Source: Spirosoma montaniterrae (lineage in GTDB: Bacteria; Bacteroidota; Bacteroidia; Cytophagales; Spirosomataceae). From it: a DNA stretch of 64,000 bases. Below the pieces are notes generated by a model that was not told where the DNA came from, made no database searches, and was given only the letters and a program-made list of their open reading frames with translations. Of the stretch, positions 1 through 64,000 are shown one piece after another. Positions within the stretch are counted from its first letter, which is position 1. The number at the start of each line of letters is the position of its first letter. Where the stretch lies: NCBI RefSeq assembly GCF_001988955.1, contig NZ_CP014263.1, positions 4,620,001-4,684,000 on the forward strand, given 5' to 3'. Made by a program: the position numbers and the translations under genes.

Positions 1-525
1 CTCGAACTTGATTTTCAACTTTTTGTCGGGTTCAAACCAACGCCAGTTTGGGAAGCCGGTTGTATGGCTCAGGCACATTCGGGCCGTAATTTTTTCGTAA
101 CGCCGGTCTTCCCGCAGATGCTGATAGCCGCGATTCCAGCCGTCTATTTTGTAGTCGGGCAATGGTTTGTTGAGGTACGTAATGAGTGGCTGGTCCAGAT
201 TCAGTTTGCCCTCCTGCACGAGTTGCATAGCTATGTAAGCAAAAACCGTTTTGGCGAATGAGGCCGCGTACATGACTGACTCAGGCGTTAACGACACGCT
301 TCGGGGTACATCGGCCAGGCCATACGTTTGACTGAAAACGGGCTTGTTCCTGTTGAATACGGAGATTGCCACGCCCGATACATTGGCAACCTGCATTAAG
401 TGTTTGATTCTATGATCCAGACTGTCTGCCGAAAGCCGTGAGCCGTCGAGCCGATGAAGTGTTTGAGCGCGTAGAGTATGGCTAAACAGCGCAATAAGTA
501 GCGAGCAGCGAAGAAGAAACAGCAT
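1..525 (-). CDS. Serine hydrolase, class C beta-lactamase-like (3' end outside window)
   Basis: I translated 175 codons from an ATG at 525, running off the left edge. The product begins with a signal peptide ending in LRAQ. It then shows the serine beta-lactamase/penicillin-binding-protein fold start, including the catalytic S-x-x-K motif as SFAK at about residues 90-93, and the family-typical stretch CLSHTTGFPNW near residue 155. The later YxN and KTG motifs would lie beyond the window. Family members are secreted or periplasmic hydrolases acting on beta-lactams, peptidoglycan peptides or esters; substrate cannot be told here. It lies 16 nt after the M56 gene on the same strand, so it is probably the last gene of a blaI-M56-hydrolase operon, the layout of a bla resistance unit. 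Confidence 0.8.
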   Translation of the reverse strand, partial: MLFLLRCSLLIALFSHTLRAQTLHRLDGSRLSADSLDHRIKHLMQVANVSGVAISVFNRNKPVFSQTYGLADVPRSVSLTPESVMYAASFAKTVFAYIAMQLVQEGKLNLDQPLITYLNKPLPDYKIDGWNRGYQHLREDRRYEKITARMCLSHTTGFPNWRWFEPDKKLKIKFE

Positions 526-541
526 ACGTTATACCTGTGGA

Positions 542-2668
542 TTACGGACGTGGTTTTTTAGGTGCAACTGCCGCCGGTGGTGCCGGTGCCGGTACAGACA
601 CAGCAGCCGGGCGGGCCGGTTTGGCCGGGCGGGCTACAGGGGCAGGTTTTGGCGGGCGGGGCGCACGAGCCGGACGCGGAGAGGCAACGTCTACATGCAC
701 ATCAGCAACTGCGCCAATTAACTGAGCAACAGCCTCGCTGTGATTGCCCATTTGATCGGAGAGTTGGCTCATCTGCCTGTGTAACTTTTCATTCTCTTTC
801 TCCAACTGTTCCAGCGGCTGCCGAGCCGCTTCAAGCTTCGCCTGATTTTGTTCAAGCTCTTTGTTTAGATTTTCAATTTCGGCTTCCTGTTTTTTGATTT
901 CTGGTTCAAGGCTACTCAATTGCTTCTCAATATCGGCCTGATTTAGCTTTTGTTTGCCATCGTTATCCAGTAATCGCTGGTGTTGCTCCAGCAATTTTTC
1001 ACGTTGCTCCATCAACTTGTCTTTCCGCCAGTTCAGCACTTGCTCGGCGCGTTCAACTTCCTCAATTGGAAACCGGAGTTTTTCCATTTGAAAAGCAATT
1101 GCCTGTCCTTGCTTTGTCCGTTGTTGAATCAACTGGCTTAAACTATCTAATTTTCGCTGATGCAGCTCTCGTATACGGTTCAGCGAATCGTTTAGCACAC
1201 CTATATTACCAAGCGGAGCCAACGCATCATTCACCAAAGCGTTGTGATCGATTTCCGAAAGTTCTTTCAGTGTTTCTTCCGAAAACGTCGGGGCGTTTTC
1301 CAACGCCGACGTTACGATATTGTCGTAGTCGATGTGTGCCATACCTTCTGATAATGCCTTCATCCCTAAGTCAAAAGCTGCCGATTTCTCAAAGATAGTC
1401 AGCAAAATATCACGATCGGGCTGATTAACCGTATCGAGATTGAGCTGGCCGGTCAGTACCTGATCGAGCTGGCGTTGCAGCCGGTCGACGCGTGGTTTGG
1501 GCAGGCGTTGGCCGTTAAAAACTACGTAAGTCATTCGACCTTCTACCATACCATAGTCAATCCGGTTGCCGCTCGTGACGCCACTAAATCGCTGTGTCGA
1601 TTTGGGTTTAGGCTTCGGTTTGGGCGTTGGCTGCTGCACGGCATAAACCGACATACTCACCAATAGCAGGGTAGCCAATGTTAGCCCGGCCAGGCTTGCA
1701 TTCGAGACGAAAGGCCGCGTTGGAACGCCCAGCATCCGCCGAACCCGGTGCAATAGCTGCTGCCGTTTTCCGGCAAAAGCCATTGCCAGCGCGGGCGCAT
1801 CCTGATTGGTAAGCCGAATTTCTTCGATACGCGCCAATGCCTGTGCCAGCATCCGGCCATTGCCGCCGATGGCTTGTACGGCCAGGTCGTCGCAGCAGTG
1901 TTCGCGCTCTTCGCGCACCCGCGCCGACAGCCACCACAGGGCTGGATGAAAGAAATAGAGTACCTCAACAACCGATTGGAGGAGATTTACGGCATAATCA
2001 TACCGCTTCACGTGGGCCAGTTCATGCGCCAATACCGCTTCCAGTTCACGAACCGATAACTGCGTAACCAAGCCAACCGGCAACAGCAATACAGGCTTCA
2101 GCATACCCACTACCATAGGCATGGCTACCCGCGCCGACTCCCGAACGCGCACCACCGCGCTAATCTGCATAACTTCCCGCAGTTGATTTGCCAGATCATC
2201 GACCACCAGCGTAGACGGAACTCGGGCCGTTTGGCGCAGACGTTGAAGGTAGGCCCAGCCGCCTACTAATCGCAGCGCAAACACAGCCACGCCAATGAAA
2301 TAAACCAGTACAAACTGGCTCAGATGGGCTTCCAGAAAAAGCAGCACCTGCTGATGCCAGGGCAGCGTTTTCGTAACAGCCGCCCACCGAATGGCAACAC
2401 TGTGCGCTGATGTTGTCAGCGTGGCCGATGCTACCGCCGAAACAGCCGGTTTATAATACCAGCCGAACGTGATGGCCGATAGCAACACCTGCCCCAGCAA
2501 CACCGACACACTTAGCCGGTATCGCAGTTCGCTCGACCGATTTTGTAGAAAATGCAGTAAAATGGCCGTGGGCAACACCAGCGCGAATCCCTGCCAGAGC
2601 GCGTGCAGCAGCGTCCAGCCCAGCGCGTCGGCCACAGGACCCGACAGAAAATTGAGGAACAGATTCAT
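542..2668 (-). CDS. M56 (BlaR1/MecR1-type) membrane metallopeptidase with coiled-coil tail
   Basis: The 708-aa product has an M56 protease half: membrane segments near residues 14-40, 53-73 and 110-135, the zinc motif HELAH at 215-219, the downstream EREHCCDD at about 254-261, and a fourth membrane segment around 325-345. In BlaR1 the part after the last membrane helix is a penicillin-binding sensor. Here it is a long Glu/Gln/Lys-rich coiled coil (roughly 480-650) and a Pro/Ala-rich tail, with no penicillin-binding motifs seen. By family knowledge the protein senses an envelope signal and inactivates the BlaI repressor encoded just upstream; the signal is unknown. It starts 75 nt after the repressor gene. 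Confidence 0.85.
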   Translation of the reverse strand: MNLFLNFLSGPVADALGWTLLHALWQGFALVLPTAILLHFLQNRSSELRYRLSVSVLLGQVLLSAITFGWYYKPAVSAVASATLTTSAHSVAIRWAAVTKTLPWHQQVLLFLEAHLSQFVLVYFIGVAVFALRLVGGWAYLQRLRQTARVPSTLVVDDLANQLREVMQISAVVRVRESARVAMPMVVGMLKPVLLLPVGLVTQLSVRELEAVLAHELAHVKRYDYAVNLLQSVVEVLYFFHPALWWLSARVREEREHCCDDLAVQAIGGNGRMLAQALARIEEIRLTNQDAPALAMAFAGKRQQLLHRVRRMLGVPTRPFVSNASLAGLTLATLLLVSMSVYAVQQPTPKPKPKPKSTQRFSGVTSGNRIDYGMVEGRMTYVVFNGQRLPKPRVDRLQRQLDQVLTGQLNLDTVNQPDRDILLTIFEKSAAFDLGMKALSEGMAHIDYDNIVTSALENAPTFSEETLKELSEIDHNALVNDALAPLGNIGVLNDSLNRIRELHQRKLDSLSQLIQQRTKQGQAIAFQMEKLRFPIEEVERAEQVLNWRKDKLMEQREKLLEQHQRLLDNDGKQKLNQADIEKQLSSLEPEIKKQEAEIENLNKELEQNQAKLEAARQPLEQLEKENEKLHRQMSQLSDQMGNHSEAVAQLIGAVADVHVDVASPRPARAPRPPKPAPVARPAKPARPAAVSVPAPAPPAAVAPKKPRP

Positions 2669-2724
2669 GGCGAAGTAAGGTTTTCGGAGTCAATAAGCCC
2701 TTTCTAAAGGGCGACAAATCCTGT

Positions 2725-2760
2725 TTAATCTTGTAAATCCTGTCTAATCCCGGTTCAGAC
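2725..2760. repeat. Dispersed GGATT-type repeat, copy 1
   Basis: This 36-nt block matches 44630-44665 with only two substitutions. On the minus strand it reads as runs of GGATT/ACAGGATT after GTCTGAACCGGG. The last codons and stop codon of the BlaI-type repressor gene fall inside it. Just downstream, 2697-2712 is a perfect palindrome (GCCCTTTCTAAAGGGC) that could form a short hairpin between the repressor and M56 genes. Similar repeats after genes are known to me from other bacterial genomes, but the family name is uncertain. Confidence 0.7.
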
Positions 2761-3109
2761 GATTCAACAACTGCTTAATCTCGTCCAACTCTTCGGGCGA
2801 GGTTTTGTGCTGACCTAAGACCTGCATCACTAATTTCGTCGCGGAACCACGAAAAGCCGTTTCAACGAATCGATCAATTAGCCCGCGCTGCGTGTCTTCT
2901 TCCGTTACGGCTGCGGTGTAGGTGTGCGATTTGCTGGCTTCGTCGCGGGTTAGCAGCCCTTTTTCAAACATGATCTGCATTAGTTTCAGGGCAGTTGTGT
3001 AGCCAATGTCGCGGTTTTGGCTTAAATTTTCGTGAACCTGTCGCACCGTACTGGGGCCATTTTGCCAAAGTACGTGTAGTATCTCAAGTTCGGAATCGGT
3101 TGGTTTCAT
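2744..3109 (-). CDS. BlaI/MecI/CopY-family transcriptional repressor
   Basis: The 121-aa product is a winged-helix repressor of the BlaI/MecI family: it opens with KPTDSELEILHVLWQNGPST (the family-typical start), then a recognition helix around VRQVHENLSQNRDIGYTTALK, and a C-terminal dimerisation region with a leucine-rich end. Such proteins bind palindromic operators as dimers and are cleaved when the partner M56 protease is activated. Two matching palindromes flank its own promoter at 3118-3158, so autorepression is likely. The final residues and stop codon are supplied by a dispersed repeat (2725-2760), so the C-terminus may have been changed by that insertion. Confidence 0.93.
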   Translation of the reverse strand: MKPTDSELEILHVLWQNGPSTVRQVHENLSQNRDIGYTTALKLMQIMFEKGLLTRDEASKSHTYTAAVTEEDTQRGLIDRFVETAFRGSATKLVMQVLGQHKTSPEELDEIKQLLNRLNRD

Positions 3110-3117
3110 CAGCTATC

Positions 3118-3133
3118 TACGAATAATTTCGTA
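3118..3133 (-). promoter_or_regulatory. BlaI-type operator O1
   Basis: The sequence is TACGAA-TAAT-TTCGTA, a perfect 6-bp inverted repeat with a 4-nt centre. It covers the expected transcription start of the repressor gene, directly after the -7 box. The same arms and spacing recur in O2, which makes a dimeric repressor site likely. Confidence 0.75.
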
Positions 3134-3134
3134 A

Positions 3135-3165
3135 CAAACATATACGAACAAATTCGTAGATGCAA
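3135..3165 (-). promoter_or_regulatory. Promoter of the blaI-M56-hydrolase unit
   Basis: Read on the minus strand, TTG (3163-3165) is followed after exactly 20 nt by TATGTTTG (3135-3142). This fits the Bacteroidota promoter TTG-N19-21-TAnnTTTG. The start codon of the repressor is at 3109. Operator O2 fills the spacer and O1 follows the -7 box. Confidence 0.75.
3143..3158 (-). promoter_or_regulatory. BlaI-type operator O2
   Basis: The sequence is TACGAA-CAAA-TTCGTA, with the same arms and centre length as O1 and a centre-to-centre distance of 25 bp. It fills the spacer between the -33 and -7 boxes. It also lies 71 nt upstream of the divergent pepF start, so it might influence that gene too. 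Confidence 0.75.
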
Positions 3166-3229
3166 GTGATTGAACAAAAAAGTTTTACAATGAATTGTTG
3201 TAACGTGGCTGGAAAGCCGCATTATTGGT

Positions 3230-5008
3230 ATGACCCCAACAGAAACACTGACTTTACCATCCCGCCCACCCCGGCGGTTTATTGGCGAAAACCTGAATCT
3301 GAACGGCTGGGCCGATGTGCAGCCGTTGTACGACGAACTGCTGAACCGTCCGCTCAACAGTGCCGACGACCTGCGGCAGTGGCTGATCGACCGAAGCGAG
3401 CTGGAATCGTACTTATCCGAAGACTTTGCCTGGCGGTACATCCGCATGACCTGCGACACGGCCAATGAGTCGTTGTTAAATCAGCTTAATTTTTTCATTG
3501 CCGAGATTCAGCCGCAGATGACCGCCTACGGCAACGACCTCGACCTGAAAACCGTTAATAGCCCGTATTTGAGCCAGTTAACCGACGCGGGTTTCGACGT
3601 GATGGTGCGCGGGATGAAAAAAGCCATCGAAATTTTCCGGGACGAAAACATACCGCTGCAAACCGAACTACAAACCGAGGAGCGGCAGTATGGAGCCATT
3701 GCCGGGGCTATGACAGTAACCATCGACGGGCGCGAAATGACGCTACCCGAAGCCTCCGACCGGCTGCAATCGACCGACCGGGCCATTCGCGAAGACGCCT
3801 GGCGCAAAATCGGGGAACGCCGGTATCAGGATCACGAAACCCTCGACCAATTGTTCGACCGGCTGCGCGACCTGCGGCACCGGGTGGCCGTTAACGCCGG
3901 TTTTGCCAACTTCCGCGATTATTCGTTTGCCGCACTGGGCCGCTTCGACTACACGCCCGAAGACTGCTTTACTTTTCACGAATCGGTGGCCGAGGCCGTA
4001 GTACCGTTATTGAACGACTTAGCCCGCGAGCGGAAACGGAAACTGAACGTGGAGCCGCTGCGCCCGTGGGACGCAAAAGTTGACGTTGACGGTCGCCCCC
4101 CGCTGAAGCCGTTTGAAACCGGAGCCGAGTTAGTCGAAAAAACCATCGCCTGTTTCGACCGATTGACCCCACCCCCAACCCCTCCCCTAAAACAAGGGGA
4201 GGGGAGCGAGTTTGGTAATGATCTGCGGATTATGCGGGCAATGGGCCACCTCGACCTGGAGTCGCGGAAGGGCAAGGCACCGGGCGGTTATAATTACCCC
4301 CTCGAAGAAATTGGCGTACCCTTTATTTTCATGAATGCCACCAGCAGCCTGCGCGACGTGGTGACGATGGTACATGAAGGGGGCCACGCCGTGCATTCGT
4401 TTCTGACACGCGATTTGCCGTTGAAAGCCTTCCGCAACCCACCGATGGAAGTAGCCGAACTGGCGTCGATGAGCATGGAATTATTGTCGATGGACCATTG
4501 GGACGTGTTTTTCGATAATCCAGCCGACCTGCGCCGGGCCAAACTGCAACACCTCGAATCGATTATCGAAACGCTGCCGTGGGTAGCTACCATCGATAAA
4601 TTTCAACACTGGATTTACGAAAACCCGGCGCACACGGTGGCCGAACGACGCGAAAACTGGCTGCATATTTACGAGCAGTTTGCCGATTCTGTGACCGACT
4701 GGAGTGGGTTCGCTTATTACAAAGAATACATCTGGCAGCGACAATTGCATTTGTTTGAAGTGCCCTTTTATTACATTGAATATGGCATTGCTCAATTGGG
4801 TGCTATTGGCGTCTGGCGCAACTACCGGCGCGACCCGCAGGCCGGGCTTGCAGGCTACAAAGCCGCGTTGAGCTTAGGCTACAAAGCCCCCATACGCGAC
4901 ATTTACGCAGCCGCAAACGTACCATTCGACTTTTCGCGCCAACACATCCGCGAGTTAATCGGTTTTGTGGAAGACGAAATCAAAAAATTGACGGCTGTTG
5001 AGTCGTGA
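3230..5008 (+). CDS. pepF: Oligoendopeptidase F-like M3 metallopeptidase
   Basis: The 592-aa product matches the M3 oligoendopeptidase F family, cytoplasmic zinc peptidases that cut short peptides. The zinc motif HEGGH is at residues 382-386, inside TMVHEGGHAVHSFL, and the typical C-terminal region with WQRQLHLFEVPFYYIEYG follows. There is no signal peptide. Around residues 312-327 the protein carries an odd low-complexity piece (LTPPPTPPLKQGEGSEFG) encoded by a GC-rich palindromic repeat that keeps the frame open. It is transcribed divergently from the BlaI-type repressor, with the two operators in between. No close-fitting promoter of its own was seen. Confidence 0.9.
   Translation: MTPTETLTLPSRPPRRFIGENLNLNGWADVQPLYDELLNRPLNSADDLRQWLIDRSELESYLSEDFAWRYIRMTCDTANESLLNQLNFFIAEIQPQMTAYGNDLDLKTVNSPYLSQLTDAGFDVMVRGMKKAIEIFRDENIPLQTELQTEERQYGAIAGAMTVTIDGREMTLPEASDRLQSTDRAIREDAWRKIGERRYQDHETLDQLFDRLRDLRHRVAVNAGFANFRDYSFAALGRFDYTPEDCFTFHESVAEAVVPLLNDLARERKRKLNVEPLRPWDAKVDVDGRPPLKPFETGAELVEKTIACFDRLTPPPTPPLKQGEGSEFGNDLRIMRAMGHLDLESRKGKAPGGYNYPLEEIGVPFIFMNATSSLRDVVTMVHEGGHAVHSFLTRDLPLKAFRNPPMEVAELASMSMELLSMDHWDVFFDNPADLRRAKLQHLESIIETLPWVATIDKFQHWIYENPAHTVAERRENWLHIYEQFADSVTDWSGFAYYKEYIWQRQLHLFEVPFYYIEYGIAQLGAIGVWRNYRRDPQAGLAGYKAALSLGYKAPIRDIYAAANVPFDFSRQHIRELIGFVEDEIKKLTAVES
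4167..4204 (+). repeat. GC-rich palindromic repeat inside pepF
   Basis: The core is a perfect 10-bp inverted repeat, CCCCTCCCCT (4179-4188) and AGGGGAGGGG (4195-4204), with a 6-nt loop AAAACA, preceded by CCCCACCCCCAA. This form is known as an interspersed intergenic repeat in several bacterial genomes. Here it is translated in frame within pepF. Confidence 0.8.
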
Positions 5009-5071
5009 GGTTTTTTGGAAACCTTACGGGTCTAAGCTATTTTTGCCGAACCAATTCGTAATCAAGTAGCT

Positions 5072-5350
5072 ATGAAACGCGTATTCCGTTCAGGAATTTT
5101 GGCCGTGGCGGTGCTGTCGCTGGCCTCCTGCGATTACCAGAAATACAACACCATCCGTCAGAAAGACGAGCGGGCAAGGGACTATCGGGCCGGTTATCGC
5201 GCTGGCGACGAAGAAGTTTACGGCGTACATCCTGATTCGGCGGCTGTGCAATCGAAATACAAATACACACCCAACCCAGCTTTAGAAGAGCGGACGCAGA
5301 AGCTCCGCGATAAACTGTTTGGAACCGGAACCATAGGCGAGGGCGCGTAA
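5072..5350 (+). CDS. Small predicted lipoprotein
   Basis: The 92-aa product starts MKRVFRSGILAVAVLSLASC, a lipoprotein signal with lipobox LASC and the lipidated Cys at residue 20. The mature part is short, hydrophilic and charged, with a repeated RAxxYRAG-like pattern (RDYRAGYRAGDEEVYG) and no recognised domain. It follows pepF by 63 nt on the same strand and is closed by a strong hairpin terminator. Its role is unknown; an envelope-located lipoprotein is all the sequence supports. Confidence 0.75.
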   Translation: MKRVFRSGILAVAVLSLASCDYQKYNTIRQKDERARDYRAGYRAGDEEVYGVHPDSAAVQSKYKYTPNPALEERTQKLRDKLFGTGTIGEGA

Positions 5351-5369
5351 CCAATAACTGATCAATTAG

Positions 5370-5410
5370 AAAAAGCGGTGAAGCAGCGTATTGTTGCTTC
5401 ACCGCTTTTT
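5370..5410 (+). terminator. Rho-independent terminator after the small lipoprotein gene
   Basis: Sixteen-base arms (5370-5385 and 5395-5410) pair perfectly around a 9-nt loop; the stem begins with AAAAAGCGG and ends in CCGCTTTTT, so it can act in both directions. Confidence 0.85.
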
Positions 5411-5510
5411 CTTTGCCAGTTGGTACGAATCAACGCGTCTTTTTCCCCTCAAAAGCCAGTACCCAACAGCGGGGAGAAGGCCAGCATAGCTACTGGCAAA
5501 CTCATTTGCT

Positions 5511-5518
5511 TATCTTTG
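5511..5518 (+). promoter_or_regulatory. Putative -7 box of gatB
   Basis: TATCTTTG matches TAnnTTTG exactly and lies 22 nt before the gatB start. No clear TTG at the -33 position was found, so this is a partial promoter call. Confidence 0.45.
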
Positions 5519-5540
5519 CTAAAAATCATTAGTTTCTGAA

Positions 5541-7046
5541 ATGGTAGCCGAAGCGACTCTCTCGCCTGATGCGGCCCAGCCGGATGTTTATGCGCAGTAC
5601 GAAGCCGTTGTTGGGCTTGAGGTTCACTGTCAGTTATTGACCAACAGCAAAATCTTCGCTGCCGACGCCAACGCGTTTGGGGCCGAACCCAATACCAATA
5701 TCAGCGTAATCACGCTGGCTCATCCCGGTACGCTGCCCAAATTAAACCGCAAGGCCGTGGAATACGCCGTTCGGATGGGGCTGGCCTGTGGCTGCGACAT
5801 TACCCGCCATAACGTTTTCGCCCGGAAAAATTATTTCTATCCCGACCTGCCGAAAGGCTATCAGCTTTCGCAGGATAAAGGGCCAATCTGTGTAGGGGGT
5901 GGTATTCCGGTGAAAGCTAAAGACCCGCAAACGGGTCAGACCTATCACACAACCATTCAGATTCACCATATCCATCTTGAAGAAGACGCTGGCAAAAGCA
6001 TTCACGATGGCGACGACTGGGCCACGCAGTTAGATTACAACCGCGCCGGAACGCCCCTCATCGAGATGGTGACGGAACCCTGTATCCGCACTGCCGACGA
6101 AGCCGGGCAATACCTGACCGAAGTTCGGCGATTGGTTCGCTACCTCGATATTTGCGACGGCAATATGGAAGAAGGCTCGCTGCGCTGCGATGTAAATGTT
6201 TCCATCCGGCCCAGGGGCGCGACTCATCTCGGTACGAAAGTTGAAGTAAAAAACCTGAACTCGATTCGGAACGTGATGCGGGCCGTCGACAGTGAGTTTC
6301 GGCGGCAGGTCGAACTGACCGAAACGGGCGGAACTATTGTGCAGGAAACCCGGACGTTCGATGCCGCTACGGGACGCAGTTCGGCCATGCGCGAGAAAGA
6401 AACGATGAACGACTACCGCTACTTTCCTGACCCCGACCTGACCCCGGTTGTGATCTCAGACGAGTGGCTGGCCGACATTCGGGCGCAAATGCCCGCTCTG
6501 CCGACCGAGTTGTACCAGAAGTTTATAACGCATTACGGCCTGCCCGATTACGATGCATCGCTGCTGACCGACGCCAAAGAACTGGCCGACTACTACGAAG
6601 CGGTGTGTCGGCACACGACCAATTACAAAGCAGCCTCAAACTGGATTATGGGTCCGGTGAAGGGGCAACTCAACGAAAAAACCCTGCGCGACCGCCAGTT
6701 TCCGCTGTCGGCAGAGCGGTTGGCCGCGTTGGTCGATTTGGTTGATAACGGAACGGTGAGCCAAACGGCGGCCCAGCAGTTGTTTGCCCTGATGCAGCAG
6801 CAGCCCGACGTTCGGCCAACCGATCTGGCACAGCAGCATGGGCTGGTGCAGAACCGCAATACCGACGCCCTGCAAGCGTTGGTAGAAGAGGTGCTGGCGG
6901 CCTGGCCCGACAAAGTGGAACAGTACCGAAAAGGCAAGAAAAACTTGCTGGGTATGTTTGTTGGGGAAGTGATGAAAAAATCGAAAGGGGCTGCCGACCC
7001 AAAATTGGTGAATGAATTGTTAGCGAAGTTGTTACAAGCAAAATGA
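5541..7046 (+). CDS. gatB: Aspartyl/glutamyl-tRNA amidotransferase subunit B
   Basis: The 501-aa product is GatB, the subunit of the GatCAB complex that phosphorylates and amidates Glu-tRNA(Gln) or Asp-tRNA(Asn). The hallmark start YEAVVGLEVHCQL is present, with further conserved stretches such as FYPDLPKGYQLSQ, LEEDAGKSIHD and EVKNLNSIRNV. The C-terminal GatB/YqeY tRNA-binding domain ends in GMFVGEVMKKSKGAADPKLV. Length is normal for the family. gatA and gatC are not in the window. The stop overlaps the start of the next gene by ATGA, so the two are probably translated together. Confidence 0.97.
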   Translation: MVAEATLSPDAAQPDVYAQYEAVVGLEVHCQLLTNSKIFAADANAFGAEPNTNISVITLAHPGTLPKLNRKAVEYAVRMGLACGCDITRHNVFARKNYFYPDLPKGYQLSQDKGPICVGGGIPVKAKDPQTGQTYHTTIQIHHIHLEEDAGKSIHDGDDWATQLDYNRAGTPLIEMVTEPCIRTADEAGQYLTEVRRLVRYLDICDGNMEEGSLRCDVNVSIRPRGATHLGTKVEVKNLNSIRNVMRAVDSEFRRQVELTETGGTIVQETRTFDAATGRSSAMREKETMNDYRYFPDPDLTPVVISDEWLADIRAQMPALPTELYQKFITHYGLPDYDASLLTDAKELADYYEAVCRHTTNYKAASNWIMGPVKGQLNEKTLRDRQFPLSAERLAALVDLVDNGTVSQTAAQQLFALMQQQPDVRPTDLAQQHGLVQNRNTDALQALVEEVLAAWPDKVEQYRKGKKNLLGMFVGEVMKKSKGAADPKLVNELLAKLLQAK

Positions 7047-8173
7047 GAAAACTATTTTTAGGCATAACGAGCCTGCTGATACTGAGTGCAGCCGCCCAGG
7101 CTCAGACCAAATCGTTTACGGTAACGGGCAAGATAAACAAAGCCACACCCGGCAGCTACGTGTACCTCGAAGCCAACGCGCAGCCCACGCGCAAGCTCGA
7201 TTCGGCGAAGGTAGAAACGGATGGCACGTTCAAACTAACGCACCCGGTTGTAGAGGGGGGCGAGGTGTTTGTGCTGAACCCAGGCGGTGGACAGAAAATG
7301 GCCCTGCTTGTAGAAGGAGACGAAACACTGAACGTAGTAGCCGACGGTTTTCGCATGGACCCGAAGACCGGGCAACTGGGTAAAGCTGCCATCTCCGGCT
7401 CCAAAAACATGGAGTACTACGACAAACTGATGACGTTGCGCACCGACATGGAGAGCAAAGTTTCTAACTGGAATAAACAGGTAGCAACCGCCACCGAAAA
7501 GAAAGACAACAAACGCGTTGCCCAGATTGAGCAGGAGTATCAGGCCGCCGAGGCCGATGTGGTGAATAAAGTAAAAGCGATGTTACCCGAAATGGGCACG
7601 TCGCTCGTTTCGTTGTTCGCGCTCAATTTCATTAATATCGAAAGCGATTTCGCCACGTATGAAGAACTGGCAAATCGGTTCGAGAAAGAGAAGCCGAATA
7701 GCCCACACGCGAAGTCGCTGATTGGCCGGGTGAAGCGAATCAAAGGCGTCATGATCGGCTCGTCGGCTCCTGAAATTGCCCTGACCGATACGTCGGGGGC
7801 GGTAGTACCGCTGTCGTCGCTGCGGGGTAAATATGTCCTGATCGACTTCTGGGCGTCGTGGTGTGGGCCATGCCGCAATGAGAATCCGAACGTTGTGCGC
7901 ATGTATAACAAGTTCAAAGACAAGGGTTTTTCAATCTACAGTGTCTCACTCGACCGCCCCGGCGACCGCGAAAAGTGGGTTCGGGCCATTCGCAACGACA
8001 ACCTGACCTGGACCCACGTATCCGACCTGAAGTTCTGGCAGTCGCAGGCCGCACAGGAGTACGGCGTTCAGGCTATTCCAGCCACATTCCTGCTTGACAA
8101 GGAAGGCAAAATCATCGCCAAAAATCTGCGGGGCGAAGCACTGGAGCAGAAGCTGACCGAGATACTTAAATAG
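7043..8173 (+). CDS. DUF4369-TlpA/thioredoxin-like disulfide protein
   Basis: The 376-aa product has a signal peptide (cleavage after AAAQAQ, about residue 21), an N-terminal beta-rich region of the DUF4369 type (about 22-120), a helical middle region, and a C-terminal TlpA/AhpC-like thioredoxin domain. The redox motif WCGPC places its cysteines at about 274 and 277, and AIPATFLLDKEGKI is the cis-Pro region. Such Bacteroidota proteins are periplasmic thiol-disulfide oxidoreductases; the natural partner is not evident. It overlaps gatB by 4 nt. A 38-bp inverted repeat ends the unit. Confidence 0.9.
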   Translation: MRKLFLGITSLLILSAAAQAQTKSFTVTGKINKATPGSYVYLEANAQPTRKLDSAKVETDGTFKLTHPVVEGGEVFVLNPGGGQKMALLVEGDETLNVVADGFRMDPKTGQLGKAAISGSKNMEYYDKLMTLRTDMESKVSNWNKQVATATEKKDNKRVAQIEQEYQAAEADVVNKVKAMLPEMGTSLVSLFALNFINIESDFATYEELANRFEKEKPNSPHAKSLIGRVKRIKGVMIGSSAPEIALTDTSGAVVPLSSLRGKYVLIDFWASWCGPCRNENPNVVRMYNKFKDKGFSIYSVSLDRPGDREKWVRAIRNDNLTWTHVSDLKFWQSQAAQEYGVQAIPATFLLDKEGKIIAKNLRGEALEQKLTEILK

Positions 8174-8174
8174 T

Positions 8175-8266
8175 GATGAGTGATGAACGATGAGTGATGA
8201 GTTTGCTGACGCAAAAAGAAATACACCGGCGTCAGCAAACTCATCACTCATCGTTCATCACTCATC
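8175..8266 (+). terminator. Long perfect inverted repeat, likely terminator
   Basis: Arms of 38 nt (8175-8212 and 8229-8266) are exact reverse complements around a 16-nt loop and are followed by GTTTTTT. Each arm contains internal direct repeats of GATGAGTGATGA. It separates the thioredoxin-like gene from proC; its length and repeat nature suggest a mobile or recombination-made terminator. Confidence 0.75.
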
Positions 8267-8286
8267 GTTTTTTACCCCCACCTTCT

Positions 8287-9090
8287 ATGAAAATTGCAAT
8301 CGTTGGCTGTGGCAACATGGGCATGGCCTTTGCTAAGTCATTCATTCAGTACAACCTGGTCAAAACCGACGATCTGCTGCTGATTGAGAAAAGTACCGAC
8401 CGTTCGGAGAGCCTCCGGCACGAAAAAGCGGGCGTTGTGGTCGATACCATCGGGCCGCGCGTGAGTGATGTCGATCTGATTATTCTGTCGGTAAAGCCAC
8501 AGGATTTTAAAAGCGTACACGACGAACTGCGCCCTGTTATCAGACCCTATCAGTTGGTTTTGTCGATCATGGCGGGCATTCCTATCGCGCAGATTCAGGA
8601 GAAGCTCGGCCATCCGCTCGTGGTGCGGGCTATGCCCAACACCCCGGCTATGCTCGGCATGGGCATTACCGGCTTCACCGCAGCCAAAGAAGTTGACATG
8701 GCAAGCCTGCGCCGGGTCGAAAATCTGATTAATGCCACGGGCCGGTCGATTTTCTTAGAAGACGAGGCTATGCTCGACGCCGTAACGGCCCTAAGCGGCT
8801 CCGGCCCGGCTTATTTTTACTACGTCGTGAAAGCAATGGTCGAAGCCGGGCAACAGATGGGCTTCGACGCGGGCGTATCGTCCCTGTTGGTCAAGCAAAC
8901 TATGCTCGGCGCGTATCACCTCATTAATAACGCCGATAAATCGCTGGACGATCTTATCAAGGCTGTGGCGTCAAAAGGTGGCACCACTGAGGCCGCCCTT
9001 CGCACGTTTGAGTCGGGTGGACTGTCGGATACGCTCATCGCCGGTATCAAAGCCGCCCAAACGCGGGCAACCGAGCTGTCGAAGGGGTGA
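8287..9090 (+). CDS. proC: Pyrroline-5-carboxylate reductase
   Basis: The 267-aa product is ProC, which reduces 1-pyrroline-5-carboxylate to proline with NAD(P)H. It opens with the Rossmann motif IAIVGCGNMGMA, has VVRAMPNTPAMLG in the middle, and the C-terminal family signature region with ALSGSGPAYFYYVVKAM and KGGTTEAAL. I chose the ATG at 8287 because the frame upstream of it lies inside the inverted repeat 8175-8266, and this start gives the usual family length. A hairpin overlapping the stop codon separates it from the convergent purB. Confidence 0.95.
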   Translation: MKIAIVGCGNMGMAFAKSFIQYNLVKTDDLLLIEKSTDRSESLRHEKAGVVVDTIGPRVSDVDLIILSVKPQDFKSVHDELRPVIRPYQLVLSIMAGIPIAQIQEKLGHPLVVRAMPNTPAMLGMGITGFTAAKEVDMASLRRVENLINATGRSIFLEDEAMLDAVTALSGSGPAYFYYVVKAMVEAGQQMGFDAGVSSLLVKQTMLGAYHLINNADKSLDDLIKAVASKGGTTEAALRTFESGGLSDTLIAGIKAAQTRATELSKG

Positions 9091-9124
9091 TGTGAAGCCG
9101 AAGTTGGAGATTCGGCTTCACATC
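9089..9124. terminator. Shared hairpin between convergent proC and purB
   Basis: Perfect 14-bp arms (9089-9102, 9111-9124) surround an 8-nt loop and overlap both stop codons. There is no long T run, so strength is uncertain. Confidence 0.6.
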
Positions 9125-10463
9125 ATACACCTGTATAACTAAACGGCGTAATGGCCCGCAATTCCTGCTTCACCGAATCAGACACGTCTAACCCGTCGAT
9201 AAAGGTTTGGATGGTTTGCTCGGTGATTTTTTCGTTGGTGCGGGTCAAAGCTTTCAGGGCTTCGTAAGGCTGTGGATAGCCTTCGCGCCGGAGAATGGTC
9301 TGGATTCCCTCGGCCACAACCGCCCAGTTGTCTTCGAGATCGGCACGAATAGCGGCCTCGTTCAGCTCAAGCTTATCTATGCCTTTCAGCAACGACTTCA
9401 GAGCAATAACCGAATGCGCAAACGGTACGCCGAGACTGCGTAAAACGGTTGAGTCGGTCAGGTCGCGCTGGAGCCGTGAAATAGGTAGTTTAGCTGATAA
9501 ATGCTCGAACAGCGCGTTGGCAATGCCGAGGTTACCTTCCGAATTCTCGAAATCAATAGGGTTCACTTTGTGCGGCATGGCCGACGAACCTACTTCGCCC
9601 GCTTTCAGTTTCTGCTTGAAATAATTCATCGACACATACGTCCACACGTCGCGGTCGAAGTCAATCAGAATGGTGTTTAGCCGTTTGAAGGCGTCGAGCG
9701 TGGCTGCCAGCATGTCATAATGCTCAATCTGGGTGGTGAACTGACTCCGTACCATGCCGAGACGTTGCACGAAGTTGTCACCAAATTTTTTCCAGTCTTC
9801 GTTCGGATAAGCCACGGCGTGGGCATTGAAATTGCCCGTTGCCCCACCAAATTTTGCTGCCGTTGGCACGGCGTCTAACAGCAATAGCTGCTTTTCGATA
9901 CGCTCTACAAACACCTGAATCTCTTTGCCCAAGCGCGTGGGCGATGCCGGTTGGCCGTGTGTCCGGGCCAGCATAGATACGTTTGCCCACTGTTCGGCCA
10001 GTTGTTGCAAACGCACCTGCACCTGCCGGTACAATGGCACAATTTCAACGTCCATCGCTTCGCGCAGAGACAACGGAATGGCCGTGTTGTTGACATCCTG
10101 CGATGTTAGGCCGAAATGAATAAACTCCAGAAATGGCTCAACCGGCGATCCGTTCAGCTTTTCTTTGATAAAATACTCAACGGCCTTAACGTCGTGATTG
10201 GTCGTTTTCTCGATTTCTTTGATCCGCAGCGCGTCGGCTTCAGAGAATTGCCCGTACAATGCCCGCAAAGCCGGAAACCGCGCCGACTCAACGCCCGCCA
10301 ATTGTGGTACGGGCCACTCGCAGAGCGCGATGAAATACTCGATTTCGATACGAACCCGGTAGCGAATCAGGCCGAATTCGGAAAAGTAGGGAGCCAATGC
10401 CTCAACCTGACGACGATAGCGGCCATCGACGGGCGAAATGGCCGTAAGAGCAGACAAATTCAT
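9123..10463 (-). CDS. purB: Adenylosuccinate lyase
   Basis: The 446-aa product is PurB, which cleaves SAICAR to AICAR and adenylosuccinate to AMP in purine synthesis. The fumarase/aspartase-superfamily signature SSAMPHKVNPIDFENSEGN is present, along with LTSQDVNNTA and the catalytic-His region ARTHGQPASPT. Length is typical of the E. coli-like form. It stands alone, converging on proC, with a TACCTTTG box just upstream of the start. The purine pathway neighbours are not in the window. Confidence 0.96.
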   Translation of the reverse strand: MNLSALTAISPVDGRYRRQVEALAPYFSEFGLIRYRVRIEIEYFIALCEWPVPQLAGVESARFPALRALYGQFSEADALRIKEIEKTTNHDVKAVEYFIKEKLNGSPVEPFLEFIHFGLTSQDVNNTAIPLSLREAMDVEIVPLYRQVQVRLQQLAEQWANVSMLARTHGQPASPTRLGKEIQVFVERIEKQLLLLDAVPTAAKFGGATGNFNAHAVAYPNEDWKKFGDNFVQRLGMVRSQFTTQIEHYDMLAATLDAFKRLNTILIDFDRDVWTYVSMNYFKQKLKAGEVGSSAMPHKVNPIDFENSEGNLGIANALFEHLSAKLPISRLQRDLTDSTVLRSLGVPFAHSVIALKSLLKGIDKLELNEAAIRADLEDNWAVVAEGIQTILRREGYPQPYEALKALTRTNEKITEQTIQTFIDGLDVSDSVKQELRAITPFSYTGV

Positions 10464-10479
10464 AGATTATTCTAAAACG

Positions 10480-10487
10480 CAAAGGTA
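10480..10487 (-). promoter_or_regulatory. Putative -7 box of purB
   Basis: The minus strand reads TACCTTTG, an exact TAnnTTTG, 16 nt before the purB ATG. No good -33 TTG was found. Confidence 0.45.
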
Positions 10488-10502
10488 CAACTTCAGTCCG
10501 CT

Positions 10503-10664
10503 TTGCCACGCCCTATTTCCTCTGCCAGTTTTACCGTTAACCGTCAGCTACTGCCCGACGGAACGCTGTTGGTTTCCTACCAACCCCCACTTAGTAAAAC
10601 AAGCACCTTTCACCGCCTGACACCCGGCCCGGCCCGGCTCTCTTGCGACTGCGGTTGTGATTGA
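10503..10664 (+). CDS. Possible small ORF or gene remnant
   Basis: This frame encodes 53 residues from a TTG (no ATG or GTG is available) and ends with the Cys-rich tail LSCDCGCD. The middle, LLPDGTLLVSY, reads like a real beta-hairpin sequence rather than noise. I know of no family it belongs to. It sits in the 250-nt gap between purB and the outer-membrane protein gene. It could be a short secreted or metal-binding peptide, the 3' remnant of a lost gene, or chance. Confidence 0.2.
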   Translation: MPRPISSASFTVNRQLLPDGTLLVSYQPPLSKTSTFHRLTPGPARLSCDCGCD

Positions 10665-10713
10665 TTATTGATTTGGTGTGAGGGGTTATATTTACTTCGA
10701 TTTTACTCAAGAC

Positions 10714-11340
10714 ATGAAAAAAATACTTTTCGTAATTTTCTATTGCTGGTTAGTCGGACCAGCGAGTGCCCAGACTGGGCTTTTCAATAAATCCATCCGC
10801 GTAGCAGGAGACCTGATAAACGATAGTCAGGATAAGAATGGAAAGTTCACCGGAGTAAGATATTCCCTAATCTACTCGAAACAAGTGTGGACGGATAGGT
10901 GGAATGTAGAGAGCGGAATAAGTTACATCAACTATTACTCTCTTCAGCAGTTTGAACCATATTCATATTTTTTCAAAGGCGATCACGCTCAACGTGTTTC
11001 GGCTGACTTCACCATCTTCTACGGTCTCTTAAAAAGTAAGCGACTTACATTTAAAATTGGCGCAGGGCCATCTATATGGTATCAACGAAACGGTGCCGTG
11101 AGAGACTTAACAGGGCATGTCAATGGCTCTCAGGTTCAGTATGTTACATTTGACAGGACATATACCAACGAAGCGGGCATAAGTATAAACATCGGTAGTG
11201 GCGTTGATTATAAAGTAGCTCCAAGAGTAGAACTTGGCATACGAGCAGGTATCATCGGCGACGTAACGAACCGATATGGTTATAGCGCGCTCATAGGTAC
11301 GCTCACCGCTTTAGGCGCACAGGTTAGCTACCGCTTCTAA
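10714..11340 (+). CDS. Predicted outer-membrane beta-barrel protein
   Basis: I start at ATG 10714 because MKKILFVIFYCWLVGPASAQ is a clear signal peptide; an ATG-less extension upstream adds nothing. The 208-aa product alternates hydrophobic and polar residues in aromatic-rich strands (YSLIYSKQVWTDRWNVESGI, ALGAQVSYRF) and ends in an aromatic Phe, all typical of Bacteroidota outer-membrane beta-barrels of the PF13568 type. Function is unknown. The coding sequence is AT-richer than its neighbours. A strong hairpin follows. Confidence 0.75.
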   Translation: MKKILFVIFYCWLVGPASAQTGLFNKSIRVAGDLINDSQDKNGKFTGVRYSLIYSKQVWTDRWNVESGISYINYYSLQQFEPYSYFFKGDHAQRVSADFTIFYGLLKSKRLTFKIGAGPSIWYQRNGAVRDLTGHVNGSQVQYVTFDRTYTNEAGISINIGSGVDYKVAPRVELGIRAGIIGDVTNRYGYSALIGTLTALGAQVSYRF

Positions 11341-11353
11341 ACGACACTCAAAC

Positions 11354-11388
11354 AATGCCGCAACGCCTGTGGTGGGCGTTGCGGCATT
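11354..11388. terminator. Bidirectional hairpin terminator
   Basis: Fourteen-base perfect arms (11354-11367, 11375-11388) surround a 7-nt loop between two convergent genes. The T run is weak. Confidence 0.65.
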
Positions 11389-11393
11389 ACCAA

Positions 11394-12779
11394 TCAAAAC
11401 GGATTCAAATACACCCCTACCCCAATCCACGAGGTTTGCTGCTGCTCAAACTGACTGTATGGCCGGAAACCGGAATAGCCTTCGAGCAAAAACGTGATGT
11501 TGTTTTGTGTGCGGCCTACCTCTACGCCGATACCGCCGTGAATGCCGGGCCGGAAGTCGGTTTGCTGCCAGAATTTCACGTCGACTCCGCCAACCAGCCG
11601 GGCCGCCCGCTCCGACGTTTTTCTGTAGAACGTACCAATCTGGGCACTCAGGCGTTCGCGCTCTTCGCGTTTGCGTAGCCCAATACCTAAGCCGCCATAG
11701 ACACGCCAATCGCCCACCATGCGCGAGTAGGTGGCATCGAGTACTTCGTAATTGACCGGATTGGGCGAAGGAGCCGTAATACGATTGCGGTAGATGAAAT
11801 CATCGCCGAGGTGTGCCGACAGGTGGTACACCCGAAAACGCCAGTTGTGCATACCCCGCCGAACGTTATAAATAATGCTGACTTTATAGTCATTGTTCAT
11901 AATCTGCCGACGCTGCCGCCCTTTGTCGGCATCCCAATAGACTTCAAACTGCGTAAACGATGCCAGATCGAGTACCAGTTCTTCTGAGCGACCGGGCGCG
12001 GTAGTTCGGCGGTAGAACGGCTTCGCAAAGCCAAACGCAAACGGCACAATGCTGCCTTTATATTTCTGACCCTCTGTGTAGTACACGGGTAGAACACTGC
12101 CGTAGGTCTGCGCTTCGAGCGGATCGAGCAAAATTGGATCGAACAGATGACCTTTCGGTAAAAACTCGTGTTTCGGGCGAGTCACAACGGCGGGTTCGCT
12201 GGCGACGGTGGCAGGGGCTACCGACACGCTATCGACTGTTTTGGCCGGGCGTTGCTTTTTTTCGCGCTTTGGGCGTTCGGCTTTTACAGCGGGTGGGGCT
12301 GCTTCTACCGGTGTTGGAGCCGTTTTCACGGGTTCTGTTACTACAGGTAGCGTAGCAGGGGCCGGTGGTGCTGGTTCAGCGGGCGTTTCTTTCCGGCGTT
12401 TCTCCCGTTTTTCTTTACGCGATGGCTCAGCAGGAGCCGATTTGGCCGTAGTTGGGGCTTCCACTGCGGTTGGCGCAGGGGTCACGGTGGGTTGCGGTGC
12501 GCTGGTTGTTTGCTTAGGTGGTTCCGGCTCTTTGCCTGCTCTTTTGGCCTGACGCTGCCGTTCTTTTTCGGCTTGCCGCGCTTCGTATTCGCGTTGTTTC
12601 TGCGCCCACTCGGCCCGGATCTGCCGTTCGCGCTGAACTTCGCGTTCTACTTTTTCTTTCTGCCGCTGCTCGGCGGGGGTCAGGGTGCGGGCGGCTGGAG
12701 CCGTAGTTTTGGGTTGTTGTGCAAGGGCTGTTGTGCCGGTTATTCCAAGCAGAAGCAACGTTAGTAGCGGGTGTTTCAT
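11394..12779 (-). CDS. Secreted Lys/Glu- and Pro-rich protein with C-terminal beta-barrel-like domain
   Basis: I chose ATG 12779, giving a signal peptide MKHPLLTLLLLGITGTTALA. The 461-aa product has three parts: a charged coiled-coil region rich in KVEREVQRERQ-type repeats (about 25-90), a low-complexity Pro/Ala/Lys linker (about 90-200), and a C-terminal domain of about 250 residues. That last domain has alternating aromatic strands, ends in VGVYLNPF, and looks like an outer-membrane barrel. The coiled coil and linker could span the periplasm or contact peptidoglycan. I do not recognise the family; role is unknown. Confidence 0.75.
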   Translation of the reverse strand: MKHPLLTLLLLGITGTTALAQQPKTTAPAARTLTPAEQRQKEKVEREVQRERQIRAEWAQKQREYEARQAEKERQRQAKRAGKEPEPPKQTTSAPQPTVTPAPTAVEAPTTAKSAPAEPSRKEKREKRRKETPAEPAPPAPATLPVVTEPVKTAPTPVEAAPPAVKAERPKREKKQRPAKTVDSVSVAPATVASEPAVVTRPKHEFLPKGHLFDPILLDPLEAQTYGSVLPVYYTEGQKYKGSIVPFAFGFAKPFYRRTTAPGRSEELVLDLASFTQFEVYWDADKGRQRRQIMNNDYKVSIIYNVRRGMHNWRFRVYHLSAHLGDDFIYRNRITAPSPNPVNYEVLDATYSRMVGDWRVYGGLGIGLRKREERERLSAQIGTFYRKTSERAARLVGGVDVKFWQQTDFRPGIHGGIGVEVGRTQNNITFLLEGYSGFRPYSQFEQQQTSWIGVGVYLNPF

Positions 12780-12841
12780 AAAAAGCCAGATAACTGAAAC
12801 AGCAAAGAGCACAGCCGCAATGGCTATGCCCTTACCAAATG

Positions 12842-14206
12842 CTATTTCTTCAATGCAGCGTAATGTTTATAAAAATAGGGGATTGTTTCGATGCCTTTGT
12901 AGAAGTTGAACAGGCCGTAGCTTTCATTGGGCGAGTGCAGCGCGTCGGAGTCTAACCCAAAACCCATCAGAATGGATTTGATACCTAACTCACGCTCAAA
13001 CAAAGCCACAATCGGAATGCTGCCTCCGCCCCGCGTTGGAATGGGTTTCTTACCCCAGGCTTCTTCAAACGCCCGGCTGGCGGCTTCAAACTCCACCGAA
13101 TCGGTCGGCGTCACATAGGGTAATCCACCATGATGTGGCTTCACCACTACCGATACGCCCGCCGGAGCAATGGCTTTAAAATGGTTGGTAAACAACTCCG
13201 TAATTTCATCGGGCGTTTGGTTAGGTACTAAACGCATACTGATTTTGGCCGATGCTTTCGAGGGTAGCACCGTCTTGGCTCCTTCGCCCGTGTAGCCGCC
13301 CCAGATGCCGTTTGCGTCGAGCGTGGGCCGGATGCTGGTGCGCTCGTTGGTCGAGTAACCGGCTTCGCCCATTACATCGTTGATGCCGAGGTCGCGTTTG
13401 TATTCGTCCAGGTCGAACGGAGCTTTTGCCAGTTCGGCGCGGTCGGCATCGCTCAGGTCAATCACGTTGTCGTAAAAACCAGGAATAGTAATACGACCCT
13501 GATCGTCGTGGAGGCTGGCAATCATCTTCGCCAGCACATTGATCGGGTTTGCTACGCCCCCGCCATACACGCCCGAATGCAGATCACGGTTGGGGCCGGT
13601 CACTTCCACTTCCACATACGACAACCCCCGCAAGCCCGCTTCGAGCGAAGGGGTTTCGTTCGATATAATGCTCGTATCAGAAATCAGAATTACGTCGGCC
13701 TGTAGCATGTCGCGGTGTTCGGCCACAAACGTGCCGAGGTGGTCGGAGCCGACTTCTTCTTCCCCTTCAATCATCACCTTCACATTGCAGGGCAGGCCGT
13801 CGGTTGCGCCCATCATCTCAAGGGCTTTGATGTGCATATAAAACTGCCCCTTGTCGTCGCAGGCTCCGCGTGCGTATATGCGCTCGTTGCGGATGGTTGG
13901 CTCAAACGGGGGAGTATGCCAGAGTTCGTAAGGGTCGGCGGGCTGAACGTCGTAGTGACCATAGACCAGGACCGTTGGGCGGGCAGGGTCAATTAGTTTT
14001 TCGGCGTACACGATGGGATGCCCGGCGGTTTCAAACAGTTGAGCATTGTCTAAACCTGCCGCCGTCAATTTATCGCGGACAAACTCAGCCGCCCGCCGGA
14101 CGTCGTTTTTGAAGGAAGAATCGGCGGATACCGATGGAATGCGTAACAGGTCGAGCAGTTCATCGAGAAACCGCTGCTTATGTTCGGTAAGATACGTTGT
14201 TGACAT
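12842..14206 (-). CDS. M20-family dipeptidase
   Basis: The 454-aa product is an M20 zinc peptidase of the dipeptidase/CNDP type. Metal-site stretches are visible: VYGHYDVQPAD (His and Asp ligands), RGACDDKGQ (bridging Asp), EGEEEVGSDH (catalytic and ligand Glu), and near the C-terminus the last ligand His in SDALHSPNE. A dimerisation insert with DLHSGVYGG lies in the middle. There is no signal peptide, so a cytoplasmic dipeptidase hydrolysing imported peptides is likely. It lies 62 nt upstream of the secreted protein gene on the same strand. Confidence 0.93.
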   Translation of the reverse strand: MSTTYLTEHKQRFLDELLDLLRIPSVSADSSFKNDVRRAAEFVRDKLTAAGLDNAQLFETAGHPIVYAEKLIDPARPTVLVYGHYDVQPADPYELWHTPPFEPTIRNERIYARGACDDKGQFYMHIKALEMMGATDGLPCNVKVMIEGEEEVGSDHLGTFVAEHRDMLQADVILISDTSIISNETPSLEAGLRGLSYVEVEVTGPNRDLHSGVYGGGVANPINVLAKMIASLHDDQGRITIPGFYDNVIDLSDADRAELAKAPFDLDEYKRDLGINDVMGEAGYSTNERTSIRPTLDANGIWGGYTGEGAKTVLPSKASAKISMRLVPNQTPDEITELFTNHFKAIAPAGVSVVVKPHHGGLPYVTPTDSVEFEAASRAFEEAWGKKPIPTRGGGSIPIVALFERELGIKSILMGFGLDSDALHSPNESYGLFNFYKGIETIPYFYKHYAALKK

Positions 14207-14297
14207 AGAGGACTGACCCGGTCAAAAAAGTTGCCCCGAAGTTACGTAGTTTTCGCGCAACGACAGGGCAAAGAGCTTTATGATATGATTTTGTAGC

Positions 14298-14951
14298 TCA
14301 GTTTCTTTTCTTTCGGAGCCGAATCAGCACCGTTCGACTTTCCTGCCCACGCAACAGCCGACCGATGTTTTTCTGGTGGGTAAGCACAACCATCAGAAAA
14401 ATAACAAAGCCGAACGCAATGAGCAGGGGCGGTTCTTTTTCGCCGAAAACGCGCAGCAGCAGCAGCACCGGAAAGGCGAGTGCTGCCATAATCGACCCTA
14501 ACGAAACGTATTGTGAGGCAATGACCACCAGCAGAAAAACAGCGATGCAAAGCACGGCCACTTCGGGGTGAATTGCCAGCACCATACCTAACAGCGAGGC
14601 TACACCTTTTCCGCCTTTAAAGTTGGCAAAGACTGGATACAAATGGCCGATAACAGCAATCAGGCCAAAAACGATTTTGAACGTTAGAATTTCGTTGGTC
14701 GTGATGACGTCAAAGTTCCAGAGCAGGGTCGATAAAATAGCGGCTGTGTAACCCTTCAGCACATCAACCAGCATAACCACTGTGCCAGCGCGTTTACCCA
14801 ACGTGCGAAACGTGTTGGTAGCACCAGCATTGCCGCTACCATACTGCCGAATGTCGATACCAAAAAATCCCTGTCCATACCAAACGGCGGTCGGGATTGA
14901 CCCAAGTAGATAAGCCACTACTGCCGTTACGCAAATCAGAAGTACGTTCAT
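14298..14951 (-). CDS. plsY: Glycerol-3-phosphate acyltransferase PlsY
   Basis: The 217-aa inner-membrane protein matches PlsY, which acylates glycerol-3-phosphate from acyl-phosphate in phospholipid synthesis. The three conserved motifs are visible: GSIPTAVWYG (motif 1, near residue 17), GSGNAGATNTFRTLGK (motif 1-2 loop), and FKGGKGVASLLG (motif 2). Several hydrophobic helices follow; family length is about 200. The basic C-terminus is slightly extended. It is a single gene in its own stretch. Confidence 0.95.
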   Translation of the reverse strand: MNVLLICVTAVVAYLLGSIPTAVWYGQGFFGIDIRQYGSGNAGATNTFRTLGKRAGTVVMLVDVLKGYTAAILSTLLWNFDVITTNEILTFKIVFGLIAVIGHLYPVFANFKGGKGVASLLGMVLAIHPEVAVLCIAVFLLVVIASQYVSLGSIMAALAFPVLLLLRVFGEKEPPLLIAFGFVIFLMVVLTHQKNIGRLLRGQESRTVLIRLRKKRN

Positions 14952-15109
14952 TAACGAAATCAGAAGGAGTATTCAGTAAAAGAGAGACTGTATTGCAGAT
15001 TCACTACTCAATTTCACAGTCATGTAACTGTAAAATTAATTTATGTTTGGCAACTTCGCAATTTATTTATCTCAAAAACCACTCGGCACGAGGGCAATTT
15101 TTGTCCATT

Positions 15110-16390
15110 TTACTTCCCTCCTACCACCACTTCAAGCAGTTCATCGTCACCCAAATACTTGTTGGCAGCTTGTAGTATGTCATCGGGCGTTACGGCGCGG
15201 ATGTTGTTGATGTACGTCGTCAAAAAATCAGTAGGCAGGCCATCGAGGAGGATTACCTTGTAGCGGTCGGCAATTTCAAACGGTGTGTTCAACGACCCAA
15301 CAAATTCGCCTGCCATGAAATTCTGTACGGTTTGCAGTTCGTCGGCAGTTACGGGTTCGGTTTGTAAAACCTGTATTTCCTTTCGAATCTCATCGAGTGT
15401 TTGTTGGGTGTTCTCTTTTTTCACGTCGGTGCCGATCAGCAGATAGCCATCATGCCGAAACGAGGGCATATTCGACGAAATACCGTAGGTAAAACCTTTG
15501 TCTTCCCGAATATTTTTCATCAGCCGTGAGCCGAAGTAGCCGCCTAACAACTCATTAGTAACCAGCATTTTAAAAAAATCGGGATGCGAACGTGTAAAGA
15601 GCCGACGCCCCAGCCGAATCGTTGACTGTACGCTTGCCGGCTTCGCAGCCAACACGGGCGATTTATCATTTTTCGCCATTGAACCGGCAAAACCCGACAA
15701 TTCATCCGGGCGTACAGGTAATTGACCAAGCGTTTGATCGATTAGCGCAATATCGGTTTCGCTGACATCGCCCGATAAAATAAGCTGGAATGGACGGTTA
15801 CGAATAACGCGCTCGTAGAAATCCGCAATATCGGTGCGGCTGATGGCTTCGATAGCTTCGGGCTGCTGACTCCGTCCGTAAGGATGAGCCGTTCCGAACA
15901 GTTTTTCACGGAATAGTATCCCGGCCAGATAGGCATTTTTCTCGAAATTGACTCGCAGGTTTTGTAAGGTGATATTACGCAGATCGTCTAACTCTTTCTC
16001 CGGAAACGTTGGTTCGGTAAGCAACTCACGAAGCATCGGCAGTACTTCTGGCAGAAAGCGGGTCAGGCAGTAGACAACAAGGCTGGCCCGGTCGGGGCCG
16101 CTGTTAAGTTCTAAGAATGCGCCGTAGCGGTCGAAATATTCACTAATCTGGGCTGATGACCGGCTTGAGGTGCCTTCGGCCAGCATTTTTACGGCAAAAA
16201 AAGCACTGGCGGGCGTTGTTTCATACCATGTGCCCGCATCAAATATACATTCGAGCCGCATCACCGGTTGGTGAGCCACTGTAATGCGGTGAATAGGAAC
16301 GCCATTCGTTAGTGAGGTGGCCTGAACAGCGGGCAACCGCACGTCATGAATAGCCTGAAAAGAGGGCGATTGGGTTCTGTCGAGAATCAT
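15110..16390 (-). CDS. M16-family peptidase-like protein lacking the zinc motif
   Basis: The 426-aa product has the two-domain fold pattern of the M16 (insulinase/mitochondrial processing) family, including ENTQQTLDEI and AGEFVGSLNTPFEIADRYK-like segments. The place where HxxEH should lie reads AFFAVKMLAEGT, so the zinc ligands are absent. In many bacteria an inactive M16 subunit pairs with an active one from an adjacent gene; no second M16 gene is here. It may be a regulatory or chaperone-like partner of a distant M16 peptidase. There is no signal peptide in the chosen frame. The gene follows the porV terminator. Confidence 0.85.
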   Translation of the reverse strand: MILDRTQSPSFQAIHDVRLPAVQATSLTNGVPIHRITVAHQPVMRLECIFDAGTWYETTPASAFFAVKMLAEGTSSRSSAQISEYFDRYGAFLELNSGPDRASLVVYCLTRFLPEVLPMLRELLTEPTFPEKELDDLRNITLQNLRVNFEKNAYLAGILFREKLFGTAHPYGRSQQPEAIEAISRTDIADFYERVIRNRPFQLILSGDVSETDIALIDQTLGQLPVRPDELSGFAGSMAKNDKSPVLAAKPASVQSTIRLGRRLFTRSHPDFFKMLVTNELLGGYFGSRLMKNIREDKGFTYGISSNMPSFRHDGYLLIGTDVKKENTQQTLDEIRKEIQVLQTEPVTADELQTVQNFMAGEFVGSLNTPFEIADRYKVILLDGLPTDFLTTYINNIRAVTPDDILQAANKYLGDDELLEVVVGGK

Positions 16391-16405
16391 ATTGGTGCTT
16401 TAAAA

Positions 16406-16468
16406 GCGAACGAGTGAAAGCGCGAGCGAGTAAACTGCTTCTACTCACTCGCGCTTTCACTCGTTCGC
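16406..16468 (-). terminator. Long hairpin after porV
   Basis: Arms of 27 nt (16406-16432, 16442-16468) pair with a single mismatch around a 9-nt loop. Read on the minus strand the stem is followed by TTTTAA, suiting a terminator for porV, which stops at 16477. Confidence 0.75.
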
Positions 16469-16476
16469 CTATTGAT

Positions 16477-17691
16477 TTATTCTTCGCTGACGTCGTCTTC
16501 GCTGAAGATACGGTTCGCACTATTGAGGTTAATCAGCAACGAAATTCGGAATGTCTGCGCGAGCGGATTTCCCTGCCGCACAGGCAGCAGATATGAGAAA
16601 TCTACGCCGAATTTCTGCTGAAGCCGCAAGCCAACGCCCGTTGTCAGGTATTTGCGCCCTCCTTTATCTGCCGACTCATGGAAGTACCCGACACGAGCGG
16701 CAAATTGCTCGTTATACCAGTATTCGATACCGGTTGAAATGGTAAACTCTTTTAGTTCTTCGCTTAATCCGCCCGGCGCATCGGCAAACGAACCGAAAAC
16801 CGAACTGAAGTAATTTTTATTGTTGTTCACATTAGTCAACTGTCCATTTACAACCTGCAAATTGGGCGTAGGCACCATCAGTTTGTTCACGTCAACCAGA
16901 AAGTTGAATTTGTTGTACTGATCGGTGTAATAGGTCAACGCGGTTCCCAGGCGCAGGTTGGTTGGGATGAAATACCGGTCGATACCGCCGTAGTTGATTC
17001 GCCCGCCGAGGTTAGAAATCATACCACCAAAAGCCCAGCCCAAACCACGACCGGTTGAGCGATCACGCACTTCGTTCTGGTAGAACGCGCTAATGTCGGC
17101 AGCAGCGGTCGAACCGGGCTGCAAACCGGGCGATGATGAACCTGATGCCAGATTGGAGTTCAGGTACTTGAGGTTTACACCGAGCGAAAAGTTCTGCGAC
17201 AACCGTTGCACAAACGAGCCGGTAAACGCATACTCTCGGGAGTTGAACGATCCGGCCTGTACGCCCGTTGCGGTCGTAAAGTCGACCGTCCCCAGGTCGA
17301 AATACATCATCGATGCACCTACAACCGAGTTTTTACCTACTTTGGTATACCCTCCCAGATACGTATAATACATATCACCGATCAGTTCGCGCAGCCAGGG
17401 GGTATAGGAAATAGCCAACCCTTTATCCTGTTTGGCAAATACTAACTTCGATGGGTTCCAGAACAGCGCGTTGGCATCGGCATCGCCCAGGGCTACGCCC
17501 GCATCACCCAGTGCCCCCGAACGCGCATCGGGCGTAAAATTCAGAAAGGGCACCGACGAAGTGGGTACACGCAGCGTGAGTGCCTGACCATTGAGGGCAG
17601 TCACACTGGATGGAGGAGTGCTTTGTGCGAGAACGGCGAGTGGGAAGAAACTGATTACACCGAGAAGAACACGGGAAAAATTGCGCTTCAT
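16477..17691 (-). CDS. porV: Type IX secretion outer-membrane protein PorV
   Basis: I start at ATG 17691, which gives the signal peptide MKRNFSRVLLGVISFFPLAVLAQ; an earlier in-frame ATG adds an unlikely 21 residues. The 404-aa product is a FadL-like beta-barrel with the PorV-typical start PDARSGALGDAGVALGDADA and NALFWNPSKL. By family knowledge PorV carries CTD-bearing cargo from the T9SS translocon to the PorU attachment complex. It lies 134 nt downstream of porU on the same strand, as in other Bacteroidota, and ends in a long hairpin. Confidence 0.93.
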   Translation of the reverse strand: MKRNFSRVLLGVISFFPLAVLAQSTPPSSVTALNGQALTLRVPTSSVPFLNFTPDARSGALGDAGVALGDADANALFWNPSKLVFAKQDKGLAISYTPWLRELIGDMYYTYLGGYTKVGKNSVVGASMMYFDLGTVDFTTATGVQAGSFNSREYAFTGSFVQRLSQNFSLGVNLKYLNSNLASGSSSPGLQPGSTAAADISAFYQNEVRDRSTGRGLGWAFGGMISNLGGRINYGGIDRYFIPTNLRLGTALTYYTDQYNKFNFLVDVNKLMVPTPNLQVVNGQLTNVNNNKNYFSSVFGSFADAPGGLSEELKEFTISTGIEYWYNEQFAARVGYFHESADKGGRKYLTTGVGLRLQQKFGVDFSYLLPVRQGNPLAQTFRISLLINLNSANRIFSEDDVSEE

Positions 17692-17751
17692 AAAGAATGT
17701 GTTGGTCAACGACAGCAACAGATTGGGGTGAGAATGGCAGTCGTGTGCGGT

Positions 17752-17759
17752 CAAAATTA
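17752..17759 (-). promoter_or_regulatory. Putative -7 box of porV
   Basis: The minus strand reads TAATTTTG, an exact TAnnTTTG, in the porU-porV gap about 60 nt before the porV ATG. It would allow porV expression independent of porU. The -33 region is not convincing. Confidence 0.4.
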
Positions 17760-17825
17760 CGACGAAAGGTTGGATTATGTGGGTAATTGGGTCGAGTTTC
17801 TGTGTTTCAATCGTTTTTTGTCGGT

Positions 17826-20800
17826 TTACTTACTGAGTAGAACCCGGCTGCTAACCGTTGCCGAAGCTCCGTCGGCGGCTGACCGAATCTGTAGTCGAAT
17901 CAGATATTGCCCATTCGGAACAGCCTGCCCGGTGTCGGTTTGGCCGTTCCAGCTTCCTACCGGTATGGTAGCCGTACAGCCCGTACATTGGCCCGGCTGC
18001 TGACTTATGAGCCGCCCCATCACATCAAAAACCTCAAGTGTCCAGTCGAGCGGTTCATCGGTCCGATTCAGTTCAGCGGTCAGCGTTGATTCGCTCGTGA
18101 TTGGGTTCGGCCTTGCCTGTAGATTTAACAGAGCCAAACCTGGTTGTTCAGAAACTATTATGGTCAACGCCTTCTCGACTGAATTATTGTTAATATCCCA
18201 GGCTTTGACCCGCAGTTGATACATACCCGGCGTCAGATTGCGAAACGTATAAGTGGCTTCTCCCTGCCGCCCGTCGGTGCCTTTCGCTACGTAAGCGTCG
18301 TTCAGAACAACCGGTATCTGCTCATTCAGCCGCCCTGTCAGCTCATGCCCTAACCCCGACCGAGCGGTATTTATACCCTTATCGTCGCTTAGCTGAACCC
18401 GGATGGTTACGTCAGGCCCGGCCACGCGAACAGCTTCGCCATCAGCGGTACTACCCGCTACTAATAAAGTCATGGATGGCGGCTGATTGTCAACTGCATC
18501 CGCAAAAATGCTGCCACCAATCAGCAACCCGTCATAATTTCCTGACGCATTCAGCAAACTATCAGACCGCACGGCGTAGGCATATAGTTTGCCGGGGCCA
18601 ACTGTGTAGTTAATATCTTTGGGCAACGTAAACCGCACCGAGAAACGCCCTTCCTGCACGGGTACCTGTCCTGAAAAAACGGTACTCGTAAACGCCATAT
18701 ACGTCATTTTCGGACTTGTAGCATCGGCTCCCAGCGTACTTTGTGTAGTAGCTTTATCGAATAGCGTTAGCCTGACTGTACCCGAGAAATTCGCTAATCG
18801 TTGATTACTATGGCGGATTTCGCCCGATAGCTGAACCGTCTGTAAAGCCCGCAGCGTATCGGGCCGGGCCGGGTCGAGGTTTCGCCCATCGATTTGGGTT
18901 AGTACGACCTGCGCCTGCGGGTAAGCCAGCCGCAGGGATGGGTCGCCGAGCAAGGCGAAATTTCGATTGACCGGTCCGCTCAAACTGTTATTTTTCGTCA
19001 GTCGCATCACATCGCCCAATCGCGGCATCTGCCCATCGATAGGCGTGAATGCAGCGCCGTAGAAGGCTTCGTTCAGCAACAGATTCGTATTCGCATAAAC
19101 CGGGCGCGTGGTTGTCAATAACCCAATGGCACCGCCTGTGCGGCTCAACAACGCTAACTCTGCGCCTGAGCTGACGTTCGGATCATCGTATCGCCCAAAC
19201 TCACAAGTTGCTGTAATCCAAAGGGGTAAACGCTGATTTCGCCAGGAAAGAATGTCTTGTAGCGTAACGATCTGTTCATCGGCCAAATCAAGAATGCCGC
19301 CATGACCGCTATAGTTGATAATCAGCCGACCATCGATCATAGCCCGATTTATTCGCTGGTTTACCAAAGGAGCTTTCTGCCCATTCGGCGTATTTTCCTG
19401 CTGGAAGCTGTCTAAAAAAACGCGTTCGGTGCGGTAGGCGGGGCTTTTACGTTCTACGGCAGAGGCCAACTGATCGGCGTCGCGCTGGTGAATGTTATAG
19501 TCGCCATCGTCGCCAATCAGCATAACGCGCGTTTGCCAGTCACCTGCCAAAGCCGGGTCCGAACTATACCGGATAAGTTTATCTACTACCGTTCGGGCTT
19601 CTTCAATCGATTTAACCGGCAATCGGCCCACGCCAATATCCATACGTTCATCGCCTGCATACGTCTCAATCCATTCGCCCTCGTTCGGGTCCATAAAACC
19701 GAAATAATCGTCTGACGAATAACTTAACACAGGATGTAACGACTCGCGGCTTTCGTAGACAGGCACAAAATTCGTCATCTGTGTCCGACTGCTCTGCCTG
19801 ACAATATTTCGGTAGTCGAATGTGGCATCGCCAAATAGCAGCAGGTAACGCAACTGACCAGGCTGTTTCAGATAAAAATACCGGGCTGCGTCGCGAATAG
19901 CTGTCGGATCGGGCTGACCGGAGCCAAATTCATTGACTACTTCGGTGGTCGTTACAACCAAAACCGACAATTTATCGTGTTCCTGCCGGAAGCGGGCCAG
20001 CCGTTCGGCCTGTACCCGAAACGCAGCGGGCGTAACGATTAGCAGATTTGGCGCATCCTGACCGCGAACATTCTGATTCCGAAGCCCAGCCAGCGACACA
20101 GGCGTTTTGACCTGTGCATCGGTAAACAGGAAATAATCCCCGCTTTGTGGAGCCGACCAAGCCGCTTCGTTAGTAGCCGACAGCGTATAGTTTTGTAGCG
20201 TTGGCACGAGTGGGTTTGTGACATTCCAAATACGTAACGCATTGGTAGCCTGCCGTATAACATACTGCCCGGCAACTAATCGGCGTAGCCAGACTGGCTG
20301 CTCGTATTGCCGGAGTTCGCGATTAATCTGGATTCCCAGAAAATCTACATACCCCTGCGCCGAAAACAGGCCATTTTTTCGATACGTCAGCGTCAATCGA
20401 AGTAAATTATTCGTCGTTGTCAGCCTTGTAACGAACGTATCAGTCCGAGTAATCCCCTGATAGTCATATTGGTATCCCGAAATAGCGGACATTGGCATTG
20501 TACCAATCAACTGTTCATTGACCTGCAACCGAAACAGCGTTGGTATGGTTGCCCCGGCCACAACCGACGCTGTTAGCCGAACAGGCGTATTAGCAACCAT
20601 ACCGGGCACCTCGAACGGCACGGTCAGCGTGGTATCAGTTGTCAGGTACTCGCCCAGCCACGCCCGGCCCGACCGTACACCCGGCACTTTCACCAAATCG
20701 CGTTCGTGGTATTGATAATCGTCGAAAGTCGTAACAGTTGGCGTAGCTGTCAGCGCACCGACAGGCCGTTCGGCTATCCGCAAACCAGGTGCCGGGCCAA

Positions 20801-21284
20801 TCGTCAGAAAATAAAAGGTGGTATCACTATATGGGTTGATTTGATGTACGAACCGCCGGGTTGTTGAATCGTAGCGAACAGTTCCCGGACTTTGTCCAAA
20901 AAACAGTAGGGCATCGCCCGTATCGAAACGGCCATCGGCCTCGCCCGTAACCTGAATAGCGTTTTCGAGCAAGTCAGCAGGACGTGGAGTGCTATTACGC
21001 TGCGGTAACGTAGCTCCACCATTGCCATACAGTCGGAGCCGACGCGGGTCGGCACTGGCAAAGGCGGGGTTGAGCCGCGACAGCGTAGCCTGGTCGAGCC
21101 GGTACACGCCCGATTCGGTCACGCCAATTTTCACCCAACTACCCTCCCGCAAAACAGACTGCGCCAGAGCGGAATGAATGCTGAGGAGAGAAAAGTAGAA
21201 AATGGTAAATACAGAAATACCAACGGCTTTAAGACGTCGCCGACTGTAATTTCCACCTATCAACCATTTTCCATTTTTCATCAT
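17826..21284 (-). CDS. porU: Type IX secretion sortase PorU (C25 peptidase)
   Basis: The 1152-aa product starts with MMKNGKW and a signal segment ending HSALAQ. It contains a C25 (gingipain-type) peptidase domain: the catalytic His in NYSGHGG at about residue 660 and catalytic Cys in ITATCEFG at about 694. The last 90 residues form a type A T9SS C-terminal domain, with ARPNPITSES, LEVFDVMGRLI and PNGQYLIRLQ. PorU cleaves CTD signals from secreted cargo and attaches the cargo to surface lipopolysaccharide. It starts 3 nt after the SprT-like gene, so they share a transcript. Confidence 0.95.
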   Translation of the reverse strand: MMKNGKWLIGGNYSRRRLKAVGISVFTIFYFSLLSIHSALAQSVLREGSWVKIGVTESGVYRLDQATLSRLNPAFASADPRRLRLYGNGGATLPQRNSTPRPADLLENAIQVTGEADGRFDTGDALLFFGQSPGTVRYDSTTRRFVHQINPYSDTTFYFLTIGPAPGLRIAERPVGALTATPTVTTFDDYQYHERDLVKVPGVRSGRAWLGEYLTTDTTLTVPFEVPGMVANTPVRLTASVVAGATIPTLFRLQVNEQLIGTMPMSAISGYQYDYQGITRTDTFVTRLTTTNNLLRLTLTYRKNGLFSAQGYVDFLGIQINRELRQYEQPVWLRRLVAGQYVIRQATNALRIWNVTNPLVPTLQNYTLSATNEAAWSAPQSGDYFLFTDAQVKTPVSLAGLRNQNVRGQDAPNLLIVTPAAFRVQAERLARFRQEHDKLSVLVVTTTEVVNEFGSGQPDPTAIRDAARYFYLKQPGQLRYLLLFGDATFDYRNIVRQSSRTQMTNFVPVYESRESLHPVLSYSSDDYFGFMDPNEGEWIETYAGDERMDIGVGRLPVKSIEEARTVVDKLIRYSSDPALAGDWQTRVMLIGDDGDYNIHQRDADQLASAVERKSPAYRTERVFLDSFQQENTPNGQKAPLVNQRINRAMIDGRLIINYSGHGGILDLADEQIVTLQDILSWRNQRLPLWITATCEFGRYDDPNVSSGAELALLSRTGGAIGLLTTTRPVYANTNLLLNEAFYGAAFTPIDGQMPRLGDVMRLTKNNSLSGPVNRNFALLGDPSLRLAYPQAQVVLTQIDGRNLDPARPDTLRALQTVQLSGEIRHSNQRLANFSGTVRLTLFDKATTQSTLGADATSPKMTYMAFTSTVFSGQVPVQEGRFSVRFTLPKDINYTVGPGKLYAYAVRSDSLLNASGNYDGLLIGGSIFADAVDNQPPSMTLLVAGSTADGEAVRVAGPDVTIRVQLSDDKGINTARSGLGHELTGRLNEQIPVVLNDAYVAKGTDGRQGEATYTFRNLTPGMYQLRVKAWDINNNSVEKALTIIVSEQPGLALLNLQARPNPITSESTLTAELNRTDEPLDWTLEVFDVMGRLISQQPGQCTGCTATIPVGSWNGQTDTGQAVPNGQYLIRLQIRSAADGASATVSSRVLLSK

Positions 21285-21287
21285 TCG

Positions 21288-21914
21288 TTAGTTTTTAACC
21301 TCAACCACCGCATGTGCCAGAATAGCGTAGGATCGCCCGGAGCCAATTTCTTTACAAACGACGCGGGTCCGGCGCATCGTACCGCGCACAAACGTCTTTT
21401 TCGCCAACTGAAAGGATGTGCCTTCGGGCAAATCGCCGAGTGTGGTTTGTTTATGAGCTAATTCAACGAGTGGCTGCCGGTCTGCCAGTCGCAAGGCACT
21501 AATTAGAGCCGGGTGAGCCGCCGTAGTTGCGGCTGGTTTTTGCATGTACCGAATCAGCGGATTCAGAATAGAGACGGGGAAAACGGCTTCGGTCAGCAGC
21601 GGTTGCATGAGCCGCTGAAAAGCCGTCTGCCAAACGTTGCCATGCGGCCTGGTACGCAACGGTCTACCCAATCGCCGGTAATTTCGATACACATCGGCAT
21701 GAGCCACTTCGTGGATGTACGTTATCAGAAAGGCATATGGATTTAAATCGGCATTAACCGTAATCTGTATTTGTCCGGTTGGAAGCGTCCTGAAATCGCC
21801 AAATCGTGACCGTCGCGGCTTCACTACCCGAAACACGAAGTCATATTGTTGCCAAAGCTGCTGACAATAAGGAATAGAACGAGATGGAAAGTATTTTTGA
21901 AACGAATCTGCCAC
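21288..21914 (-). CDS. SprT-like metalloprotease-domain protein, GTG start
   Basis: The frame runs further upstream to 22088, but that part lies over the small lipoprotein gene and its terminator in another frame. The first sensible start after the terminator is GTG at 21914, giving 208 aa beginning VADSFQKYF. The zinc motif HEVAH (residues about 85-90, in TYIHEVAHADVY) fits the SprT-like/YgjP type fold. No second zinc-ribbon cysteine set is visible. It directly precedes porU. Function is unknown; a protease acting on DNA-crosslinked protein is known for eukaryotic SprT, but that cannot be carried over here. Confidence 0.75.
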   Translation of the reverse strand: MADSFQKYFPSRSIPYCQQLWQQYDFVFRVVKPRRSRFGDFRTLPTGQIQITVNADLNPYAFLITYIHEVAHADVYRNYRRLGRPLRTRPHGNVWQTAFQRLMQPLLTEAVFPVSILNPLIRYMQKPAATTAAHPALISALRLADRQPLVELAHKQTTLGDLPEGTSFQLAKKTFVRGTMRRTRVVCKEIGSGRSYAILAHAVVEVKN

Positions 21915-21926
21915 GGTATAAAAAGG

Positions 21927-21954
21927 AAAAAGCCCTATAAAAATAGAGCTTTTT
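21927..21954 (-). terminator. Terminator after the small lipoprotein gene
   Basis: Twelve-base arms with one G-T wobble enclose a 4-nt loop; the minus-strand stem ends in GCTTTTT. It sits between the lipoprotein stop (21979) and the GTG start at 21914. Confidence 0.75.
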
Positions 21955-21978
21955 CGTAAAATCGTAGCGGGAAGCAAC

Positions 21979-22176
21979 TTACTTCGTCGCGCTGTCGGCA
22001 ACAGCCGTAGCAGCTGAATCCACCGTAACGGCAGCCGAATCAACAGCCATCGTGGTGGTGTCGGTAGCCATAGCAGCCGTTGAATCAACAGCAGCTTCTT
22101 CCGTTTTTGGTTTGCTCTGGCAAGCAGCGAATGTTAGCATGCTGCTAACGAACAGGAGTGCGAATACTTTTTTCAT
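21979..22176 (-). CDS. Small Val-Asp-Ser-Ala-rich lipoprotein
   Basis: The 65-aa product begins MKKVFALLFVSSMLTFAAC, a lipoprotein signal with lipobox FAAC and Cys at residue 19. The mature part is low complexity, made of repeats around VDSA/ADSAT with a lysine patch just after the cysteine. Such short acidic lipoproteins are frequent in Cytophagales, and no function is known. It has a good promoter (22212-22240) and its own terminator, so it is a well-delimited single gene. Confidence 0.75.
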   Translation of the reverse strand: MKKVFALLFVSSMLTFAACQSKPKTEEAAVDSTAAMATDTTTMAVDSAAVTVDSAATAVADSATK

Positions 22177-22211
22177 TGCCCTTTGTCGGTGGTATTTTTA
22201 TAATTCCGCTG

Positions 22212-22240
22212 CAAATATAGTTTTTTTTAAAACAATGCAA
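22212..22240 (-). promoter_or_regulatory. Promoter of the small lipoprotein gene
   Basis: The minus strand shows TTG (22238-22240), an 18-nt A/T-rich spacer, and TATATTTG (22212-22219), an exact TAnnTTTG. The ATG is 35 nt downstream. Confidence 0.6.
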
Positions 22241-22322
22241 CGCATACCGCTTCAGCTTTTGAACCGAGGGGATCTTCCTTAAAAAAAGACAATTCTATTT
22301 GGTACTTATACAAGAATAATTA

Positions 22323-22826
22323 TCACAGAGACTCATTATCGTCGGACTTGGTAGACCGGGAGCGCAGTTTGTCATACATCCCTGTACTTCTAAACGTTAA
22401 TAGCTTGTGTCCGAAATAGTTGGCGAGAAAGCTAAGCCCCATACCAACAACGTGTGAGCCTTTCTCACGCCAGAATGGTTTAAGCATTGGAAATAGCGGG
22501 TTAGCCACAAACTCGAGCGTTAATTTGGAAACGCCGACCTGAACGGCCAGGGCAATCAAGGCAATGATGAGAAATTTAATGGCTTCCCGACCCGTATTTC
22601 CGGTTTTACCCGCCGAGAAGGCGAATCGCTTCGTGGGGATGAAGCTAACCACTGTTGCCGTCAGATAGCCCAGAAGAACGCTTGTACCGAATTCAGCCCC
22701 AGCACGCCGGTAAAAAATCTGTGAAATAAAATTAACCGACGCACCCAACAGAGCAGTCAGAAAAAAGGAGAAAAAGCTTTTTTTGTATTCCCTGTATTTG
22801 GGCTGTTCAATACTGCTCACGTTCAC
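22323..22826 (-). CDS. GtrA-like membrane protein
   Basis: The 167-aa protein has four hydrophobic segments (about 20-40, 47-64, 83-103, 125-140) and the GtrA/PF04138 pattern: TALLGASVNFISQIFY, a middle RFAFS, and the ending SFLANYFGHKLLTF. GtrA proteins are thought to help move lipid-linked sugars across the membrane for surface polysaccharide glycosylation. No glycosyltransferase partner is adjacent. The gene is monocistronic by context and has a TAnnTTTG box upstream. Confidence 0.85.
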   Translation of the reverse strand: MNVSSIEQPKYREYKKSFFSFFLTALLGASVNFISQIFYRRAGAEFGTSVLLGYLTATVVSFIPTKRFAFSAGKTGNTGREAIKFLIIALIALAVQVGVSKLTLEFVANPLFPMLKPFWREKGSHVVGMGLSFLANYFGHKLLTFRSTGMYDKLRSRSTKSDDNESL

Positions 22827-22866
22827 GGACTTCCCTGCGAAACGATGGTTAGAGTCGTTTCAATGA

Positions 22867-22874
22867 CAAAATTA
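22867..22874 (-). promoter_or_regulatory. Putative -7 box of the GtrA-like gene
   Basis: The minus strand reads TAATTTTG, matching TAnnTTTG, 40 nt before the ATG. No clear -33 TTG at the right spacing was seen. Confidence 0.4.
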
Positions 22875-22947
22875 GTTAATTCAACATGCGGTAGTCCCTG
22901 AGATGCTTAATTAACTGAGTAAGCGGTTCGTTTATTCAGGTTGCAAA

Positions 22948-24354
22948 TCAGAACAGGTTCTGAAGAAGCCCAGGCATTACGCCCAAACCTAACGTTACTA
23001 CGGTGGCAATCACCAGCACATATCGATAAACGGGCGAAACTTGAATTGGTTCGACAGCACCGTCGCGGAAATACATGGCAATGATAACACGGAAGTAGTA
23101 ATAGATACCCACTGCCGACATCAGCACAGCTACCACCAGCAGCCAGATTTGCCCTCGTTCGGCGGCTGTTGAGAACATATAAAATTTACCCCAAAAGCCC
23201 GCCGTCAGCGGTATACCGGCCAGCGATAGCATCGACACCGCCATAGCAAAACCCAGCAAAGGGTTCTGTCGGGCCAGCCCATTGAACGAGTCGAAACTTT
23301 CGGCCACAACGCCTTCGCCCGATAACGTTTGGGTACTGCGTTGCTGCGCTACGAGTAAAAGCACGGCGAAGGCAGAAATTGTAGCCACTGAGTACGCCAG
23401 CGAGTAGAACACGATAGCCTGTTTGGTCTGAGTCCCCAACGCGGCCAGGCCAATGAGCAAATAGCCCGCATGCGATATGCTCGAATAGGCCATCATCCGC
23501 TTAAAGCTATTTTGATATACCGCCGTAATGTTACCGGCAATGAGTGTCAGGGCCGTGATGCCAGCCAGAATAGCCCACCAGAAACCATATACCTGACTGA
23601 ACGAAACAGACAACAGCTTGAACAGTGCCGCAAAACCAGCCGTTTTCACTACGGTCGACATAAATGCCGTGAAAATGGTTGGCGCACCGTCATAAACATC
23701 GGGCGTCCAGAAATGGAACGGGGCCGCCGATACTTTAAACAATAGGCCAATCAGCAGCATCAGCAGACCCACATACATCAGCAACGACAGGCCCGCTTGC
23801 GGATTAGCCGCATAGCCTGCAATACCGGCCAGCGTAAATGAGCCGGTGGAGCCGTAGATGAGCGCCATGCCGAAAAGTAGAATGCCAGTGGCAAAGCAGC
23901 CCATCAAAAAATACTTCAACGCGGCTTCATTGGAGCGCAGATTTCGCTTGTCGCTACCTGTTAGCACATACATGGCTACCGACAGAATTTCGACGCCTAC
24001 AAATAGCATAATCAGGTTCTCGAATCCGGCCATCATGATGCCACCGACCAGCGAGAACAGCATAATGGCGTAATATTCAGCCGGTTGGGCTTCTTCATCT
24101 TCTGCAAATCGACTCGATAAGGCTACTACCAAAAACGCCGACCCCAGCATAATAGCCGTAAAAACCATTGTCAGGTTATCGGTGCGAAGCATTCCGTTGA
24201 AATACAGATACGCTTTATTCCAGTCGTAGAAATTAGCGGCCAGTGCCAGCAGCAGCGACAACAGTGCAGCGGGCAGCAACAGCGTTCTTGACTTCTGAAA
24301 GCCCAGAAAGAGTAATGCAATACCTAAAACCGATAGCAGAACGATGGGTAACAT
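22948..24354 (-). CDS. nuoN: NADH-quinone oxidoreductase subunit N
   Basis: The 468-aa polytopic protein is NuoN, an antiporter-like proton-pumping membrane subunit of complex I. It has many hydrophobic helices and the Mrp-family core stretches ALKYFLMGCFATGILLFG, FHFWTPDVYDGAPT, and QNSFKRMMAYSSISHAGYLL. The start is 9 nt after the nuoM stop. It is the last gene of the nuoKLMN group. Confidence 0.95.
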   Translation of the reverse strand: MLPIVLLSVLGIALLFLGFQKSRTLLLPAALLSLLLALAANFYDWNKAYLYFNGMLRTDNLTMVFTAIMLGSAFLVVALSSRFAEDEEAQPAEYYAIMLFSLVGGIMMAGFENLIMLFVGVEILSVAMYVLTGSDKRNLRSNEAALKYFLMGCFATGILLFGMALIYGSTGSFTLAGIAGYAANPQAGLSLLMYVGLLMLLIGLLFKVSAAPFHFWTPDVYDGAPTIFTAFMSTVVKTAGFAALFKLLSVSFSQVYGFWWAILAGITALTLIAGNITAVYQNSFKRMMAYSSISHAGYLLIGLAALGTQTKQAIVFYSLAYSVATISAFAVLLLVAQQRSTQTLSGEGVVAESFDSFNGLARQNPLLGFAMAVSMLSLAGIPLTAGFWGKFYMFSTAAERGQIWLLVVAVLMSAVGIYYYFRVIIAMYFRDGAVEPIQVSPVYRYVLVIATVVTLGLGVMPGLLQNLF

Positions 24355-24363
24355 AGTACGATG

Positions 24364-25839
24364 TTATTTCAGGGACACTGCCGTAGTTCCAATGTATTTC
24401 ATCAGATTGGCAACGGCGGGTTCAGTAACTTTTAAAAACGTTTGCGGATATATGCCCATCCAGAATACCATTACCACTAACGGCACAAACACTAAGCTTT
24501 CCGACAGCGTCAGATCGGCAAAGTTCGTAGTACGCGACGACGGTGTGCCAAACATGCTTTTCTGGAACATACGGAGCATGTATACCGCCCCGAAAATGAT
24601 GGTAAATCCAGCCGCCAGCCCAATGTAGTGATTGTAGGTATATACACCGTGTAGCAGCAGAAACTCGCCTACAAAACCATTGGTAAGCGGCAAAGCCACA
24701 CTACCCAACAGCATAATCATGAAGAAAACCGTCAGCTTGGGCGTTGTTTTCGTGATGCCGCCAAGCTGATCGAGCTGATGAGTTTGGGTGCGGGCAAAAA
24801 TGGCATCGGCTACGAAGAACATGCCAACCACGTTGACGCCGTGAGCGAGCATCTGAATCAATGCCCCTTGCATCCCGGTTTCGGTTTGCGAAAAGACGCC
24901 AGCCGCCATCAGCCCCACGTGCGAAAACGACGAATAGGCAATCAGTCGCTTCATGTCGCGCTGCCGAATAGCGATGATCGAGCCATACACAATGCCGATT
25001 ACCGACAGCACGATGGCTGTGCGGCCCCAGGCTTCTACACCCAATGGCACAACCGGTAAAATAAACCGAATCAGGCCATATACGCCCATTTTCAGCATTA
25101 CGCCAGCCAGTAGCATCGTTGCTGGCGTTGGCGATTCTACGTATGTATCGGGTTGCCACGTATGGAATGGGAACACGGGCATCTTGATGGCAAATGCAAT
25201 GAAAAACGCCCAGAACACCCACGATTGTGCTTCAGGCGTTAGCTTCAGCCTGTAAAAATCAGTAATGTTCGCTGTATGATGCCCATCAACCAGCGGGGTT
25301 TGATAATACAGATACACCAGCGCAACCAGCATGAACAGGCTACCGAAAATGGTGTATATAAAAAACTTGAACGTAACCGGCACGCGATTCTCACCCCCCC
25401 ACATGGCCGCAAGAAAATAAATAGGAATCAGCGCAGCCTCGAAAAAGAAGTAGAACAGAAACGCGTCGCGGGCTGTAAAAACGCCCATTAGCGCGGCCTG
25501 CATATACAGCATGAGTGCGTAAAACAGGGCCGGGCGCGAATACGACCGCTCGAAGGTTGACAGTACAATTAAGGGTACGACTAATCCTGTCAGCAAAACC
25601 AGCAGCACACTGATTCCATCGATGCCGCCACTCAATCGAATACCCAACGAGCTAATCCAGGCGTAGTCGTAGCCAAACTGAGAGGTAGCATCGGGCTTAA
25701 ATTGAACAAACACGGCTACAGCATACACTAACTCAACGAGTGCGGCCACTAAAGCAGCCTGTTTCACACGCTCGCCCTTAATCAACAAAATCAGCGATGC
25801 CGCTACGACGGGATAGAGAATGAGGAATATGGTTTGCAT
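24364..25839 (-). CDS. nuoM: NADH-quinone oxidoreductase subunit M
   Basis: The 491-aa membrane protein is NuoM. Conserved parts include PIYFLAAMWGGENRV, PFHTWQPDTYVESPTP and MKRLIAYSSFSHVG, with the family's helix-breaking and charged residues. I use ATG 25839 rather than the earlier TTG: it lies 1 nt after the nuoL stop and gives the usual N-terminus MQTIFLILYPVVAA. It pumps protons as part of complex I. Confidence 0.95.
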   Translation of the reverse strand: MQTIFLILYPVVAASLILLIKGERVKQAALVAALVELVYAVAVFVQFKPDATSQFGYDYAWISSLGIRLSGGIDGISVLLVLLTGLVVPLIVLSTFERSYSRPALFYALMLYMQAALMGVFTARDAFLFYFFFEAALIPIYFLAAMWGGENRVPVTFKFFIYTIFGSLFMLVALVYLYYQTPLVDGHHTANITDFYRLKLTPEAQSWVFWAFFIAFAIKMPVFPFHTWQPDTYVESPTPATMLLAGVMLKMGVYGLIRFILPVVPLGVEAWGRTAIVLSVIGIVYGSIIAIRQRDMKRLIAYSSFSHVGLMAAGVFSQTETGMQGALIQMLAHGVNVVGMFFVADAIFARTQTHQLDQLGGITKTTPKLTVFFMIMLLGSVALPLTNGFVGEFLLLHGVYTYNHYIGLAAGFTIIFGAVYMLRMFQKSMFGTPSSRTTNFADLTLSESLVFVPLVVMVFWMGIYPQTFLKVTEPAVANLMKYIGTTAVSLK

Positions 25840-25840
25840 A

Positions 25841-27766
25841 TCAGAAGCGTACAAAGAACCGAAGGGCGAAAATGAGTACGATGCTTACGACCATCGCCAG
25901 CACATAAAAACCAATAGAACCGTTTTGCAGCCGCCGAAGCTGCCCAGCCCCCTGCCGAACCAGCCAGGCCACGCCATTCACAACACCATCGACCAGCATT
26001 TCGCCAAAGCTATACAAGGCGTCGCCAATACCGCGAACGGGCCGAACGATGATCGTGTCGTAGAGTTCGTCGATGTAGTATTTATTGTACACAACCTGCT
26101 CAGGCAGCGAACGCTCGGCATTTTCGGGAGCCGGAACAGCACCACGACTGACGTACATAACATAAGCCAGCACCAACGACAGCAGTGCCACGCCTGCCGA
26201 CACCGCCATCAGCGTATATTCGGTGCTGTGATCGAGTGTTAGTTCCAGAGCGGCTGCGTTCACCTGTTTGGAACCGGCAAAAATGGGTTCTAAGAAATGG
26301 TGCAGCCAGCCACCACCGGGCAGATTCATGCCCCCACCAATAGCCGACAATATCGCCAGAACAACCAACGGCGCGGTCATGGTTGACGGCGACTCGTGCA
26401 GGTGGTGTCGCTGCTCCTCCGTACCCCGGAACTCGCCGAAGAACGTCAGGAACAGCAGCCGGAACATGTAGAATGAGGTCAGGGCAGAGCCTAATAGGCC
26501 CAATGCCCACAGCACTTTGTTGTGCACAAACACGTGTGCCAGAATTTCATCTTTCGAGAAGAAACCCGCAAACGGCGGCAAGCCCGAAATGGCAATTGTG
26601 CCGATCAAAAACGTAATAAACGTGATGGGTAGAGCCTTCCGCAAGCCGCCCATTTTTCGAATATCCTGCTCGTCGGACATTGCGTGAATCACGCTTCCCG
26701 CGCCAAGAAACAACAGGGCTTTGAAGAAGGCGTGTGTTACAACGTGAAACATGCCCGCCGTGTAGGCAGTGGCACTCAGACCCAGGAACATATATCCTAA
26801 CTGCGACACGGTTGAGTAGGCCAGCACTTTCTTGATGTCGTTCTGCAACAAACCAATTGAAGCCGCCAGCAGTGCCGTAGCAATGGCGATCCCACCGATA
26901 ATCTCCAGTGTCAGGGGCGAAAGCGTGTACAGCACGTTCGAGCGAATGACCATATAAATACCCGCCGTCACCATCGTTGCCGCGTGAATCAGGGCCGATA
27001 CGGGCGTTGGCCCGGCCATCGCGTCGGGAAGCCACGTATAAAGCGGAATCTGCGCCGACTTGCCCATTGCGCCCACAAACAGCAGCAGCGTAATCAGCAG
27101 AATCGTGCTGTCGCCGATTTCTAAACTCGTTGCCTGTTTAAACACGTCGATATATTCAACCGTGCCAAACGTGTTGATAATCATGAAGATGCCGAGCAGA
27201 AAGCCGAGGTCGCCGATACGGTTCATGACGAAGGCTTTGCGGGCGGCATTATTGTAATTGGTATTCGTGTTCCAGAAGCCGATGAGCAGGTATGAGCACA
27301 GCCCCACGCCTTCCCAGCCGATAAACATGATGACGTAGTTCGACCCCATCACCAGCAGCAGCATGAAGAAAATGAACAGGTTCAGAAACGACATGAACTT
27401 GCCGAATCCTTCGTCGTGGTGCATGTAGCCGATGCTGTACAGATGAATCAGCAACCCCACGCCCGTTACAACCATCAGCATCAACAGGCTGAGTTGATCG
27501 ATTTGAAACGAGAAGTTGATATGCAGATCGCCGACGCTTATCCAGTCGAACAGGTTAACGATGACTGGAGCCGTTTCGCCAGCCACCTGCGAATGGCCCA
27601 GAAAATAGCCAAACAGATAGCAAGTGATTAGAAACGAAGCAAAAACGGCAATAACCGCGATGGCACCAGCCGCACCTTTAGGTATGCGCCGGAAGCCAAT
27701 ACCGTTGATTAGAAACCCAATCAGCGGAAACAGGGGAATGAGTGCAGCGAGTAATTCGGGTTTCAT
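25841..27766 (-). CDS. nuoL: NADH-quinone oxidoreductase subunit L
   Basis: The 641-aa product is NuoL, the distal antiporter-like subunit with the long lateral helix. Typical stretches are VTGVGLLIHLYSIGYMHHDE, MFIGWEGVGLCSYLLIGFW, PLYTWLPDAMAGPTPVSALIH and DIKKVLAYSTVSQLGYMF. The C-terminal region with the amphipathic piston helix is intact. The gene starts 83 nt after nuoK and runs straight into nuoM. Confidence 0.96.
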   Translation of the reverse strand: MKPELLAALIPLFPLIGFLINGIGFRRIPKGAAGAIAVIAVFASFLITCYLFGYFLGHSQVAGETAPVIVNLFDWISVGDLHINFSFQIDQLSLLMLMVVTGVGLLIHLYSIGYMHHDEGFGKFMSFLNLFIFFMLLLVMGSNYVIMFIGWEGVGLCSYLLIGFWNTNTNYNNAARKAFVMNRIGDLGFLLGIFMIINTFGTVEYIDVFKQATSLEIGDSTILLITLLLFVGAMGKSAQIPLYTWLPDAMAGPTPVSALIHAATMVTAGIYMVIRSNVLYTLSPLTLEIIGGIAIATALLAASIGLLQNDIKKVLAYSTVSQLGYMFLGLSATAYTAGMFHVVTHAFFKALLFLGAGSVIHAMSDEQDIRKMGGLRKALPITFITFLIGTIAISGLPPFAGFFSKDEILAHVFVHNKVLWALGLLGSALTSFYMFRLLFLTFFGEFRGTEEQRHHLHESPSTMTAPLVVLAILSAIGGGMNLPGGGWLHHFLEPIFAGSKQVNAAALELTLDHSTEYTLMAVSAGVALLSLVLAYVMYVSRGAVPAPENAERSLPEQVVYNKYYIDELYDTIIVRPVRGIGDALYSFGEMLVDGVVNGVAWLVRQGAGQLRRLQNGSIGFYVLAMVVSIVLIFALRFFVRF

Positions 27767-27849
27767 ACAGTTCTGTTTCAGGTTCAGGGCTCATCAGTCA
27801 AGGTTAGCTTTTGACAACGTTGAACGTAAACCCCGAACATCGAACAAGT

Positions 27850-28194
27850 TTACCACTTCAGTTTATTGAGCAGGCCCACGTCAATCGAGCGGGTATTTCG
27901 GTAAATCATCACAATAATTGCCAGCCCGACTGATACTTCGGCGGCAGCTACGGCCATGATGAAAAAGACGAATACCTGCCCCGCCGAGTCAGATCGGTAC
28001 GACGAGAAAGCGATGAGAAGGAGATTCACAGCGTTGAGCATCAGCTCAACCGACATGAAAATGATGATGGCATTTCGCCGGGTCAGAACCCCGATGATGC
28101 CGATAACGAACAGTGCCGTACTGAGAATCAGGTAGTACGTAAGTGGTATTTGCTGAATAACCTCTGGTATAAGTACGTCCTGAGTGGGTTGCAT
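27850..28194 (-). CDS. nuoK: NADH-quinone oxidoreductase subunit K
   Basis: The 114-aa protein has three hydrophobic helices and the conserved NuoK features: LSTALFVIGIIGVLTRRNAI, SVELMLNAVNLLL (with the functionally important membrane Glu) and FVFFIMAVAAAEVSVGLAI. It is the first nuo gene in the window; nuoA-J are not upstream, where a DnaQ-like exonuclease lies instead. A TAGCTTTG box precedes it. Confidence 0.94.
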   Translation of the reverse strand: MQPTQDVLIPEVIQQIPLTYYLILSTALFVIGIIGVLTRRNAIIIFMSVELMLNAVNLLLIAFSSYRSDSAGQVFVFFIMAVAAAEVSVGLAIIVMIYRNTRSIDVGLLNKLKW

Positions 28195-28219
28195 AGGTGC
28201 CGGTTAATGGAAAGTGCCG

Positions 28220-28227
28220 CAAAGCTA
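28220..28227 (-). promoter_or_regulatory. Putative -7 box of nuoKLMN
   Basis: The minus strand reads TAGCTTTG, an exact TAnnTTTG, 25 nt before the nuoK ATG. This supports nuoKLMN as a separate transcript, but a -33 element is not clear. Confidence 0.4.
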
Positions 28228-28278
28228 CTAATAATTTGTAATTGTGGAACGCGCTTTCGTGCCACCAAAACTACCAAA

Positions 28279-29100
28279 TTACTTCCGTCCATTTACGTGG
28301 GTGAGCATTCGCAGCCGGATTTCGGTGAGTCGACGTTTGGTGTCGAGCGGAAACTCGCCTTTCAGCATCCAGTCGTAAAAAGCAGGTTCTTTTTGCAGAA
28401 CGTCCAGTACGGGCCGGTCTTTGTGCTTACCAAAGTTGAAGACTTCAACGCCTTCGTTATTCAGAATGATGCGCCCGGCCAAGTCAACGTTTTTATTGGC
28501 GGTCAGGCTGTGCAACACATCCATATCGTTGTCGAAAACAACTTCCTGACCACTGTCTGAGCGGGTAACTTGTCCTTTGTAGCGTTGCACCTGTGCGTTT
28601 AGTACTTCGAGCGTGGCCAGCGTATCGGCTTCGGCTCCGTGTGCCCCTACGAGGTCTTTATCGCAGTAGAATTTGTAGGCCGCCGAGAGGTTACGCGGCT
28701 CCATGAGATGAAAAATGCGCTGCGCATCAAGAAGCCGCCGGTTTTTTACATCGAAATCAACGTTGGCCCGCAAAAACTCTTCGACCAGCAGCGGCACGTC
28801 GAACCGGTTGGAGTTGAACCCGGCCAGATCGCAACCTTCCAGAAACTGCGCCAGATTGCGGGCAACGGTTTTGAAGGGCGGAGCGTCTTTTACGTCGTCG
28901 TCATAGATGCCATGAATCAGGCTGGATTCGAGCGGAATCGGCATTCCCGGATTAACCCGCTGCGTTTTGCTGACAACCTCACCGCCCGGCATCGCTTTCA
29001 TGATGCAGAGTTCGACGATGCGGTCTTTAGCCGTGTTAATGCCGGTTGTTTCGAGATCAAAAAAAGCGAGCGGCTTCCGAAGTACAAGTTGATGCGTCAT
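28279..29100 (-). CDS. DnaQ-like 3'-5' exonuclease
   Basis: The 273-aa product opens with the exonuclease motif I, PLAFFDLETTGIN (catalytic Asp and Glu). Motif II is present around LAGFNSNRFDVPLL and motif III in AHGAEADTLATLEV, giving the DEDDh set. The C-terminal third (after about residue 185) is an extra domain with NFGKHKDRPVLDVLQKEPAFYDWML, as in several Bacteroidota exonucleases whose C-terminus is not well understood. It could be a proofreading or repair nuclease. It is followed on the same strand by nuoK, probably not co-regulated. Confidence 0.9.
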   Translation of the reverse strand: MTHQLVLRKPLAFFDLETTGINTAKDRIVELCIMKAMPGGEVVSKTQRVNPGMPIPLESSLIHGIYDDDVKDAPPFKTVARNLAQFLEGCDLAGFNSNRFDVPLLVEEFLRANVDFDVKNRRLLDAQRIFHLMEPRNLSAAYKFYCDKDLVGAHGAEADTLATLEVLNAQVQRYKGQVTRSDSGQEVVFDNDMDVLHSLTANKNVDLAGRIILNNEGVEVFNFGKHKDRPVLDVLQKEPAFYDWMLKGEFPLDTKRRLTEIRLRMLTHVNGRK

Positions 29101-29105
29101 AAACG

Positions 29106-29113
29106 CAAAGGTA
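29106..29113 (-). promoter_or_regulatory. Putative -7 box of the exonuclease gene, leaderless-type
   Basis: The minus strand reads TACCTTTG, 5 nt before the ATG at 29100, so transcription would begin at or next to the start codon. The -33 position is not clear. Confidence 0.4.
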
Positions 29114-29116
29114 CGT

Positions 29117-29232
29117 GTAGAGACGCAAAATCTTGCGTCTCATCATGCGTCAGCCAAACCATTCACCCGAAAGAGACGCAAAATCACGACAGGGCTATCC
29201 AGCCAAAAGAGACGCAAAATCTTGCGTCTCTA
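29117..29232. repeat. Palindromic GAGACGCAA repeat cluster, copy 1
   Basis: Two complete palindromes GAGACGCAA-AATC-TTGCGTCTC lie at 29120-29141 and 29209-29230, with a third half copy near 29173-29184. The outer edges read GTAGAGACGCAA and TTGCGTCTCTAC, so the whole block is an inverted repeat. The exbD stop codon sits on its edge. The same 12-mer recurs at 59966-60105. Confidence 0.7.
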
Positions 29233-29622
29233 CTTTGAGGTTGCCATTACCATTTTGATGTTCAGTTTGGCACCAGTTTGCAGCACGTCGACCAAGTCCT
29301 GAACTGTCAGCGATTTATCGAACCGAACTACGACCGTTGGCTCGGCAATACCCGCCATGATGGTTTTCAGTTCGTTCTCCAGATTGGCCGGATCAACGGG
29401 CTTCTTGTCGATAAAATATTGCTTATTGCTATCCACCGAAAGCGTTACCTGCTTCTTGCTCAGTTGCTGCGACGATGCAGCTTTGGGCAACAACAGCTTG
29501 ATTACGTTCGGGTTTGCTACCGTCGAAATGATGAGGAAGAATAACAGCAGAAAGAACATGATGTCGTTCAGCGACGAGGTCGCTACTTCGGCAGCAAATT
29601 TATTTTTACGTCGGAGTTTCAT
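29230..29622 (-). CDS. exbD: ExbD/TolR-family biopolymer transport protein
   Basis: The 130-aa protein has one N-terminal membrane helix (about 18-38) with the key Asp in SSLNDIMFFLLLFFLI, then a periplasmic domain ending in AKLNIKMVMATSK. Such proteins couple proton flow to TonB or Tol function with ExbB-like partners. The stop codon and final residues abut a dispersed repeat. It starts 17 nt after exbB. Confidence 0.9.
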   Translation of the reverse strand: MKLRRKNKFAAEVATSSLNDIMFFLLLFFLIISTVANPNVIKLLLPKAASSQQLSKKQVTLSVDSNKQYFIDKKPVDPANLENELKTIMAGIAEPTVVVRFDKSLTVQDLVDVLQTGAKLNIKMVMATSK

Positions 29623-29639
29623 TTTACGTTCTTCATTGA

Positions 29640-30347
29640 TTACCGTACCCGCTCGGCGGTGGGTTTTTGCAACACTTCGATAAACTCGAAGGCGTTCACT
29701 TCCAGCGCGAGCGTGAAGCGTTCGATCATCATATTGAGCAGGTGATAGCCCGTGTAGGCAATTACACCCACAATCAGCCCCGCACCCGACGTAATCATTT
29801 TTTCGTACAAACCACCGGCAATGATACCTACACTGATGTTATCGGACAGTGAGATGTCGTAGAAAATACGAATGATACCCGAAATAGTACCGATAAACCC
29901 AAGCATCGGCGCAATACCGGCAATGATGCCTAAGTAACCCATGTTCCGCTCTAACCGCGACAGCTCGATTTGTCCTACGGTCTCAATGGTGCTTTCAATT
30001 TCTTTGATCGGCGAACCAATCCGGCCAACGGCTTTCTCGAACACCCGGCCCATTGCCGACCGCTGATTACGGGCAAACGACTCCGCCGATTTGATATTTC
30101 CCTGCGCTACCATATCGCGCACGTTGTCGACAAAATTACCATCGACTTTGGTTTGCGACCGGATTACAAAGAATCGCTCGAAAATCAGGTACAGCGTCGC
30201 GAAGAAAAGAAAAGCGATGGGAATCATAACCCAGCCGCCTTTGGCAACCAGATCGAACAGTTGTAATGATTGGGGTTGAGCAGCCGCCGAAGTGGCCGAA
30301 AGCGACGCGGCTGTGGTGTCGACAGCCGGAACCTGGAGCAGGAGCAT
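29640..30347 (-). CDS. exbB: MotA/TolQ/ExbB-family proton channel
   Basis: The 235-aa protein has three membrane segments: about 35-55, 135-158 and 178-203. The conserved part ELSRLERNMGYLGIIAGIAPMLGFIGTISGII and GGLYEKMITSGAGLIVGVIAYTGYH match the family pore helices. The N-terminus is Ala/Thr/Ser-rich and outside the first helix. It forms the pump with the adjacent ExbD. TonB itself is not in the window. Confidence 0.9.
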   Translation of the reverse strand: MLLLQVPAVDTTAASLSATSAAAQPQSLQLFDLVAKGGWVMIPIAFLFFATLYLIFERFFVIRSQTKVDGNFVDNVRDMVAQGNIKSAESFARNQRSAMGRVFEKAVGRIGSPIKEIESTIETVGQIELSRLERNMGYLGIIAGIAPMLGFIGTISGIIRIFYDISLSDNISVGIIAGGLYEKMITSGAGLIVGVIAYTGYHLLNMMIERFTLALEVNAFEFIEVLQKPTAERVR

Positions 30348-30430
30348 ACGCGCGTAAATCGGGTAAGTGGATGAGAATGACCAGCGATTGTTTCCATCAG
30401 AAACGCACCGGATTCAACGGATATTGTTGT

Positions 30431-30438
30431 CAAAGATA
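30431..30438 (-). promoter_or_regulatory. Putative -7 box of exbB-exbD
   Basis: The minus strand reads TATCTTTG, an exact TAnnTTTG, 83 nt before the exbB start. Confidence 0.35.
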
Positions 30439-30455
30439 ACGAAGCCGCCCGTAAC

Positions 30456-30471
30456 GCGGGTGGAAACCCGC
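30456..30471 (-). terminator. Weak hairpin after the alkane monooxygenase-like gene
   Basis: Six-base GC arms (GCGGGT and ACCCGC) enclose a 4-nt loop between the alkB-like stop (30511) and exbB. There is no T run, so it may also be only a repeat. Confidence 0.3.
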
Positions 30472-30510
30472 AGACAACAACCGAAATTCCTTTTTTGTGG
30501 CGTCAGTACA

Positions 30511-31626
30511 TCAGGCAAACTGCCGCACCACAGCCGCGATTTCTTCGGGGCGGTAGGCGCGGGTTTTCCAGCGGTCGAGACGGGGGTTCATAATGGCGAA
30601 CCAGAACGGGGGCAGCAGAGCCAGCACAATCATGGTCGGATAGCCGCTGGGCAGTTGCGGGCTTTCGTCGAAATGCCGCAACACCTGATAGGGCCGCGAT
30701 GCGTAGGCGTGGTGGTCAGAATGCCGTTGTAGCTGAAACAGAATAAAATTGCTGATTCGGTCGCTGGCATTCCACGAATGCAGCGGATTGACGCGTTCGT
30801 ATTTGCCCGGCGATAGCTCGCGCCGGACAATACCGTAATGCTCAATGTAATTAATGGTTTCAAGCAGCAGAAAGCCGACCACACTTTGCACCGCGAAGAA
30901 CACGGCTACCACCCAGACCACCGTACCAGTTAAAAAGCTGAATGCAGTCGTTAGCACTACGCATAGCAAAATAGGCAGAGCCGTAAACCAGATCATCTCG
31001 TTCCAGATGCCCCAAACGGGTTGCCCGGCTTTCGCCAGTAATTTCTCTTCGATTCGCCACGCGCTACGGTAGCCGCCCACCACCGACTGCCACCAAAACC
31101 CATACACCGACTGACCCCGGCGCGACGTGGCCGGGTCGAGCGGGGTAGCCACATGAACGTGATGGCCCCGATTGTGTTCGATCAGAAAGTGCATGTAGCT
31201 TACCGACAGCAGGGCCATTTTGGCATGAAACTGCGCTACCCGACTACTGCGATGGCCGAGTTCGTGGGCGACGTTGATGATGGCCCCGGCATGAAGGCCG
31301 ATGCTTACCATCAGGCCCAGTTGCTGCCCAATAGTCATCGGTAACGTAACCAGCACGTAGCTTCCCCAAAGCAGCAGGGCGTAATGAATGTAGGGGTATG
31401 AGTAAACCAGTACATCGAAAAAGCGGTCACTGAGGGCTGTTTCGTATTGGTCTTTGTCGAGATTGGATCGGTCGCGACCGGCCAGCGCGTCGAGAATCGG
31501 GATCAGCACAAACGTAAACCCGACGGGTGCCCACGTCCAGCCCGGTCCGCCCACCAGCACCGAACCAACAATTACGGTGGGCAGGCTATAGGCCCACAAG
31601 AAGCCGATTTTTTTGACCAGGTTCAT
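30511..31626 (-). CDS. alkB: Alkane 1-monooxygenase-like diiron membrane enzyme
   Basis: I use ATG 31626, whose ATGA overlaps the upstream stop. The 371-aa membrane protein carries the eight-His pattern of AlkB/XylM hydroxylases: HELGHR, HNRGHHVHVA, and LQRHSDHHAYASRPYQ, with an extra conserved NYIEHYG. By family, it hydroxylates terminal carbons of alkanes or similar chains using rubredoxin as electron donor. No rubredoxin gene is here. The upstream oxidoreductase gene is coupled, suggesting shared hydrophobic-substrate metabolism. Confidence 0.9.
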   Translation of the reverse strand: MNLVKKIGFLWAYSLPTVIVGSVLVGGPGWTWAPVGFTFVLIPILDALAGRDRSNLDKDQYETALSDRFFDVLVYSYPYIHYALLLWGSYVLVTLPMTIGQQLGLMVSIGLHAGAIINVAHELGHRSSRVAQFHAKMALLSVSYMHFLIEHNRGHHVHVATPLDPATSRRGQSVYGFWWQSVVGGYRSAWRIEEKLLAKAGQPVWGIWNEMIWFTALPILLCVVLTTAFSFLTGTVVWVVAVFFAVQSVVGFLLLETINYIEHYGIVRRELSPGKYERVNPLHSWNASDRISNFILFQLQRHSDHHAYASRPYQVLRHFDESPQLPSGYPTMIVLALLPPFWFAIMNPRLDRWKTRAYRPEEIAAVVRQFA

Positions 31627-32594
31627 GGTTTTACCAGAATCTTCCCCCACCGTCCGTGCCGGTCGGCATGTTCGACGGCTTCAGCAATTTGGTCGAGCGA
31701 GTACGACGCTTCGACAGGCAGTTGAATCTTTCCCGAAGATAATAAACTGATAACGTTCTGCGCAACATCCTGCCGCGTGGCACTATCGACCCGGCGCATC
31801 CAGTCGGTGAGCCAGAAGCCTTTGACCGTCAGTTCGCGGAAAATCATCAGCCCTACGTTGAAGGCTGGGTCCTGCAAACTAAGCAGACCATACATGAGCA
31901 TAGTGCCGCCTTTGCCGAGGCATTTTAACGCTTCGGATGCTGTATGTCCGCCCACCGCGTCGAGCACGCAGGCCACGCCGTTGCCGTCCGTGATTTGCTT
32001 CACACGGGTTGCCATGTTTTCGGTTTCAGTGTTGATAACTTCGGTCAGGCCCAATGCTTTCAGTTCGTCGTTGAGGTCGTCGCGCCGGACGGTGCCGATG
32101 GTGTTGATACCGCGCATCTTACAGAGTTGAATCACCATCTTGCCAAACGCCGACCCGGCTGCGGTCAGCATGAGCCAGCCACCCTCTTTTACGCCCGACT
32201 CCTGCACCATGGCATAGGCCGTAAACGGGTTTACGAACAATTGAGCGGCCACGTCGTCGGGCATCAAGTCGGGTACGGGAATCAGGCTTCGCTGGTGCGC
32301 GATGGCGTATTCCGACCACGTACCAACGCTTGTAAAGCTCACGCGCATACCGGTTCGCATCTGTACGCCCTCGCCCAGCGCATCGACCACGCCCACGCCC
32401 TCGAAACCCGCGCCCGATGGCAACTGAGGCCGGATGCCATACAGGTTCTGCACAAACATAATATCCGACGGATTGATCGGGCTGGCAACAACCCGAACGC
32501 GAACCTCGTTTGGTCCCGGTTCGGGCATTGGTACTTCGGTAGATTTCAGAATATCGGCGGGTTTGCCGGGCTTTTCAAAGATGATACTTTTCAT
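31623..32594 (-). CDS. Quinone-oxidoreductase/enoyl reductase-type MDR protein
   Basis: I start at ATG 32594, giving 323 aa and the typical MDR start MKSIIFEKPGKPADILKSTE. Conserved parts are SPINPSDIMFVQNLYG, PSGAGFEGVGVV, and the nucleotide-binding stretch LMLTAAGSAFGKMVIQLCK. Zinc ligands are not obvious, so it is likely an NADPH-dependent quinone or 2-enoyl reductase. It overlaps the alkB-like gene by 4 nt. The substrate cannot be told. Confidence 0.85.
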   Translation of the reverse strand: MKSIIFEKPGKPADILKSTEVPMPEPGPNEVRVRVVASPINPSDIMFVQNLYGIRPQLPSGAGFEGVGVVDALGEGVQMRTGMRVSFTSVGTWSEYAIAHQRSLIPVPDLMPDDVAAQLFVNPFTAYAMVQESGVKEGGWLMLTAAGSAFGKMVIQLCKMRGINTIGTVRRDDLNDELKALGLTEVINTETENMATRVKQITDGNGVACVLDAVGGHTASEALKCLGKGGTMLMYGLLSLQDPAFNVGLMIFRELTVKGFWLTDWMRRVDSATRQDVAQNVISLLSSGKIQLPVEASYSLDQIAEAVEHADRHGRWGKILVKP

Positions 32595-32599
32595 AGCTC

Positions 32600-32607
32600 C
32601 AAAAATA
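32600..32607 (-). promoter_or_regulatory. Putative -7 box of the MDR-alkB unit, leaderless-type
   Basis: The minus strand reads TATTTTTG, an exact TAnnTTTG, 5 nt before the ATG at 32594, which would give a leaderless transcript. Confidence 0.35.
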
Positions 32608-32648
32608 TCATTTAATTCGCACAAACTATTCCGAAACTCATTTCCTTG

Positions 32649-33374
32649 ATGTCTACGTCTCCGTTTCTTGGCGAATTGATTGGAACGATGGTGCTGTTGC
32701 TGCTGGGCGATGGCGTCGTGGCTAACGTCGTATTAAAACAAACCAAAGGCAACTCAGCAGGCTGGATTGTAATTACGGCGGGCTGGGCCTTTGCCGTGAC
32801 CATCGGCGTGTTCGTGGCGAAAGCGTTCGGCAGCGTCGATGCCCACCTCAACCCCGCCGTAACGGTCGCGTTTGCCATTGCCACCAGCGATTACAGCCAC
32901 GTTCTGCCCTATATTTCGGCTCAACTCATTGGCGCGTTTCTGGGTGCCGTGCTGGTTTGGCTGCAATACCTGCCCCACTGGTCTACCACCCCCGACCCGT
33001 TCGATAAACTGGCGTGCTTTGCCACCGGCCCGGCCATTCGCAGCACCGGCCCGAATCTGTTGAGCGAGATTGTTGGTACGCTGGTGCTGATTCTGGGGCT
33101 GGCCGGTATTTCGTCAAAAAACCTCGGCGAACTGGCTATTGGCGTTGGCCCGTATTTGGTGGGTATTTTAGTCTGGAGTATCGGCTTATCGCTCGGTGGG
33201 TCAACGGGTTACTGTATCAACCCGGCCCGTGATTTCAGCCCCCGGCTGGCCCATGCGCTGTTGCCCATCGCCGGTAAAGGGTCGTCTGATTGGGGATACG
33301 CCTGGATTCCGGTGGCTGGCCCAATCATTGGAGCCATTATCGGCGGGTTGCTGATTCAGTGGTATGCGTTGTGA
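32649..33374 (+). CDS. glpF: MIP-family channel, glycerol facilitator type
   Basis: I use ATG 32649; the TTG just before it is not needed. The 241-aa protein has six membrane segments and both NPA boxes: HLNPAVT (residues about 74-80) and CINPARD. The Asp after the second NPAR is the mark of glycerol-conducting channels, and a Gly/Phe-rich selectivity region agrees. It moves glycerol into the cell. glpK follows after one intervening gene. Confidence 0.9.
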   Translation: MSTSPFLGELIGTMVLLLLGDGVVANVVLKQTKGNSAGWIVITAGWAFAVTIGVFVAKAFGSVDAHLNPAVTVAFAIATSDYSHVLPYISAQLIGAFLGAVLVWLQYLPHWSTTPDPFDKLACFATGPAIRSTGPNLLSEIVGTLVLILGLAGISSKNLGELAIGVGPYLVGILVWSIGLSLGGSTGYCINPARDFSPRLAHALLPIAGKGSSDWGYAWIPVAGPIIGAIIGGLLIQWYAL

Positions 33375-33428
33375 AATTAGATTCGCTGTTGATGGCGGTT
33401 TAGCCTTTCTGTTATCACTAACTACTTA

Positions 33429-34100
33429 ATGACTATGAACCCAATCTTTGATGAGTTGAAAGAGTTGTATTGTAAGAATCCATTAGTAGATTGTATGAAT
33501 AATATAATTTACGACGGCATAATTAGTGAGCATAATTACAACAAACAGGAACGGAAAATTCTGTTTATCGCTAAAGAACATAATCGCCTTAACGATAGCT
33601 ACGATTCAGGCAGTTACCAAAACTGGTGGGCACCTGAGAATAAGGCTGATAATAACATCAGATACACGTTTTCGCATCGTCTTAGCGAGTGGTCGTATGG
33701 CCTACTAAACGATTTTCCAGACTACAGTCTTATTCAACCAACCGACAAACAGAACGCTCTGAAAGCAATAGCGTTTATAAATGTGAAAAAGACATACGGA
33801 GGAGCTTCATCGAACCCTGACGTATTAAAAAATTACATTCAAACGAGCCAAACTCTCCTCCAAAAACAGATACGAGAAATTGCCCCTAACATAATTGTCA
33901 CCTGCTTTAGATACGACGATTTAACAAAAGAGTTATTTGGCTTTGACAGCATGTTACCCATTCCAAATTCAAGTTTCAGTTACCAAAAATGGAATGAAAC
34001 ACTTGTAATCAACTTCTACCACCCATCGGCTCGAAAAAAGAAGTGTAGTCTCTATTCACAACTTAAGGAGATTGTAGAAATCGCAAAATCGTCTGTGTAA
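33429..34100 (+). CDS. Unknown protein, possibly uracil-DNA-glycosylase-like fold
   Basis: The 223-aa product has no signal peptide or membrane helix. Near the N-terminus is [10 protein letters not shown], later [19 protein letters not shown], and near the end INFYHPSAR. That order (beta strand with a loop, helix after a strand, then an HPS-like motif) resembles the uracil-DNA glycosylase superfamily, but the usual catalytic Asp/Gly-Asp loop is not evident. This is inference, not a match I can prove. The gene is visibly AT-richer than glpF and glpK, which suggests transfer. It lies 54 nt after glpF and 2 nt before glpK, so it is likely co-transcribed with glpK. Confidence 0.65.
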
Positions 34101-34102
34101 CC

Positions 34103-35611
34103 ATGCCCCAGTACGTAGCCGCCATTGACCAGGGTACAACCAGTACCCGCTGCATTGTTTTTAACCGGCAGGGACAGATTGTTTCGCTGGCCCAGAAAGA
34201 ACATAAACAGATTTACCCCCAACCGGGCTGGGTGGAACATAACCCCGAGGAAATCTGGAAAAATACGCTCGAAGTCATTGCGTTAGCCCGCATCAAAGGC
34301 AAACTATCGGTGCAGGACATTGCCGCCGTTGGCATCACCAATCAGCGCGAAACCACCGTTGTCTGGAACCGAAAAACGGGCAAAGCCTATCACAACGCTA
34401 TTGTTTGGCAGGATACCCGCACCGGCGAGTTAGTGAGCCAGTTTGCAGCCGCCGATGCATTGGGACAGGACCGTTTCCGCGAGAAAACCGGCCTGCCGCT
34501 GGCAACGTATTTCAGCGGACTGAAACTCAAATGGCTGTTAGACAACGTACCGGGCCTGCGCGACGATGCCGAACGGGGCGACGCGCTCTTTGGTAATATG
34601 GACACCTTCGTGGTCTGGAACCTGACAGGCGGGCCTCAGGGCGGGCTGCACCTGACCGACGTGACCAACGCCAGCCGGACGCAACTCATGAACCTGCACA
34701 CGCTCGGCTGGGACGATTCGCTGCTCGACGCCTTCACCATTCCGCGTGCTATGCTGCCGCAGATTCGGCCCAGCAGTCAGGTTTATGGTACGGTTACGTC
34801 GGAGGTGCTGCCGGGGGTTCCGGTGGCGGGTATTCTGGGCGATCAGCAGGCCGCGCTCGTCGGCCAAACCTGCTACGAACCGGGCATGGCAAAGAACACC
34901 TATGGCACGGGCTGTTTTCTGCTCATGAACACAGGTACCAAACTGCGCCCGTCAACCTGCGGACTGCTCACTACGGTAGCGTACCAGTTTGATAACCAAC
35001 CCGTTCATTACGCCCTTGAAGGCTCCGTTGCCATTGCGGGTGCGTTAGTACAATGGCTGCGCGACAACCTCGGCATCATTGAGAAAAGCACGGACATCGA
35101 CGCGCTGGCCCGGTCGGTAGACGACAACGGCGGGGCTTATTTTGTACCGGCGTTTTCGGGTCTGTACGCGCCCCACTGGAAAGCCGATGCGCGGGGCGTG
35201 ATTGCGGGTCTGACGCGCTTCGTAACCAAAGGCCATCTGGCGCGGGCCGTACTGGAAGCAACAGCCTACCAAACCGTCGACGTGGTGCGGGCAATGGAGC
35301 AGGACGCGGGCGTATCGTTGCGGTCGCTGCGGGTCGATGGCGGCATGGTTGTGAATGATCTGCTGATGCAGTTTCAGTCCGACATGCTGAATTGCCCGGT
35401 TATTCGCCCCCTCATTACCGAAACTACGGCCCTCGGCGCGGCCTACGCGGCTGGGCTGGCCGTTGGATTCTGGAACGGCTTCGACGACCTCCGCCAGAAC
35501 TGGGGCATCGCCAAAACGTATGAACCACACATGGAAGAAATCCAGCGCAGCAAATTGATGCGCGGCTGGCAAAAAGCCATCGAACGGTCATTTGGCTGGG
35601 AAGACCAATAG
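34103..35611 (+). CDS. glpK: Glycerol kinase
   Basis: The 502-aa product is GlpK of the FGGY family, which phosphorylates glycerol. It opens [20 protein letters not shown], the phosphate-binding start. The FGGY signature region lies around [14 protein letters not shown], the glycerol-binding NQRETTVVW is near residue 85, and the C-terminal ATP-binding [18 protein letters not shown] is intact. It follows the unknown AT-rich gene by 2 nt. Confidence 0.97.
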
Positions 35612-35616
35612 CTATT

Positions 35617-36297
35617 TCAATGTCGTTGGTTAGCCTGAAGCTGCCGCAACGACGCCAGATGCGCCAGTATGACCAGCGGCACCAGCACTGCCGGGAGCAG
35701 CACAAACGGAAAATACTGGAGCGCAATGTTCGGCTGCTCAAACGCAAACTGCTGCAAGGGCGTTGGGGCCGATAATAGACCGTTCACGGCAATAAAAATG
35801 ACCAAACCGAGACAAATGACGTTCCAGCCAATCAGCGCAGTTCGGCTCATGGACTTGCGAACGAAGGCGAAATAATAGACGATGGGGGCCGTTAGCCCAG
35901 ACAGTATGTCGAAGTTGCGGCCCTCGAACGTCATCAACTGCGGCACGGCCCGGTGTAGAAACAACCAGAACAGCACCAGTTCTACCAAAATGCGGATGCT
36001 ATGAAAGATTGTGAGCGTTGGGCGGTCTAATCGGTCAAGGAATCGGTGGCCCGCTTTGGTGGCAAACAGCGTTATCACGGTTAGCAACGGCGGTAGTATG
36101 ACCAGCCCGAAACGGGGCGAACCAGCGGGTGCTGCGGTGTAAAATCCCGACAGACTCAAGATAGCCTGTGCGACAATCCAGACTACAATAACCGCCAAAA
36201 AACGATTTGACCGGCCTGTGGCCCGATAAAACAGCATTACGGCAAGCAGCACCGTCACGCCGAACGTTATTGATACGTAATTGGGTAGAGATTCCAT
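35617..36297 (-). CDS. Predicted membrane protein of unknown function
   Basis: The 226-aa product has six or seven hydrophobic segments, with short charged loops (RATGRSNRF, FVRKSMSRT). There is no signal peptide other than the first helix and no recognised motif. It converges on glpK with a 5-nt gap, and it stands beside a Crp-type regulator gene on the same strand. No function can be given. Confidence 0.7.
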   Translation of the reverse strand: MESLPNYVSITFGVTVLLAVMLFYRATGRSNRFLAVIVVWIVAQAILSLSGFYTAAPAGSPRFGLVILPPLLTVITLFATKAGHRFLDRLDRPTLTIFHSIRILVELVLFWLFLHRAVPQLMTFEGRNFDILSGLTAPIVYYFAFVRKSMSRTALIGWNVICLGLVIFIAVNGLLSAPTPLQQFAFEQPNIALQYFPFVLLPAVLVPLVILAHLASLRQLQANQRH

Positions 36298-36378
36298 TGT
36301 GTGCGTGTAGTTAACGAGACAAAGGAACCGCTCCGCCAGAATTTTACGCTTGCCAAATGACAGGAAATACAGGCTCGA

Positions 36379-36963
36379 TTACGACTTTTTTGTTAGTTCA
36401 CGCCGGATGCGGCTCAGCGACGTGTCGGTAACGCCGAGATACGACGCAATATGTTTGACCGGAACGTGTTGAATCAACTCCGGGCTACCTGTCATGAGTG
36501 CCACATACCGTTCTTCGGCAGTTTGGGTAATCATCGACAGCGTTCGCTGTTTAAAGGCCGCAAACTCTTTCACCAGCATTGCCCGGCCAAATTCCCGAAA
36601 ATCGGGTATGGTATGAAAAAGCCTGTTCACCTGTTCAAAAGAGATGCTGTACCCCTCGCAGTCGGTCAATGTCTGAAGCGTTTCGAGAGACGGCGTTCGG
36701 GTGAAAAACGAGGCTACCTCAATGACCATGCTGTTTGGCCCATATAGCCCTGTTGTTACTTCATCGCCTTCGCGGTTGTGCGTAAAAGCCCGTATCACGC
36801 CTTTGGTCAAAAATAGATACTCATTATTTGTGCCGCCTGTTTGGAGCAAACACATATGCTTCCTGTAGTGGCAGGCTGTAAATTCTGTTAAGACACGAGT
36901 TAACGTTTCGCCACCGATAGGTCTGATAGCTTCTATGTAATGAGCCAGTGGTTCTTTCTCCAT
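36379..36963 (-). CDS. Crp/Fnr-family transcriptional regulator
   Basis: The 194-aa product has an N-terminal cyclic-nucleotide-binding-type domain (about 25-120) with EYLFLTKGVIRAF and GPNSMVIEVASFF. The C-terminal winged helix contains IQHVPVKHIASYLGVTDTSLSRIRREL, the recognition helix. The cNMP pocket Arg-Ser pattern is not clear, so the ligand may be different. It belongs to the Bacteroidota Crp-like group that often regulates a neighbouring gene, possibly the membrane protein gene downstream or the divergent SDR. Confidence 0.88.
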   Translation of the reverse strand: MEKEPLAHYIEAIRPIGGETLTRVLTEFTACHYRKHMCLLQTGGTNNEYLFLTKGVIRAFTHNREGDEVTTGLYGPNSMVIEVASFFTRTPSLETLQTLTDCEGYSISFEQVNRLFHTIPDFREFGRAMLVKEFAAFKQRTLSMITQTAEERYVALMTGSPELIQHVPVKHIASYLGVTDTSLSRIRRELTKKS

Positions 36964-37074
36964 TTGTGTCGTGTCTGTCTTTAGTTGCCGAGCGGGCTTC
37001 TGCCGTAATTCATAAATAGTCGTAAAATAACGCTATTTTGGGCGCATCTTTTTCTGTGAACTGTATTTATCTTC

Positions 37075-37854
37075 ATGTCAAACTTTGTAAACCAGATTGC
37101 GTTTGTCACTGGCGCAGGTTCGGGTATTGGCCGGGCTACGGCACTGGCGTTTTCAAGAGCAGGCGCACGAGTCGTGGTAGCCGACATTAACGAAACCAAC
37201 GGGCAGGAAACCACCGAACTGATTCAACAGGCCGGGGGCGACGCGTTTTTTGTGGCCTGTGACGTGGCTCAACCCGCACAGATTGAGGCTGCTATTCAAC
37301 AGACCGTAGCCGCTTACGGGCGTTTAGACATCGGCATCAACAACGCGGGCATCGGCGGCAGGTTTGGGCGGCTCCTCGACCAAACGCAGGAGGATTTCGA
37401 TCAGATGATGGCCGTAAACGTAGGCAGCGTTTTCTACGGTATGCAGTACCAGATTCGGCAAATGCTGACGCAGGATCAGCCCGGCGACCATCCAGTCCGG
37501 GGCAAAATCGTGAACGTTTCCAGCATTGCGGGTGTGCGCGGAATGCCAATGGGTGCCCCCTACAGTGCCTCGAAACATGCCGTACTGGGCCTGACAAAAA
37601 CCGTTGCGCTCGAATACGCCAAACAGGGCATACGGGTAAATGCCATTTGTCCGGTCTACACCCACTCGACTATGGTTGACGACCTGATTAACAAGGCTCC
37701 CGGTATGGAAGACCGAATGCGGAAAATGATTCCGATAGGTCGTTTCGGCGAACCCGACGACATTGCACAAGCCATTTTGTGGCTCTGCGCCGACGAAAAC
37801 GCCTTCTGTACCGGCCAGGCTATTCAACTGGATGGCGGCTTCACGGCAGGGTGA
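37075..37854 (+). CDS. Short-chain dehydrogenase/reductase
   Basis: The 259-aa product is a classical SDR: the NAD(P)-binding TGAGSGIGRATALAFSRAG near residues 11-29, NNAGIGG at about 90, the catalytic Ser in VSSIAGV, Tyr-x-x-x-Lys as YSASK at about 160-165, and the terminal LDGGFTAG. The Asp in VVADINETN points to NAD preference. The substrate is not shown. It runs up to the toxin gene, which converges 0 nt away. Confidence 0.92.
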   Translation: MSNFVNQIAFVTGAGSGIGRATALAFSRAGARVVVADINETNGQETTELIQQAGGDAFFVACDVAQPAQIEAAIQQTVAAYGRLDIGINNAGIGGRFGRLLDQTQEDFDQMMAVNVGSVFYGMQYQIRQMLTQDQPGDHPVRGKIVNVSSIAGVRGMPMGAPYSASKHAVLGLTKTVALEYAKQGIRVNAICPVYTHSTMVDDLINKAPGMEDRMRKMIPIGRFGEPDDIAQAILWLCADENAFCTGQAIQLDGGFTAG

Positions 37855-38157
37855 CTAACTAAAAAGGGAGTTAAGTGAAAGAGGGTGTGCGCTATGGTAC
37901 ACAGTCAGCATACGGATTCTATTGTTGCTAACAATCTGATAAACAATGCGGTATTGCTTGTAGATGAGTTCACGGACTTTAGGACTTTCAACCTCCGGCA
38001 CCATACGCCCCATTTCAGGGAAGTTGCGAAGGAGATCAGCTTTCTCGAATATTTTTTCGACAAAAGTTTCAGCTAATGGTTTTGAATATTGTGATAAGTA
38101 CTCTGCTATGTTGTCAATGTCATCAACGATTTGATTCGACCAGTCTAACGTAACCAC
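37855..38157 (-). CDS. RelE/ParE-superfamily toxin
   Basis: The 100-aa product matches the ParE/RelE toxin family: an N-terminal helical hairpin (SNQIVDDIDNIAEYLSQYSK), FPEMGRMVPEV, the basic strand VRELIYKQYRIVYQIVSNN, and the C-terminal TVYHSAHPL. ParE poisons gyrase, while RelE cuts mRNA; the sequence does not decide. The upstream small antitoxin gene overlaps it by 13 nt, and SDR converges on it. A type II toxin-antitoxin unit. Confidence 0.85.
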   Translation of the reverse strand: MVTLDWSNQIVDDIDNIAEYLSQYSKPLAETFVEKIFEKADLLRNFPEMGRMVPEVESPKVRELIYKQYRIVYQIVSNNRIRMLTVYHSAHPLSLNSLFS

Positions 38158-38327
38158 TTCGCTAATTTTCCTTTAAGTTCTTCCGTTGTATAAACTTCGC
38201 CCCGCTCCCCCTGGGCAATACCGTTTTCGACTTTTTGAACAAAAATCAAACGTTCTACTAAATCATCAATGGAGAATTCAGTTGGAAAGTCTCTTATGCT
38301 TTCCAACAACTTTTCTTTTGTTAACAT
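38145..38327 (-). CDS. Small antitoxin of the ParE-like toxin
   Basis: I start at ATG 38327, giving 60 aa (MLTKEKLLESIRDFPTEF). The protein is all-helical by look, acidic in the middle, and ends ELKGKLAKWLR. This matches the short antitoxins often seen upstream of Bacteroidota ParE genes, made of a helix-rich toxin-binding part; no DNA-binding domain is evident. Overlap of 13 nt with the toxin gene supports coupling. Confidence 0.75.
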   Translation of the reverse strand: MLTKEKLLESIRDFPTEFSIDDLVERLIFVQKVENGIAQGERGEVYTTEELKGKLAKWLR

Positions 38328-38371
38328 AGCTAACGTGTTTTTTGGTAAATATAACAAATAATAAGCACTGC

Positions 38372-40165
38372 ATGGCAACACAATTCTATTCGCCCCGCGA
38401 CCTGCGATTCCAGCTTTACGAGGTGCTGAACGCCGAGCGACTGACGAAATTCGACTATTTCCGCGACCATGACCGCGAATCGTTCGACATGGTGCTCGAC
38501 GCAGCCCGGCAAATCAGCGAAACAGTGCTGAAGCCGCTGCTCACGGTAATGGACCGCAACGAACCACAACTCGTAGCTGGCAAAATCCGGGTCCACCCGC
38601 AGATGCGCTCCATCATTAAAAAATTTGGTGATGATGGCTGGATCAACGCGCCCTTTCGCTACGACGAAGGCGGGCAGCAACTCCCGGCCACTATCATGAA
38701 TGCCGCTACGTTTATCTTCGGCGCGGCCAACTACTCATCGAGCGTATTTCCGTTTCTGACCACCGGCGCGGCCAATCTGCTCCGTAGCTTCGGTTCCGCC
38801 GAACTTATCGACCGCTTTACACCGAAAATGTATGCCGGTCAATGGCAGGGTACAATGGCCCTGACCGAACCCGATGCCGGTTCATCGCTGTCGGACATTA
38901 CCACAACCGCCGAACCCACCGATACGCCGGGCACGTATCAGATTCGGGGCCAGAAAATTTACATCTCGGCGGGCGACCACGATGCCGTTGAAAACGTGGT
39001 GCATCTGATGCTGGCGAAAATTAAAGGTGGCCCAGCAGGAGCAAAGGGCATTTCATTGTTTGCTGTGCCGCAACAGCGCGAGGAAAACGGTCAACTTGTT
39101 GATAATGATGTGTTGACGGCGGGGGTGTATCATAAGATGGGCTACAAAGGTGCGCCCATTGCTCACCTCATGGTTGGCTCGAACGGCGGGACTATTGGGT
39201 ATTTGGTGGGCGAACCGCATCAGGGCCTGCGCTACATGTTTCAGATGATGAACGAAGCCCGCGTGGGCGTGGGCATGAACGCCGTTTCAATTGGTACGGC
39301 GGCCTATTACGCGTCGCTCGAATACGCCCGCGAACGTCCGCAGGGTCGGCCTGTTTCCGAAAAAGACCCAACCCGCCCACAAGTGCCTATCATTCGCCAT
39401 GCCGATGTGAAACGGATGCTGTTGTTTCAGAAATCGGTGCTGGAAGGGTCGTTGAGTTTGCTACTCTATTGTTCCTATCTGGCCGATTTGTCGCACGTAG
39501 CTGACGGAGATGAAAAAGCCAACGCGGCTCTCTTGCTCGATTTGCTGACACCCGTTGCCAAATCGTACCCGTCGGAGATGGGGTGCCTGACCACGAGCGC
39601 GGCTGTGCAGGTTCTGGGCGGGGCAGGCTACACCACTGATTTTCCGGTCGAGCAGTTTTACCGCGAAGCCCGTATCCATCCCATTCATGAAGGCACAACC
39701 GGCATTCATGGGCTGGATTTATTAGGTCGGAAAGTGACGTTGCAGGGCGGAAAAGGCGTTCAACTGTTGCTGGCCGAGATAGAGCGAACGCTGGTTGACG
39801 CCCGGCCATACGCTGACCTGCAACCATTAGCCGATCAGCTTACGGCTGCATTAGGCAAACTTGATGCCGTTACGAAGCACCTGCTCAGCCTGGCCCCTTC
39901 TGACACAGAAGCATTTCTGGCCGACGCGACGCTGTACCTCGAATTGTTCGGGATAATTACTATTGCCTGGCAGTGGCTCCGGCAGGCAACGGTCGCGCAG
40001 AAGAATTTACCGGCTGCTGCTGGCGACGACGTTAACTTCTATCAGGGCAAGCTAATGACCGCCCGGTATTTTTACGAATACGAGTTAGTGAAAGTCTATT
40101 CGTTAGCCCGAAGGCTCCAAGCCACCGACCGGGTTACTTTAGCGATGAAAGGCGAGTGGTTCTGA
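38372..40165 (+). CDS. Acyl-CoA dehydrogenase with extended C-terminus (DmdC-like)
   Basis: I use ATG 38372 (MATQFYSPRDLRFQLYEVL). The 597-aa flavoprotein is a long acyl-CoA dehydrogenase: MALTEPDAGSSLSD near residue 165, DHDAVENVVH, and the C-terminal catalytic-Glu region YREARIHPIHEGTTGIHG. The extra C-terminal domain fits the long family of fatty-acid or 3-methylmercaptopropionyl-CoA dehydrogenases. It oxidises an acyl-CoA with FAD, passing electrons to ETF. The true substrate is not evident. It diverges from the toxin-antitoxin unit. Confidence 0.9.
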   Translation: MATQFYSPRDLRFQLYEVLNAERLTKFDYFRDHDRESFDMVLDAARQISETVLKPLLTVMDRNEPQLVAGKIRVHPQMRSIIKKFGDDGWINAPFRYDEGGQQLPATIMNAATFIFGAANYSSSVFPFLTTGAANLLRSFGSAELIDRFTPKMYAGQWQGTMALTEPDAGSSLSDITTTAEPTDTPGTYQIRGQKIYISAGDHDAVENVVHLMLAKIKGGPAGAKGISLFAVPQQREENGQLVDNDVLTAGVYHKMGYKGAPIAHLMVGSNGGTIGYLVGEPHQGLRYMFQMMNEARVGVGMNAVSIGTAAYYASLEYARERPQGRPVSEKDPTRPQVPIIRHADVKRMLLFQKSVLEGSLSLLLYCSYLADLSHVADGDEKANAALLLDLLTPVAKSYPSEMGCLTTSAAVQVLGGAGYTTDFPVEQFYREARIHPIHEGTTGIHGLDLLGRKVTLQGGKGVQLLLAEIERTLVDARPYADLQPLADQLTAALGKLDAVTKHLLSLAPSDTEAFLADATLYLELFGIITIAWQWLRQATVAQKNLPAAAGDDVNFYQGKLMTARYFYEYELVKVYSLARRLQATDRVTLAMKGEWF

Positions 40166-40173
40166 TGCAGAAC

Positions 40174-40587
40174 TCACTGGCTTGCCAGCCATTCATCTTC
40201 TTTGTCCCGCATGACATCGGCTTCGTCGTCCGTTTTGTCGCCGTAGCCGCAGAGGTGTAGCAGGCCGTGGGCCAGCACCCGGCGCATTTCCTGCTCTGCC
40301 GACACGCCGAGATGCAATGCATTGTCAGCTACCCGGTCAACGCTGATAAAAATATCGCCTTCAATCAGACGCTCGGTTTCCGAATTGTCGAAGGTGATAA
40401 TATCCGTGTAATAATCGTGCTGAAGGTGGTCGCGATTTACCTGGAGCAGGTAATCGTCTGAGCAGAAAATGTAGTTCAGCTCACCTACAGCATAACCTTC
40501 TGCGTTGGCCTGTCGTTTAAGCCATTGGCGCGTCGCCTGTTTCTGCGGCAGCTTGTAGTCAACGTCTTCGTTAAAGAATCGAATCAT
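40174..40587 (-). CDS. ybeY: Endoribonuclease YbeY
   Basis: The 137-aa product is YbeY, the zinc-dependent single-strand RNase involved in 16S rRNA maturation and ribosome quality control. The metal-binding pattern HxxxHxxGYxH appears as HGLLHLCGYGDKT with a modified last ligand, close to the C-terminus, and MRDKEDEWL follows. The family start FNEDVDYKLPQ is also typical. It diverges from the MDR gene with a 17-nt gap. Confidence 0.93.
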   Translation of the reverse strand: MIRFFNEDVDYKLPQKQATRQWLKRQANAEGYAVGELNYIFCSDDYLLQVNRDHLQHDYYTDIITFDNSETERLIEGDIFISVDRVADNALHLGVSAEQEMRRVLAHGLLHLCGYGDKTDDEADVMRDKEDEWLASQ

Positions 40588-40592
40588 ATCGG

Positions 40593-40600
40593 CAAAAATA
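40593..40600 (-). promoter_or_regulatory. Putative -7 box of ybeY, leaderless-type
   Basis: The minus strand reads TATTTTTG, an exact TAnnTTTG, 5 nt before the ybeY ATG at 40587. Confidence 0.4.
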
Positions 40601-40604
40601 GTTT

Positions 40605-41651
40605 ATGAACGCCATTCAACTCACCGAATTACACCAGCCGGTTAAACTCACCGAGGTGCCAACGCCAACGCCCGGCCCCGGCGAGGTACTTATCAAGTTG
40701 CGGGCTGCGGCCCTGAACCACCGCGACGTGTTTATCCAGAAAGGACTGTATCCGGGCATTAAACTACCCGTTATTCTCGGTTCTGATGGCGCAGGCATCG
40801 TGGCCGAGGTTGGCACGGGTGTTGATCCGGTCTGGCGCGGGCAGGAGGTCGTCATCAACTGTTCGCTAAACTGGGGGTCGAACCCGGCGTTTTACGGCCC
40901 TGATTTCCAGATTCTTGGAATGCCTGCTAACGGTACGTTTGCCGAGTGCATTTCGGTTCCGGCAAACTATATCCACCACAAACCGGCGCATCTGTCGTTC
41001 GAGCAGGCGGCTGCGTTGCCGCTGGCGGGCCTGACTGCCTGGCGTGCGCTCATGACGCGGGCAGGGCTACACACCAGCGGACATCGCAGCCGGGAACGAG
41101 TGCTGATAACGGGCATCGGCGGAGGAGCGGCCCTGTTTGCGTTACAGTTTGCCGTGGCAGCAGGAGCCGAAGTCTGGGTGACGTCGGGTTCAGATGAAAA
41201 GATTGAACGGGCCAAAACGCTGGGTGCTGCAGGTGGCGTCAACTACCGCGAACCCGATTGGCTGAAAACACTGATGGCTCAGGCAAGTGGAGGCAAAACG
41301 GAGCATCCACTCCGGGGCTATTTCGATGTCATTATCGACAGCGCGGGCGGACCGGGTTTTGCCAAACTCATCGACGCAGCCGCGCCGGGCGGACGGATTG
41401 CGTTTTTCGGTGGCACAGCCGGTAACATCACCGATATTATTCCGGCGAAAGCGTTTTTCAAGCAACTTACGCTGTTGGGTTCGACCATGGGGACCGAAGC
41501 CGAATTCGGGAGTATGCTTGCCTTCGTTTCGGAGAAGAAAATCAGGCCGGTTCTTGACGAGATACTACCGCTGGCAGAAGCCGAACAGGCGTTTCGGCAC
41601 ATGGATGATGGGAAACAGTTTGGCAAAATAGTGCTGGCAATAAATGGCTGA
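40605..41651 (+). CDS. Zinc-type/MDR alcohol dehydrogenase-like oxidoreductase
   Basis: The 348-aa product is a medium-chain dehydrogenase: PTPGPGEVLIKLRAAALNHRD at the start, ILGSDGAGIVAEVG, and the coenzyme-binding VLITGIGGGAALFALQFAV (about 165-185). The usual catalytic-zinc Cys is not evident at the DGAGIVAEV position, and the structural-zinc cysteines are also missing. It may be a zinc-less quinone reductase-like enzyme. Substrate unknown. It ends just before the DnaA-box cluster upstream of bioF. Confidence 0.85.
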   Translation: MNAIQLTELHQPVKLTEVPTPTPGPGEVLIKLRAAALNHRDVFIQKGLYPGIKLPVILGSDGAGIVAEVGTGVDPVWRGQEVVINCSLNWGSNPAFYGPDFQILGMPANGTFAECISVPANYIHHKPAHLSFEQAAALPLAGLTAWRALMTRAGLHTSGHRSRERVLITGIGGGAALFALQFAVAAGAEVWVTSGSDEKIERAKTLGAAGGVNYREPDWLKTLMAQASGGKTEHPLRGYFDVIIDSAGGPGFAKLIDAAAPGGRIAFFGGTAGNITDIIPAKAFFKQLTLLGSTMGTEAEFGSMLAFVSEKKIRPVLDEILPLAEAEQAFRHMDDGKQFGKIVLAING

Positions 41652-41655
41652 CGGG

Positions 41656-41700
41656 TACTTATCCACAATCTGTGTGTGGATAAGTATAGGGTTATTCACA
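41656..41700. promoter_or_regulatory. DnaA-box-like cluster with inverted repeat
   Basis: Three 9-mers lie within 42 bp: TTATCCACA (41659-41667), its reverse complement TGTGGATAA (41675-41683), and TTATTCACA (41692-41700). The first two are perfect DnaA boxes by the E. coli consensus and form part of 12-bp inverted arms (41656-41667, 41675-41686). The stem could instead be a terminator of the preceding gene, although it lacks a T run. With only 109 bp between genes, it is too short for a full origin. Confidence 0.5.
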
Positions 41701-41748
41701 TTTTGTTGAAAGTTCCTTCGTCAAAACGACCAACCGGGTCGTTCGTTT

Positions 41749-41756
41749 TACCTTTG
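41749..41756 (+). promoter_or_regulatory. Putative -7 box of bioF, leaderless-type, with palindrome upstream
   Basis: TACCTTTG matches TAnnTTTG and ends 4 nt before the bioF ATG. Between the DnaA-like boxes and this box lies the palindrome AACGACC-N5-GGTCGTT (41725-41743), a possible operator. It does not resemble the usual BirA site. No good -33 TTG was seen. Confidence 0.4.
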
Positions 41757-41760
41757 CCCC

Positions 41761-42933
41761 ATGACGAGCACAACTACGAGCGTAACGGATATACTGCAAC
41801 GGCGCATGGCCGAACGAACGGCATCGGGTTTGCTACGCCAGTTACGAACGGCAGAAGGAATGGTCGATTTTTGCTCGAACGACTATCTGGGCTTTGCCCG
41901 TTCGCCCGAACTGCGCGAAGCCATTCAACAGGCCGATCTGGCTTTTGACAAGCTGAAAACGGGCGCAACTGGTTCGCGGCTGCTGGCCGGACAAACTACC
42001 CTGGCCGAAGCAATTGAGTTAGATCTGGCTCAGTTTTATCGAACCGAAACGGCCCTGCTATTCAACGCTGGTTACGATGCCAACCTCGGTTTGCTGGCCT
42101 GCCTGCCACAACGGGGCGACGTGCTGCTGACCGACGAACTCGTTCATGCCAGCATGATCGATGGCGCACGGCTGTGCTATGCCAACCGCCAACGTTTCCG
42201 CCATAACGACCTGGCCGATCTGGAAGAAAAACTTCGCGATGCGTTTTTATCGACTGGCGGTCAGGTGTTTGTAGCGGTCGAGTCGCTGTATTCGATGGAT
42301 GGCGACACGGCCCCGCTGACTGCCCTCTGCGACCTCTGTGACCGCTACGGGGCCGCGCTGCTCGTGGATGAGGCCCATGCAACGGGCGTGTATGGTCCCA
42401 ACGGTGAGGGTCTCGTTGTGGCAATGGGCCTGCAAGAGCGCGTACTGGCGCGTGTACATACGTTTGGCAAGGCATTAGGCGTACACGGTGCGGCTGTGGC
42501 TGGCCCGGCAATCCTGCGCGATTACCTCATCAATTTTGCCCGCCCGTTCATTTATTCGACTGCGTTGCCCCCTCATAGCCTGCTGGCAATTCGGAGTGCT
42601 CATCAACACCTGCAAACGCAGCCGACGAATCGGCAGCGGCTACAGCAGCGAATTGCTCATTTTCGGCAACAGGTAGCCACGCTGTTACCCAACACGATCT
42701 GGACAAACAGCATCTCGCCCATTCAGTGCCTGATTGTGCCGGGCAACGATGCGGCCCGCGCCGTGGCAACGCATTGTCAGCAAGATGGTTTCGATGTGCG
42801 GGCCATTCTCAGCCCAACGGTAGCAGCGGGTCAGGAGCGGCTGCGTATTTGCCTGCACGCCTTCAACTCGGAGGAAGAAATAGTAAGGCTGGTCGACAGG
42901 CTGGCCCAAACAGGCACCCGGCTGTTTGCATGA
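41761..42933 (+). CDS. bioF: 8-amino-7-oxononanoate synthase
   Basis: The 390-aa product is BioF, the PLP-dependent enzyme joining pimeloyl and alanine in biotin synthesis. Key features are FCSNDYLGFARSPELREA, TGATGSRLLAG, DEAHATGVYGPNGEG, and the PLP-lysine region VHTFGKALGVHGAAVAG. Length is normal. It overlaps nothing, but its last codons form one arm of a 23-bp inverted repeat. bioD follows; bioA, bioB and bioC are not in the window. Confidence 0.95.
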   Translation: MTSTTTSVTDILQRRMAERTASGLLRQLRTAEGMVDFCSNDYLGFARSPELREAIQQADLAFDKLKTGATGSRLLAGQTTLAEAIELDLAQFYRTETALLFNAGYDANLGLLACLPQRGDVLLTDELVHASMIDGARLCYANRQRFRHNDLADLEEKLRDAFLSTGGQVFVAVESLYSMDGDTAPLTALCDLCDRYGAALLVDEAHATGVYGPNGEGLVVAMGLQERVLARVHTFGKALGVHGAAVAGPAILRDYLINFARPFIYSTALPPHSLLAIRSAHQHLQTQPTNRQRLQQRIAHFRQQVATLLPNTIWTNSISPIQCLIVPGNDAARAVATHCQQDGFDVRAILSPTVAAGQERLRICLHAFNSEEEIVRLVDRLAQTGTRLFA

Positions 42934-42972
42934 ACGAATTTATCTTACCCAAACAGCCGGGTGCCTGTTTGG
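42906..42972 (+). repeat. 23-bp perfect inverted repeat between bioF and bioD
   Basis: Arms 42906-42928 and 42950-42972 are exact reverse complements around a 21-nt loop that holds the bioF stop codon and an in-frame ATG of the bioD frame (42930). The left arm encodes the bioF C-terminus. There is no T run, so it may be a transcript stabiliser, attenuator or translation block. Confidence 0.8.
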
Positions 42973-42983
42973 ACCTATTACCA

Positions 42984-43607
42984 ATGTCTCAGAAAATTGT
43001 CGTTGCTGGAATCAGCACAGAAATTGGAAAAACCGTAACGTCGGCCATATTGGTCGAAGCCTTGCAGGCCGATTATTGGAAACCCGTGCAGTCGGGTGCG
43101 CTCGAAGATTCGGACACCGAAACGGTTCGGCGGCTCATCAGCAATCCGGTATCGCGATTTCATCCCGAAGCGTATCGGCTGCGCGAACCACTGTCGCCCC
43201 ACGCAGCCGCCGAAATTGATGGCGTAACGATTGATATTGAGCAAATTACGCTTCCTGAAACCAATAACGCGCTGATAGTCGAGCTGGCTGGTGGCTTGTT
43301 GGTGCCGCTAAACGACCATGACCTAAACATTGATCTGGTGCAACGCTGGCAATTGCCCGTTGTGCTGGTGTCGCGCAATTACCTCGGCAGCATCAACCAC
43401 ACGCTGCTTTCCGTGGAAGCGTTACGAAGCCGACAGATTCCAATTCCTGGCATTATTTTCAACGGCCCCACTACGCCCGCTACGGAATCGTTTATTCTGA
43501 ACTACACGGGGTTACCCTGCTTAGGCCGTATTGGTCAGGAACCGGAGATTACAAAGGATGTGGTGAGCCGCTATGCCACAGGTATTCAGCTACCAGCCTT
43601 GTACTAA
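42984..43607 (+). CDS. bioD: Dethiobiotin synthase
   Basis: The 207-aa product is BioD, the ATP-dependent carboxylase that closes the ureido ring of dethiobiotin. The Walker-type start IVVAGISTEIGKTVTSAIL is near residue 5, then KPVQSG near 40 and VELAGGLLVPL near 107. I chose ATG 42984, just after the hairpin; the earlier ATG 42930 lies inside the loop and would add 18 residues. The 3' end overlaps the convergent aminotransferase gene by 18 nt. Confidence 0.9.
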   Translation: MSQKIVVAGISTEIGKTVTSAILVEALQADYWKPVQSGALEDSDTETVRRLISNPVSRFHPEAYRLREPLSPHAAAEIDGVTIDIEQITLPETNNALIVELAGGLLVPLNDHDLNIDLVQRWQLPVVLVSRNYLGSINHTLLSVEALRSRQIPIPGIIFNGPTTPATESFILNYTGLPCLGRIGQEPEITKDVVSRYATGIQLPALY

Positions 43608-44411
43608 TTCGTTAAATCGTTCGAGCAGATACTGGCTTTTCGGTCCGACCTTGCCATCACCAATGGTGAGGTCGCCGATTTGCGTGATAGGCAGCACTTT
43701 CTTGGTCGAACTGGTGGTAAAGGCTTCGTCGGCGTCGTAAAGCTCCGACAGCAGCACGGGCCGCTCCTCGACCTTGAAATCGACAGCGGCCAGTTCCATC
43801 ACGGTTCGGCGGGTGATGCCGCGCAATACGTGCCGGTTGGGCGTAACAATCCGGTCGCCTTTCACCAGAAAGAAGTTGCTGCGGCTGAGTTCGCTGATTT
43901 CGCCCCCGCGCTGATACAGCAAATCCGACGCGCCAGCCGCCCGAATGTCGGGAGCTTTGAGAATCACGCGCTTGTAGTCGGTGCTTTTCACCTCGGCCAT
44001 CTCGCGCACATACTCGTCCAGAATCACTTTAATCCCATTCTCGTACTGCACGGGCGGCACGGGGTGAATTGCCTCGGTCAGAATGAGCAGATTGGGCTGT
44101 TCAATGCTAATGCTATCGGCAGAGTAGCCCCCCGTCATCACAAACCGAACCGCCACGTCCGGCTCGCCCGATTGCTCGATAAGCTGCATCACCACGGCGT
44201 AGGTTTCTTCTTTGCCGAGCGGCAGCGGCAAGTGCATCTGTGCCGCCGAGTTGCGAAATCGCTCCCAATACCAGTCCCACTGAAAGGGTTTGCCGTTATA
44301 AGTCAGAAAATAATCGAACATGCCGTAACCGCGCAACAGGCCGAGGTCGGTAATGCCAACCGCGAGTTCGGTAGTAGGGGCAATTGTGCCGTTGAAGTAG
44401 CCGTAGTGCAT
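43590..44411 (-). CDS. Class IV PLP aminotransferase
   Basis: The 273-aa product belongs to fold-type IV PLP enzymes (branched-chain, D-alanine or aminodeoxychorismate lyase group). The start HYGYFNGTIAP, GLLRGYGMFDYFLTY, the PLP-lysine region YKRVILKAPDIR, and the cofactor stretch ISELSRSNFFLV and LRGITRRTVMELA are visible. Which of the three activities it has is not clear from sequence. It converges on bioD, so a biotin role is not implied. Confidence 0.88.
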   Translation of the reverse strand: MHYGYFNGTIAPTTELAVGITDLGLLRGYGMFDYFLTYNGKPFQWDWYWERFRNSAAQMHLPLPLGKEETYAVVMQLIEQSGEPDVAVRFVMTGGYSADSISIEQPNLLILTEAIHPVPPVQYENGIKVILDEYVREMAEVKSTDYKRVILKAPDIRAAGASDLLYQRGGEISELSRSNFFLVKGDRIVTPNRHVLRGITRRTVMELAAVDFKVEERPVLLSELYDADEAFTTSSTKKVLPITQIGDLTIGDGKVGPKSQYLLERFNELVQGW

Positions 44412-44431
44412 AGGAAATGCGTTATTTTAAC

Positions 44432-44527
44432 GTTGCGTAGCAACCAAACCTATTTCGTTCGGTCGCTACGCGACGGAGGGGCCGGGGATAACCTTTGTTT
44501 CTATAAATATTAGGTCGCTAACGCGAC
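44432..44527. repeat. Block of short GC palindromes
   Basis: Three small inverted repeats occur in 96 nt: GTTGC-GTA-GCAAC (44432-44444), GTCGC-TAC-GCGAC (44462-44474) and GTCGC-TAAC-GCGAC (44514-44527). The region reads like interspersed repeat DNA (44462 onward: CGCTACGCGACGG). It lies between the aminotransferase gene and ettA. Confidence 0.5.
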
Positions 44528-44629
44528 GTTGTGGAACAGGAAAATTTAGGATGCCAGTACAACGGTCGGCTGTATGAGCAACGAAAATGTGTGCGCCAGC
44601 AACAAAATCCTGCGGGGCCGCCCGCGCGG

Positions 44630-44665
44630 TTAATCCTGTAAATCCTGTCCAATCCCGGTTCAGAC
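44630..44665. repeat. Dispersed GGATT-type repeat, copy 2
   Basis: It matches 2725-2760 with two substitutions over 36 nt, and lies just after the ettA stop codon at 44669. The two copies are 42 kb apart, both at the 3' end of a minus-strand gene. Confidence 0.7.
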
Positions 44666-44668
44666 ACT

Positions 44669-46336
44669 TCAGACTAATTTCTTATACTTTATCCGCGTTG
44701 GCGTAGCGTCGGTACCGAGTCGTTTGCGTCGGTTCTCTTCGTATTCGGAGAAGTTGCCCTCAAACCAGTACACCTGCGAGTCGCCTTCAAAAGCCAGAAT
44801 GTGCGTAGCGATGCGGTCCAGAAACCAACGGTCGTGGCTGATGACGACGGCGCAGCCCGCGAAGTTTTCCAAGCCTTCTTCCAATGCCCGCAGCGTGTTT
44901 ACGTCGAGGTCGTTGGTTGGCTCATCGAGCAACAGCAGATTCGCGCCTTCTTTCAGAATCATGGCAAGGTGAACCCGGTTGCGTTCGCCCCCCGACAATG
45001 TCGCGATTTTCTTCTCCTGATCGGCTCCGGCAAAGTTGAACCGGCTCACGTAGGCGCGGGCGTTGCTTTGTTTGCCGCCGAGCATAATCCACTCGTTGCC
45101 GCCCGAAATGGTTTCGTACACCGTCTTGTTCGGGTCTAAGCCATCGTGTTCCTGATCGACGTAGGCCACTTTTACCGTTTCGCCCACCGCAAAACTGCCC
45201 GCGTCGGGTTTCTCGCGGCCTGTAATTAGTTTGAACAGCGTGGTTTTACCGGCACCATTCGGGCCGATGATGCCCACAATACCACCCTGCGGCAGTCGGA
45301 AGCCCAAATGCTCGAACAGCAGCCGGTCGCCGTAGGCTTTGGCAACATCCTCAGCCTCAATCACCTTCGCGCCCAAACGCGGGCCGGAGGGAATGAAAAT
45401 CTCTAAGCGTTCTTCTTTCTGGCGATTGTCTTCGTCTAAGAGCCGTTCGTAGGCACCCAATCGCGCTTTCGACTTGGCCTGTCGGGCTTTCGGTGCCATC
45501 CGAACCCATTCCAGTTCGCGTTGCAGCGTCTTTTGCCGTTTCGACTCTGATTTTTCTTCCTTCGCCAGCCGCTGCTGTTTCTGGTCGAGCCACGACGAAT
45601 AGTTACCCTTCCACGGAATGCCTTCACCCCGGTCGAGTTCGAGAATCCAGCCTGCTACATTGTCTAAGAAATAGCGGTCGTGCGTTACGGCAATGACCGT
45701 GCCTTTGTATTGCCGCAAGTGTTCTTCGAGCCACAGCACCGACTCGGCATCGAGGTGGTTGGTCGGCTCATCGAGCAGCAGCACGTCGGGTTGCTGGAGC
45801 AGCAGTCGGCACAGCGCTACGCGCCGTTTTTCGCCCCCGGAGAGGTTGTCTATAACCGCATCGGGCGGGGGGCAGCGAAGCGCATCCATGGCCCGTTCGA
45901 GCTTTTGGTCGAGTTCCCATGCCTCATGCTGGTCGAGTTTTTCCTGCACTTCGCCCTGCCGCGCCAATAGCTTGTCGAAGTCGGCATCGGGGTCGCCGAA
46001 GGCTTCGTTGATTTCATCGAACTCTCTGAGCAGGTTCACCACGTCCTGAACGCCCTCCTGCACCACCTCCAGCACGGTTTTGCCAGCCTCGAATTTTGGT
46101 TCCTGTTCGAGCATACCAACCGAGTAGCCGGGCGAAAACACAACTTCGCCGGTATAGTTCTTGTCGATACCGGCAATGATGCGCAGTAAGGTTGACTTCC
46201 CCGACCCATTTAGGCCCAAAACCCCGATTTTGGCACCGTAAAAAAAGGAAAGGTAGATGTTCTTTAGGATTTGTCGGTTCGGCGGAATATTTTTACTCAC
46301 GCCCGCCATGGAGAAGATTATGGTTTCCTGACTCAT
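44669..46336 (-). CDS. ettA: Energy-dependent translational throttle protein EttA (ABC-F)
   Basis: The 555-aa product is an ABC-F protein with two ATPase domains: Walker A GLNGSGKST (about 40) and GPNGAGKTT (about 355), signatures LSGGEKRRVAL and LSGGERNRVHL, and Walker B runs VLLLDEPTNHLD and LLLLDEPTNDLD. The linker and arm regions fit EttA, which binds the ribosome's E site and controls translation by energy state. No membrane part is present. It has a canonical promoter. Confidence 0.95.
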   Translation of the reverse strand: MSQETIIFSMAGVSKNIPPNRQILKNIYLSFFYGAKIGVLGLNGSGKSTLLRIIAGIDKNYTGEVVFSPGYSVGMLEQEPKFEAGKTVLEVVQEGVQDVVNLLREFDEINEAFGDPDADFDKLLARQGEVQEKLDQHEAWELDQKLERAMDALRCPPPDAVIDNLSGGEKRRVALCRLLLQQPDVLLLDEPTNHLDAESVLWLEEHLRQYKGTVIAVTHDRYFLDNVAGWILELDRGEGIPWKGNYSSWLDQKQQRLAKEEKSESKRQKTLQRELEWVRMAPKARQAKSKARLGAYERLLDEDNRQKEERLEIFIPSGPRLGAKVIEAEDVAKAYGDRLLFEHLGFRLPQGGIVGIIGPNGAGKTTLFKLITGREKPDAGSFAVGETVKVAYVDQEHDGLDPNKTVYETISGGNEWIMLGGKQSNARAYVSRFNFAGADQEKKIATLSGGERNRVHLAMILKEGANLLLLDEPTNDLDVNTLRALEEGLENFAGCAVVISHDRWFLDRIATHILAFEGDSQVYWFEGNFSEYEENRRKRLGTDATPTRIKYKKLV

Positions 46337-46371
46337 TAATTTCTAATAGATTTGTGGTTGGCAAAACGTCT

Positions 46372-46402
46372 CAAAATTAACCCACAGCGCAGCCTTAACC
46401 AA
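46372..46402 (-). promoter_or_regulatory. Promoter of ettA
   Basis: The minus strand shows TTG (46400-46402), 20 nt, and TAATTTTG (46372-46379), matching TTG-N19-21-TAnnTTTG. The ATG is at 46336, giving a leader of about 30 nt. Confidence 0.65.
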
Positions 46403-46410
46403 GAACAGGA

Positions 46411-47688
46411 ATGGAAAACGCTTCACTGGTAGACGAATACGGTTACGTCTTAGACGGAAAGGTATTTTTGAAAGGCTACCTGGATTACCCCGACCGCCAA
46501 ATTGGCGAAGTCAAACGCACCGAGCAGGAAGCGCTCGATTATTTCAAGAATCGCTTCATCATTGCCGAGAACAAAGTCAGTCAGTTAGAAAAAGACATTG
46601 AGGAGGCCCAGAATAAAGGATCGTACCTCACTAAGCTGGTTCAACTTCGGAAGAAACTGATCAGCTTCGACGCCCTCGGCGATTTTCCGCCCCTGCTCGA
46701 CCGGCTCGATGCACAGGAGAAAATCCTGAACGAACTGATTACGGTCAATCAGCTCAAGAATCTTGAAATCAAACGCGCCCTGATTGCCGACGCCGAAGCC
46801 ATTGTCGACAGTACTGAATGGCGGCAAACTGCCGACGAACTTCAGGAAATCAAAACCAAATGGATCAAAACCGGCCCGGTCGATAAGACCGTGGAAGGTG
46901 AGGTTGAAGGGCGGTTTCAGGAGTTACTCGACGGGTTCTTTACGCGTCGGCGCGAGTTCTTCAATGAACAGAACAAAGTAATTCAGGAGCGGCTCGACAA
47001 GTACGACGAGCTGATTCGGCTGGCGTTTCGGGCCAACCGGCTCGGCGATCTCGACGCGGCTTTTCAGGAAGTTCGCAGGCTCAACAACGCCTGGAAGCAG
47101 GTTGGCGAGGTGCCCATCAAGAAAAGTGGTAAACTGTATAAGCAGTTTAAAAAAGCCACTACGATGTTCTACACCAAGTATAACGAGGCTAAGGGCATTG
47201 TGATTGAGAAGAGGATTGACCCGCGCATCGAGGCTCAGATGAAGATGGTCGATGAAGTCGAGAAACTTTCGCGCCAGTCCGACATTTTTGCGGCTGCCGA
47301 GCGGGCTAAAGTCTTGCTCAATAGCTGGAAAGAGGTGAAAGTGCCGTTTAAGATGCAGGATAAATCGCTCAACGACCGGTTCCGGGCAGCCTGCGACAAA
47401 ATCTTTGAACTCAGCTACCTCGGTCGTGTGCTGGCCCGCAAGTACCCGGCTTTCGATCTGAAGAGTCAGGCCGAACAGATTCGGACCAAGATCCGCGAGA
47501 TGGAATACTTAGTCCGGCGCGAAAAAAGCGATCTGCAATTTGCCCTTCAGGATGCCGACGGTCTCGACCCTAACAAGGACGAAGACAAACAGATTCTGAA
47601 CAAAATCAATACGCAGAAGCGCAAAATTGCGATGAAGGAAACCATCCTGCGTGAGTTCCAGAAACAGTTGGAAGCAGTAGGGTATTGA
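46411..47688 (+). CDS. DUF349 domain protein, coiled coil
   Basis: The 425-aa product is rich in Glu, Lys, Leu and Gln and nearly all helical. It contains repeated ~70-residue units of the DUF349 type, recognisable by RFQELLDGFFTRRREFFNEQ and FRAACDKIFELSYLGRVLARK. There is no signal peptide or membrane helix. DUF349 proteins are cytosolic and their function is not established. It diverges from ettA and is followed by two hairpins. Confidence 0.85.
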   Translation: MENASLVDEYGYVLDGKVFLKGYLDYPDRQIGEVKRTEQEALDYFKNRFIIAENKVSQLEKDIEEAQNKGSYLTKLVQLRKKLISFDALGDFPPLLDRLDAQEKILNELITVNQLKNLEIKRALIADAEAIVDSTEWRQTADELQEIKTKWIKTGPVDKTVEGEVEGRFQELLDGFFTRRREFFNEQNKVIQERLDKYDELIRLAFRANRLGDLDAAFQEVRRLNNAWKQVGEVPIKKSGKLYKQFKKATTMFYTKYNEAKGIVIEKRIDPRIEAQMKMVDEVEKLSRQSDIFAAAERAKVLLNSWKEVKVPFKMQDKSLNDRFRAACDKIFELSYLGRVLARKYPAFDLKSQAEQIRTKIREMEYLVRREKSDLQFALQDADGLDPNKDEDKQILNKINTQKRKIAMKETILREFQKQLEAVGY

Positions 47689-47694
47689 TTTTCC

Positions 47695-47742
47695 GTTTCT
47701 TCCGCAAGGCGGTGAATTAATTCACCGTCTTACGGAAGAAAC
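47695..47742 (+). terminator. Hairpin terminator after the DUF349 gene
   Basis: Ten-base outer arms (47695-47704, 47733-47742) plus an inner GGTGAATTAATTCACC stem make one long hairpin just after the stop. Confidence 0.7.
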
Positions 47743-47759
47743 CCAACATGAGTTTTAGG

Positions 47760-47786
47760 CGTGCCGCTACAGTGAGTAGCGGCACG
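47760..47786 (+). terminator. Second hairpin terminator, in tandem
   Basis: Eleven-base perfect arms surround a 5-nt loop and are followed by TTTCGTTTT. It lies 29 nt before the start of the next gene. Confidence 0.75.
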
Positions 47787-47814
47787 TTTCGTTTTGGGTG
47801 GTTGTTATCTCTGT

Positions 47815-48096
47815 ATGGAAACAAGCATAAAATCGTACCAAGCCGTTGCCGGTCCTTTCCGTGATGCGGTTGTAGCGGCCACCAACGCCCGCAAGTTCGT
47901 TCGGCTCGAATACCTGACCGATTTGAGCGAGTTCATCAAAGCCGACGTGGCCCTGCGCCGGTTGTATGAGCAGGACGGGGCCGAGTTTCTGGAATTCGCC
48001 ACGGGCGAGACTGTCCGGCTCGACCGGGTGGTGAGTATCGGCGGGGAGTTATCGCCCCTGTTTCCGGGCTATGCCAACTACTCATGCGATTGTTGA
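47815..48096 (+). CDS. Small unknown protein, weak Rof/Sm-fold resemblance
   Basis: I start at ATG 47815 (METSIKSYQAVAGPF); the earlier GTG adds little. The 93-aa product has no signal or membrane part. Its core FVRLEYLTDLSEFIKADVALRRLYEQD and EFATGETVRLDRVVSIGG has a strand pattern that weakly recalls Rho-binding antiterminators (Rof), which share an Sm-like fold. I am not sure of this. It is closed by a hairpin and sits on its own. Confidence 0.6.
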   Translation: METSIKSYQAVAGPFRDAVVAATNARKFVRLEYLTDLSEFIKADVALRRLYEQDGAEFLEFATGETVRLDRVVSIGGELSPLFPGYANYSCDC

Positions 48097-48116
48097 TAAA
48101 ATAGATTGATGCTCAG

Positions 48117-48147
48117 CAAAGGCCGTTACTTCATGTGATGGCCTTTG
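48117..48147 (+). terminator. Hairpin terminator after the 93-aa protein gene
   Basis: Eight-base arms CAAAGGCC and GGCCTTTG surround a 15-nt loop; TTAGTTTCTT follows. Confidence 0.5.
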
Positions 48148-48169
48148 TTAGTTTCTTGTGGCTAACTCA

Positions 48170-48198
48170 TTGATTTATAAAACATTTACATACATTTG
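48170..48198 (+). promoter_or_regulatory. Promoter of the START-like gene
   Basis: TTG (48170-48172), an 18-nt spacer and TACATTTG (48191-48198) fit the Bacteroidota promoter, and the ATG is 34 nt downstream. Confidence 0.55.
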
Positions 48199-48232
48199 AG
48201 AAACACTTGTACCTCCATACCATCTGATAACG

Positions 48233-48937
48233 ATGATTACCCTTGCCGATTGGGAATCGCAGCATGAAAAATGGTCGGAAACCGATCTAAGCCTGATGAC
48301 ATCGGATGCCGGTTGGCGGAAACGCAGCCAGAAAAACGGCATTACCATCTGGCAACAAGCCTTTGCCGACGATAAAAACGACTTGTTCCGCTGGCGAATC
48401 CCAAACGTAGCCGCTCCGTATGACTCCGTACATGACGTGTTCGCCAATAAGATGGTTGATTACCATCAGTATTGGACAGCCGAGTATACAGGGGGCTTTT
48501 TAGTGAAACACTTAAGTGAAAACGCCCAAATCATTTACCAGCAATTCAATCCAAACATTCCATTTATCGCTAAGCGTGACCTGCTGTATATTCAGTGGTC
48601 GAGACGAGTCGATAAGAATACGTTGCAGACGAGCTTTCGATCTATTGTTTTAGACGAGCTGCCAGTGCCTGCGGGTTTTGAGCGAATTGACTGGTGGGGC
48701 GGGCATTTGTTCGAGGCCAACACCGACGGCACGAGTCAGCTTGTTCTGATCGACCGCGAAAACCAGGGTGGCCTCTTCCCCGCCTTCCTGATGAATGCCG
48801 TAATGCCGGGCTACCTGACTCATCAATTCGAGCATATTATCGATTTCTTCAACAAAGGCGGCCCCGACGCACACGAAAAACTGCCCGACTCAACGAACAC
48901 AGCCCTATCATTGAAACACGTATTCACCGCACACTGA
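48233..48937 (+). CDS. START/SRPBCC-like lipid-binding domain protein
   Basis: The 234-aa product has the order of a START-type helix-grip domain: GITIWQQAF, FRWRIPNVAAPYDSVHDVFAN, then PNIPFIAKRDLLYIQW, and the long C-terminal helix with FPAFLMNAVMPGYLTHQFEHI. No signal peptide or membrane helix is present. Such domains bind lipids, sterols or polyketides; the ligand is unknown. It has its own promoter and shares a transcript with the next membrane protein, 16 nt downstream. Confidence 0.75.
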   Translation: MITLADWESQHEKWSETDLSLMTSDAGWRKRSQKNGITIWQQAFADDKNDLFRWRIPNVAAPYDSVHDVFANKMVDYHQYWTAEYTGGFLVKHLSENAQIIYQQFNPNIPFIAKRDLLYIQWSRRVDKNTLQTSFRSIVLDELPVPAGFERIDWWGGHLFEANTDGTSQLVLIDRENQGGLFPAFLMNAVMPGYLTHQFEHIIDFFNKGGPDAHEKLPDSTNTALSLKHVFTAH

Positions 48938-48953
48938 TTAGACACGTAGCGTC

Positions 48954-49760
48954 ATGGCGTTTTTGAACTGGTTAGCGAGTTACGAAGGCATTATCAATCA
49001 ACTTTGGCTATTTACCATCACAGCAACCGCGGTGTTGTACGTAATCTGTAACGTATTGCCCGACCGAATTGTGGGCCGTATTCTGCCCTTACACGCCGTA
49101 TTCAAGCCGAAAACCAACGTTGATCTGGATTTCCAGTCGATTGGCTACGCGCTATTACACACGACCTGGGTCACAAAAATCACTCATGCCACCATACTGA
49201 TTGAAGCTATGCTGTGGTTCGTCATTTTCCAGAGCTGGCACTGGAGCATTCCGTTTCTCGTCTTAGCCGTTATGCTCGTTCAGTCGCTCTTTATTGGCGA
49301 CCTACGCTTCGGAAGTTGTTTTATGCTGGTGGGCATCGCTACGTGTGCGGGTGCTGCCTACACCATCGACCGGCTGGGAATGCGCCATGCCGTGCTGCTG
49401 GCTGAAGTCGTGCTGATGCTGGGCGGTTTGCTGCGAATGTTGAGCCATTCTGCCGAATTGATACCCCCACTGTTGGTCAATAATTCCGATCAGTTCGAGA
49501 AGCTTTCGTCCCGGAACATAAACTGGAAAGTGCCGCTTTCTTCCATCGTCGGCTACGTGGGTGAGTTTGGCAGCAGCCTGCCGAACCGAATTCTGCCCGT
49601 TCAGGTCAACTATCTGTACCAGACCCTTTTTCGGGTTAAACCGCAAACAACATTGTCGTGGCCTGAAATCGATACAGCCGCCAAGACGGTACTGGTCGGC
49701 GGTTATTCCAAACTCAAGAGCCTACAGACGTATTACAACAGCGTTACGGGTGGGAAATAG
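48954..49760 (+). CDS. Predicted membrane protein, partner of the START-like gene
   Basis: The 268-aa product has about six hydrophobic segments in the first 165 residues, then a soluble C-terminal part of about 100 residues. The stretch LLHTTWVTKITHATILIEAM is recurrent in shape but I know no family match. It starts 16 nt after the START-like gene on the same strand. Function unknown; a shared role in lipid handling is only inference. Confidence 0.65.
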   Translation: MAFLNWLASYEGIINQLWLFTITATAVLYVICNVLPDRIVGRILPLHAVFKPKTNVDLDFQSIGYALLHTTWVTKITHATILIEAMLWFVIFQSWHWSIPFLVLAVMLVQSLFIGDLRFGSCFMLVGIATCAGAAYTIDRLGMRHAVLLAEVVLMLGGLLRMLSHSAELIPPLLVNNSDQFEKLSSRNINWKVPLSSIVGYVGEFGSSLPNRILPVQVNYLYQTLFRVKPQTTLSWPEIDTAAKTVLVGGYSKLKSLQTYYNSVTGGK

Positions 49761-49802
49761 GTTTGTTTTTCCTGACCCACGGTTAAATCATTTTTAAGAA
49801 TA

Positions 49803-50285
49803 TTACTTCAAACCCGTATAAAAATCGAAGGTTTCTTCAAGTACATTTTGATAGTGTAAGCGGTATGGATGTCGCGTAGGTAACACCACTGAAACGAGCA
49901 TACTGGTTTCGGCATCCGTAAGCTCAAAATCTATCTTATCATACTGCCCGCTCGCGTATTGATTAAACCATCGCGCGAATACCCGATGCCGGGCCTTATG
50001 GCGTCCATCTAAACTTTCACAGACGTATAAAAGTAAATCACCACTGTTCACAAAGTAGGTTTGGGCCAGATATATCAATGTCAGTTCAACACGCGGATCA
50101 TAAGGGCCAGGCGTGTAACCTTCATCGGGACCAAAGCTAAATTCGGCAACTCCGGCATTTTTTACAAACTCATCGTCAAAGTGGTGGGATGCATCACGGA
50201 ATTCGGTGGTATATCGAACGGCGTGGCATGTAGTAAAGCTGATGGACCCGTCAGCGTTTTCCTGAAGGGCGTAAGGGATTAACAA
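49803..50285 (-). CDS. Unknown protein (DUF6169-like), TTG start
   Basis: The 160-aa frame has only a TTG start at 50285; an upstream stop closes it otherwise. The sequence begins LIPYALQENADGSISFTTCHAVRYTTEF, resembling the DUF6169 group in Bacteroidota. It is acidic, and the middle VYVCESLDGRHKARHRVFARWFN is conserved-looking. No domain with known activity. It overlaps the small upstream gene by 35 nt, so it is probably translated from the same message. A two-gene module is possible. Confidence 0.65.
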   Translation of the reverse strand: MLIPYALQENADGSISFTTCHAVRYTTEFRDASHHFDDEFVKNAGVAEFSFGPDEGYTPGPYDPRVELTLIYLAQTYFVNSGDLLLYVCESLDGRHKARHRVFARWFNQYASGQYDKIDFELTDAETSMLVSVVLPTRHPYRLHYQNVLEETFDFYTGLK

Positions 50286-50421
50286 GACGAATTCCTTTTT
50301 GAGACAAAATATCGCGGTTTCCGGTCGTCAGGGCCTGACGAACTTCGTTCTTTTCGGCAACCCGCTCCCGGATGAAATCAGCTAATGTGCTTTTCGGGTC
50401 AACTTTCACGTAGCGTGTCAT
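50251..50421 (-). CDS. Small 56-aa gene upstream of the DUF6169-like gene
   Basis: I translated 56 aa from ATG 50421 to a TGA at 50251: MTRYVKVDPKSTLADFIRER, then a helical, Lys/Arg-rich end. It has a canonical promoter upstream (50456-50486), which supports a real gene. It overlaps the following frame by 35 nt. Size and arrangement recall antitoxin-toxin pairs, but I have no family match; this is inference. Confidence 0.6.
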   Translation of the reverse strand: MTRYVKVDPKSTLADFIRERVAEKNEVRQALTTGNRDILSQKGIRLVNPLRPSGKR

Positions 50422-50455
50422 CTGAACTTACGTTTTTAATGGAAGGAGTTATGCA

Positions 50456-50486
50456 CAAAATTAGTTCAACGTTAGTCACTAGGCAA
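50456..50486 (-). promoter_or_regulatory. Promoter of the small overlapping gene pair
   Basis: The minus strand shows TTG (50484-50486), exactly 20 nt, and TAATTTTG (50456-50463). The ATG at 50421 is 34 nt downstream. Confidence 0.65.
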
Positions 50487-50511
50487 TTATAATCTAAACA
50501 ACACAGCTATA

Positions 50512-52002
50512 CTACTGAACAGATCGCGTTCGCACCAACGCCTTTACCCGATCTAGGTCGGCATCCCGGCCACTGCGCCACGTAGCAGGACCGACCGCTA
50601 CAGGTACGTCGGGCTGAACGCCCAGGCCCCGGTCGGGTTGCTGACTATTCCAGCGGATATGATAGTAGGGCACCATAAGTTGGTACTTTGTATTCGGCAA
50701 TTCGACCCGGAAACTGTGGCCCGCATTGCAGCTTACTTCGCCCCCACCCGTTTCGCGGCCCACGATTGTTACCTGCGAGTTGAGCGACCTGGCTAAAGCC
50801 GGAAAAATGGCAGCCGCCGAAAACGACAGGCTGTTTGTCAGCACAAACACCGGTCCCGTAAACCGACGACGTGTGTAGGGTTTTACCTCACGCCGGTAGT
50901 AGGTCTGCTGCAACAGGCCGTTGGCATCGCGTTTTACCCTCAGCTTTAGATCGAGCCACGGAAACAGCCCCCCGTACCGCACCTGTGCGGGCAGATTGCC
51001 TTTGTCGCGTCGTTTGGCTACGGTTGAGTCCCAGAATCGGAACGGTCGGTCGGCTACGTAGCGGAGCAAATCGCGGCAGGTGATGGCACTACCGCCAAAA
51101 TTGCCCCGCACGTCGATCACTAAGCGTTTCACGTTGCGCTCCCGCAACAACCGGAACACCCGTCGAAATTGTCGGCGCATAGCCTCATTCTCAAACCCGT
51201 CGATGCGCAATACCGCTAACTGATTCGTCGGGGCGGTCGAATCGTCATCGACTAAGGTTAGCGATAACTCTTTTTTCTTGAGCAGGGGTGCCGACCGTAG
51301 CGTTTGCTGCTGTTTCCGGGCCGTATCGGCTTCGGCTTTTTTCTGGTCTTTTTTGACGGATTTTCGACTAAAGCGCAACGTTTCGGTGCGGAGTTGCCCA
51401 CTGCTGTCGGCTACCAGAACAGTTAGCGAGTCGCTATACCCAAAAGCAGCCTGATACCACGTCCCAAACCGCGTTGCCGTGAGCGACCGTCGGGCTGCCG
51501 TGATGTAGCCATCTGCCCAGTTCTGGCTCTCAAACTGTCGTAGTAAGGTCGATACCGATTTCCCGTTTACGGCTACCAATTCATCGAATGCCTTAATGGT
51601 TGGCTGGTCTTTCGGGGCAGGGGCCACGTAAAGCCGCCCCTGATCGTGAATAAGCGACAGCGGAAACGGCGCGAATTTATTTCGTCTTACGTACCGCGAC
51701 CGGTCGGCGGAGGCATTCAGACTCGTATGCACACAGCGCACTAAGCCGAGGTAAGGCCGCACTACCAGCCCAAAAGCGGCATCGGTCATGGGTTTGGTTA
51801 GCTGGCTGAGCGTCTGCCGATACGCTACGTCCATACTATCGCGGGGCGTGTAGCGATAGAGACCGGGGTGCAATTGCTCCAGAGCCATGTGCAACACCTG
51901 AAAATCTTCGCGCAGTTGCTGGGGCGTATAGAGCCGATTTGGGTCGTACGATTGGGCGTATAAAGTTGGTGAAAACAGTAGTAGTGCGAACAGCAGACGC
52001 AT
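50512..52002 (-). CDS. S41-family (C-terminal processing type) peptidase
   Basis: I use ATG 52002, giving the signal peptide MRLLFALLLFSPTLYAQ. The 496-aa product has the S41 fold: LRIDGFENEAMRRQFRRVF, RNFGGSAITCRDLLRYV, and the catalytic-Ser strand VFVLTNSLSFSAAAIFPA followed by TIVGRETGGGE. The middle region (residues about 120-200) is likely a PDZ-like part. It is a secreted or periplasmic protease. The target is unknown. Confidence 0.85.
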   Translation of the reverse strand: MRLLFALLLFSPTLYAQSYDPNRLYTPQQLREDFQVLHMALEQLHPGLYRYTPRDSMDVAYRQTLSQLTKPMTDAAFGLVVRPYLGLVRCVHTSLNASADRSRYVRRNKFAPFPLSLIHDQGRLYVAPAPKDQPTIKAFDELVAVNGKSVSTLLRQFESQNWADGYITAARRSLTATRFGTWYQAAFGYSDSLTVLVADSSGQLRTETLRFSRKSVKKDQKKAEADTARKQQQTLRSAPLLKKKELSLTLVDDDSTAPTNQLAVLRIDGFENEAMRRQFRRVFRLLRERNVKRLVIDVRGNFGGSAITCRDLLRYVADRPFRFWDSTVAKRRDKGNLPAQVRYGGLFPWLDLKLRVKRDANGLLQQTYYRREVKPYTRRRFTGPVFVLTNSLSFSAAAIFPALARSLNSQVTIVGRETGGGEVSCNAGHSFRVELPNTKYQLMVPYYHIRWNSQQPDRGLGVQPDVPVAVGPATWRSGRDADLDRVKALVRTRSVQ

Positions 52003-52030
52003 CGATATAAAGTTGATAAAAACCATCTCT

Positions 52031-52038
52031 CAAAACTA
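52031..52038 (-). promoter_or_regulatory. Putative -7 box of the S41 peptidase gene
   Basis: The minus strand reads TAGTTTTG, an exact TAnnTTTG, 28 nt before the ATG. The -33 position is unclear. Confidence 0.35.
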
Positions 52039-52196
52039 CGGCTTTATCAATCATACCGCCGTGGCTTCATGCAAACGCTGCGGTCAGAGATCGTATAATA
52101 GTACGATGTAGTTAGAGACTAAGTCGTGCAGAATTCACCTTTTCAGTAGATTCAATTTACGGTCTTTCTATTTTAATAAATCTATTATAGTTTATT

Positions 52197-53843
52197 TTGC
52201 CATTACGAATCTTTACTGGCAAGAACTTGATCTCTTCTACTAAACGCACGACTCCTTTATCGACAACACAATTTGAGCCGACGTGGTCAATAGCGTTAAG
52301 TATCGGTTTGCTGATTGTGCTGTTTTCGCACCTCGGCTTCATGCCTTTGGATACGGGTGATGAGGCCCGGCGGGCATTGGTGTCGCTGGAAATGATCCTA
52401 TCGGGCGATTATATCACGCCTACGCTCAACGGCGACCGCTATTTCAACAAGCCACCACTCTATAACTGGATTATTATTGGTTCGTATAAATTATTCGGCA
52501 ACTACTCATCGTTTGCGCTGCGGTTTCCGATGGTGGTGTCGCTATTGTTACTGGGGCTTACGGTATTTGGTTTCGTGCGCCGTTATACAAACGCGACCGT
52601 TGCCTTTGCAGCCGCGCTGATGACACTGACCAACGGGCGGGTACTCCTGTTCGACTCGCTGCTGGGGCTGATCGAGATTACGTTTTCGTGGGTTACGTAT
52701 ACGGCCATGCTGCTGGTTTTCCATTTTGGACAGCAACGACGATACTGGCTGCTATACCTAACGACCTACGCGCTTACGGCAATCGGTTTTTTGCTAAAAG
52801 GACTCCCCCCGCTGGCTTTTCAGGGACTGACGCTTGTAGGCTGGTTTGTTTATACCCGCCAGTATCGGCAATTGCTGCATCCGGCTCATGTGGTCGGCAT
52901 CCTGCTGTTTGTGTTGATAACCGGCTGTTATTACTGGCTGTACTTCAGTCAGAATGCCATTCCATTACGCGACGTTGCGGGTGTGCTGTTCAATGAAAGT
53001 GCCAAACGAACCGGGCTTGCTTTTGGCATAGGAGCCGCTTTGCTTCACATACTAACTTTCCCGTTTGAGCTGGTCTACCATTTTGCGCCGTATTTACTGC
53101 TGGTTGTTCTGCTATTTCGGCGAAATAGTCTGAATCTGCTCCAGGCTCACCCATTCATTGCGTTCAATACGCTGGCGTTTTGCCTGAATGTACTGATTTA
53201 CTGGACGTCACCCCAGGTTTACGCCCGCTACCTGATCGGCCTTATGCCGTTGTTATTCACTGTACTGGCTTATCTGTACTACGAACACAGCCGCCCTGCC
53301 GACCGGCCCCGGTGGTGGGTCGAGCGAATATGGCTGGGGCTGACCGTTATAGTAGCTATTGGCTGCTGGACATCGGTTTTTTACCCCGCCACGCGCGTAC
53401 TGCCCGGCGTTGTCTGGAAAACGGCAGTCGTTTCAGGGCTGTTGATTGTGCTGGCCTGGCGGCTGGCCCAACCGTCGGCCAATCGGCTGGGGCTGTTGAT
53501 TGCCGTTATGATTGTGATTCGGCTGGGTTTCAACTGGTTCGTATTACCCGGTCGGGCCGTTAAGCGGCAGTTTTACAAGGAATCTGCCGAGCAGGCGGCT
53601 CGTCAAACAATTGGTCGGCCCTTGTTTGGTTATCACACAACCGTTGGCAACGATAACGCCACCGATGTCAGTTCGTTTCATATATCGGCAGTGCGGGGCG
53701 ACATTCTTCGCAAAACCGACCGCAAACTTCCCGGAGCCTATTACATCGCCGATTCCGTAAGTCTTAAGGGTGAGCAGTACCGCCGAATCGGGGAGGTCGT
53801 TCTGTTCGACCGGCACCCGGCTTTTATCGTTCAGTTTGATTAA
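52197..53843 (+). CDS. ArnT-like membrane glycosyltransferase (PMT superfamily)
   Basis: The 548-aa frame begins at TTG 52197; no ATG near the start fits, since the first in-frame one is within the first loop. About eleven membrane segments are visible. The first periplasmic loop contains DTGDEARRAL (the catalytic Asp-Glu pair) and FNKPPLYNWIIIGSYKLFGN, both typical of ArnT/PMT sugar transferases that use lipid-linked sugars. A soluble C-terminal part follows. It is 10 nt from the GtrB-like gene, so they likely work together in envelope glycosylation. Confidence 0.85.
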   Translation: MPLRIFTGKNLISSTKRTTPLSTTQFEPTWSIALSIGLLIVLFSHLGFMPLDTGDEARRALVSLEMILSGDYITPTLNGDRYFNKPPLYNWIIIGSYKLFGNYSSFALRFPMVVSLLLLGLTVFGFVRRYTNATVAFAAALMTLTNGRVLLFDSLLGLIEITFSWVTYTAMLLVFHFGQQRRYWLLYLTTYALTAIGFLLKGLPPLAFQGLTLVGWFVYTRQYRQLLHPAHVVGILLFVLITGCYYWLYFSQNAIPLRDVAGVLFNESAKRTGLAFGIGAALLHILTFPFELVYHFAPYLLLVVLLFRRNSLNLLQAHPFIAFNTLAFCLNVLIYWTSPQVYARYLIGLMPLLFTVLAYLYYEHSRPADRPRWWVERIWLGLTVIVAIGCWTSVFYPATRVLPGVVWKTAVVSGLLIVLAWRLAQPSANRLGLLIAVMIVIRLGFNWFVLPGRAVKRQFYKESAEQAARQTIGRPLFGYHTTVGNDNATDVSSFHISAVRGDILRKTDRKLPGAYYIADSVSLKGEQYRRIGEVVLFDRHPAFIVQFD

Positions 53844-53853
53844 TTCGTAGCCT

Positions 53854-54837
53854 ATGTCTGTACACTCCGTTTCTCCTTTTCTTTCGGTTGTTGTCTGCGT
53901 ATACAACGAAGCGGGTAACGTTGCTCCGCTCGTTGACCAGATTAGCCGGGCTATGCAAGGCGTCGATTACGAGTTGATTTATGTAAACGACGGGTCGACT
54001 GATGCTACCCTGACTGAATTGAGAGCTATCGCGCTTCCGCAATTGATTATTCTGGATCTGCAAACCAACTACGGCCAAAGTGCGGCTTTAGCGGCTGGTA
54101 TCGAAGCGGCACGCGGGCAGTTTATTGCAACGCTCGACGGCGATCAGCAAAACGACCCTGCCGACATACCTCACCTGCTGGCTCACTGCGAACTGCACGA
54201 CCTCGACGTGGTGGCTGGCCTGCGGGCCAATCGGCAGGATGGGTTCTGGCTTCGCAAAGTACCGAGCCGGATAGCTAACGCCTTGATTCGGCGGGCAACC
54301 GGACTACAATTGCGCGACCTCGGTTGCGGGCTAAAAGTTTTCCGGGCCGATCTTGCCAAACAGTTAGGCATCTACGGCGAACTGCACCGGTTTGTACTGC
54401 TACTGGCCCAATTTGAAGGTGCCCGCATGGATCAATTACCGGTTCATCACCGGCCCCGCCAAATTGGTCAATCGAAATACGGTTTGGACCGCACCTTCCG
54501 GGTTATAAGCGATCTGGTTTTTTTAGTATTCTGGAAAAAATACCGACACAAGCCCATGCATCTGTTCGGCAAGGTGGGTGTAATCAGCCTGTTTATGGGC
54601 CTGACTACGTTGAGCTGGCTGGCTGTTCAAAGCCTGATACAGAGCGACCCGCCTACCGTGCTGCTGCCTGTGGGGCTTTTGCTGACGATAGGCGGGTTAC
54701 AGTTTCTGGGATTTGGCGTTATAGCCGAACTTCAGATACGAACCTACTATGAATCACAGGCCCGAAAGCCCTATAAAGTTCGACGCGTCTACCGGGCATC
54801 TGCCGACGCTCACCGGATAGAAACCTGCATAAGCTGA
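53854..54837 (+). CDS. GtrB/DPM1-like family 2 glycosyltransferase
   Basis: The 327-aa product is a GT2 enzyme that typically makes polyprenyl-phosphate-glucose or -mannose. The start SVVVCVYNEAGNVAPLVDQI, the nucleotide-sugar motif DGSTDATL and TLDGDQQNDPADIPHL (DxD) are clear. RPRQIGQSKYGLDRTFRVI and two C-terminal membrane helices (about 245-300) complete the family pattern. It follows the ArnT-like gene by 10 nt, matching donor-lipid synthesis for it. Ends overlap the convergent HTH gene by 28 nt. Confidence 0.92.
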   Translation: MSVHSVSPFLSVVVCVYNEAGNVAPLVDQISRAMQGVDYELIYVNDGSTDATLTELRAIALPQLIILDLQTNYGQSAALAAGIEAARGQFIATLDGDQQNDPADIPHLLAHCELHDLDVVAGLRANRQDGFWLRKVPSRIANALIRRATGLQLRDLGCGLKVFRADLAKQLGIYGELHRFVLLLAQFEGARMDQLPVHHRPRQIGQSKYGLDRTFRVISDLVFLVFWKKYRHKPMHLFGKVGVISLFMGLTTLSWLAVQSLIQSDPPTVLLPVGLLLTIGGLQFLGFGVIAELQIRTYYESQARKPYKVRRVYRASADAHRIETCIS

Positions 54838-55430
54838 CGACCCAGCTCGTGAATCGACGTTTCCAAGCGTTTAGCCAACTCGTCGCACGGATGCGTGGAG
54901 CCCGTCATAAACTGCCCGATAAGGTCAGGGTCAATACCTGACTGATGAGCTAAATAGCTGGTTTTGAGTTGCCGGAAGACTTCCCACAACGCCGATGTAT
55001 CATATACGGACACGAACGGAATTTTCTGAAGCGTAGCGCAGACCTCAGGCGCATCGTTAGCAGCAAACTCCAGCCAGACTGATCGCAGCCGGTCGGCTAC
55101 GCAATCGGGGCCGCACCCCTGCGAGATCGCGAGCAGACCGGGTATTTCGATTCGTCCCCAAAACGTAGCGTCCTGTCTTTCCAGGATCATGGGCAACGAC
55201 TTTCGTTTACCAAAGGAAGCCGACCAATGATCGGTTTCTTTCCAGCGGTGCGCCTGCCGGGCAGCCGTGTTGAGCGTACCGAAAGGCACCTCGTCAATAT
55301 CCTGATTAGGGATAATTAAATAGGATGGTTTTAAGACAGAAGGGCACCGGAAAATCGTATGTCCCTCATAATCGCGGATAGCTTCCCACCCTTTTTCCAA
55401 TACTATGCTGCTAAGCAAATTTACTCTCAT
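54810..55430 (-). CDS. Unknown protein with C-terminal HTH-like region
   Basis: I start at ATG 55430 (MRVNLLSSIVLEKGWEAI); the upstream extension is AT-rich and unlikely. The 206-aa product has an N-terminal alpha-beta part and a C-terminal stretch LKTSYLAHQSGIDPDLIGQF with MTGSTHPCDELAKRLETS, a helix-turn-helix-like layout seen in HicB-type antitoxins and XRE regulators. I cannot place it in a named family. It converges on the GtrB-like gene with a 28-nt overlap. Confidence 0.65.
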   Translation of the reverse strand: MRVNLLSSIVLEKGWEAIRDYEGHTIFRCPSVLKPSYLIIPNQDIDEVPFGTLNTAARQAHRWKETDHWSASFGKRKSLPMILERQDATFWGRIEIPGLLAISQGCGPDCVADRLRSVWLEFAANDAPEVCATLQKIPFVSVYDTSALWEVFRQLKTSYLAHQSGIDPDLIGQFMTGSTHPCDELAKRLETSIHELGRQLMQVSIR

Positions 55431-55728
55431 TCTCTTACGACCCGATAGGTTGCTACTGGACCAAGTCGTGTAAATATACCACCAAATAGAAAATTCAAAA
55501 ATTCTAATACACAACTACAAAAAAAATAATTTGAATTGTCATATATTTTGGTGTCAGACTACTCAGTAGGAATGAAAGTCTCCTAAAAGTTACAAAACGG
55601 ATCGCAGACAAAATTGTACTATAGCAAGTTTATTGACCCATCCGTAAGAAAAATTTCCAGCGATAATTCTTTTAGTCCACGAGCCCTATAACTGACTCTA
55701 TTATGCAAACACGTAGTGGATTTACAGT
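55431..55728. other. AT-rich intergenic region, 298 nt
   Basis: No ORF, tRNA or terminator seen. It is very AT-rich. A weak TATATTTA box at 55471-55478 (minus strand), with a TTG 17 nt before it, could drive the HTH-like gene; it is not a full match. Confidence 0.3.
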
Positions 55729-56019
55729 CTACTTCGTGCCCAATAGCATAGCCAACCTATTTTTTAAGTACTGGCCTATTTGCTCCAGAATCGGCTTATA
55801 CACTATTTTGTTAGCCTCAATACTGTTCACCGTATTATTTTTCGCCTTGTAATAAACCAACTGATCACTAACCGTTTCGACAATTGACAGGGCATCATTC
55901 AACCCGATTTGCCGCGTATTCAACAGGTAAATGAGTTGTTCACGGGCGTCATCTACTGTAGATACCGGAAAAAAAGATGTGTTTTTTCCGTTGTGATGGG
56001 TTGCAATGTACTGGTTCAT
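55729..56019 (-). CDS. Small unknown protein (96 aa)
   Basis: I use ATG 56019 (MNQYIATHHNGKNTSFF) over the GTG seven codons earlier. The product is helical by look, with EANKIVYKPILEQIGQYL, and has neither signal nor membrane segment. It lies in an AT-rich stretch with no clear neighbours. No family recognised; it may be an isolated acquired gene. The upstream 56041-56232 region has a small palindrome (GAGTA-ATAA-TACTC, 56081-56094) and nothing else I could support. Confidence 0.5.
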   Translation of the reverse strand: MNQYIATHHNGKNTSFFPVSTVDDAREQLIYLLNTRQIGLNDALSIVETVSDQLVYYKAKNNTVNSIEANKIVYKPILEQIGQYLKNRLAMLLGTK

Positions 56020-56232
56020 GGCGACGAAAATTTCTTTCACTTATGACGGATTACTCATAAGAATAATAGCAAACTGAGTAATAATACTCAAAAAGGCGAT
56101 TTTTCATGTATGTACAATCTCCTTCTTTGCTACTATTAAGACATTTTAATCAATCCAGGGTCACAAAAAATTTGTTTAATAATAAATTAGTATACAACGT
56201 TCGCATGAGTATTTAATTTACTCTGCTCATTA

Positions 56233-57195
56233 TCATACCATGACAGTGCCGTGTATCTGTTGATACCAGGCTACAAAATCGCGTAGGCCGTCTTTGAGCA
56301 GAATAGACGGTTTATAATGAAGTTGATCGGCAGCACGTCGTAAATCAGCCTGTGTGCAATATACATCGCCGGGTTGCTCGGGTTGCCAGTCGATGCGGGC
56401 CGGTAAGCCAGTCGCCCGTTCCAATAATTGAACCAATTCGTGTAGACTGGTCGATGATGGCCCGGCTATGTTTACGATGTTGAAGCCTTTTATATACTGA
56501 ATTGCCTGAACAATGCCCGATACCGTATCGTGTACGTGGGTATAGTTTCGGGCGGTGTTTCCGGAACCATACAACGTGATCGGCTCTCCGTCGAGCAGTT
56601 GCCGGGTGAATCGGGTGATAGCCATTTCGGGTCGCTGACGAGGACCATATACAGTAAAAAATCGCAGACAGGCCACATCGAACCCATATAAATGATGATA
56701 GGTGTGTGCTAATAGTTCTGCCGAACGCTTCGACATGGCATACGGCGACAGTGGCTGGGCAACCGCATCGTCTTCCCGAAACGGAAGGTGGGGCGAGTTT
56801 CCGTAAACAGATGATGACGAAGCCATTACCAATCGGCTTACCTGCGCACTACGCATGGCCTCGAGTACGGAAAGCGTTCCGCTAACGTTTACGTCAAGAC
56901 AAACTGCCGGTTCATAAACAGATGCCCGCACGCCTGTTCGGGCCGCAAGGTGAACAACTACCTGACAGCGATACCGCCGAAGTAGATCGGCCACCAAAGA
57001 CTGATCGCGAATATCGCCCTCTACAAAGTGAAATCGGGTGTTGCTCCAGAATGGCTCGATATTCAGTCGTTTATCGGCAGGACTATATTGCCCGTCGAGG
57101 TTATCCAAAGCGACAACCGAGTGGCCCGCCGTCAGTAACCGCTCAGTCAGGTGAGAACCAATAAAGCCAGCCGCGCCCGTTACGAAAATAGTCAT
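56233..57195 (-). CDS. NAD-dependent nucleotide-sugar epimerase (UDP-glucuronate 4-epimerase-like)
   Basis: The 320-aa product is an extended SDR: VTGAAGFIGSHLTERLL (NAD motif) at residues about 5-21, the catalytic SSSSVYG and YAMSK, and the later VYGPRQRPEMAITRF. The last stretch is close to the UDP-glucuronate 4-epimerase/GalE-like group. It makes a UDP-sugar for polysaccharide synthesis. It diverges from the CpsB-type gene, with which it shares a 138-nt intergenic region. Confidence 0.9.
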   Translation of the reverse strand: MTIFVTGAAGFIGSHLTERLLTAGHSVVALDNLDGQYSPADKRLNIEPFWSNTRFHFVEGDIRDQSLVADLLRRYRCQVVVHLAARTGVRASVYEPAVCLDVNVSGTLSVLEAMRSAQVSRLVMASSSSVYGNSPHLPFREDDAVAQPLSPYAMSKRSAELLAHTYHHLYGFDVACLRFFTVYGPRQRPEMAITRFTRQLLDGEPITLYGSGNTARNYTHVHDTVSGIVQAIQYIKGFNIVNIAGPSSTSLHELVQLLERATGLPARIDWQPEQPGDVYCTQADLRRAADQLHYKPSILLKDGLRDFVAWYQQIHGTVMV

Positions 57196-57276
57196 GATAC
57201 TAATTTATTTATCTCTTTTGGCCGATTGAATACCTTCATTTGTTAATTTTTCGGTAGTATTCCCAAAAATTAGCAT

Positions 57277-57284
57277 TATATTTG
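57277..57284 (+). promoter_or_regulatory. Putative -7 box of the CpsB-type gene
   Basis: TATATTTG matches TAnnTTTG exactly, 49 nt before the ATG at 57334. No clear -33 TTG. Confidence 0.4.
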
Positions 57285-57333
57285 ACTAACCGGCGACTCG
57301 ATGATTCTGATTGATTGCTCTCGGTAACTAATC

Positions 57334-58089
57334 ATGCATATTTGGCAAACCATTCGGGAAGCTTTCGTACCCGCCAAATCTGACATCAAGGACCCTTGCT
57401 TCTGGCGGGTCGACATTCATTCGCACCTTCTGCCGGGTGTCGATGATGGCGTCAGTACTACAGAACAGGCTGTGGCCTGTTTGACTCAATTGAGCCAATG
57501 GGGAATCAGAAAAGTGATTACTACCCCCCATGTTAGCCGCGACTGGCACCCCAATGAATCGTTTGTGCTGCGGGGCGGGCAACAGTTGCTGCAAAATCTG
57601 GCCGATGAACACGAACTTGGCCTTACCATTGAAGTAGCGGCTGAATATTTGCTCGATGAGTTTTTCATTGAACTGCTCAATGCCGGTGATCTGCTGACAT
57701 TCGGGCGCGAACGGTATCTGCTGTTTGAGCTTGGCTGGGCGGCTGCCCCCCGGCAACTTGACGATATACTGTTTCGGATGCAGGCGCGTGGGTACAAACC
57801 CGTGTTGGCTCACCCCGAGCGGTATCTGTACTATTATAATGCCCTGCCCGCTCTGGCTCAGCTTCGGGCGAATGGTTGCCTGTTTCAGCTCAACTGGGGG
57901 TCGCTGACCCGGCGCTATGGTGAACGGGTGCAAACGCAGGCTAACATGTTTCTTCGCCATAATTGGGTCGACTTTTTTGGCAGCGATATGCATCGTTCTG
58001 GTGATATTACAACTATGAACTCGTTGTTTACTTCTCCGTATTATAGTCAATTGAAACGACAAAGCCTTCTCAATGAGAGTTTAATTTAG
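57334..58089 (+). CDS. CpsB/YwqE-type tyrosine phosphatase (PHP domain)
   Basis: The 251-aa product is a PHP-fold metal-dependent phosphatase: DIHSHLLPGVDDG (first metal site, about 27-39), TPHVSRDWHP, AAEYLLDEFF, LAHPERYLYY, and the last site FFGSDMHRSGD. Such enzymes dephosphorylate the tyrosine kinase that controls exopolysaccharide export. The kinase/Wzc gene is not in view. It lies in the polysaccharide region, upstream of a Wzi-like gene. Confidence 0.9.
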   Translation: MHIWQTIREAFVPAKSDIKDPCFWRVDIHSHLLPGVDDGVSTTEQAVACLTQLSQWGIRKVITTPHVSRDWHPNESFVLRGGQQLLQNLADEHELGLTIEVAAEYLLDEFFIELLNAGDLLTFGRERYLLFELGWAAAPRQLDDILFRMQARGYKPVLAHPERYLYYYNALPALAQLRANGCLFQLNWGSLTRRYGERVQTQANMFLRHNWVDFFGSDMHRSGDITTMNSLFTSPYYSQLKRQSLLNESLI

Positions 58090-58311
58090 GGTAACACGAT
58101 AAAGGTAACAAAAAAAGTGTATATCCCAATTTTTACAAATACCTGTAAACCTTGTTTGCGGTAGAGATTGGTTGCACGCCGACCGAGGATAAAGATATTT
58201 TTTGTTACTAATTTCAGTATTACAAAAATATAATGTCTATATTTCGCCATCATTTGACCAATGAAGCATTCGCTTTACTGTTAGTTCTGGATGTCTCGAC
58301 GCATTCAACGT

Positions 58312-59811
58312 ATGAAGATTCTACTCTTTCTGCTCAGTTTCTTCCTGATTATCAGCAATAAGGTTTGGTCGCAGACCGACACTACGGTCGACCGTACCCG
58401 GCATTCGGCGGTGTATTCGGCTGAGGTAGCTGGCTTAGGTGCTACAGGTCCGCGAACGCCTTTTTGGTTGCGGGCCAATCAGTTTGGCATTATTCCGGCC
58501 AACAGTCCGGCGGGGATAGCCATCGTAAGCGCAAATCATACGTATAAATTTAGCCCATATCGGTCGCGACAACTTTCGTATGGCGTGGAAGTTGTTGGGC
58601 AGGCAGGTCGTGCGTCGCGGGTGGTGCTGCCGCAGGCGTATGTTTCGCTCGATCTGGGGCGATTCAGCCTGTGGGGTGGTCGCCGAAAGGAGATTATTGG
58701 CCTCGGCGACTCTACGCTCACATCGGGCTTTTACGCATGGTCGGGCAATGCACTGCCAATTACTAAGGTACAGTTTGGCACCAACGGTTTTGCGCCGTTG
58801 GGTTTTACGCGTAACCTGATATGGGTTCACGGCTTTTTTGCCCACGGCTGGTTTGCCAACTCCGACTCCCTTCAGGGGGCATATCTTCATCAGAAAGCGT
58901 TGTATGTGCGCCTTGGCAAACCCGGTTGGCGGGTTCGGTTTACGGGGGGCGTGCTGCATAACGCGCAGTGGGGTGGCCGGTCGACCTTCGTGCCGTCATT
59001 GAAAGCAACCAACTGGCAACTGCCCGATTCGTTCAGCGATTACCTGTATGTGCTGACCGCCCGCGAAGGTGGCCCCCCCGACTCGCCTAACCTGACCGAC
59101 CACGACCGGGTTAACCGCATCGGCAACCATTTGGGCAGTATCGACTTCGGTATAGAGGCCGACCTGGGCCGCTGGCAGGCGATGGGCTACTACCAGCATC
59201 CGTTTGAAGATAAATCGGGCGTGGCCTTTCAGAATATGCCCGACGGCCTGTATGGTCTCCGGCTGCAACGACAGTCTGACGCAGGTTTTCGCATCGACCA
59301 TATATTGGTGGAGTACCTGAACACGATGAGCCAGAGTGGTTCGCTGATTGGGGTTTCGCGCTACGACGGCAAAGATGATTACTTTAATAATTTTCAGTAC
59401 CTCGACGGCTGGGCGCACGACCGTAATGTAATTGGTACGCCTTTTTTATCGCGCCGGGCCGACATCCGGGCCGATCTGCCCTACGGTCCAGAAAGGCGGA
59501 TCTGGGCCATTGCCAATAATCAGGTACAACTATATCATCTGGCAGTAGCCGGAACAGCCGGTCAGAGCCGCAACGGGCAACTTGTTCGGTGGCAGATAAA
59601 GCTATCGGCCAGCCAGAACCACGGTGCCCCCCGGCTTGGCTTCCAACAACCCATTGGGCAGTTTTCGGGTCTGGCATCCGTAGTATGGCCGCTCAACTGG
59701 CTGGGCGGCTCCGAACTGCGTACAAGCCTTGCCCTTGATCAGGGGCAATTATTAACGAACGCAGTTGGCGGCTGGCTAAGCCTTCGCAAAACATGGAAAA
59801 CTAAACGTTGA
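58312..59811 (+). CDS. Wzi-family capsule assembly outer-membrane protein
   Basis: I use ATG 58312, which gives the signal peptide MKILLFLLSFFLIISNKVWS. The 499-aa product has an N-terminal barrel start (TPFWLRANQFGIIPANSPAG) typical of capsule assembly Wzi proteins, and many aromatic-rich strands such as VSLDLGRFSLWGGRRKEIIG. Wzi helps bind or assemble capsular polysaccharide at the surface. It ends with a terminator 66 nt later. Confidence 0.85.
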   Translation: MKILLFLLSFFLIISNKVWSQTDTTVDRTRHSAVYSAEVAGLGATGPRTPFWLRANQFGIIPANSPAGIAIVSANHTYKFSPYRSRQLSYGVEVVGQAGRASRVVLPQAYVSLDLGRFSLWGGRRKEIIGLGDSTLTSGFYAWSGNALPITKVQFGTNGFAPLGFTRNLIWVHGFFAHGWFANSDSLQGAYLHQKALYVRLGKPGWRVRFTGGVLHNAQWGGRSTFVPSLKATNWQLPDSFSDYLYVLTAREGGPPDSPNLTDHDRVNRIGNHLGSIDFGIEADLGRWQAMGYYQHPFEDKSGVAFQNMPDGLYGLRLQRQSDAGFRIDHILVEYLNTMSQSGSLIGVSRYDGKDDYFNNFQYLDGWAHDRNVIGTPFLSRRADIRADLPYGPERRIWAIANNQVQLYHLAVAGTAGQSRNGQLVRWQIKLSASQNHGAPRLGFQQPIGQFSGLASVVWPLNWLGGSELRTSLALDQGQLLTNAVGGWLSLRKTWKTKR

Positions 59812-59876
59812 CAGGTGTAGACCGTCAACCAAGAAGCTTACTTAAAGTAAGTAAAATGTAGAGAGAGTAGTTCACT

Positions 59877-59910
59877 AAAAGCCGTTCCCCACACGTTGGG
59901 AGCGGCTTTT
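59877..59910 (+). terminator. Terminator after the Wzi-like gene
   Basis: Thirteen-base arms with one G-T wobble enclose an 8-nt loop and end in GGCTTTTGTTTTTTG, a good T run. Confidence 0.85.
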
Positions 59911-59965
59911 GTTTTTTGACTACATATTTTTACGTGCGTCACATAATACCAATTTGACGTTGCAC

Positions 59966-60105
59966 TGGCGTGTGGCTGACGCGAAGGAGACGCAAAGGGG
60001 AGTGTGGCTGACGCAAAGGAGACGCAAAGGGTTGCGTCTCTACGCTGGATGGGTCAATTGTAGAGACGCAACCCTTTGCGTCTCCTTCGCGTCAACCACA
60101 CGCCA
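59966..60105. repeat. GAGACGCAA repeat cluster, copy 2 (tandem plus inverted)
   Basis: The left part holds two near-copies of GTGTGGCTGACGC(G/A)AAGGAGACGCAAAGG in tandem, and the right part (60060-60105) is the inverted copy, with TTGCGTCTCTAC and GTAGAGACGCAA as inner edges. It shares the 12-mer GTAGAGACGCAA with 29117-29232. The rest of the 59812-60277 gap has only the terminator and AT-rich sequence. Confidence 0.75.
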
Positions 60106-60277
60106 CATCTGATTCAATCTTACATAAGAAGCTATTTTGGCTCAACGGTTTGAATCATGCTTTGGATTAATAGTAATGTGAATTTTACATAAACTGATTA
60201 CTATTTAGTTACCGATAGTTATTTTTATTAAATTTTTCAGGCGTTTATACGGCAGTTTCATTATTTCAGGATATAAA

Positions 60278-61048
60278 ATGACTAATTACACAAAAACCAA
60301 TCTGTTCGGCGTAAACTACGCAAGCGTTGATTATGCATCTGCCACAAACATAATCATTAACCATGCTGTCGATAACCGCAGTTTTGGCGTATCAGCTTTG
60401 GCAGTGCATGGTTTGATGGAATCCAATCGAAACGAGGTCGTTAGGCGTCATGTCTCCCAAATTGATATGGTGGTTCCCGATGGGAAGCCTGTTCAGTGGG
60501 CATTAAATGCATTGAACAATGCTGCTCTCAAAGACCGTGTATATGGCCCTGAGCTAACCCGGCATGTATTGAAAGCGGCTGGTGAACAGCGTTTAAGAGT
60601 GTATTTATATGGGAGTACCAAGCCAACACTCGACAAGTTGCAACAACACATTCTCAACACCTATCCCGGTGTTGTGGTATGTGGAATGCACGTAGATCGC
60701 TTTCGCGATGCTACCCCGGAAGAAGACGCCGACGACATTCGCAAAATCAATGCGGCAAACGCGCATATCGTATTGGTCGGGCGCGGCTGTCCTCGCCAGG
60801 AAATCTGGGTGGCCCAGCACTTAGGCAAGGTCAATGCTGTAATGATGGCTGTAGGAGCCGCTTTCGATTACTTTGTTGGTAACATCAAACGTCCCCCCGT
60901 TTGGATGCAGCAAGTTGGCCTGGAATGGCTATTCCGGCTTTCTCAGGAACCACGGCGCTTATTTAAACGCTACGCCGTTACCAACTCCCTGTTCATAATC
61001 TACTTTCTGCGGGCAAGCTTGCGTAGAACCTCCAACTCAGTTAGTTAA
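60278..61048 (+). CDS. WecG/TagA/CpsF-family glycosyltransferase
   Basis: The 256-aa product fits the GT26 family: VDYASATNIIINHAVDN at the start, PDGKPVQWALNALN with RVYGPELT, LVGRGCPRQEIWVAQHLG, and the ending VGAAFDYFVGNIKRPPVWMQ with GLEWLFRLSQEPRRLFKRY. The family transfers ManNAc(A) or another sugar to a lipid-linked acceptor in envelope polymer synthesis. The protein is soluble, usually peripheral. It ends before a good terminator. Confidence 0.93.
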   Translation: MTNYTKTNLFGVNYASVDYASATNIIINHAVDNRSFGVSALAVHGLMESNRNEVVRRHVSQIDMVVPDGKPVQWALNALNNAALKDRVYGPELTRHVLKAAGEQRLRVYLYGSTKPTLDKLQQHILNTYPGVVVCGMHVDRFRDATPEEDADDIRKINAANAHIVLVGRGCPRQEIWVAQHLGKVNAVMMAVGAAFDYFVGNIKRPPVWMQQVGLEWLFRLSQEPRRLFKRYAVTNSLFIIYFLRASLRRTSNSVS

Positions 61049-61147
61049 CTTTTCTCTCATAACCGAAATACGCATTCTTTTTGAACCGGTACGTCGGCGT
61101 TCAACGACGCGCTCGTTAACATATATTACTCAAAATGTAAATATTTT

Positions 61148-61179
61148 AAGCAGAACTAACCAGGTTGGTTCTGCTTTTT
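61148..61179 (+). terminator. Terminator after the WecG-type gene
   Basis: A 13-bp stem with one wobble encloses a 3-nt loop and is followed by TTT; the stem ends in TTCTGCTTTTT. Confidence 0.8.
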
Positions 61180-61182
61180 CAT

Positions 61183-61567
61183 TGGATTACTATGAGTAAA
61201 AATACAACCTTCTTATTTTCAACAAATAATGTATCGTATCAGAAAAATACAAATAAGTTATGTTTATAGCATTTTAGGCAATCAATCTCTATATATCTTC
61301 CCTACTGCACAAATATCAATAATAGGCACTTTTTAGCCAGTTATAGAAGATAACATCCGTAAACAATCATCTGCCGTTTAAAATATTTCATGTGACATGA
61401 TTTTTATGCACTGTCATAAGTGCAAAATATTATGTCTCTACATGAAACCGTTTTCTCCTGAATTCTACCGAAAAACCGGTAGAACATGCAGTTCATCGAA
61501 CAGAACCGACCTACCCCCTTTTCAGAAGCCAACTTTGATCAAGCAAAACGCAAAAACGATCAAAAAC
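61183..61567. other. AT-rich leader region before the GH10 gene, 385 nt
   Basis: No ORF longer than 25 codons that looks real is present before the chosen GH10 start. There is no exact TAnnTTTG match that I trust. The in-frame extension upstream of 61568 reads Cys/Lys-rich and is not part of the protein. Confidence 0.4.
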
Positions 61568-62755
61568 ATGGCAACTTCTACCGCAAACATCAGAACTAAT
61601 ACCCCCACAACGGTTTGTTACAAAGGACAGATCATCCGTATCGCTGCCATGTTCGCAGTCATTGTTTCAGTTTTGTTCAATCTGACAAGTTGTACACAAT
61701 TTGCCGAAGAGGTTAAGCCGGTTGACACTGCGGAGACGAGTGTAGCAGGTATAAGAGCGTCGGCTATTCTTGATAGCAGCCGCTCATTGAAGGCTTCTGC
61801 CACATTTCCTGTTGGAGTTGCTTTTAACTCATCCATCATTAAAAAGAGTCCCAAGGCGTACAACTTCTTCTACAGTCAGTTTAATTCAAAAACTGTTCAT
61901 GCTTACATGAACACGCAGCCTAAGCAAGGGCAATTCAACTTGGGTGAGGTGGATTACTGGGTTAGCGAAGCAGAAAAAAAACCAATTCGGCTGCATGGCC
62001 ACTGTTTAGTCCACCGTATGGATGCTACTTCATGGTTTGCTCAATTCAAAGGTAATACGACTGGTTTCGAGAATGCTGTTAAGAACCACATTCAAACGGT
62101 AGTTGGTCGTCACAAAGGCAAAATCAAAAGCTGGGATGTATTCAATGAAGTCTTTGAGACCAGCTCAGGGGCTATTCGGAAAACGTCGTTTCGGGATTTA
62201 TATACCAGTGATGCCGCTTACTTAGAGTTTGTTAAACGTTGCTTCCAATGGGCCAACGAAGCTGACCCAAACGCTCTGTTATTCTACAACGATTTTAACT
62301 TAGAATCATCTACGCCAAAATTAGAAGCAGTAATTGGGTTGGTGAATAACATCAGGAAGGCTGGTGTTCGGATCGACGGTATCGGTACTCAAATGCACAT
62401 CACCGTTAATACCCCAAATAATGGCATCCGCAACTCTTTCCAGCGGTTAGCTTCTACAGGTCTGCTCATCCATGTATCTGAATTAGATATCGCTGTTAAC
62501 CCACAAAATGTTACCCCCTTAGTGATGACTCAGCAATTGGAGAACAGTCAGGCGGCCAAATACCAGTCAGTTGCGTCTCTGTACAAGACTAATGTACCGG
62601 CTCGCTTGCAGTATGGCATCACCTTGTGGGATTTCAGCGACGGTGATAGCTGGTTAGTGAAGGTGCAAAACAAGGTGGACATGCCGAACATTCTTGATAA
62701 AGATTACAATAAGAAACCTGCCTTCTACGGTTTTCTGAACGGATTACAGAATTAG
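61568..62755 (+). CDS. GH10-family endo-beta-1,4-xylanase-like lipoprotein
   Basis: I use ATG 61568, since the frame to 61397 adds a non-protein-like stretch. The 395-aa product has a lipoprotein-type signal ending NLTSC (Cys 42). The GH10 barrel carries the acid/base Glu in WDVFNEVFE (Glu194) and the nucleophile Glu in HVSELDIAV (Glu305). RLHGHCLVHRMD and GITLWDFSDGDSW are further family hallmarks. GH10 enzymes cut xylan-like beta-glycans. It lies in a polysaccharide synthesis region, away from any SusCD-like uptake pair, so a role in trimming the host's own polymer is possible, though not shown. Confidence 0.92.
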   Translation: MATSTANIRTNTPTTVCYKGQIIRIAAMFAVIVSVLFNLTSCTQFAEEVKPVDTAETSVAGIRASAILDSSRSLKASATFPVGVAFNSSIIKKSPKAYNFFYSQFNSKTVHAYMNTQPKQGQFNLGEVDYWVSEAEKKPIRLHGHCLVHRMDATSWFAQFKGNTTGFENAVKNHIQTVVGRHKGKIKSWDVFNEVFETSSGAIRKTSFRDLYTSDAAYLEFVKRCFQWANEADPNALLFYNDFNLESSTPKLEAVIGLVNNIRKAGVRIDGIGTQMHITVNTPNNGIRNSFQRLASTGLLIHVSELDIAVNPQNVTPLVMTQQLENSQAAKYQSVASLYKTNVPARLQYGITLWDFSDGDSWLVKVQNKVDMPNILDKDYNKKPAFYGFLNGLQN

Positions 62756-62792
62756 GATAACCCTCGCTACGTCACTACTCTCTTTACATTTT

Positions 62793-62836
62793 GCTTAACG
62801 AACGAAGGCCGCTTATGCGGCCTTCGTTCGTTAAGC
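62793..62836. terminator. Bidirectional hairpin terminator
   Basis: Perfect 20-bp arms (62793-62812, 62817-62836) enclose the loop TTAT between two convergent genes. It is one of the longest perfect stems in the window. Confidence 0.85.
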
Positions 62837-62853
62837 GTTTGGTATTGCCCTAC

Positions 62854-64000
62854 TTACCGCACAACGTCATTATAAATAGCCATTAATTGTTCGTAATTAG
62901 ATTCAGGCGTGAATTCGTTTAAGTATTTCGCCCGTCCTCGAAGTCCCATCTGTATAGCCATATCTTTGTTAGACAGGACACGGTGAATTTTCTCGACCAA
63001 GTCTTCAACTGAATCATTTTCAAATATATAGCCAGTTATTTCGTCATCAATTAATTCGGGAATCCCCCCCATGCGAGACCCGATCACGGCAGTCCCCTTT
63101 GCATAAGCTTCTACAACTACCCGACCAAACGGCTCATACCATACCGAGGGAATTACCAGTGCCTGCGCTTTGCCGATAACCTCATAGGTATCGGTCAGTG
63201 GCAACTTACCCAAATAATCGACATTATAGTTTTCAGCTAAAGCCATCACTTCGGGAACAAGCGGACCTTCGCCGATTATCTTCACACGAATGGAGGTTGG
63301 TAGCTTCGGTATTGCTTTTAGCAATAATAAAATGCCCTTTTCTGCCTGTAGCCGGCCTACATATACTATATAGTTTTCTTTGCCAGCCGACAAACCAGGA
63401 TCAGGAAAAACAAAGTTGGGCTTTACAGTGATTTTGTTAGCCGGAAAACCACCTTCTACCATTTTAGCTTTTACAAATTCTGATACGCTAATAAACCTAT
63501 CGATTTTACTCCAGGTTGGAAGTTGATTGTGCAGCCATAGCATAGAAGCGGCTGTTGCACTGGCTGCTTTATTACCCCGATAGCAGTTATGCTGAATGGC
63601 TGGAATCTTCGCTGTTTTTTTCAAACATAGCTCACAGACATGGCCGTCACGATACAATAGACTATTTGGACACAGGAACCGATAATTTCGCACGGATTGA
63701 ACCACCGGAACGCCTTCTGCCTGAGCCGCGTAATAAACTGACGGGGATATTAACGGAAAAAAATTTTGTACATGAACAACGTCAAACTTCTGCTCTTTCA
63801 ACAATTTCCGGACATAGCTATAAGCTTCATTTGACCATAACGTGCGTAGCCCAACCGACACATTTGATAAAGCAGCTACTTTGGTATTGTTTTCGACATA
63901 AGAAACCACCGAATTACCGTACTTCTCCAAAATGGCTACTTCTGCCCGCCGTGATTCTCCTTCACCGCCTTTTATCAAATACTCGTTATGAATGCTCAGG
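62854..64000 (-). CDS. GT4-family glycosyltransferase (5' end outside window)
   Basis: At least 382 residues are present; the frame stays open to the right edge, where it reads SIHNEYLIKGGEGESRRAEV, the normal start of a GT4 enzyme, so only a few codons are missing. GT-B features are clear: FDVVHVQNFFPLISPSVYY, IVYVGRLQAEKGILLLLKAI, and the C-terminal donor site PSVWYEPFGRVVVEAYAKGTAVIGSRMGG in two parts. It transfers a sugar to a growing polymer. The convergent GH10 gene is separated by a perfect hairpin. Confidence 0.92.
   Translation of the reverse strand, partial: LSIHNEYLIKGGEGESRRAEVAILEKYGNSVVSYVENNTKVAALSNVSVGLRTLWSNEAYSYVRKLLKEQKFDVVHVQNFFPLISPSVYYAAQAEGVPVVQSVRNYRFLCPNSLLYRDGHVCELCLKKTAKIPAIQHNCYRGNKAASATAASMLWLHNQLPTWSKIDRFISVSEFVKAKMVEGGFPANKITVKPNFVFPDPGLSAGKENYIVYVGRLQAEKGILLLLKAIPKLPTSIRVKIIGEGPLVPEVMALAENYNVDYLGKLPLTDTYEVIGKAQALVIPSVWYEPFGRVVVEAYAKGTAVIGSRMGGIPELIDDEITGYIFENDSVEDLVEKIHRVLSNKDMAIQMGLRGRAKYLNEFTPESNYEQLMAIYNDVVR

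Follow-up and report, generated by a model that had tools for sequence, protein, structure and literature searches.

The closest described relatives of the locus reported here are the BlaI/MecI repressors of staphylococci and Bacillus, whose family also includes antibiotic-resistance regulators. In those systems a PF03965 repressor gene lies beside the gene for an M56 metalloprotease (BlaR1 or MecR1), and the repressor controls its own synthesis from inverted-repeat operators (partly described in the accessible text of PMC9834060). According to the same text, BlaR1 cleaves S. aureus BlaI at Asn101-Phe102. For CopY, the accessible part of PMC7253601 describes two operators near the promoter, most of them 24 to 39 bases apart with a mode of 26, and a 16-base consensus. 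In Clostridium thermocellum, BlaI_0696 and BlaI_1845 have small regulons, repress themselves, and have two inverted-repeat pairs per target, an arrangement called a strict requirement; the accessible part of the source (PMC8457756) held no comparison of helix with operator that we could find. Double dyads and autorepression are already known for BlaI and CopY, and the architecture itself is known.

We analyzed a 64,000-nucleotide stretch of the Spirosoma montaniterrae genome (the window), in which two dyads of the form TACGAA-N4-TTCGTA precede a blaI gene. With the staphylococcal and Bacillus systems this locus shares the PF03965 repressor beside an M56 gene, the inverted-repeat operators (two, at its own blaI promoter, a trait of the BlaI/MecI/CopY family) and, as predicted here, autoregulation. 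With CopY/CopR it shares the two-operator promoter, the 16-base site and the proposal of the same two-layer block (PMC7253601, accessible part), and with the C. thermocellum proteins two inverted-repeat pairs per target and, if our prediction holds, autorepression and a small regulon (PMC8457756, accessible part). The operators themselves differ. The staphylococcal and Bacillus core is TACA/TGTA, in place of which Spirosoma has the TACGAA and TTCGTA arms; CopY/CopR have a RNYKACANNTGTMRNY operator and a metal-binding CXC motif (PMC7253601, accessible part), whereas Spirosoma BlaI has no cysteine; and the C. thermocellum arms are GTCTAT, five nucleotides apart (PMC8457756, accessible part). The initial annotation had called the arms a distinct Bacteroidota version of the BlaI site. 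The published TACANNTGTA core (PMC7253601, accessible part) is indeed absent, but the arms are neither of one type nor confined to Bacteroidota: members of this phylum use at least three further arm types beside TACGA, one of which also occurs in the S. montaniterrae genome. A literature search, with most subscription journals outside its reach, found, among the papers listed, no report of a Spirosoma-type operator or of a Bacteroidota BlaI helix code. The operator, its embedding in a Bacteroidota promoter, its spread, and the match between helix and arms appear to be new.

We read the locus as the operator-promoter through which a Bacteroidota-type BlaI repressor regulates its own gene, and we put the probability of this reading at about 0.92. 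A BlaI dimer would bind each 16-bp dyad; with one dyad in the -33/-7 spacer and the other over the start site, bound BlaI would exclude RNA polymerase, and expression of blaI and the M56 gene would be held low. An envelope signal would trigger the membrane M56 peptidase, BlaI would be inactivated, as it is by BlaR1, and the operon would be induced together with other genes that carry paired dyads, here an outer-membrane beta-barrel gene. Sequence comparison establishes the sites, how well they are kept, their association with blaI, the promoter layout in most loci, and the association of dyad arms with the recognition helix; the binding, the repression, the proteolytic release and the signal are what we infer. 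With a searchable operator for this regulator family, which is widespread in Bacteroidota, BlaI regulons become listable from sequence.

The blaI promoter and its products

The two dyads with identical arms, 25 bp apart around the promoter, that the initial annotation had described are both exact matches, and they lie one on each side of the -7 box (Table 1). The distance to the blaI start, given there as 9 nt, came to 8 nt when we counted the bases between the proximal dyad and the ATG (3109-3107). On the minus strand, the TTG is followed by 4 bases, the distal dyad, TATGTTTG directly after it, 1 base, and the proximal dyad. The upstream TTG is what we take to be the -33 element of a Bacteroidota primary-sigma promoter. 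Its spacer to TATGTTTG is N20, and 16 of these 20 bases are the distal dyad. TTG-N20-TATGTTTG, at 3165-3135 on the minus strand, has the form of such a promoter, TAnnTTTG being the quoted -7 consensus, placed at -12 to -5 (PMC9723704, accessible part). The consensus of the -7 box in the genus is TATatgtTT, and no more than 13 of the 30 Spirosoma loci have the strict form. A steric block of both the spacer and the start site, as had been suggested, would be consistent with this layout.

Table 1. Features of the S. montaniterrae blaI locus, in window coordinates
Feature	Position	Strand	Sequence	Remarks
Putative -33 element	3163..3165	-	TTG	TTGCA invariant in 30/30 Spirosoma loci
Distal operator dyad, TACGAA-N4-TTCGTA	3143..3158		TACGAACAAATTCGTA	Exact match; fills the -33/-7 spacer
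Putative -7 box	3135..3142	-	TATGTTTG	Between both dyads; fits the TAnnTTTG consensus (PMC9723704, accessible part)
Predicted transcription start	3130	-		Inside the proximal dyad; predicted from TAnnTTTG lying at -12 to -5
Proximal operator dyad, TACGAA-N4-TTCGTA	3118..3133		TACGAATAATTTCGTA	Exact match; over the predicted start site
blaI, winged-helix repressor (PF03965), 121 aa	2744..3109	-		Pfam and solved relatives
M56-family membrane metallopeptidase, BlaR1-like, 708 aa	542..2668	-		HELAH at 215; Pfam
PF00144 serine hydrolase, 393 aa, start of gene	1..525	-		Continues outside the window (L047 9345-10526)
Divergent M3 oligoendopeptidase	3230..5008	+		Conserved neighbor in 30/30 Spirosoma loci

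BlaI scored 95.2 bits against PF03965 (Penicillinase_R; curated cut-off, 22.6), and its residues 5-119 matched the solved chains 2g9w, 1sd6, 1okr/1sax/2d45, and 1sd4 with E values from 4.4e-10 to 6.8e-6. The best solved match by sequence, 2g9w, has YTT in common with it where the recognition helices align; it is recorded as a conserved hypothetical protein and is presumably mycobacterial BlaI. The score against the NCBIfam CopY_TcrY equivalog was 54 bits (cut-off, 121.95), and the C-terminal CXC of CopY/TcrY is absent. The M56 protein scored 99.8 bits against PF05569 and has its HEXXH motif; only its residues 118-313 matched NCBIfam blaR1_generic, with 99.4 bits against a cut-off of 400. BlaR1 and MecR1 have a penicillin-binding sensor, whereas a Pfam domain search recognized none fused C-terminally to the Spirosoma protein. 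The S. aureus cleavage site Asn101-Phe102 aligns with Gln96-Val97 of Spirosoma BlaI, so proteolytic release by M56 is proposed by analogy only.

Conservation and spread of the paired dyads

Within the window, dyads with at most 2 mismatches were not above chance (5 matches versus a shuffle mean of 2.62, with 13 of 100 shuffles reaching 5); this enrichment was dropped as evidence, and the case therefore rests on exact sites. The whole S. montaniterrae genome (5.80 Mb, one contig) has 4 exact dyads versus 1 when it is read backwards as a control, and 2 exact pairs versus 0, both with 25-bp spacing. These 4 sites are the blaI pair and a pair before a beta-barrel gene, and frequent occurrence at random sites, which would have told against an operator, was not seen. 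There were also 15 one-mismatch sites (8 in the backwards control at ≤1 mismatch). We rejected these as further regulon members: 14 of them lie within open reading frames (ORFs) of at least 100 codons (11/11 and 3/4 in two batches), and the one left over, C1:5418110, is a lone degenerate site.

Across 36 Spirosoma genomes there were 80 exact single dyads versus 11 in the controls. By our own tally, for which the places of the sites were listed only in part, 68 belong to the blaI locus, 2 to the second S. montaniterrae pair, and 10 are scattered, which is about the control level. The upstream comparison with relatives proposed at the outset found the pair (gap of 9, ≤2 mismatches) in 35 of the 36 genomes and in 0 of 36 backwards controls. 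It occurs once per genome, and twice in S. montaniterrae alone; in 34 of the 36 it marks blaI only. The exception is an 84% complete genome (G002) in which an exact dyad remains 5 nt ahead of blaI. Over 30 Spirosoma loci (29 distinct), the arms of the proximal dyad are invariant and those of the distal dyad nearly so, while the N4 centers vary.

Beyond Spirosoma, we scanned a named genome collection blindly for two exact dyads 0 to 30 bases apart. At least 117 stretches were found, and 80 loci among the matches listed were readable. In 66 of these 80 listed loci blaI lies downstream of the pair, within 123 bp in 62 and within 479 bp in all; 72 of the 80 are in Bacteroidota records, judging from titles. 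An outer-membrane beta-barrel gene follows the pair in 5 of the listed loci, one more (L093, from S. fluviale) is the usual Spirosoma blaI locus cut by the end of the sequence piece, and the remaining 8 have neither gene.

Four of these 8 are L095, L098, L102, and L108; in L095 the pair lies ahead of an S41 peptidase gene. By eye, the pairs of L102 / L330 and of L098 are close to ABC transporter genes, and one flank of L102 encodes a coiled-coil-like protein. Two others, from Hymenobacter metagenome-assembled genomes (MAGs) (L054 and L071), are self-complementary hairpins and probably not operators. The last two are probably not operators either: they are gap-23 TACGAAATTTTTCGTA repeats in a Clostridiales MAG and a Bacteroidales MAG (L073, 2079-2133; L079, 7040-7094). 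The genes beside them have nearly the same N terminus (NPFKFGT.V...FTDR) and, by eye from this end, resemble one ATPase family; these repeats are probably unrelated to BlaI.

Among the matches listed, 94 of 96 neighboring dyad pairs have gaps of 5 to 17 bases, and the distribution peaks at 8-9 and again at 14-15. The gaps have a direction: in 87 of them, again among the matches listed, TTTG was read towards the gene in 60 and away from it in 0, a looser form in 64 versus 2, and the strict TAnnTTTG in 42 versus 0. Under the record titles Ignavibacteria, Kapaibacterium, and Chlorobiota there are likewise blaI genes with paired TACGAA dyads next to them, as there are in a single Planctomycetota MAG and a single Actinomycetota MAG. 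In a draw of genomes across the phylum, the exact pair was present in only 21 of 395 (control, 0 among the rows listed); of the 19 further loci given, 16 have blaI next to the pair, as do G000 (S. montaniterrae) and G011.

The promoter layout recurs in most loci. Among 51 non-Spirosoma loci retrieved through their BlaI protein, 31 have a dyad flanked by both TTG and TA-N2..4-TTTG, versus 0 of 51 on the reverse strand; the layout test failed in the other 20. By eye, narrow gaps between dyads usually coincide with the -7 box and wide gaps often with the -33 element; in most cases the spacer is filled by one dyad. The first of these relations holds well by number, since 30 of 34 neighboring pairs 24 to 28 bp apart were labelled -7. 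The second is weak: of 20 pairs 30 to 31 bp apart, 8 were labelled -33, 9 were -7-like (one was both), and 4 were neither.

These layouts bear on the role of the second dyad. It may be that the spacer dyad alone matters and that the second is redundant or cooperative rather than a block of the start site, as would fit the 9 of 51 non-Spirosoma loci with one dyad only (≤1 mismatch) and several loci in which the second dyad lies upstream of the -33 element instead of over the start. We think this unlikely, given that the proximal arms are invariant in 30 of 30 Spirosoma loci and that three-dyad promoters are common (21 of 51). A block of both the spacer and the start site is the reading that we prefer.

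Recognition helix and dyad arms

Loci were also fetched by BlaI protein, independently of the motif, and dyads were sought within 200 bp upstream. After removal of duplicates there were 143 loci; this set comprises the loci given plus hand-picked table rows, with other listed matches outside the count. Every one of the 81 distinct fetched loci whose helix residues 37-42 are YTT(T/A/I)LK has a TACGAA dyad, versus 0 of 81 in the coding-side control, and other helices go with other arms (Table 2). Applied to the first 200 bases of the coding regions, the scan for all classes gave 1 match in 143. A de novo search, which used no consensus and asked only for perfect 5+5 arms in the 16-bp geometry, recovered the same classes.

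Table 2. BlaI helix residues 37-42 and upstream dyads (≤1 mismatch; de novo arms are the first five letters of the dyad arm)
Helix	Dyad	Loci with dyad	De novo	Hold-out
YTTTLK	TACGAA	50/50	48/50	
YTTALK	TACGAA	30/30	30/30	
YTTILK	TACGAA	1/1		
YMSTLK	TAAGAA	6/6	6/6	
YTTVMT	TACTAW	21/22	20/22	15/16
YTTIMT	TACTAW	2/5	3/5	2/4
YNTVST	AACTAW	9/10	9/10	6/7
YNTLST	AACTAW	5/6	4/6	5/6
YNTTST	AACTAW	1/1		1/1
YNTISS	AACTAW	1/2		1/2
YTSTLK	TACGAA with altered second arm	3/4		
YSSTLK	TACGAA with altered second arm	2/2		
YTTLAS	No class dyad	0/2		
YTTIAS	No class dyad	0/1		
SNTVAT	No class dyad	0/1		

The TACTAW and AACTAW consensus sequences came originally from L234, L243, and L266-L272, and they were retested on 40 loci (L331-L370) chosen from the protein table before their DNA was seen. 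This hold-out set supports both classes; four other loci in it gave 0/4, and shuffling the mononucleotides of the upstream regions gave matches to any class in 24 of 800. A half-changed dyad, TACGAA...TTCCTA, accounts for 5 of the 6 YTSTLK and YSSTLK loci, the sixth (L233) having TACGAT-N4-ATCGTA. Though unpredicted, the half-changed dyads fit an evolutionary intermediate. The BlaI tree has three well-supported deep clades, with many inner forks poorly supported, and in it the TAAGA paralogues are nested in the TACGA clade, next to sequences whose helices are intermediate and whose dyads are half changed. Because the loci are related in this way (three deep clades and one nested change), few independent evolutionary events stand behind the comparison of helix and arms. 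The TAAGA paralogues of Spirosoma (L227-L232; helix IYMSTLK) have TAAGAA-N4-TTCTTA dyads, in 3 upstream copies in five of them and in 2 in L229.

In the alignment, BlaI residues 38, 39, 41, and 42 correspond to MecI positions 43, 44, 46, and 47, which contact DNA; it is by this alignment and by the MecI-DNA contacts that residues 36-42 were placed on the recognition helix. The Bacteroidota clades have one 16-bp dyad geometry in common, with arms that differ according to helix residues 37-42. In the S. montaniterrae genome one BlaI is of the TACGA type and two paralogues (L234 and L235) are of the AACTA type, so operators within one cell appear to be insulated from each other. A fuller reading, for which we see the odds as even, is a modular code on the fixed dyad. 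Residues 38-39 would set the outer triplet (TT, TAC; MS, TAA; NT, AAC) and residues 40-42 the inner bases [(T/A/I)LK, GA; VMT or (V/L)ST, TA]; paralogues of one cell would thereby be insulated, and duplicated repressors would have reached new operators through these few residues. The match makes repressor specificity directly testable by a few residue swaps.

The simplest account of these data is that the neighboring BlaI recognizes the dyads directly, with the letters of the arms set by its recognition helix. The conservation in Spirosoma, the blind scan that landed on blaI, and the match of helix and dyad classes strongly support the earlier proposal that the dyads are the operator of the adjacent BlaI-type repressor. 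Binding by another regulator, with blaI merely as its target, would fit the pairs away from blaI: among the matches listed, a beta-barrel gene stands behind the pair in 5 of the 80 blind-scan loci, and 8 of 80 have neither gene. However, the dyad changes with BlaI clade and helix (TAAGA, TACTA, and AACTA in 6/6 YMSTLK, 20/22 YTTVMT, and 9/10 YNTVST loci). It tracks the local BlaI, which is not expected of a common outside regulator, and we consider such a regulator very improbable. Least credible of all are RNA hairpins or terminators: the two dyads of L054 and of L071 are mutually complementary and would form one long hairpin, with a GC-rich base and a terminator-like T-run in L071, but at blaI loci the N4 centers vary while the arms stay, TTTG in the gaps runs in one direction (60/87 versus 0/87 among the matches listed), and the distal dyad, upstream of the predicted start, would not be transcribed. 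Direct recognition by BlaI is the account that we carry forward.

Second targets and neighboring genes

The predicted BlaI regulon exceeds autoregulation. The second exact pair of the S. montaniterrae genome (C1:5220816 and 5220841, spanning 5220816-5220856; L046 8817-8857) precedes a gene (at C1:5220921; L046 8922-11372) for an 816-aa, TonB-receptor-like protein with OMP_b-brl_3, Plug, and CarboxypepD_reg domains. Promoter elements at this pair are poor by eye. At a distance of 0.6 kb upstream is a gene for a DDE transposase. Among 29 fetched homologues of the beta-barrel gene, one per genome from the 35 other Spirosoma genomes, none has the dyad within 350 bp at ≤2 mismatches, and 4 have one site each with 3 mismatches. 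On this count we rejected the idea that BlaI control of an outer-membrane gene is ancestral in Spirosoma, and the second site looks like a local gain.

Pairs followed by similar beta-barrel genes were also present in Emticicia (L052), in Hymenobacter (L056, L091, L106, and L116, of which two belong to a single strain), and in another two genomes from the family of G047 (L326 and L329); Pfam confirmation covers L056, L091, and L116. The recurrence of beta-barrel genes among the predicted targets suggests an envelope role for the BlaI-M56 system, and hints that it reports on the envelope and not on beta-lactams alone. In the Hymenobacteraceae-type loci L091, L106, and L326, a gene that is MarR-like by eye, the dyad pair, and the beta-barrel gene recur jointly; as read, L108 has the MarR-like gene only and L329 the beta-barrel gene only. 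Three exact dyads lie at 2225-2296 of L327 (genome G442), where neither blaI nor a beta-barrel gene was found beside them; the next long downstream ORF resembles a response regulator by eye.

Downstream of the M56 gene, the PF00144 gene begins 16 nt past the stop and is possibly part of the blaI-M56 operon in S. montaniterrae. A split BlaR1, with the PF00144 protein as sensor in trans, was rejected: no homologue was found beside M56 in any of the 16 other Spirosoma loci fetched (from 35 other genomes). The protein scored 66 against a class C beta-lactamase cut-off of 415, far below it, and the gene is at most a local addition.

On the other side of the promoter, the divergent M3 oligoendopeptidase gene is counted here as a conserved neighbor, and is at most a candidate for control by the dyads. 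Within this gene, a PPPTPPLKQGEG stretch that is missing or replaced in the 28 other Spirosoma copies compared is inserted in frame by a GC-rich palindromic element at 4179-4204 of the window.
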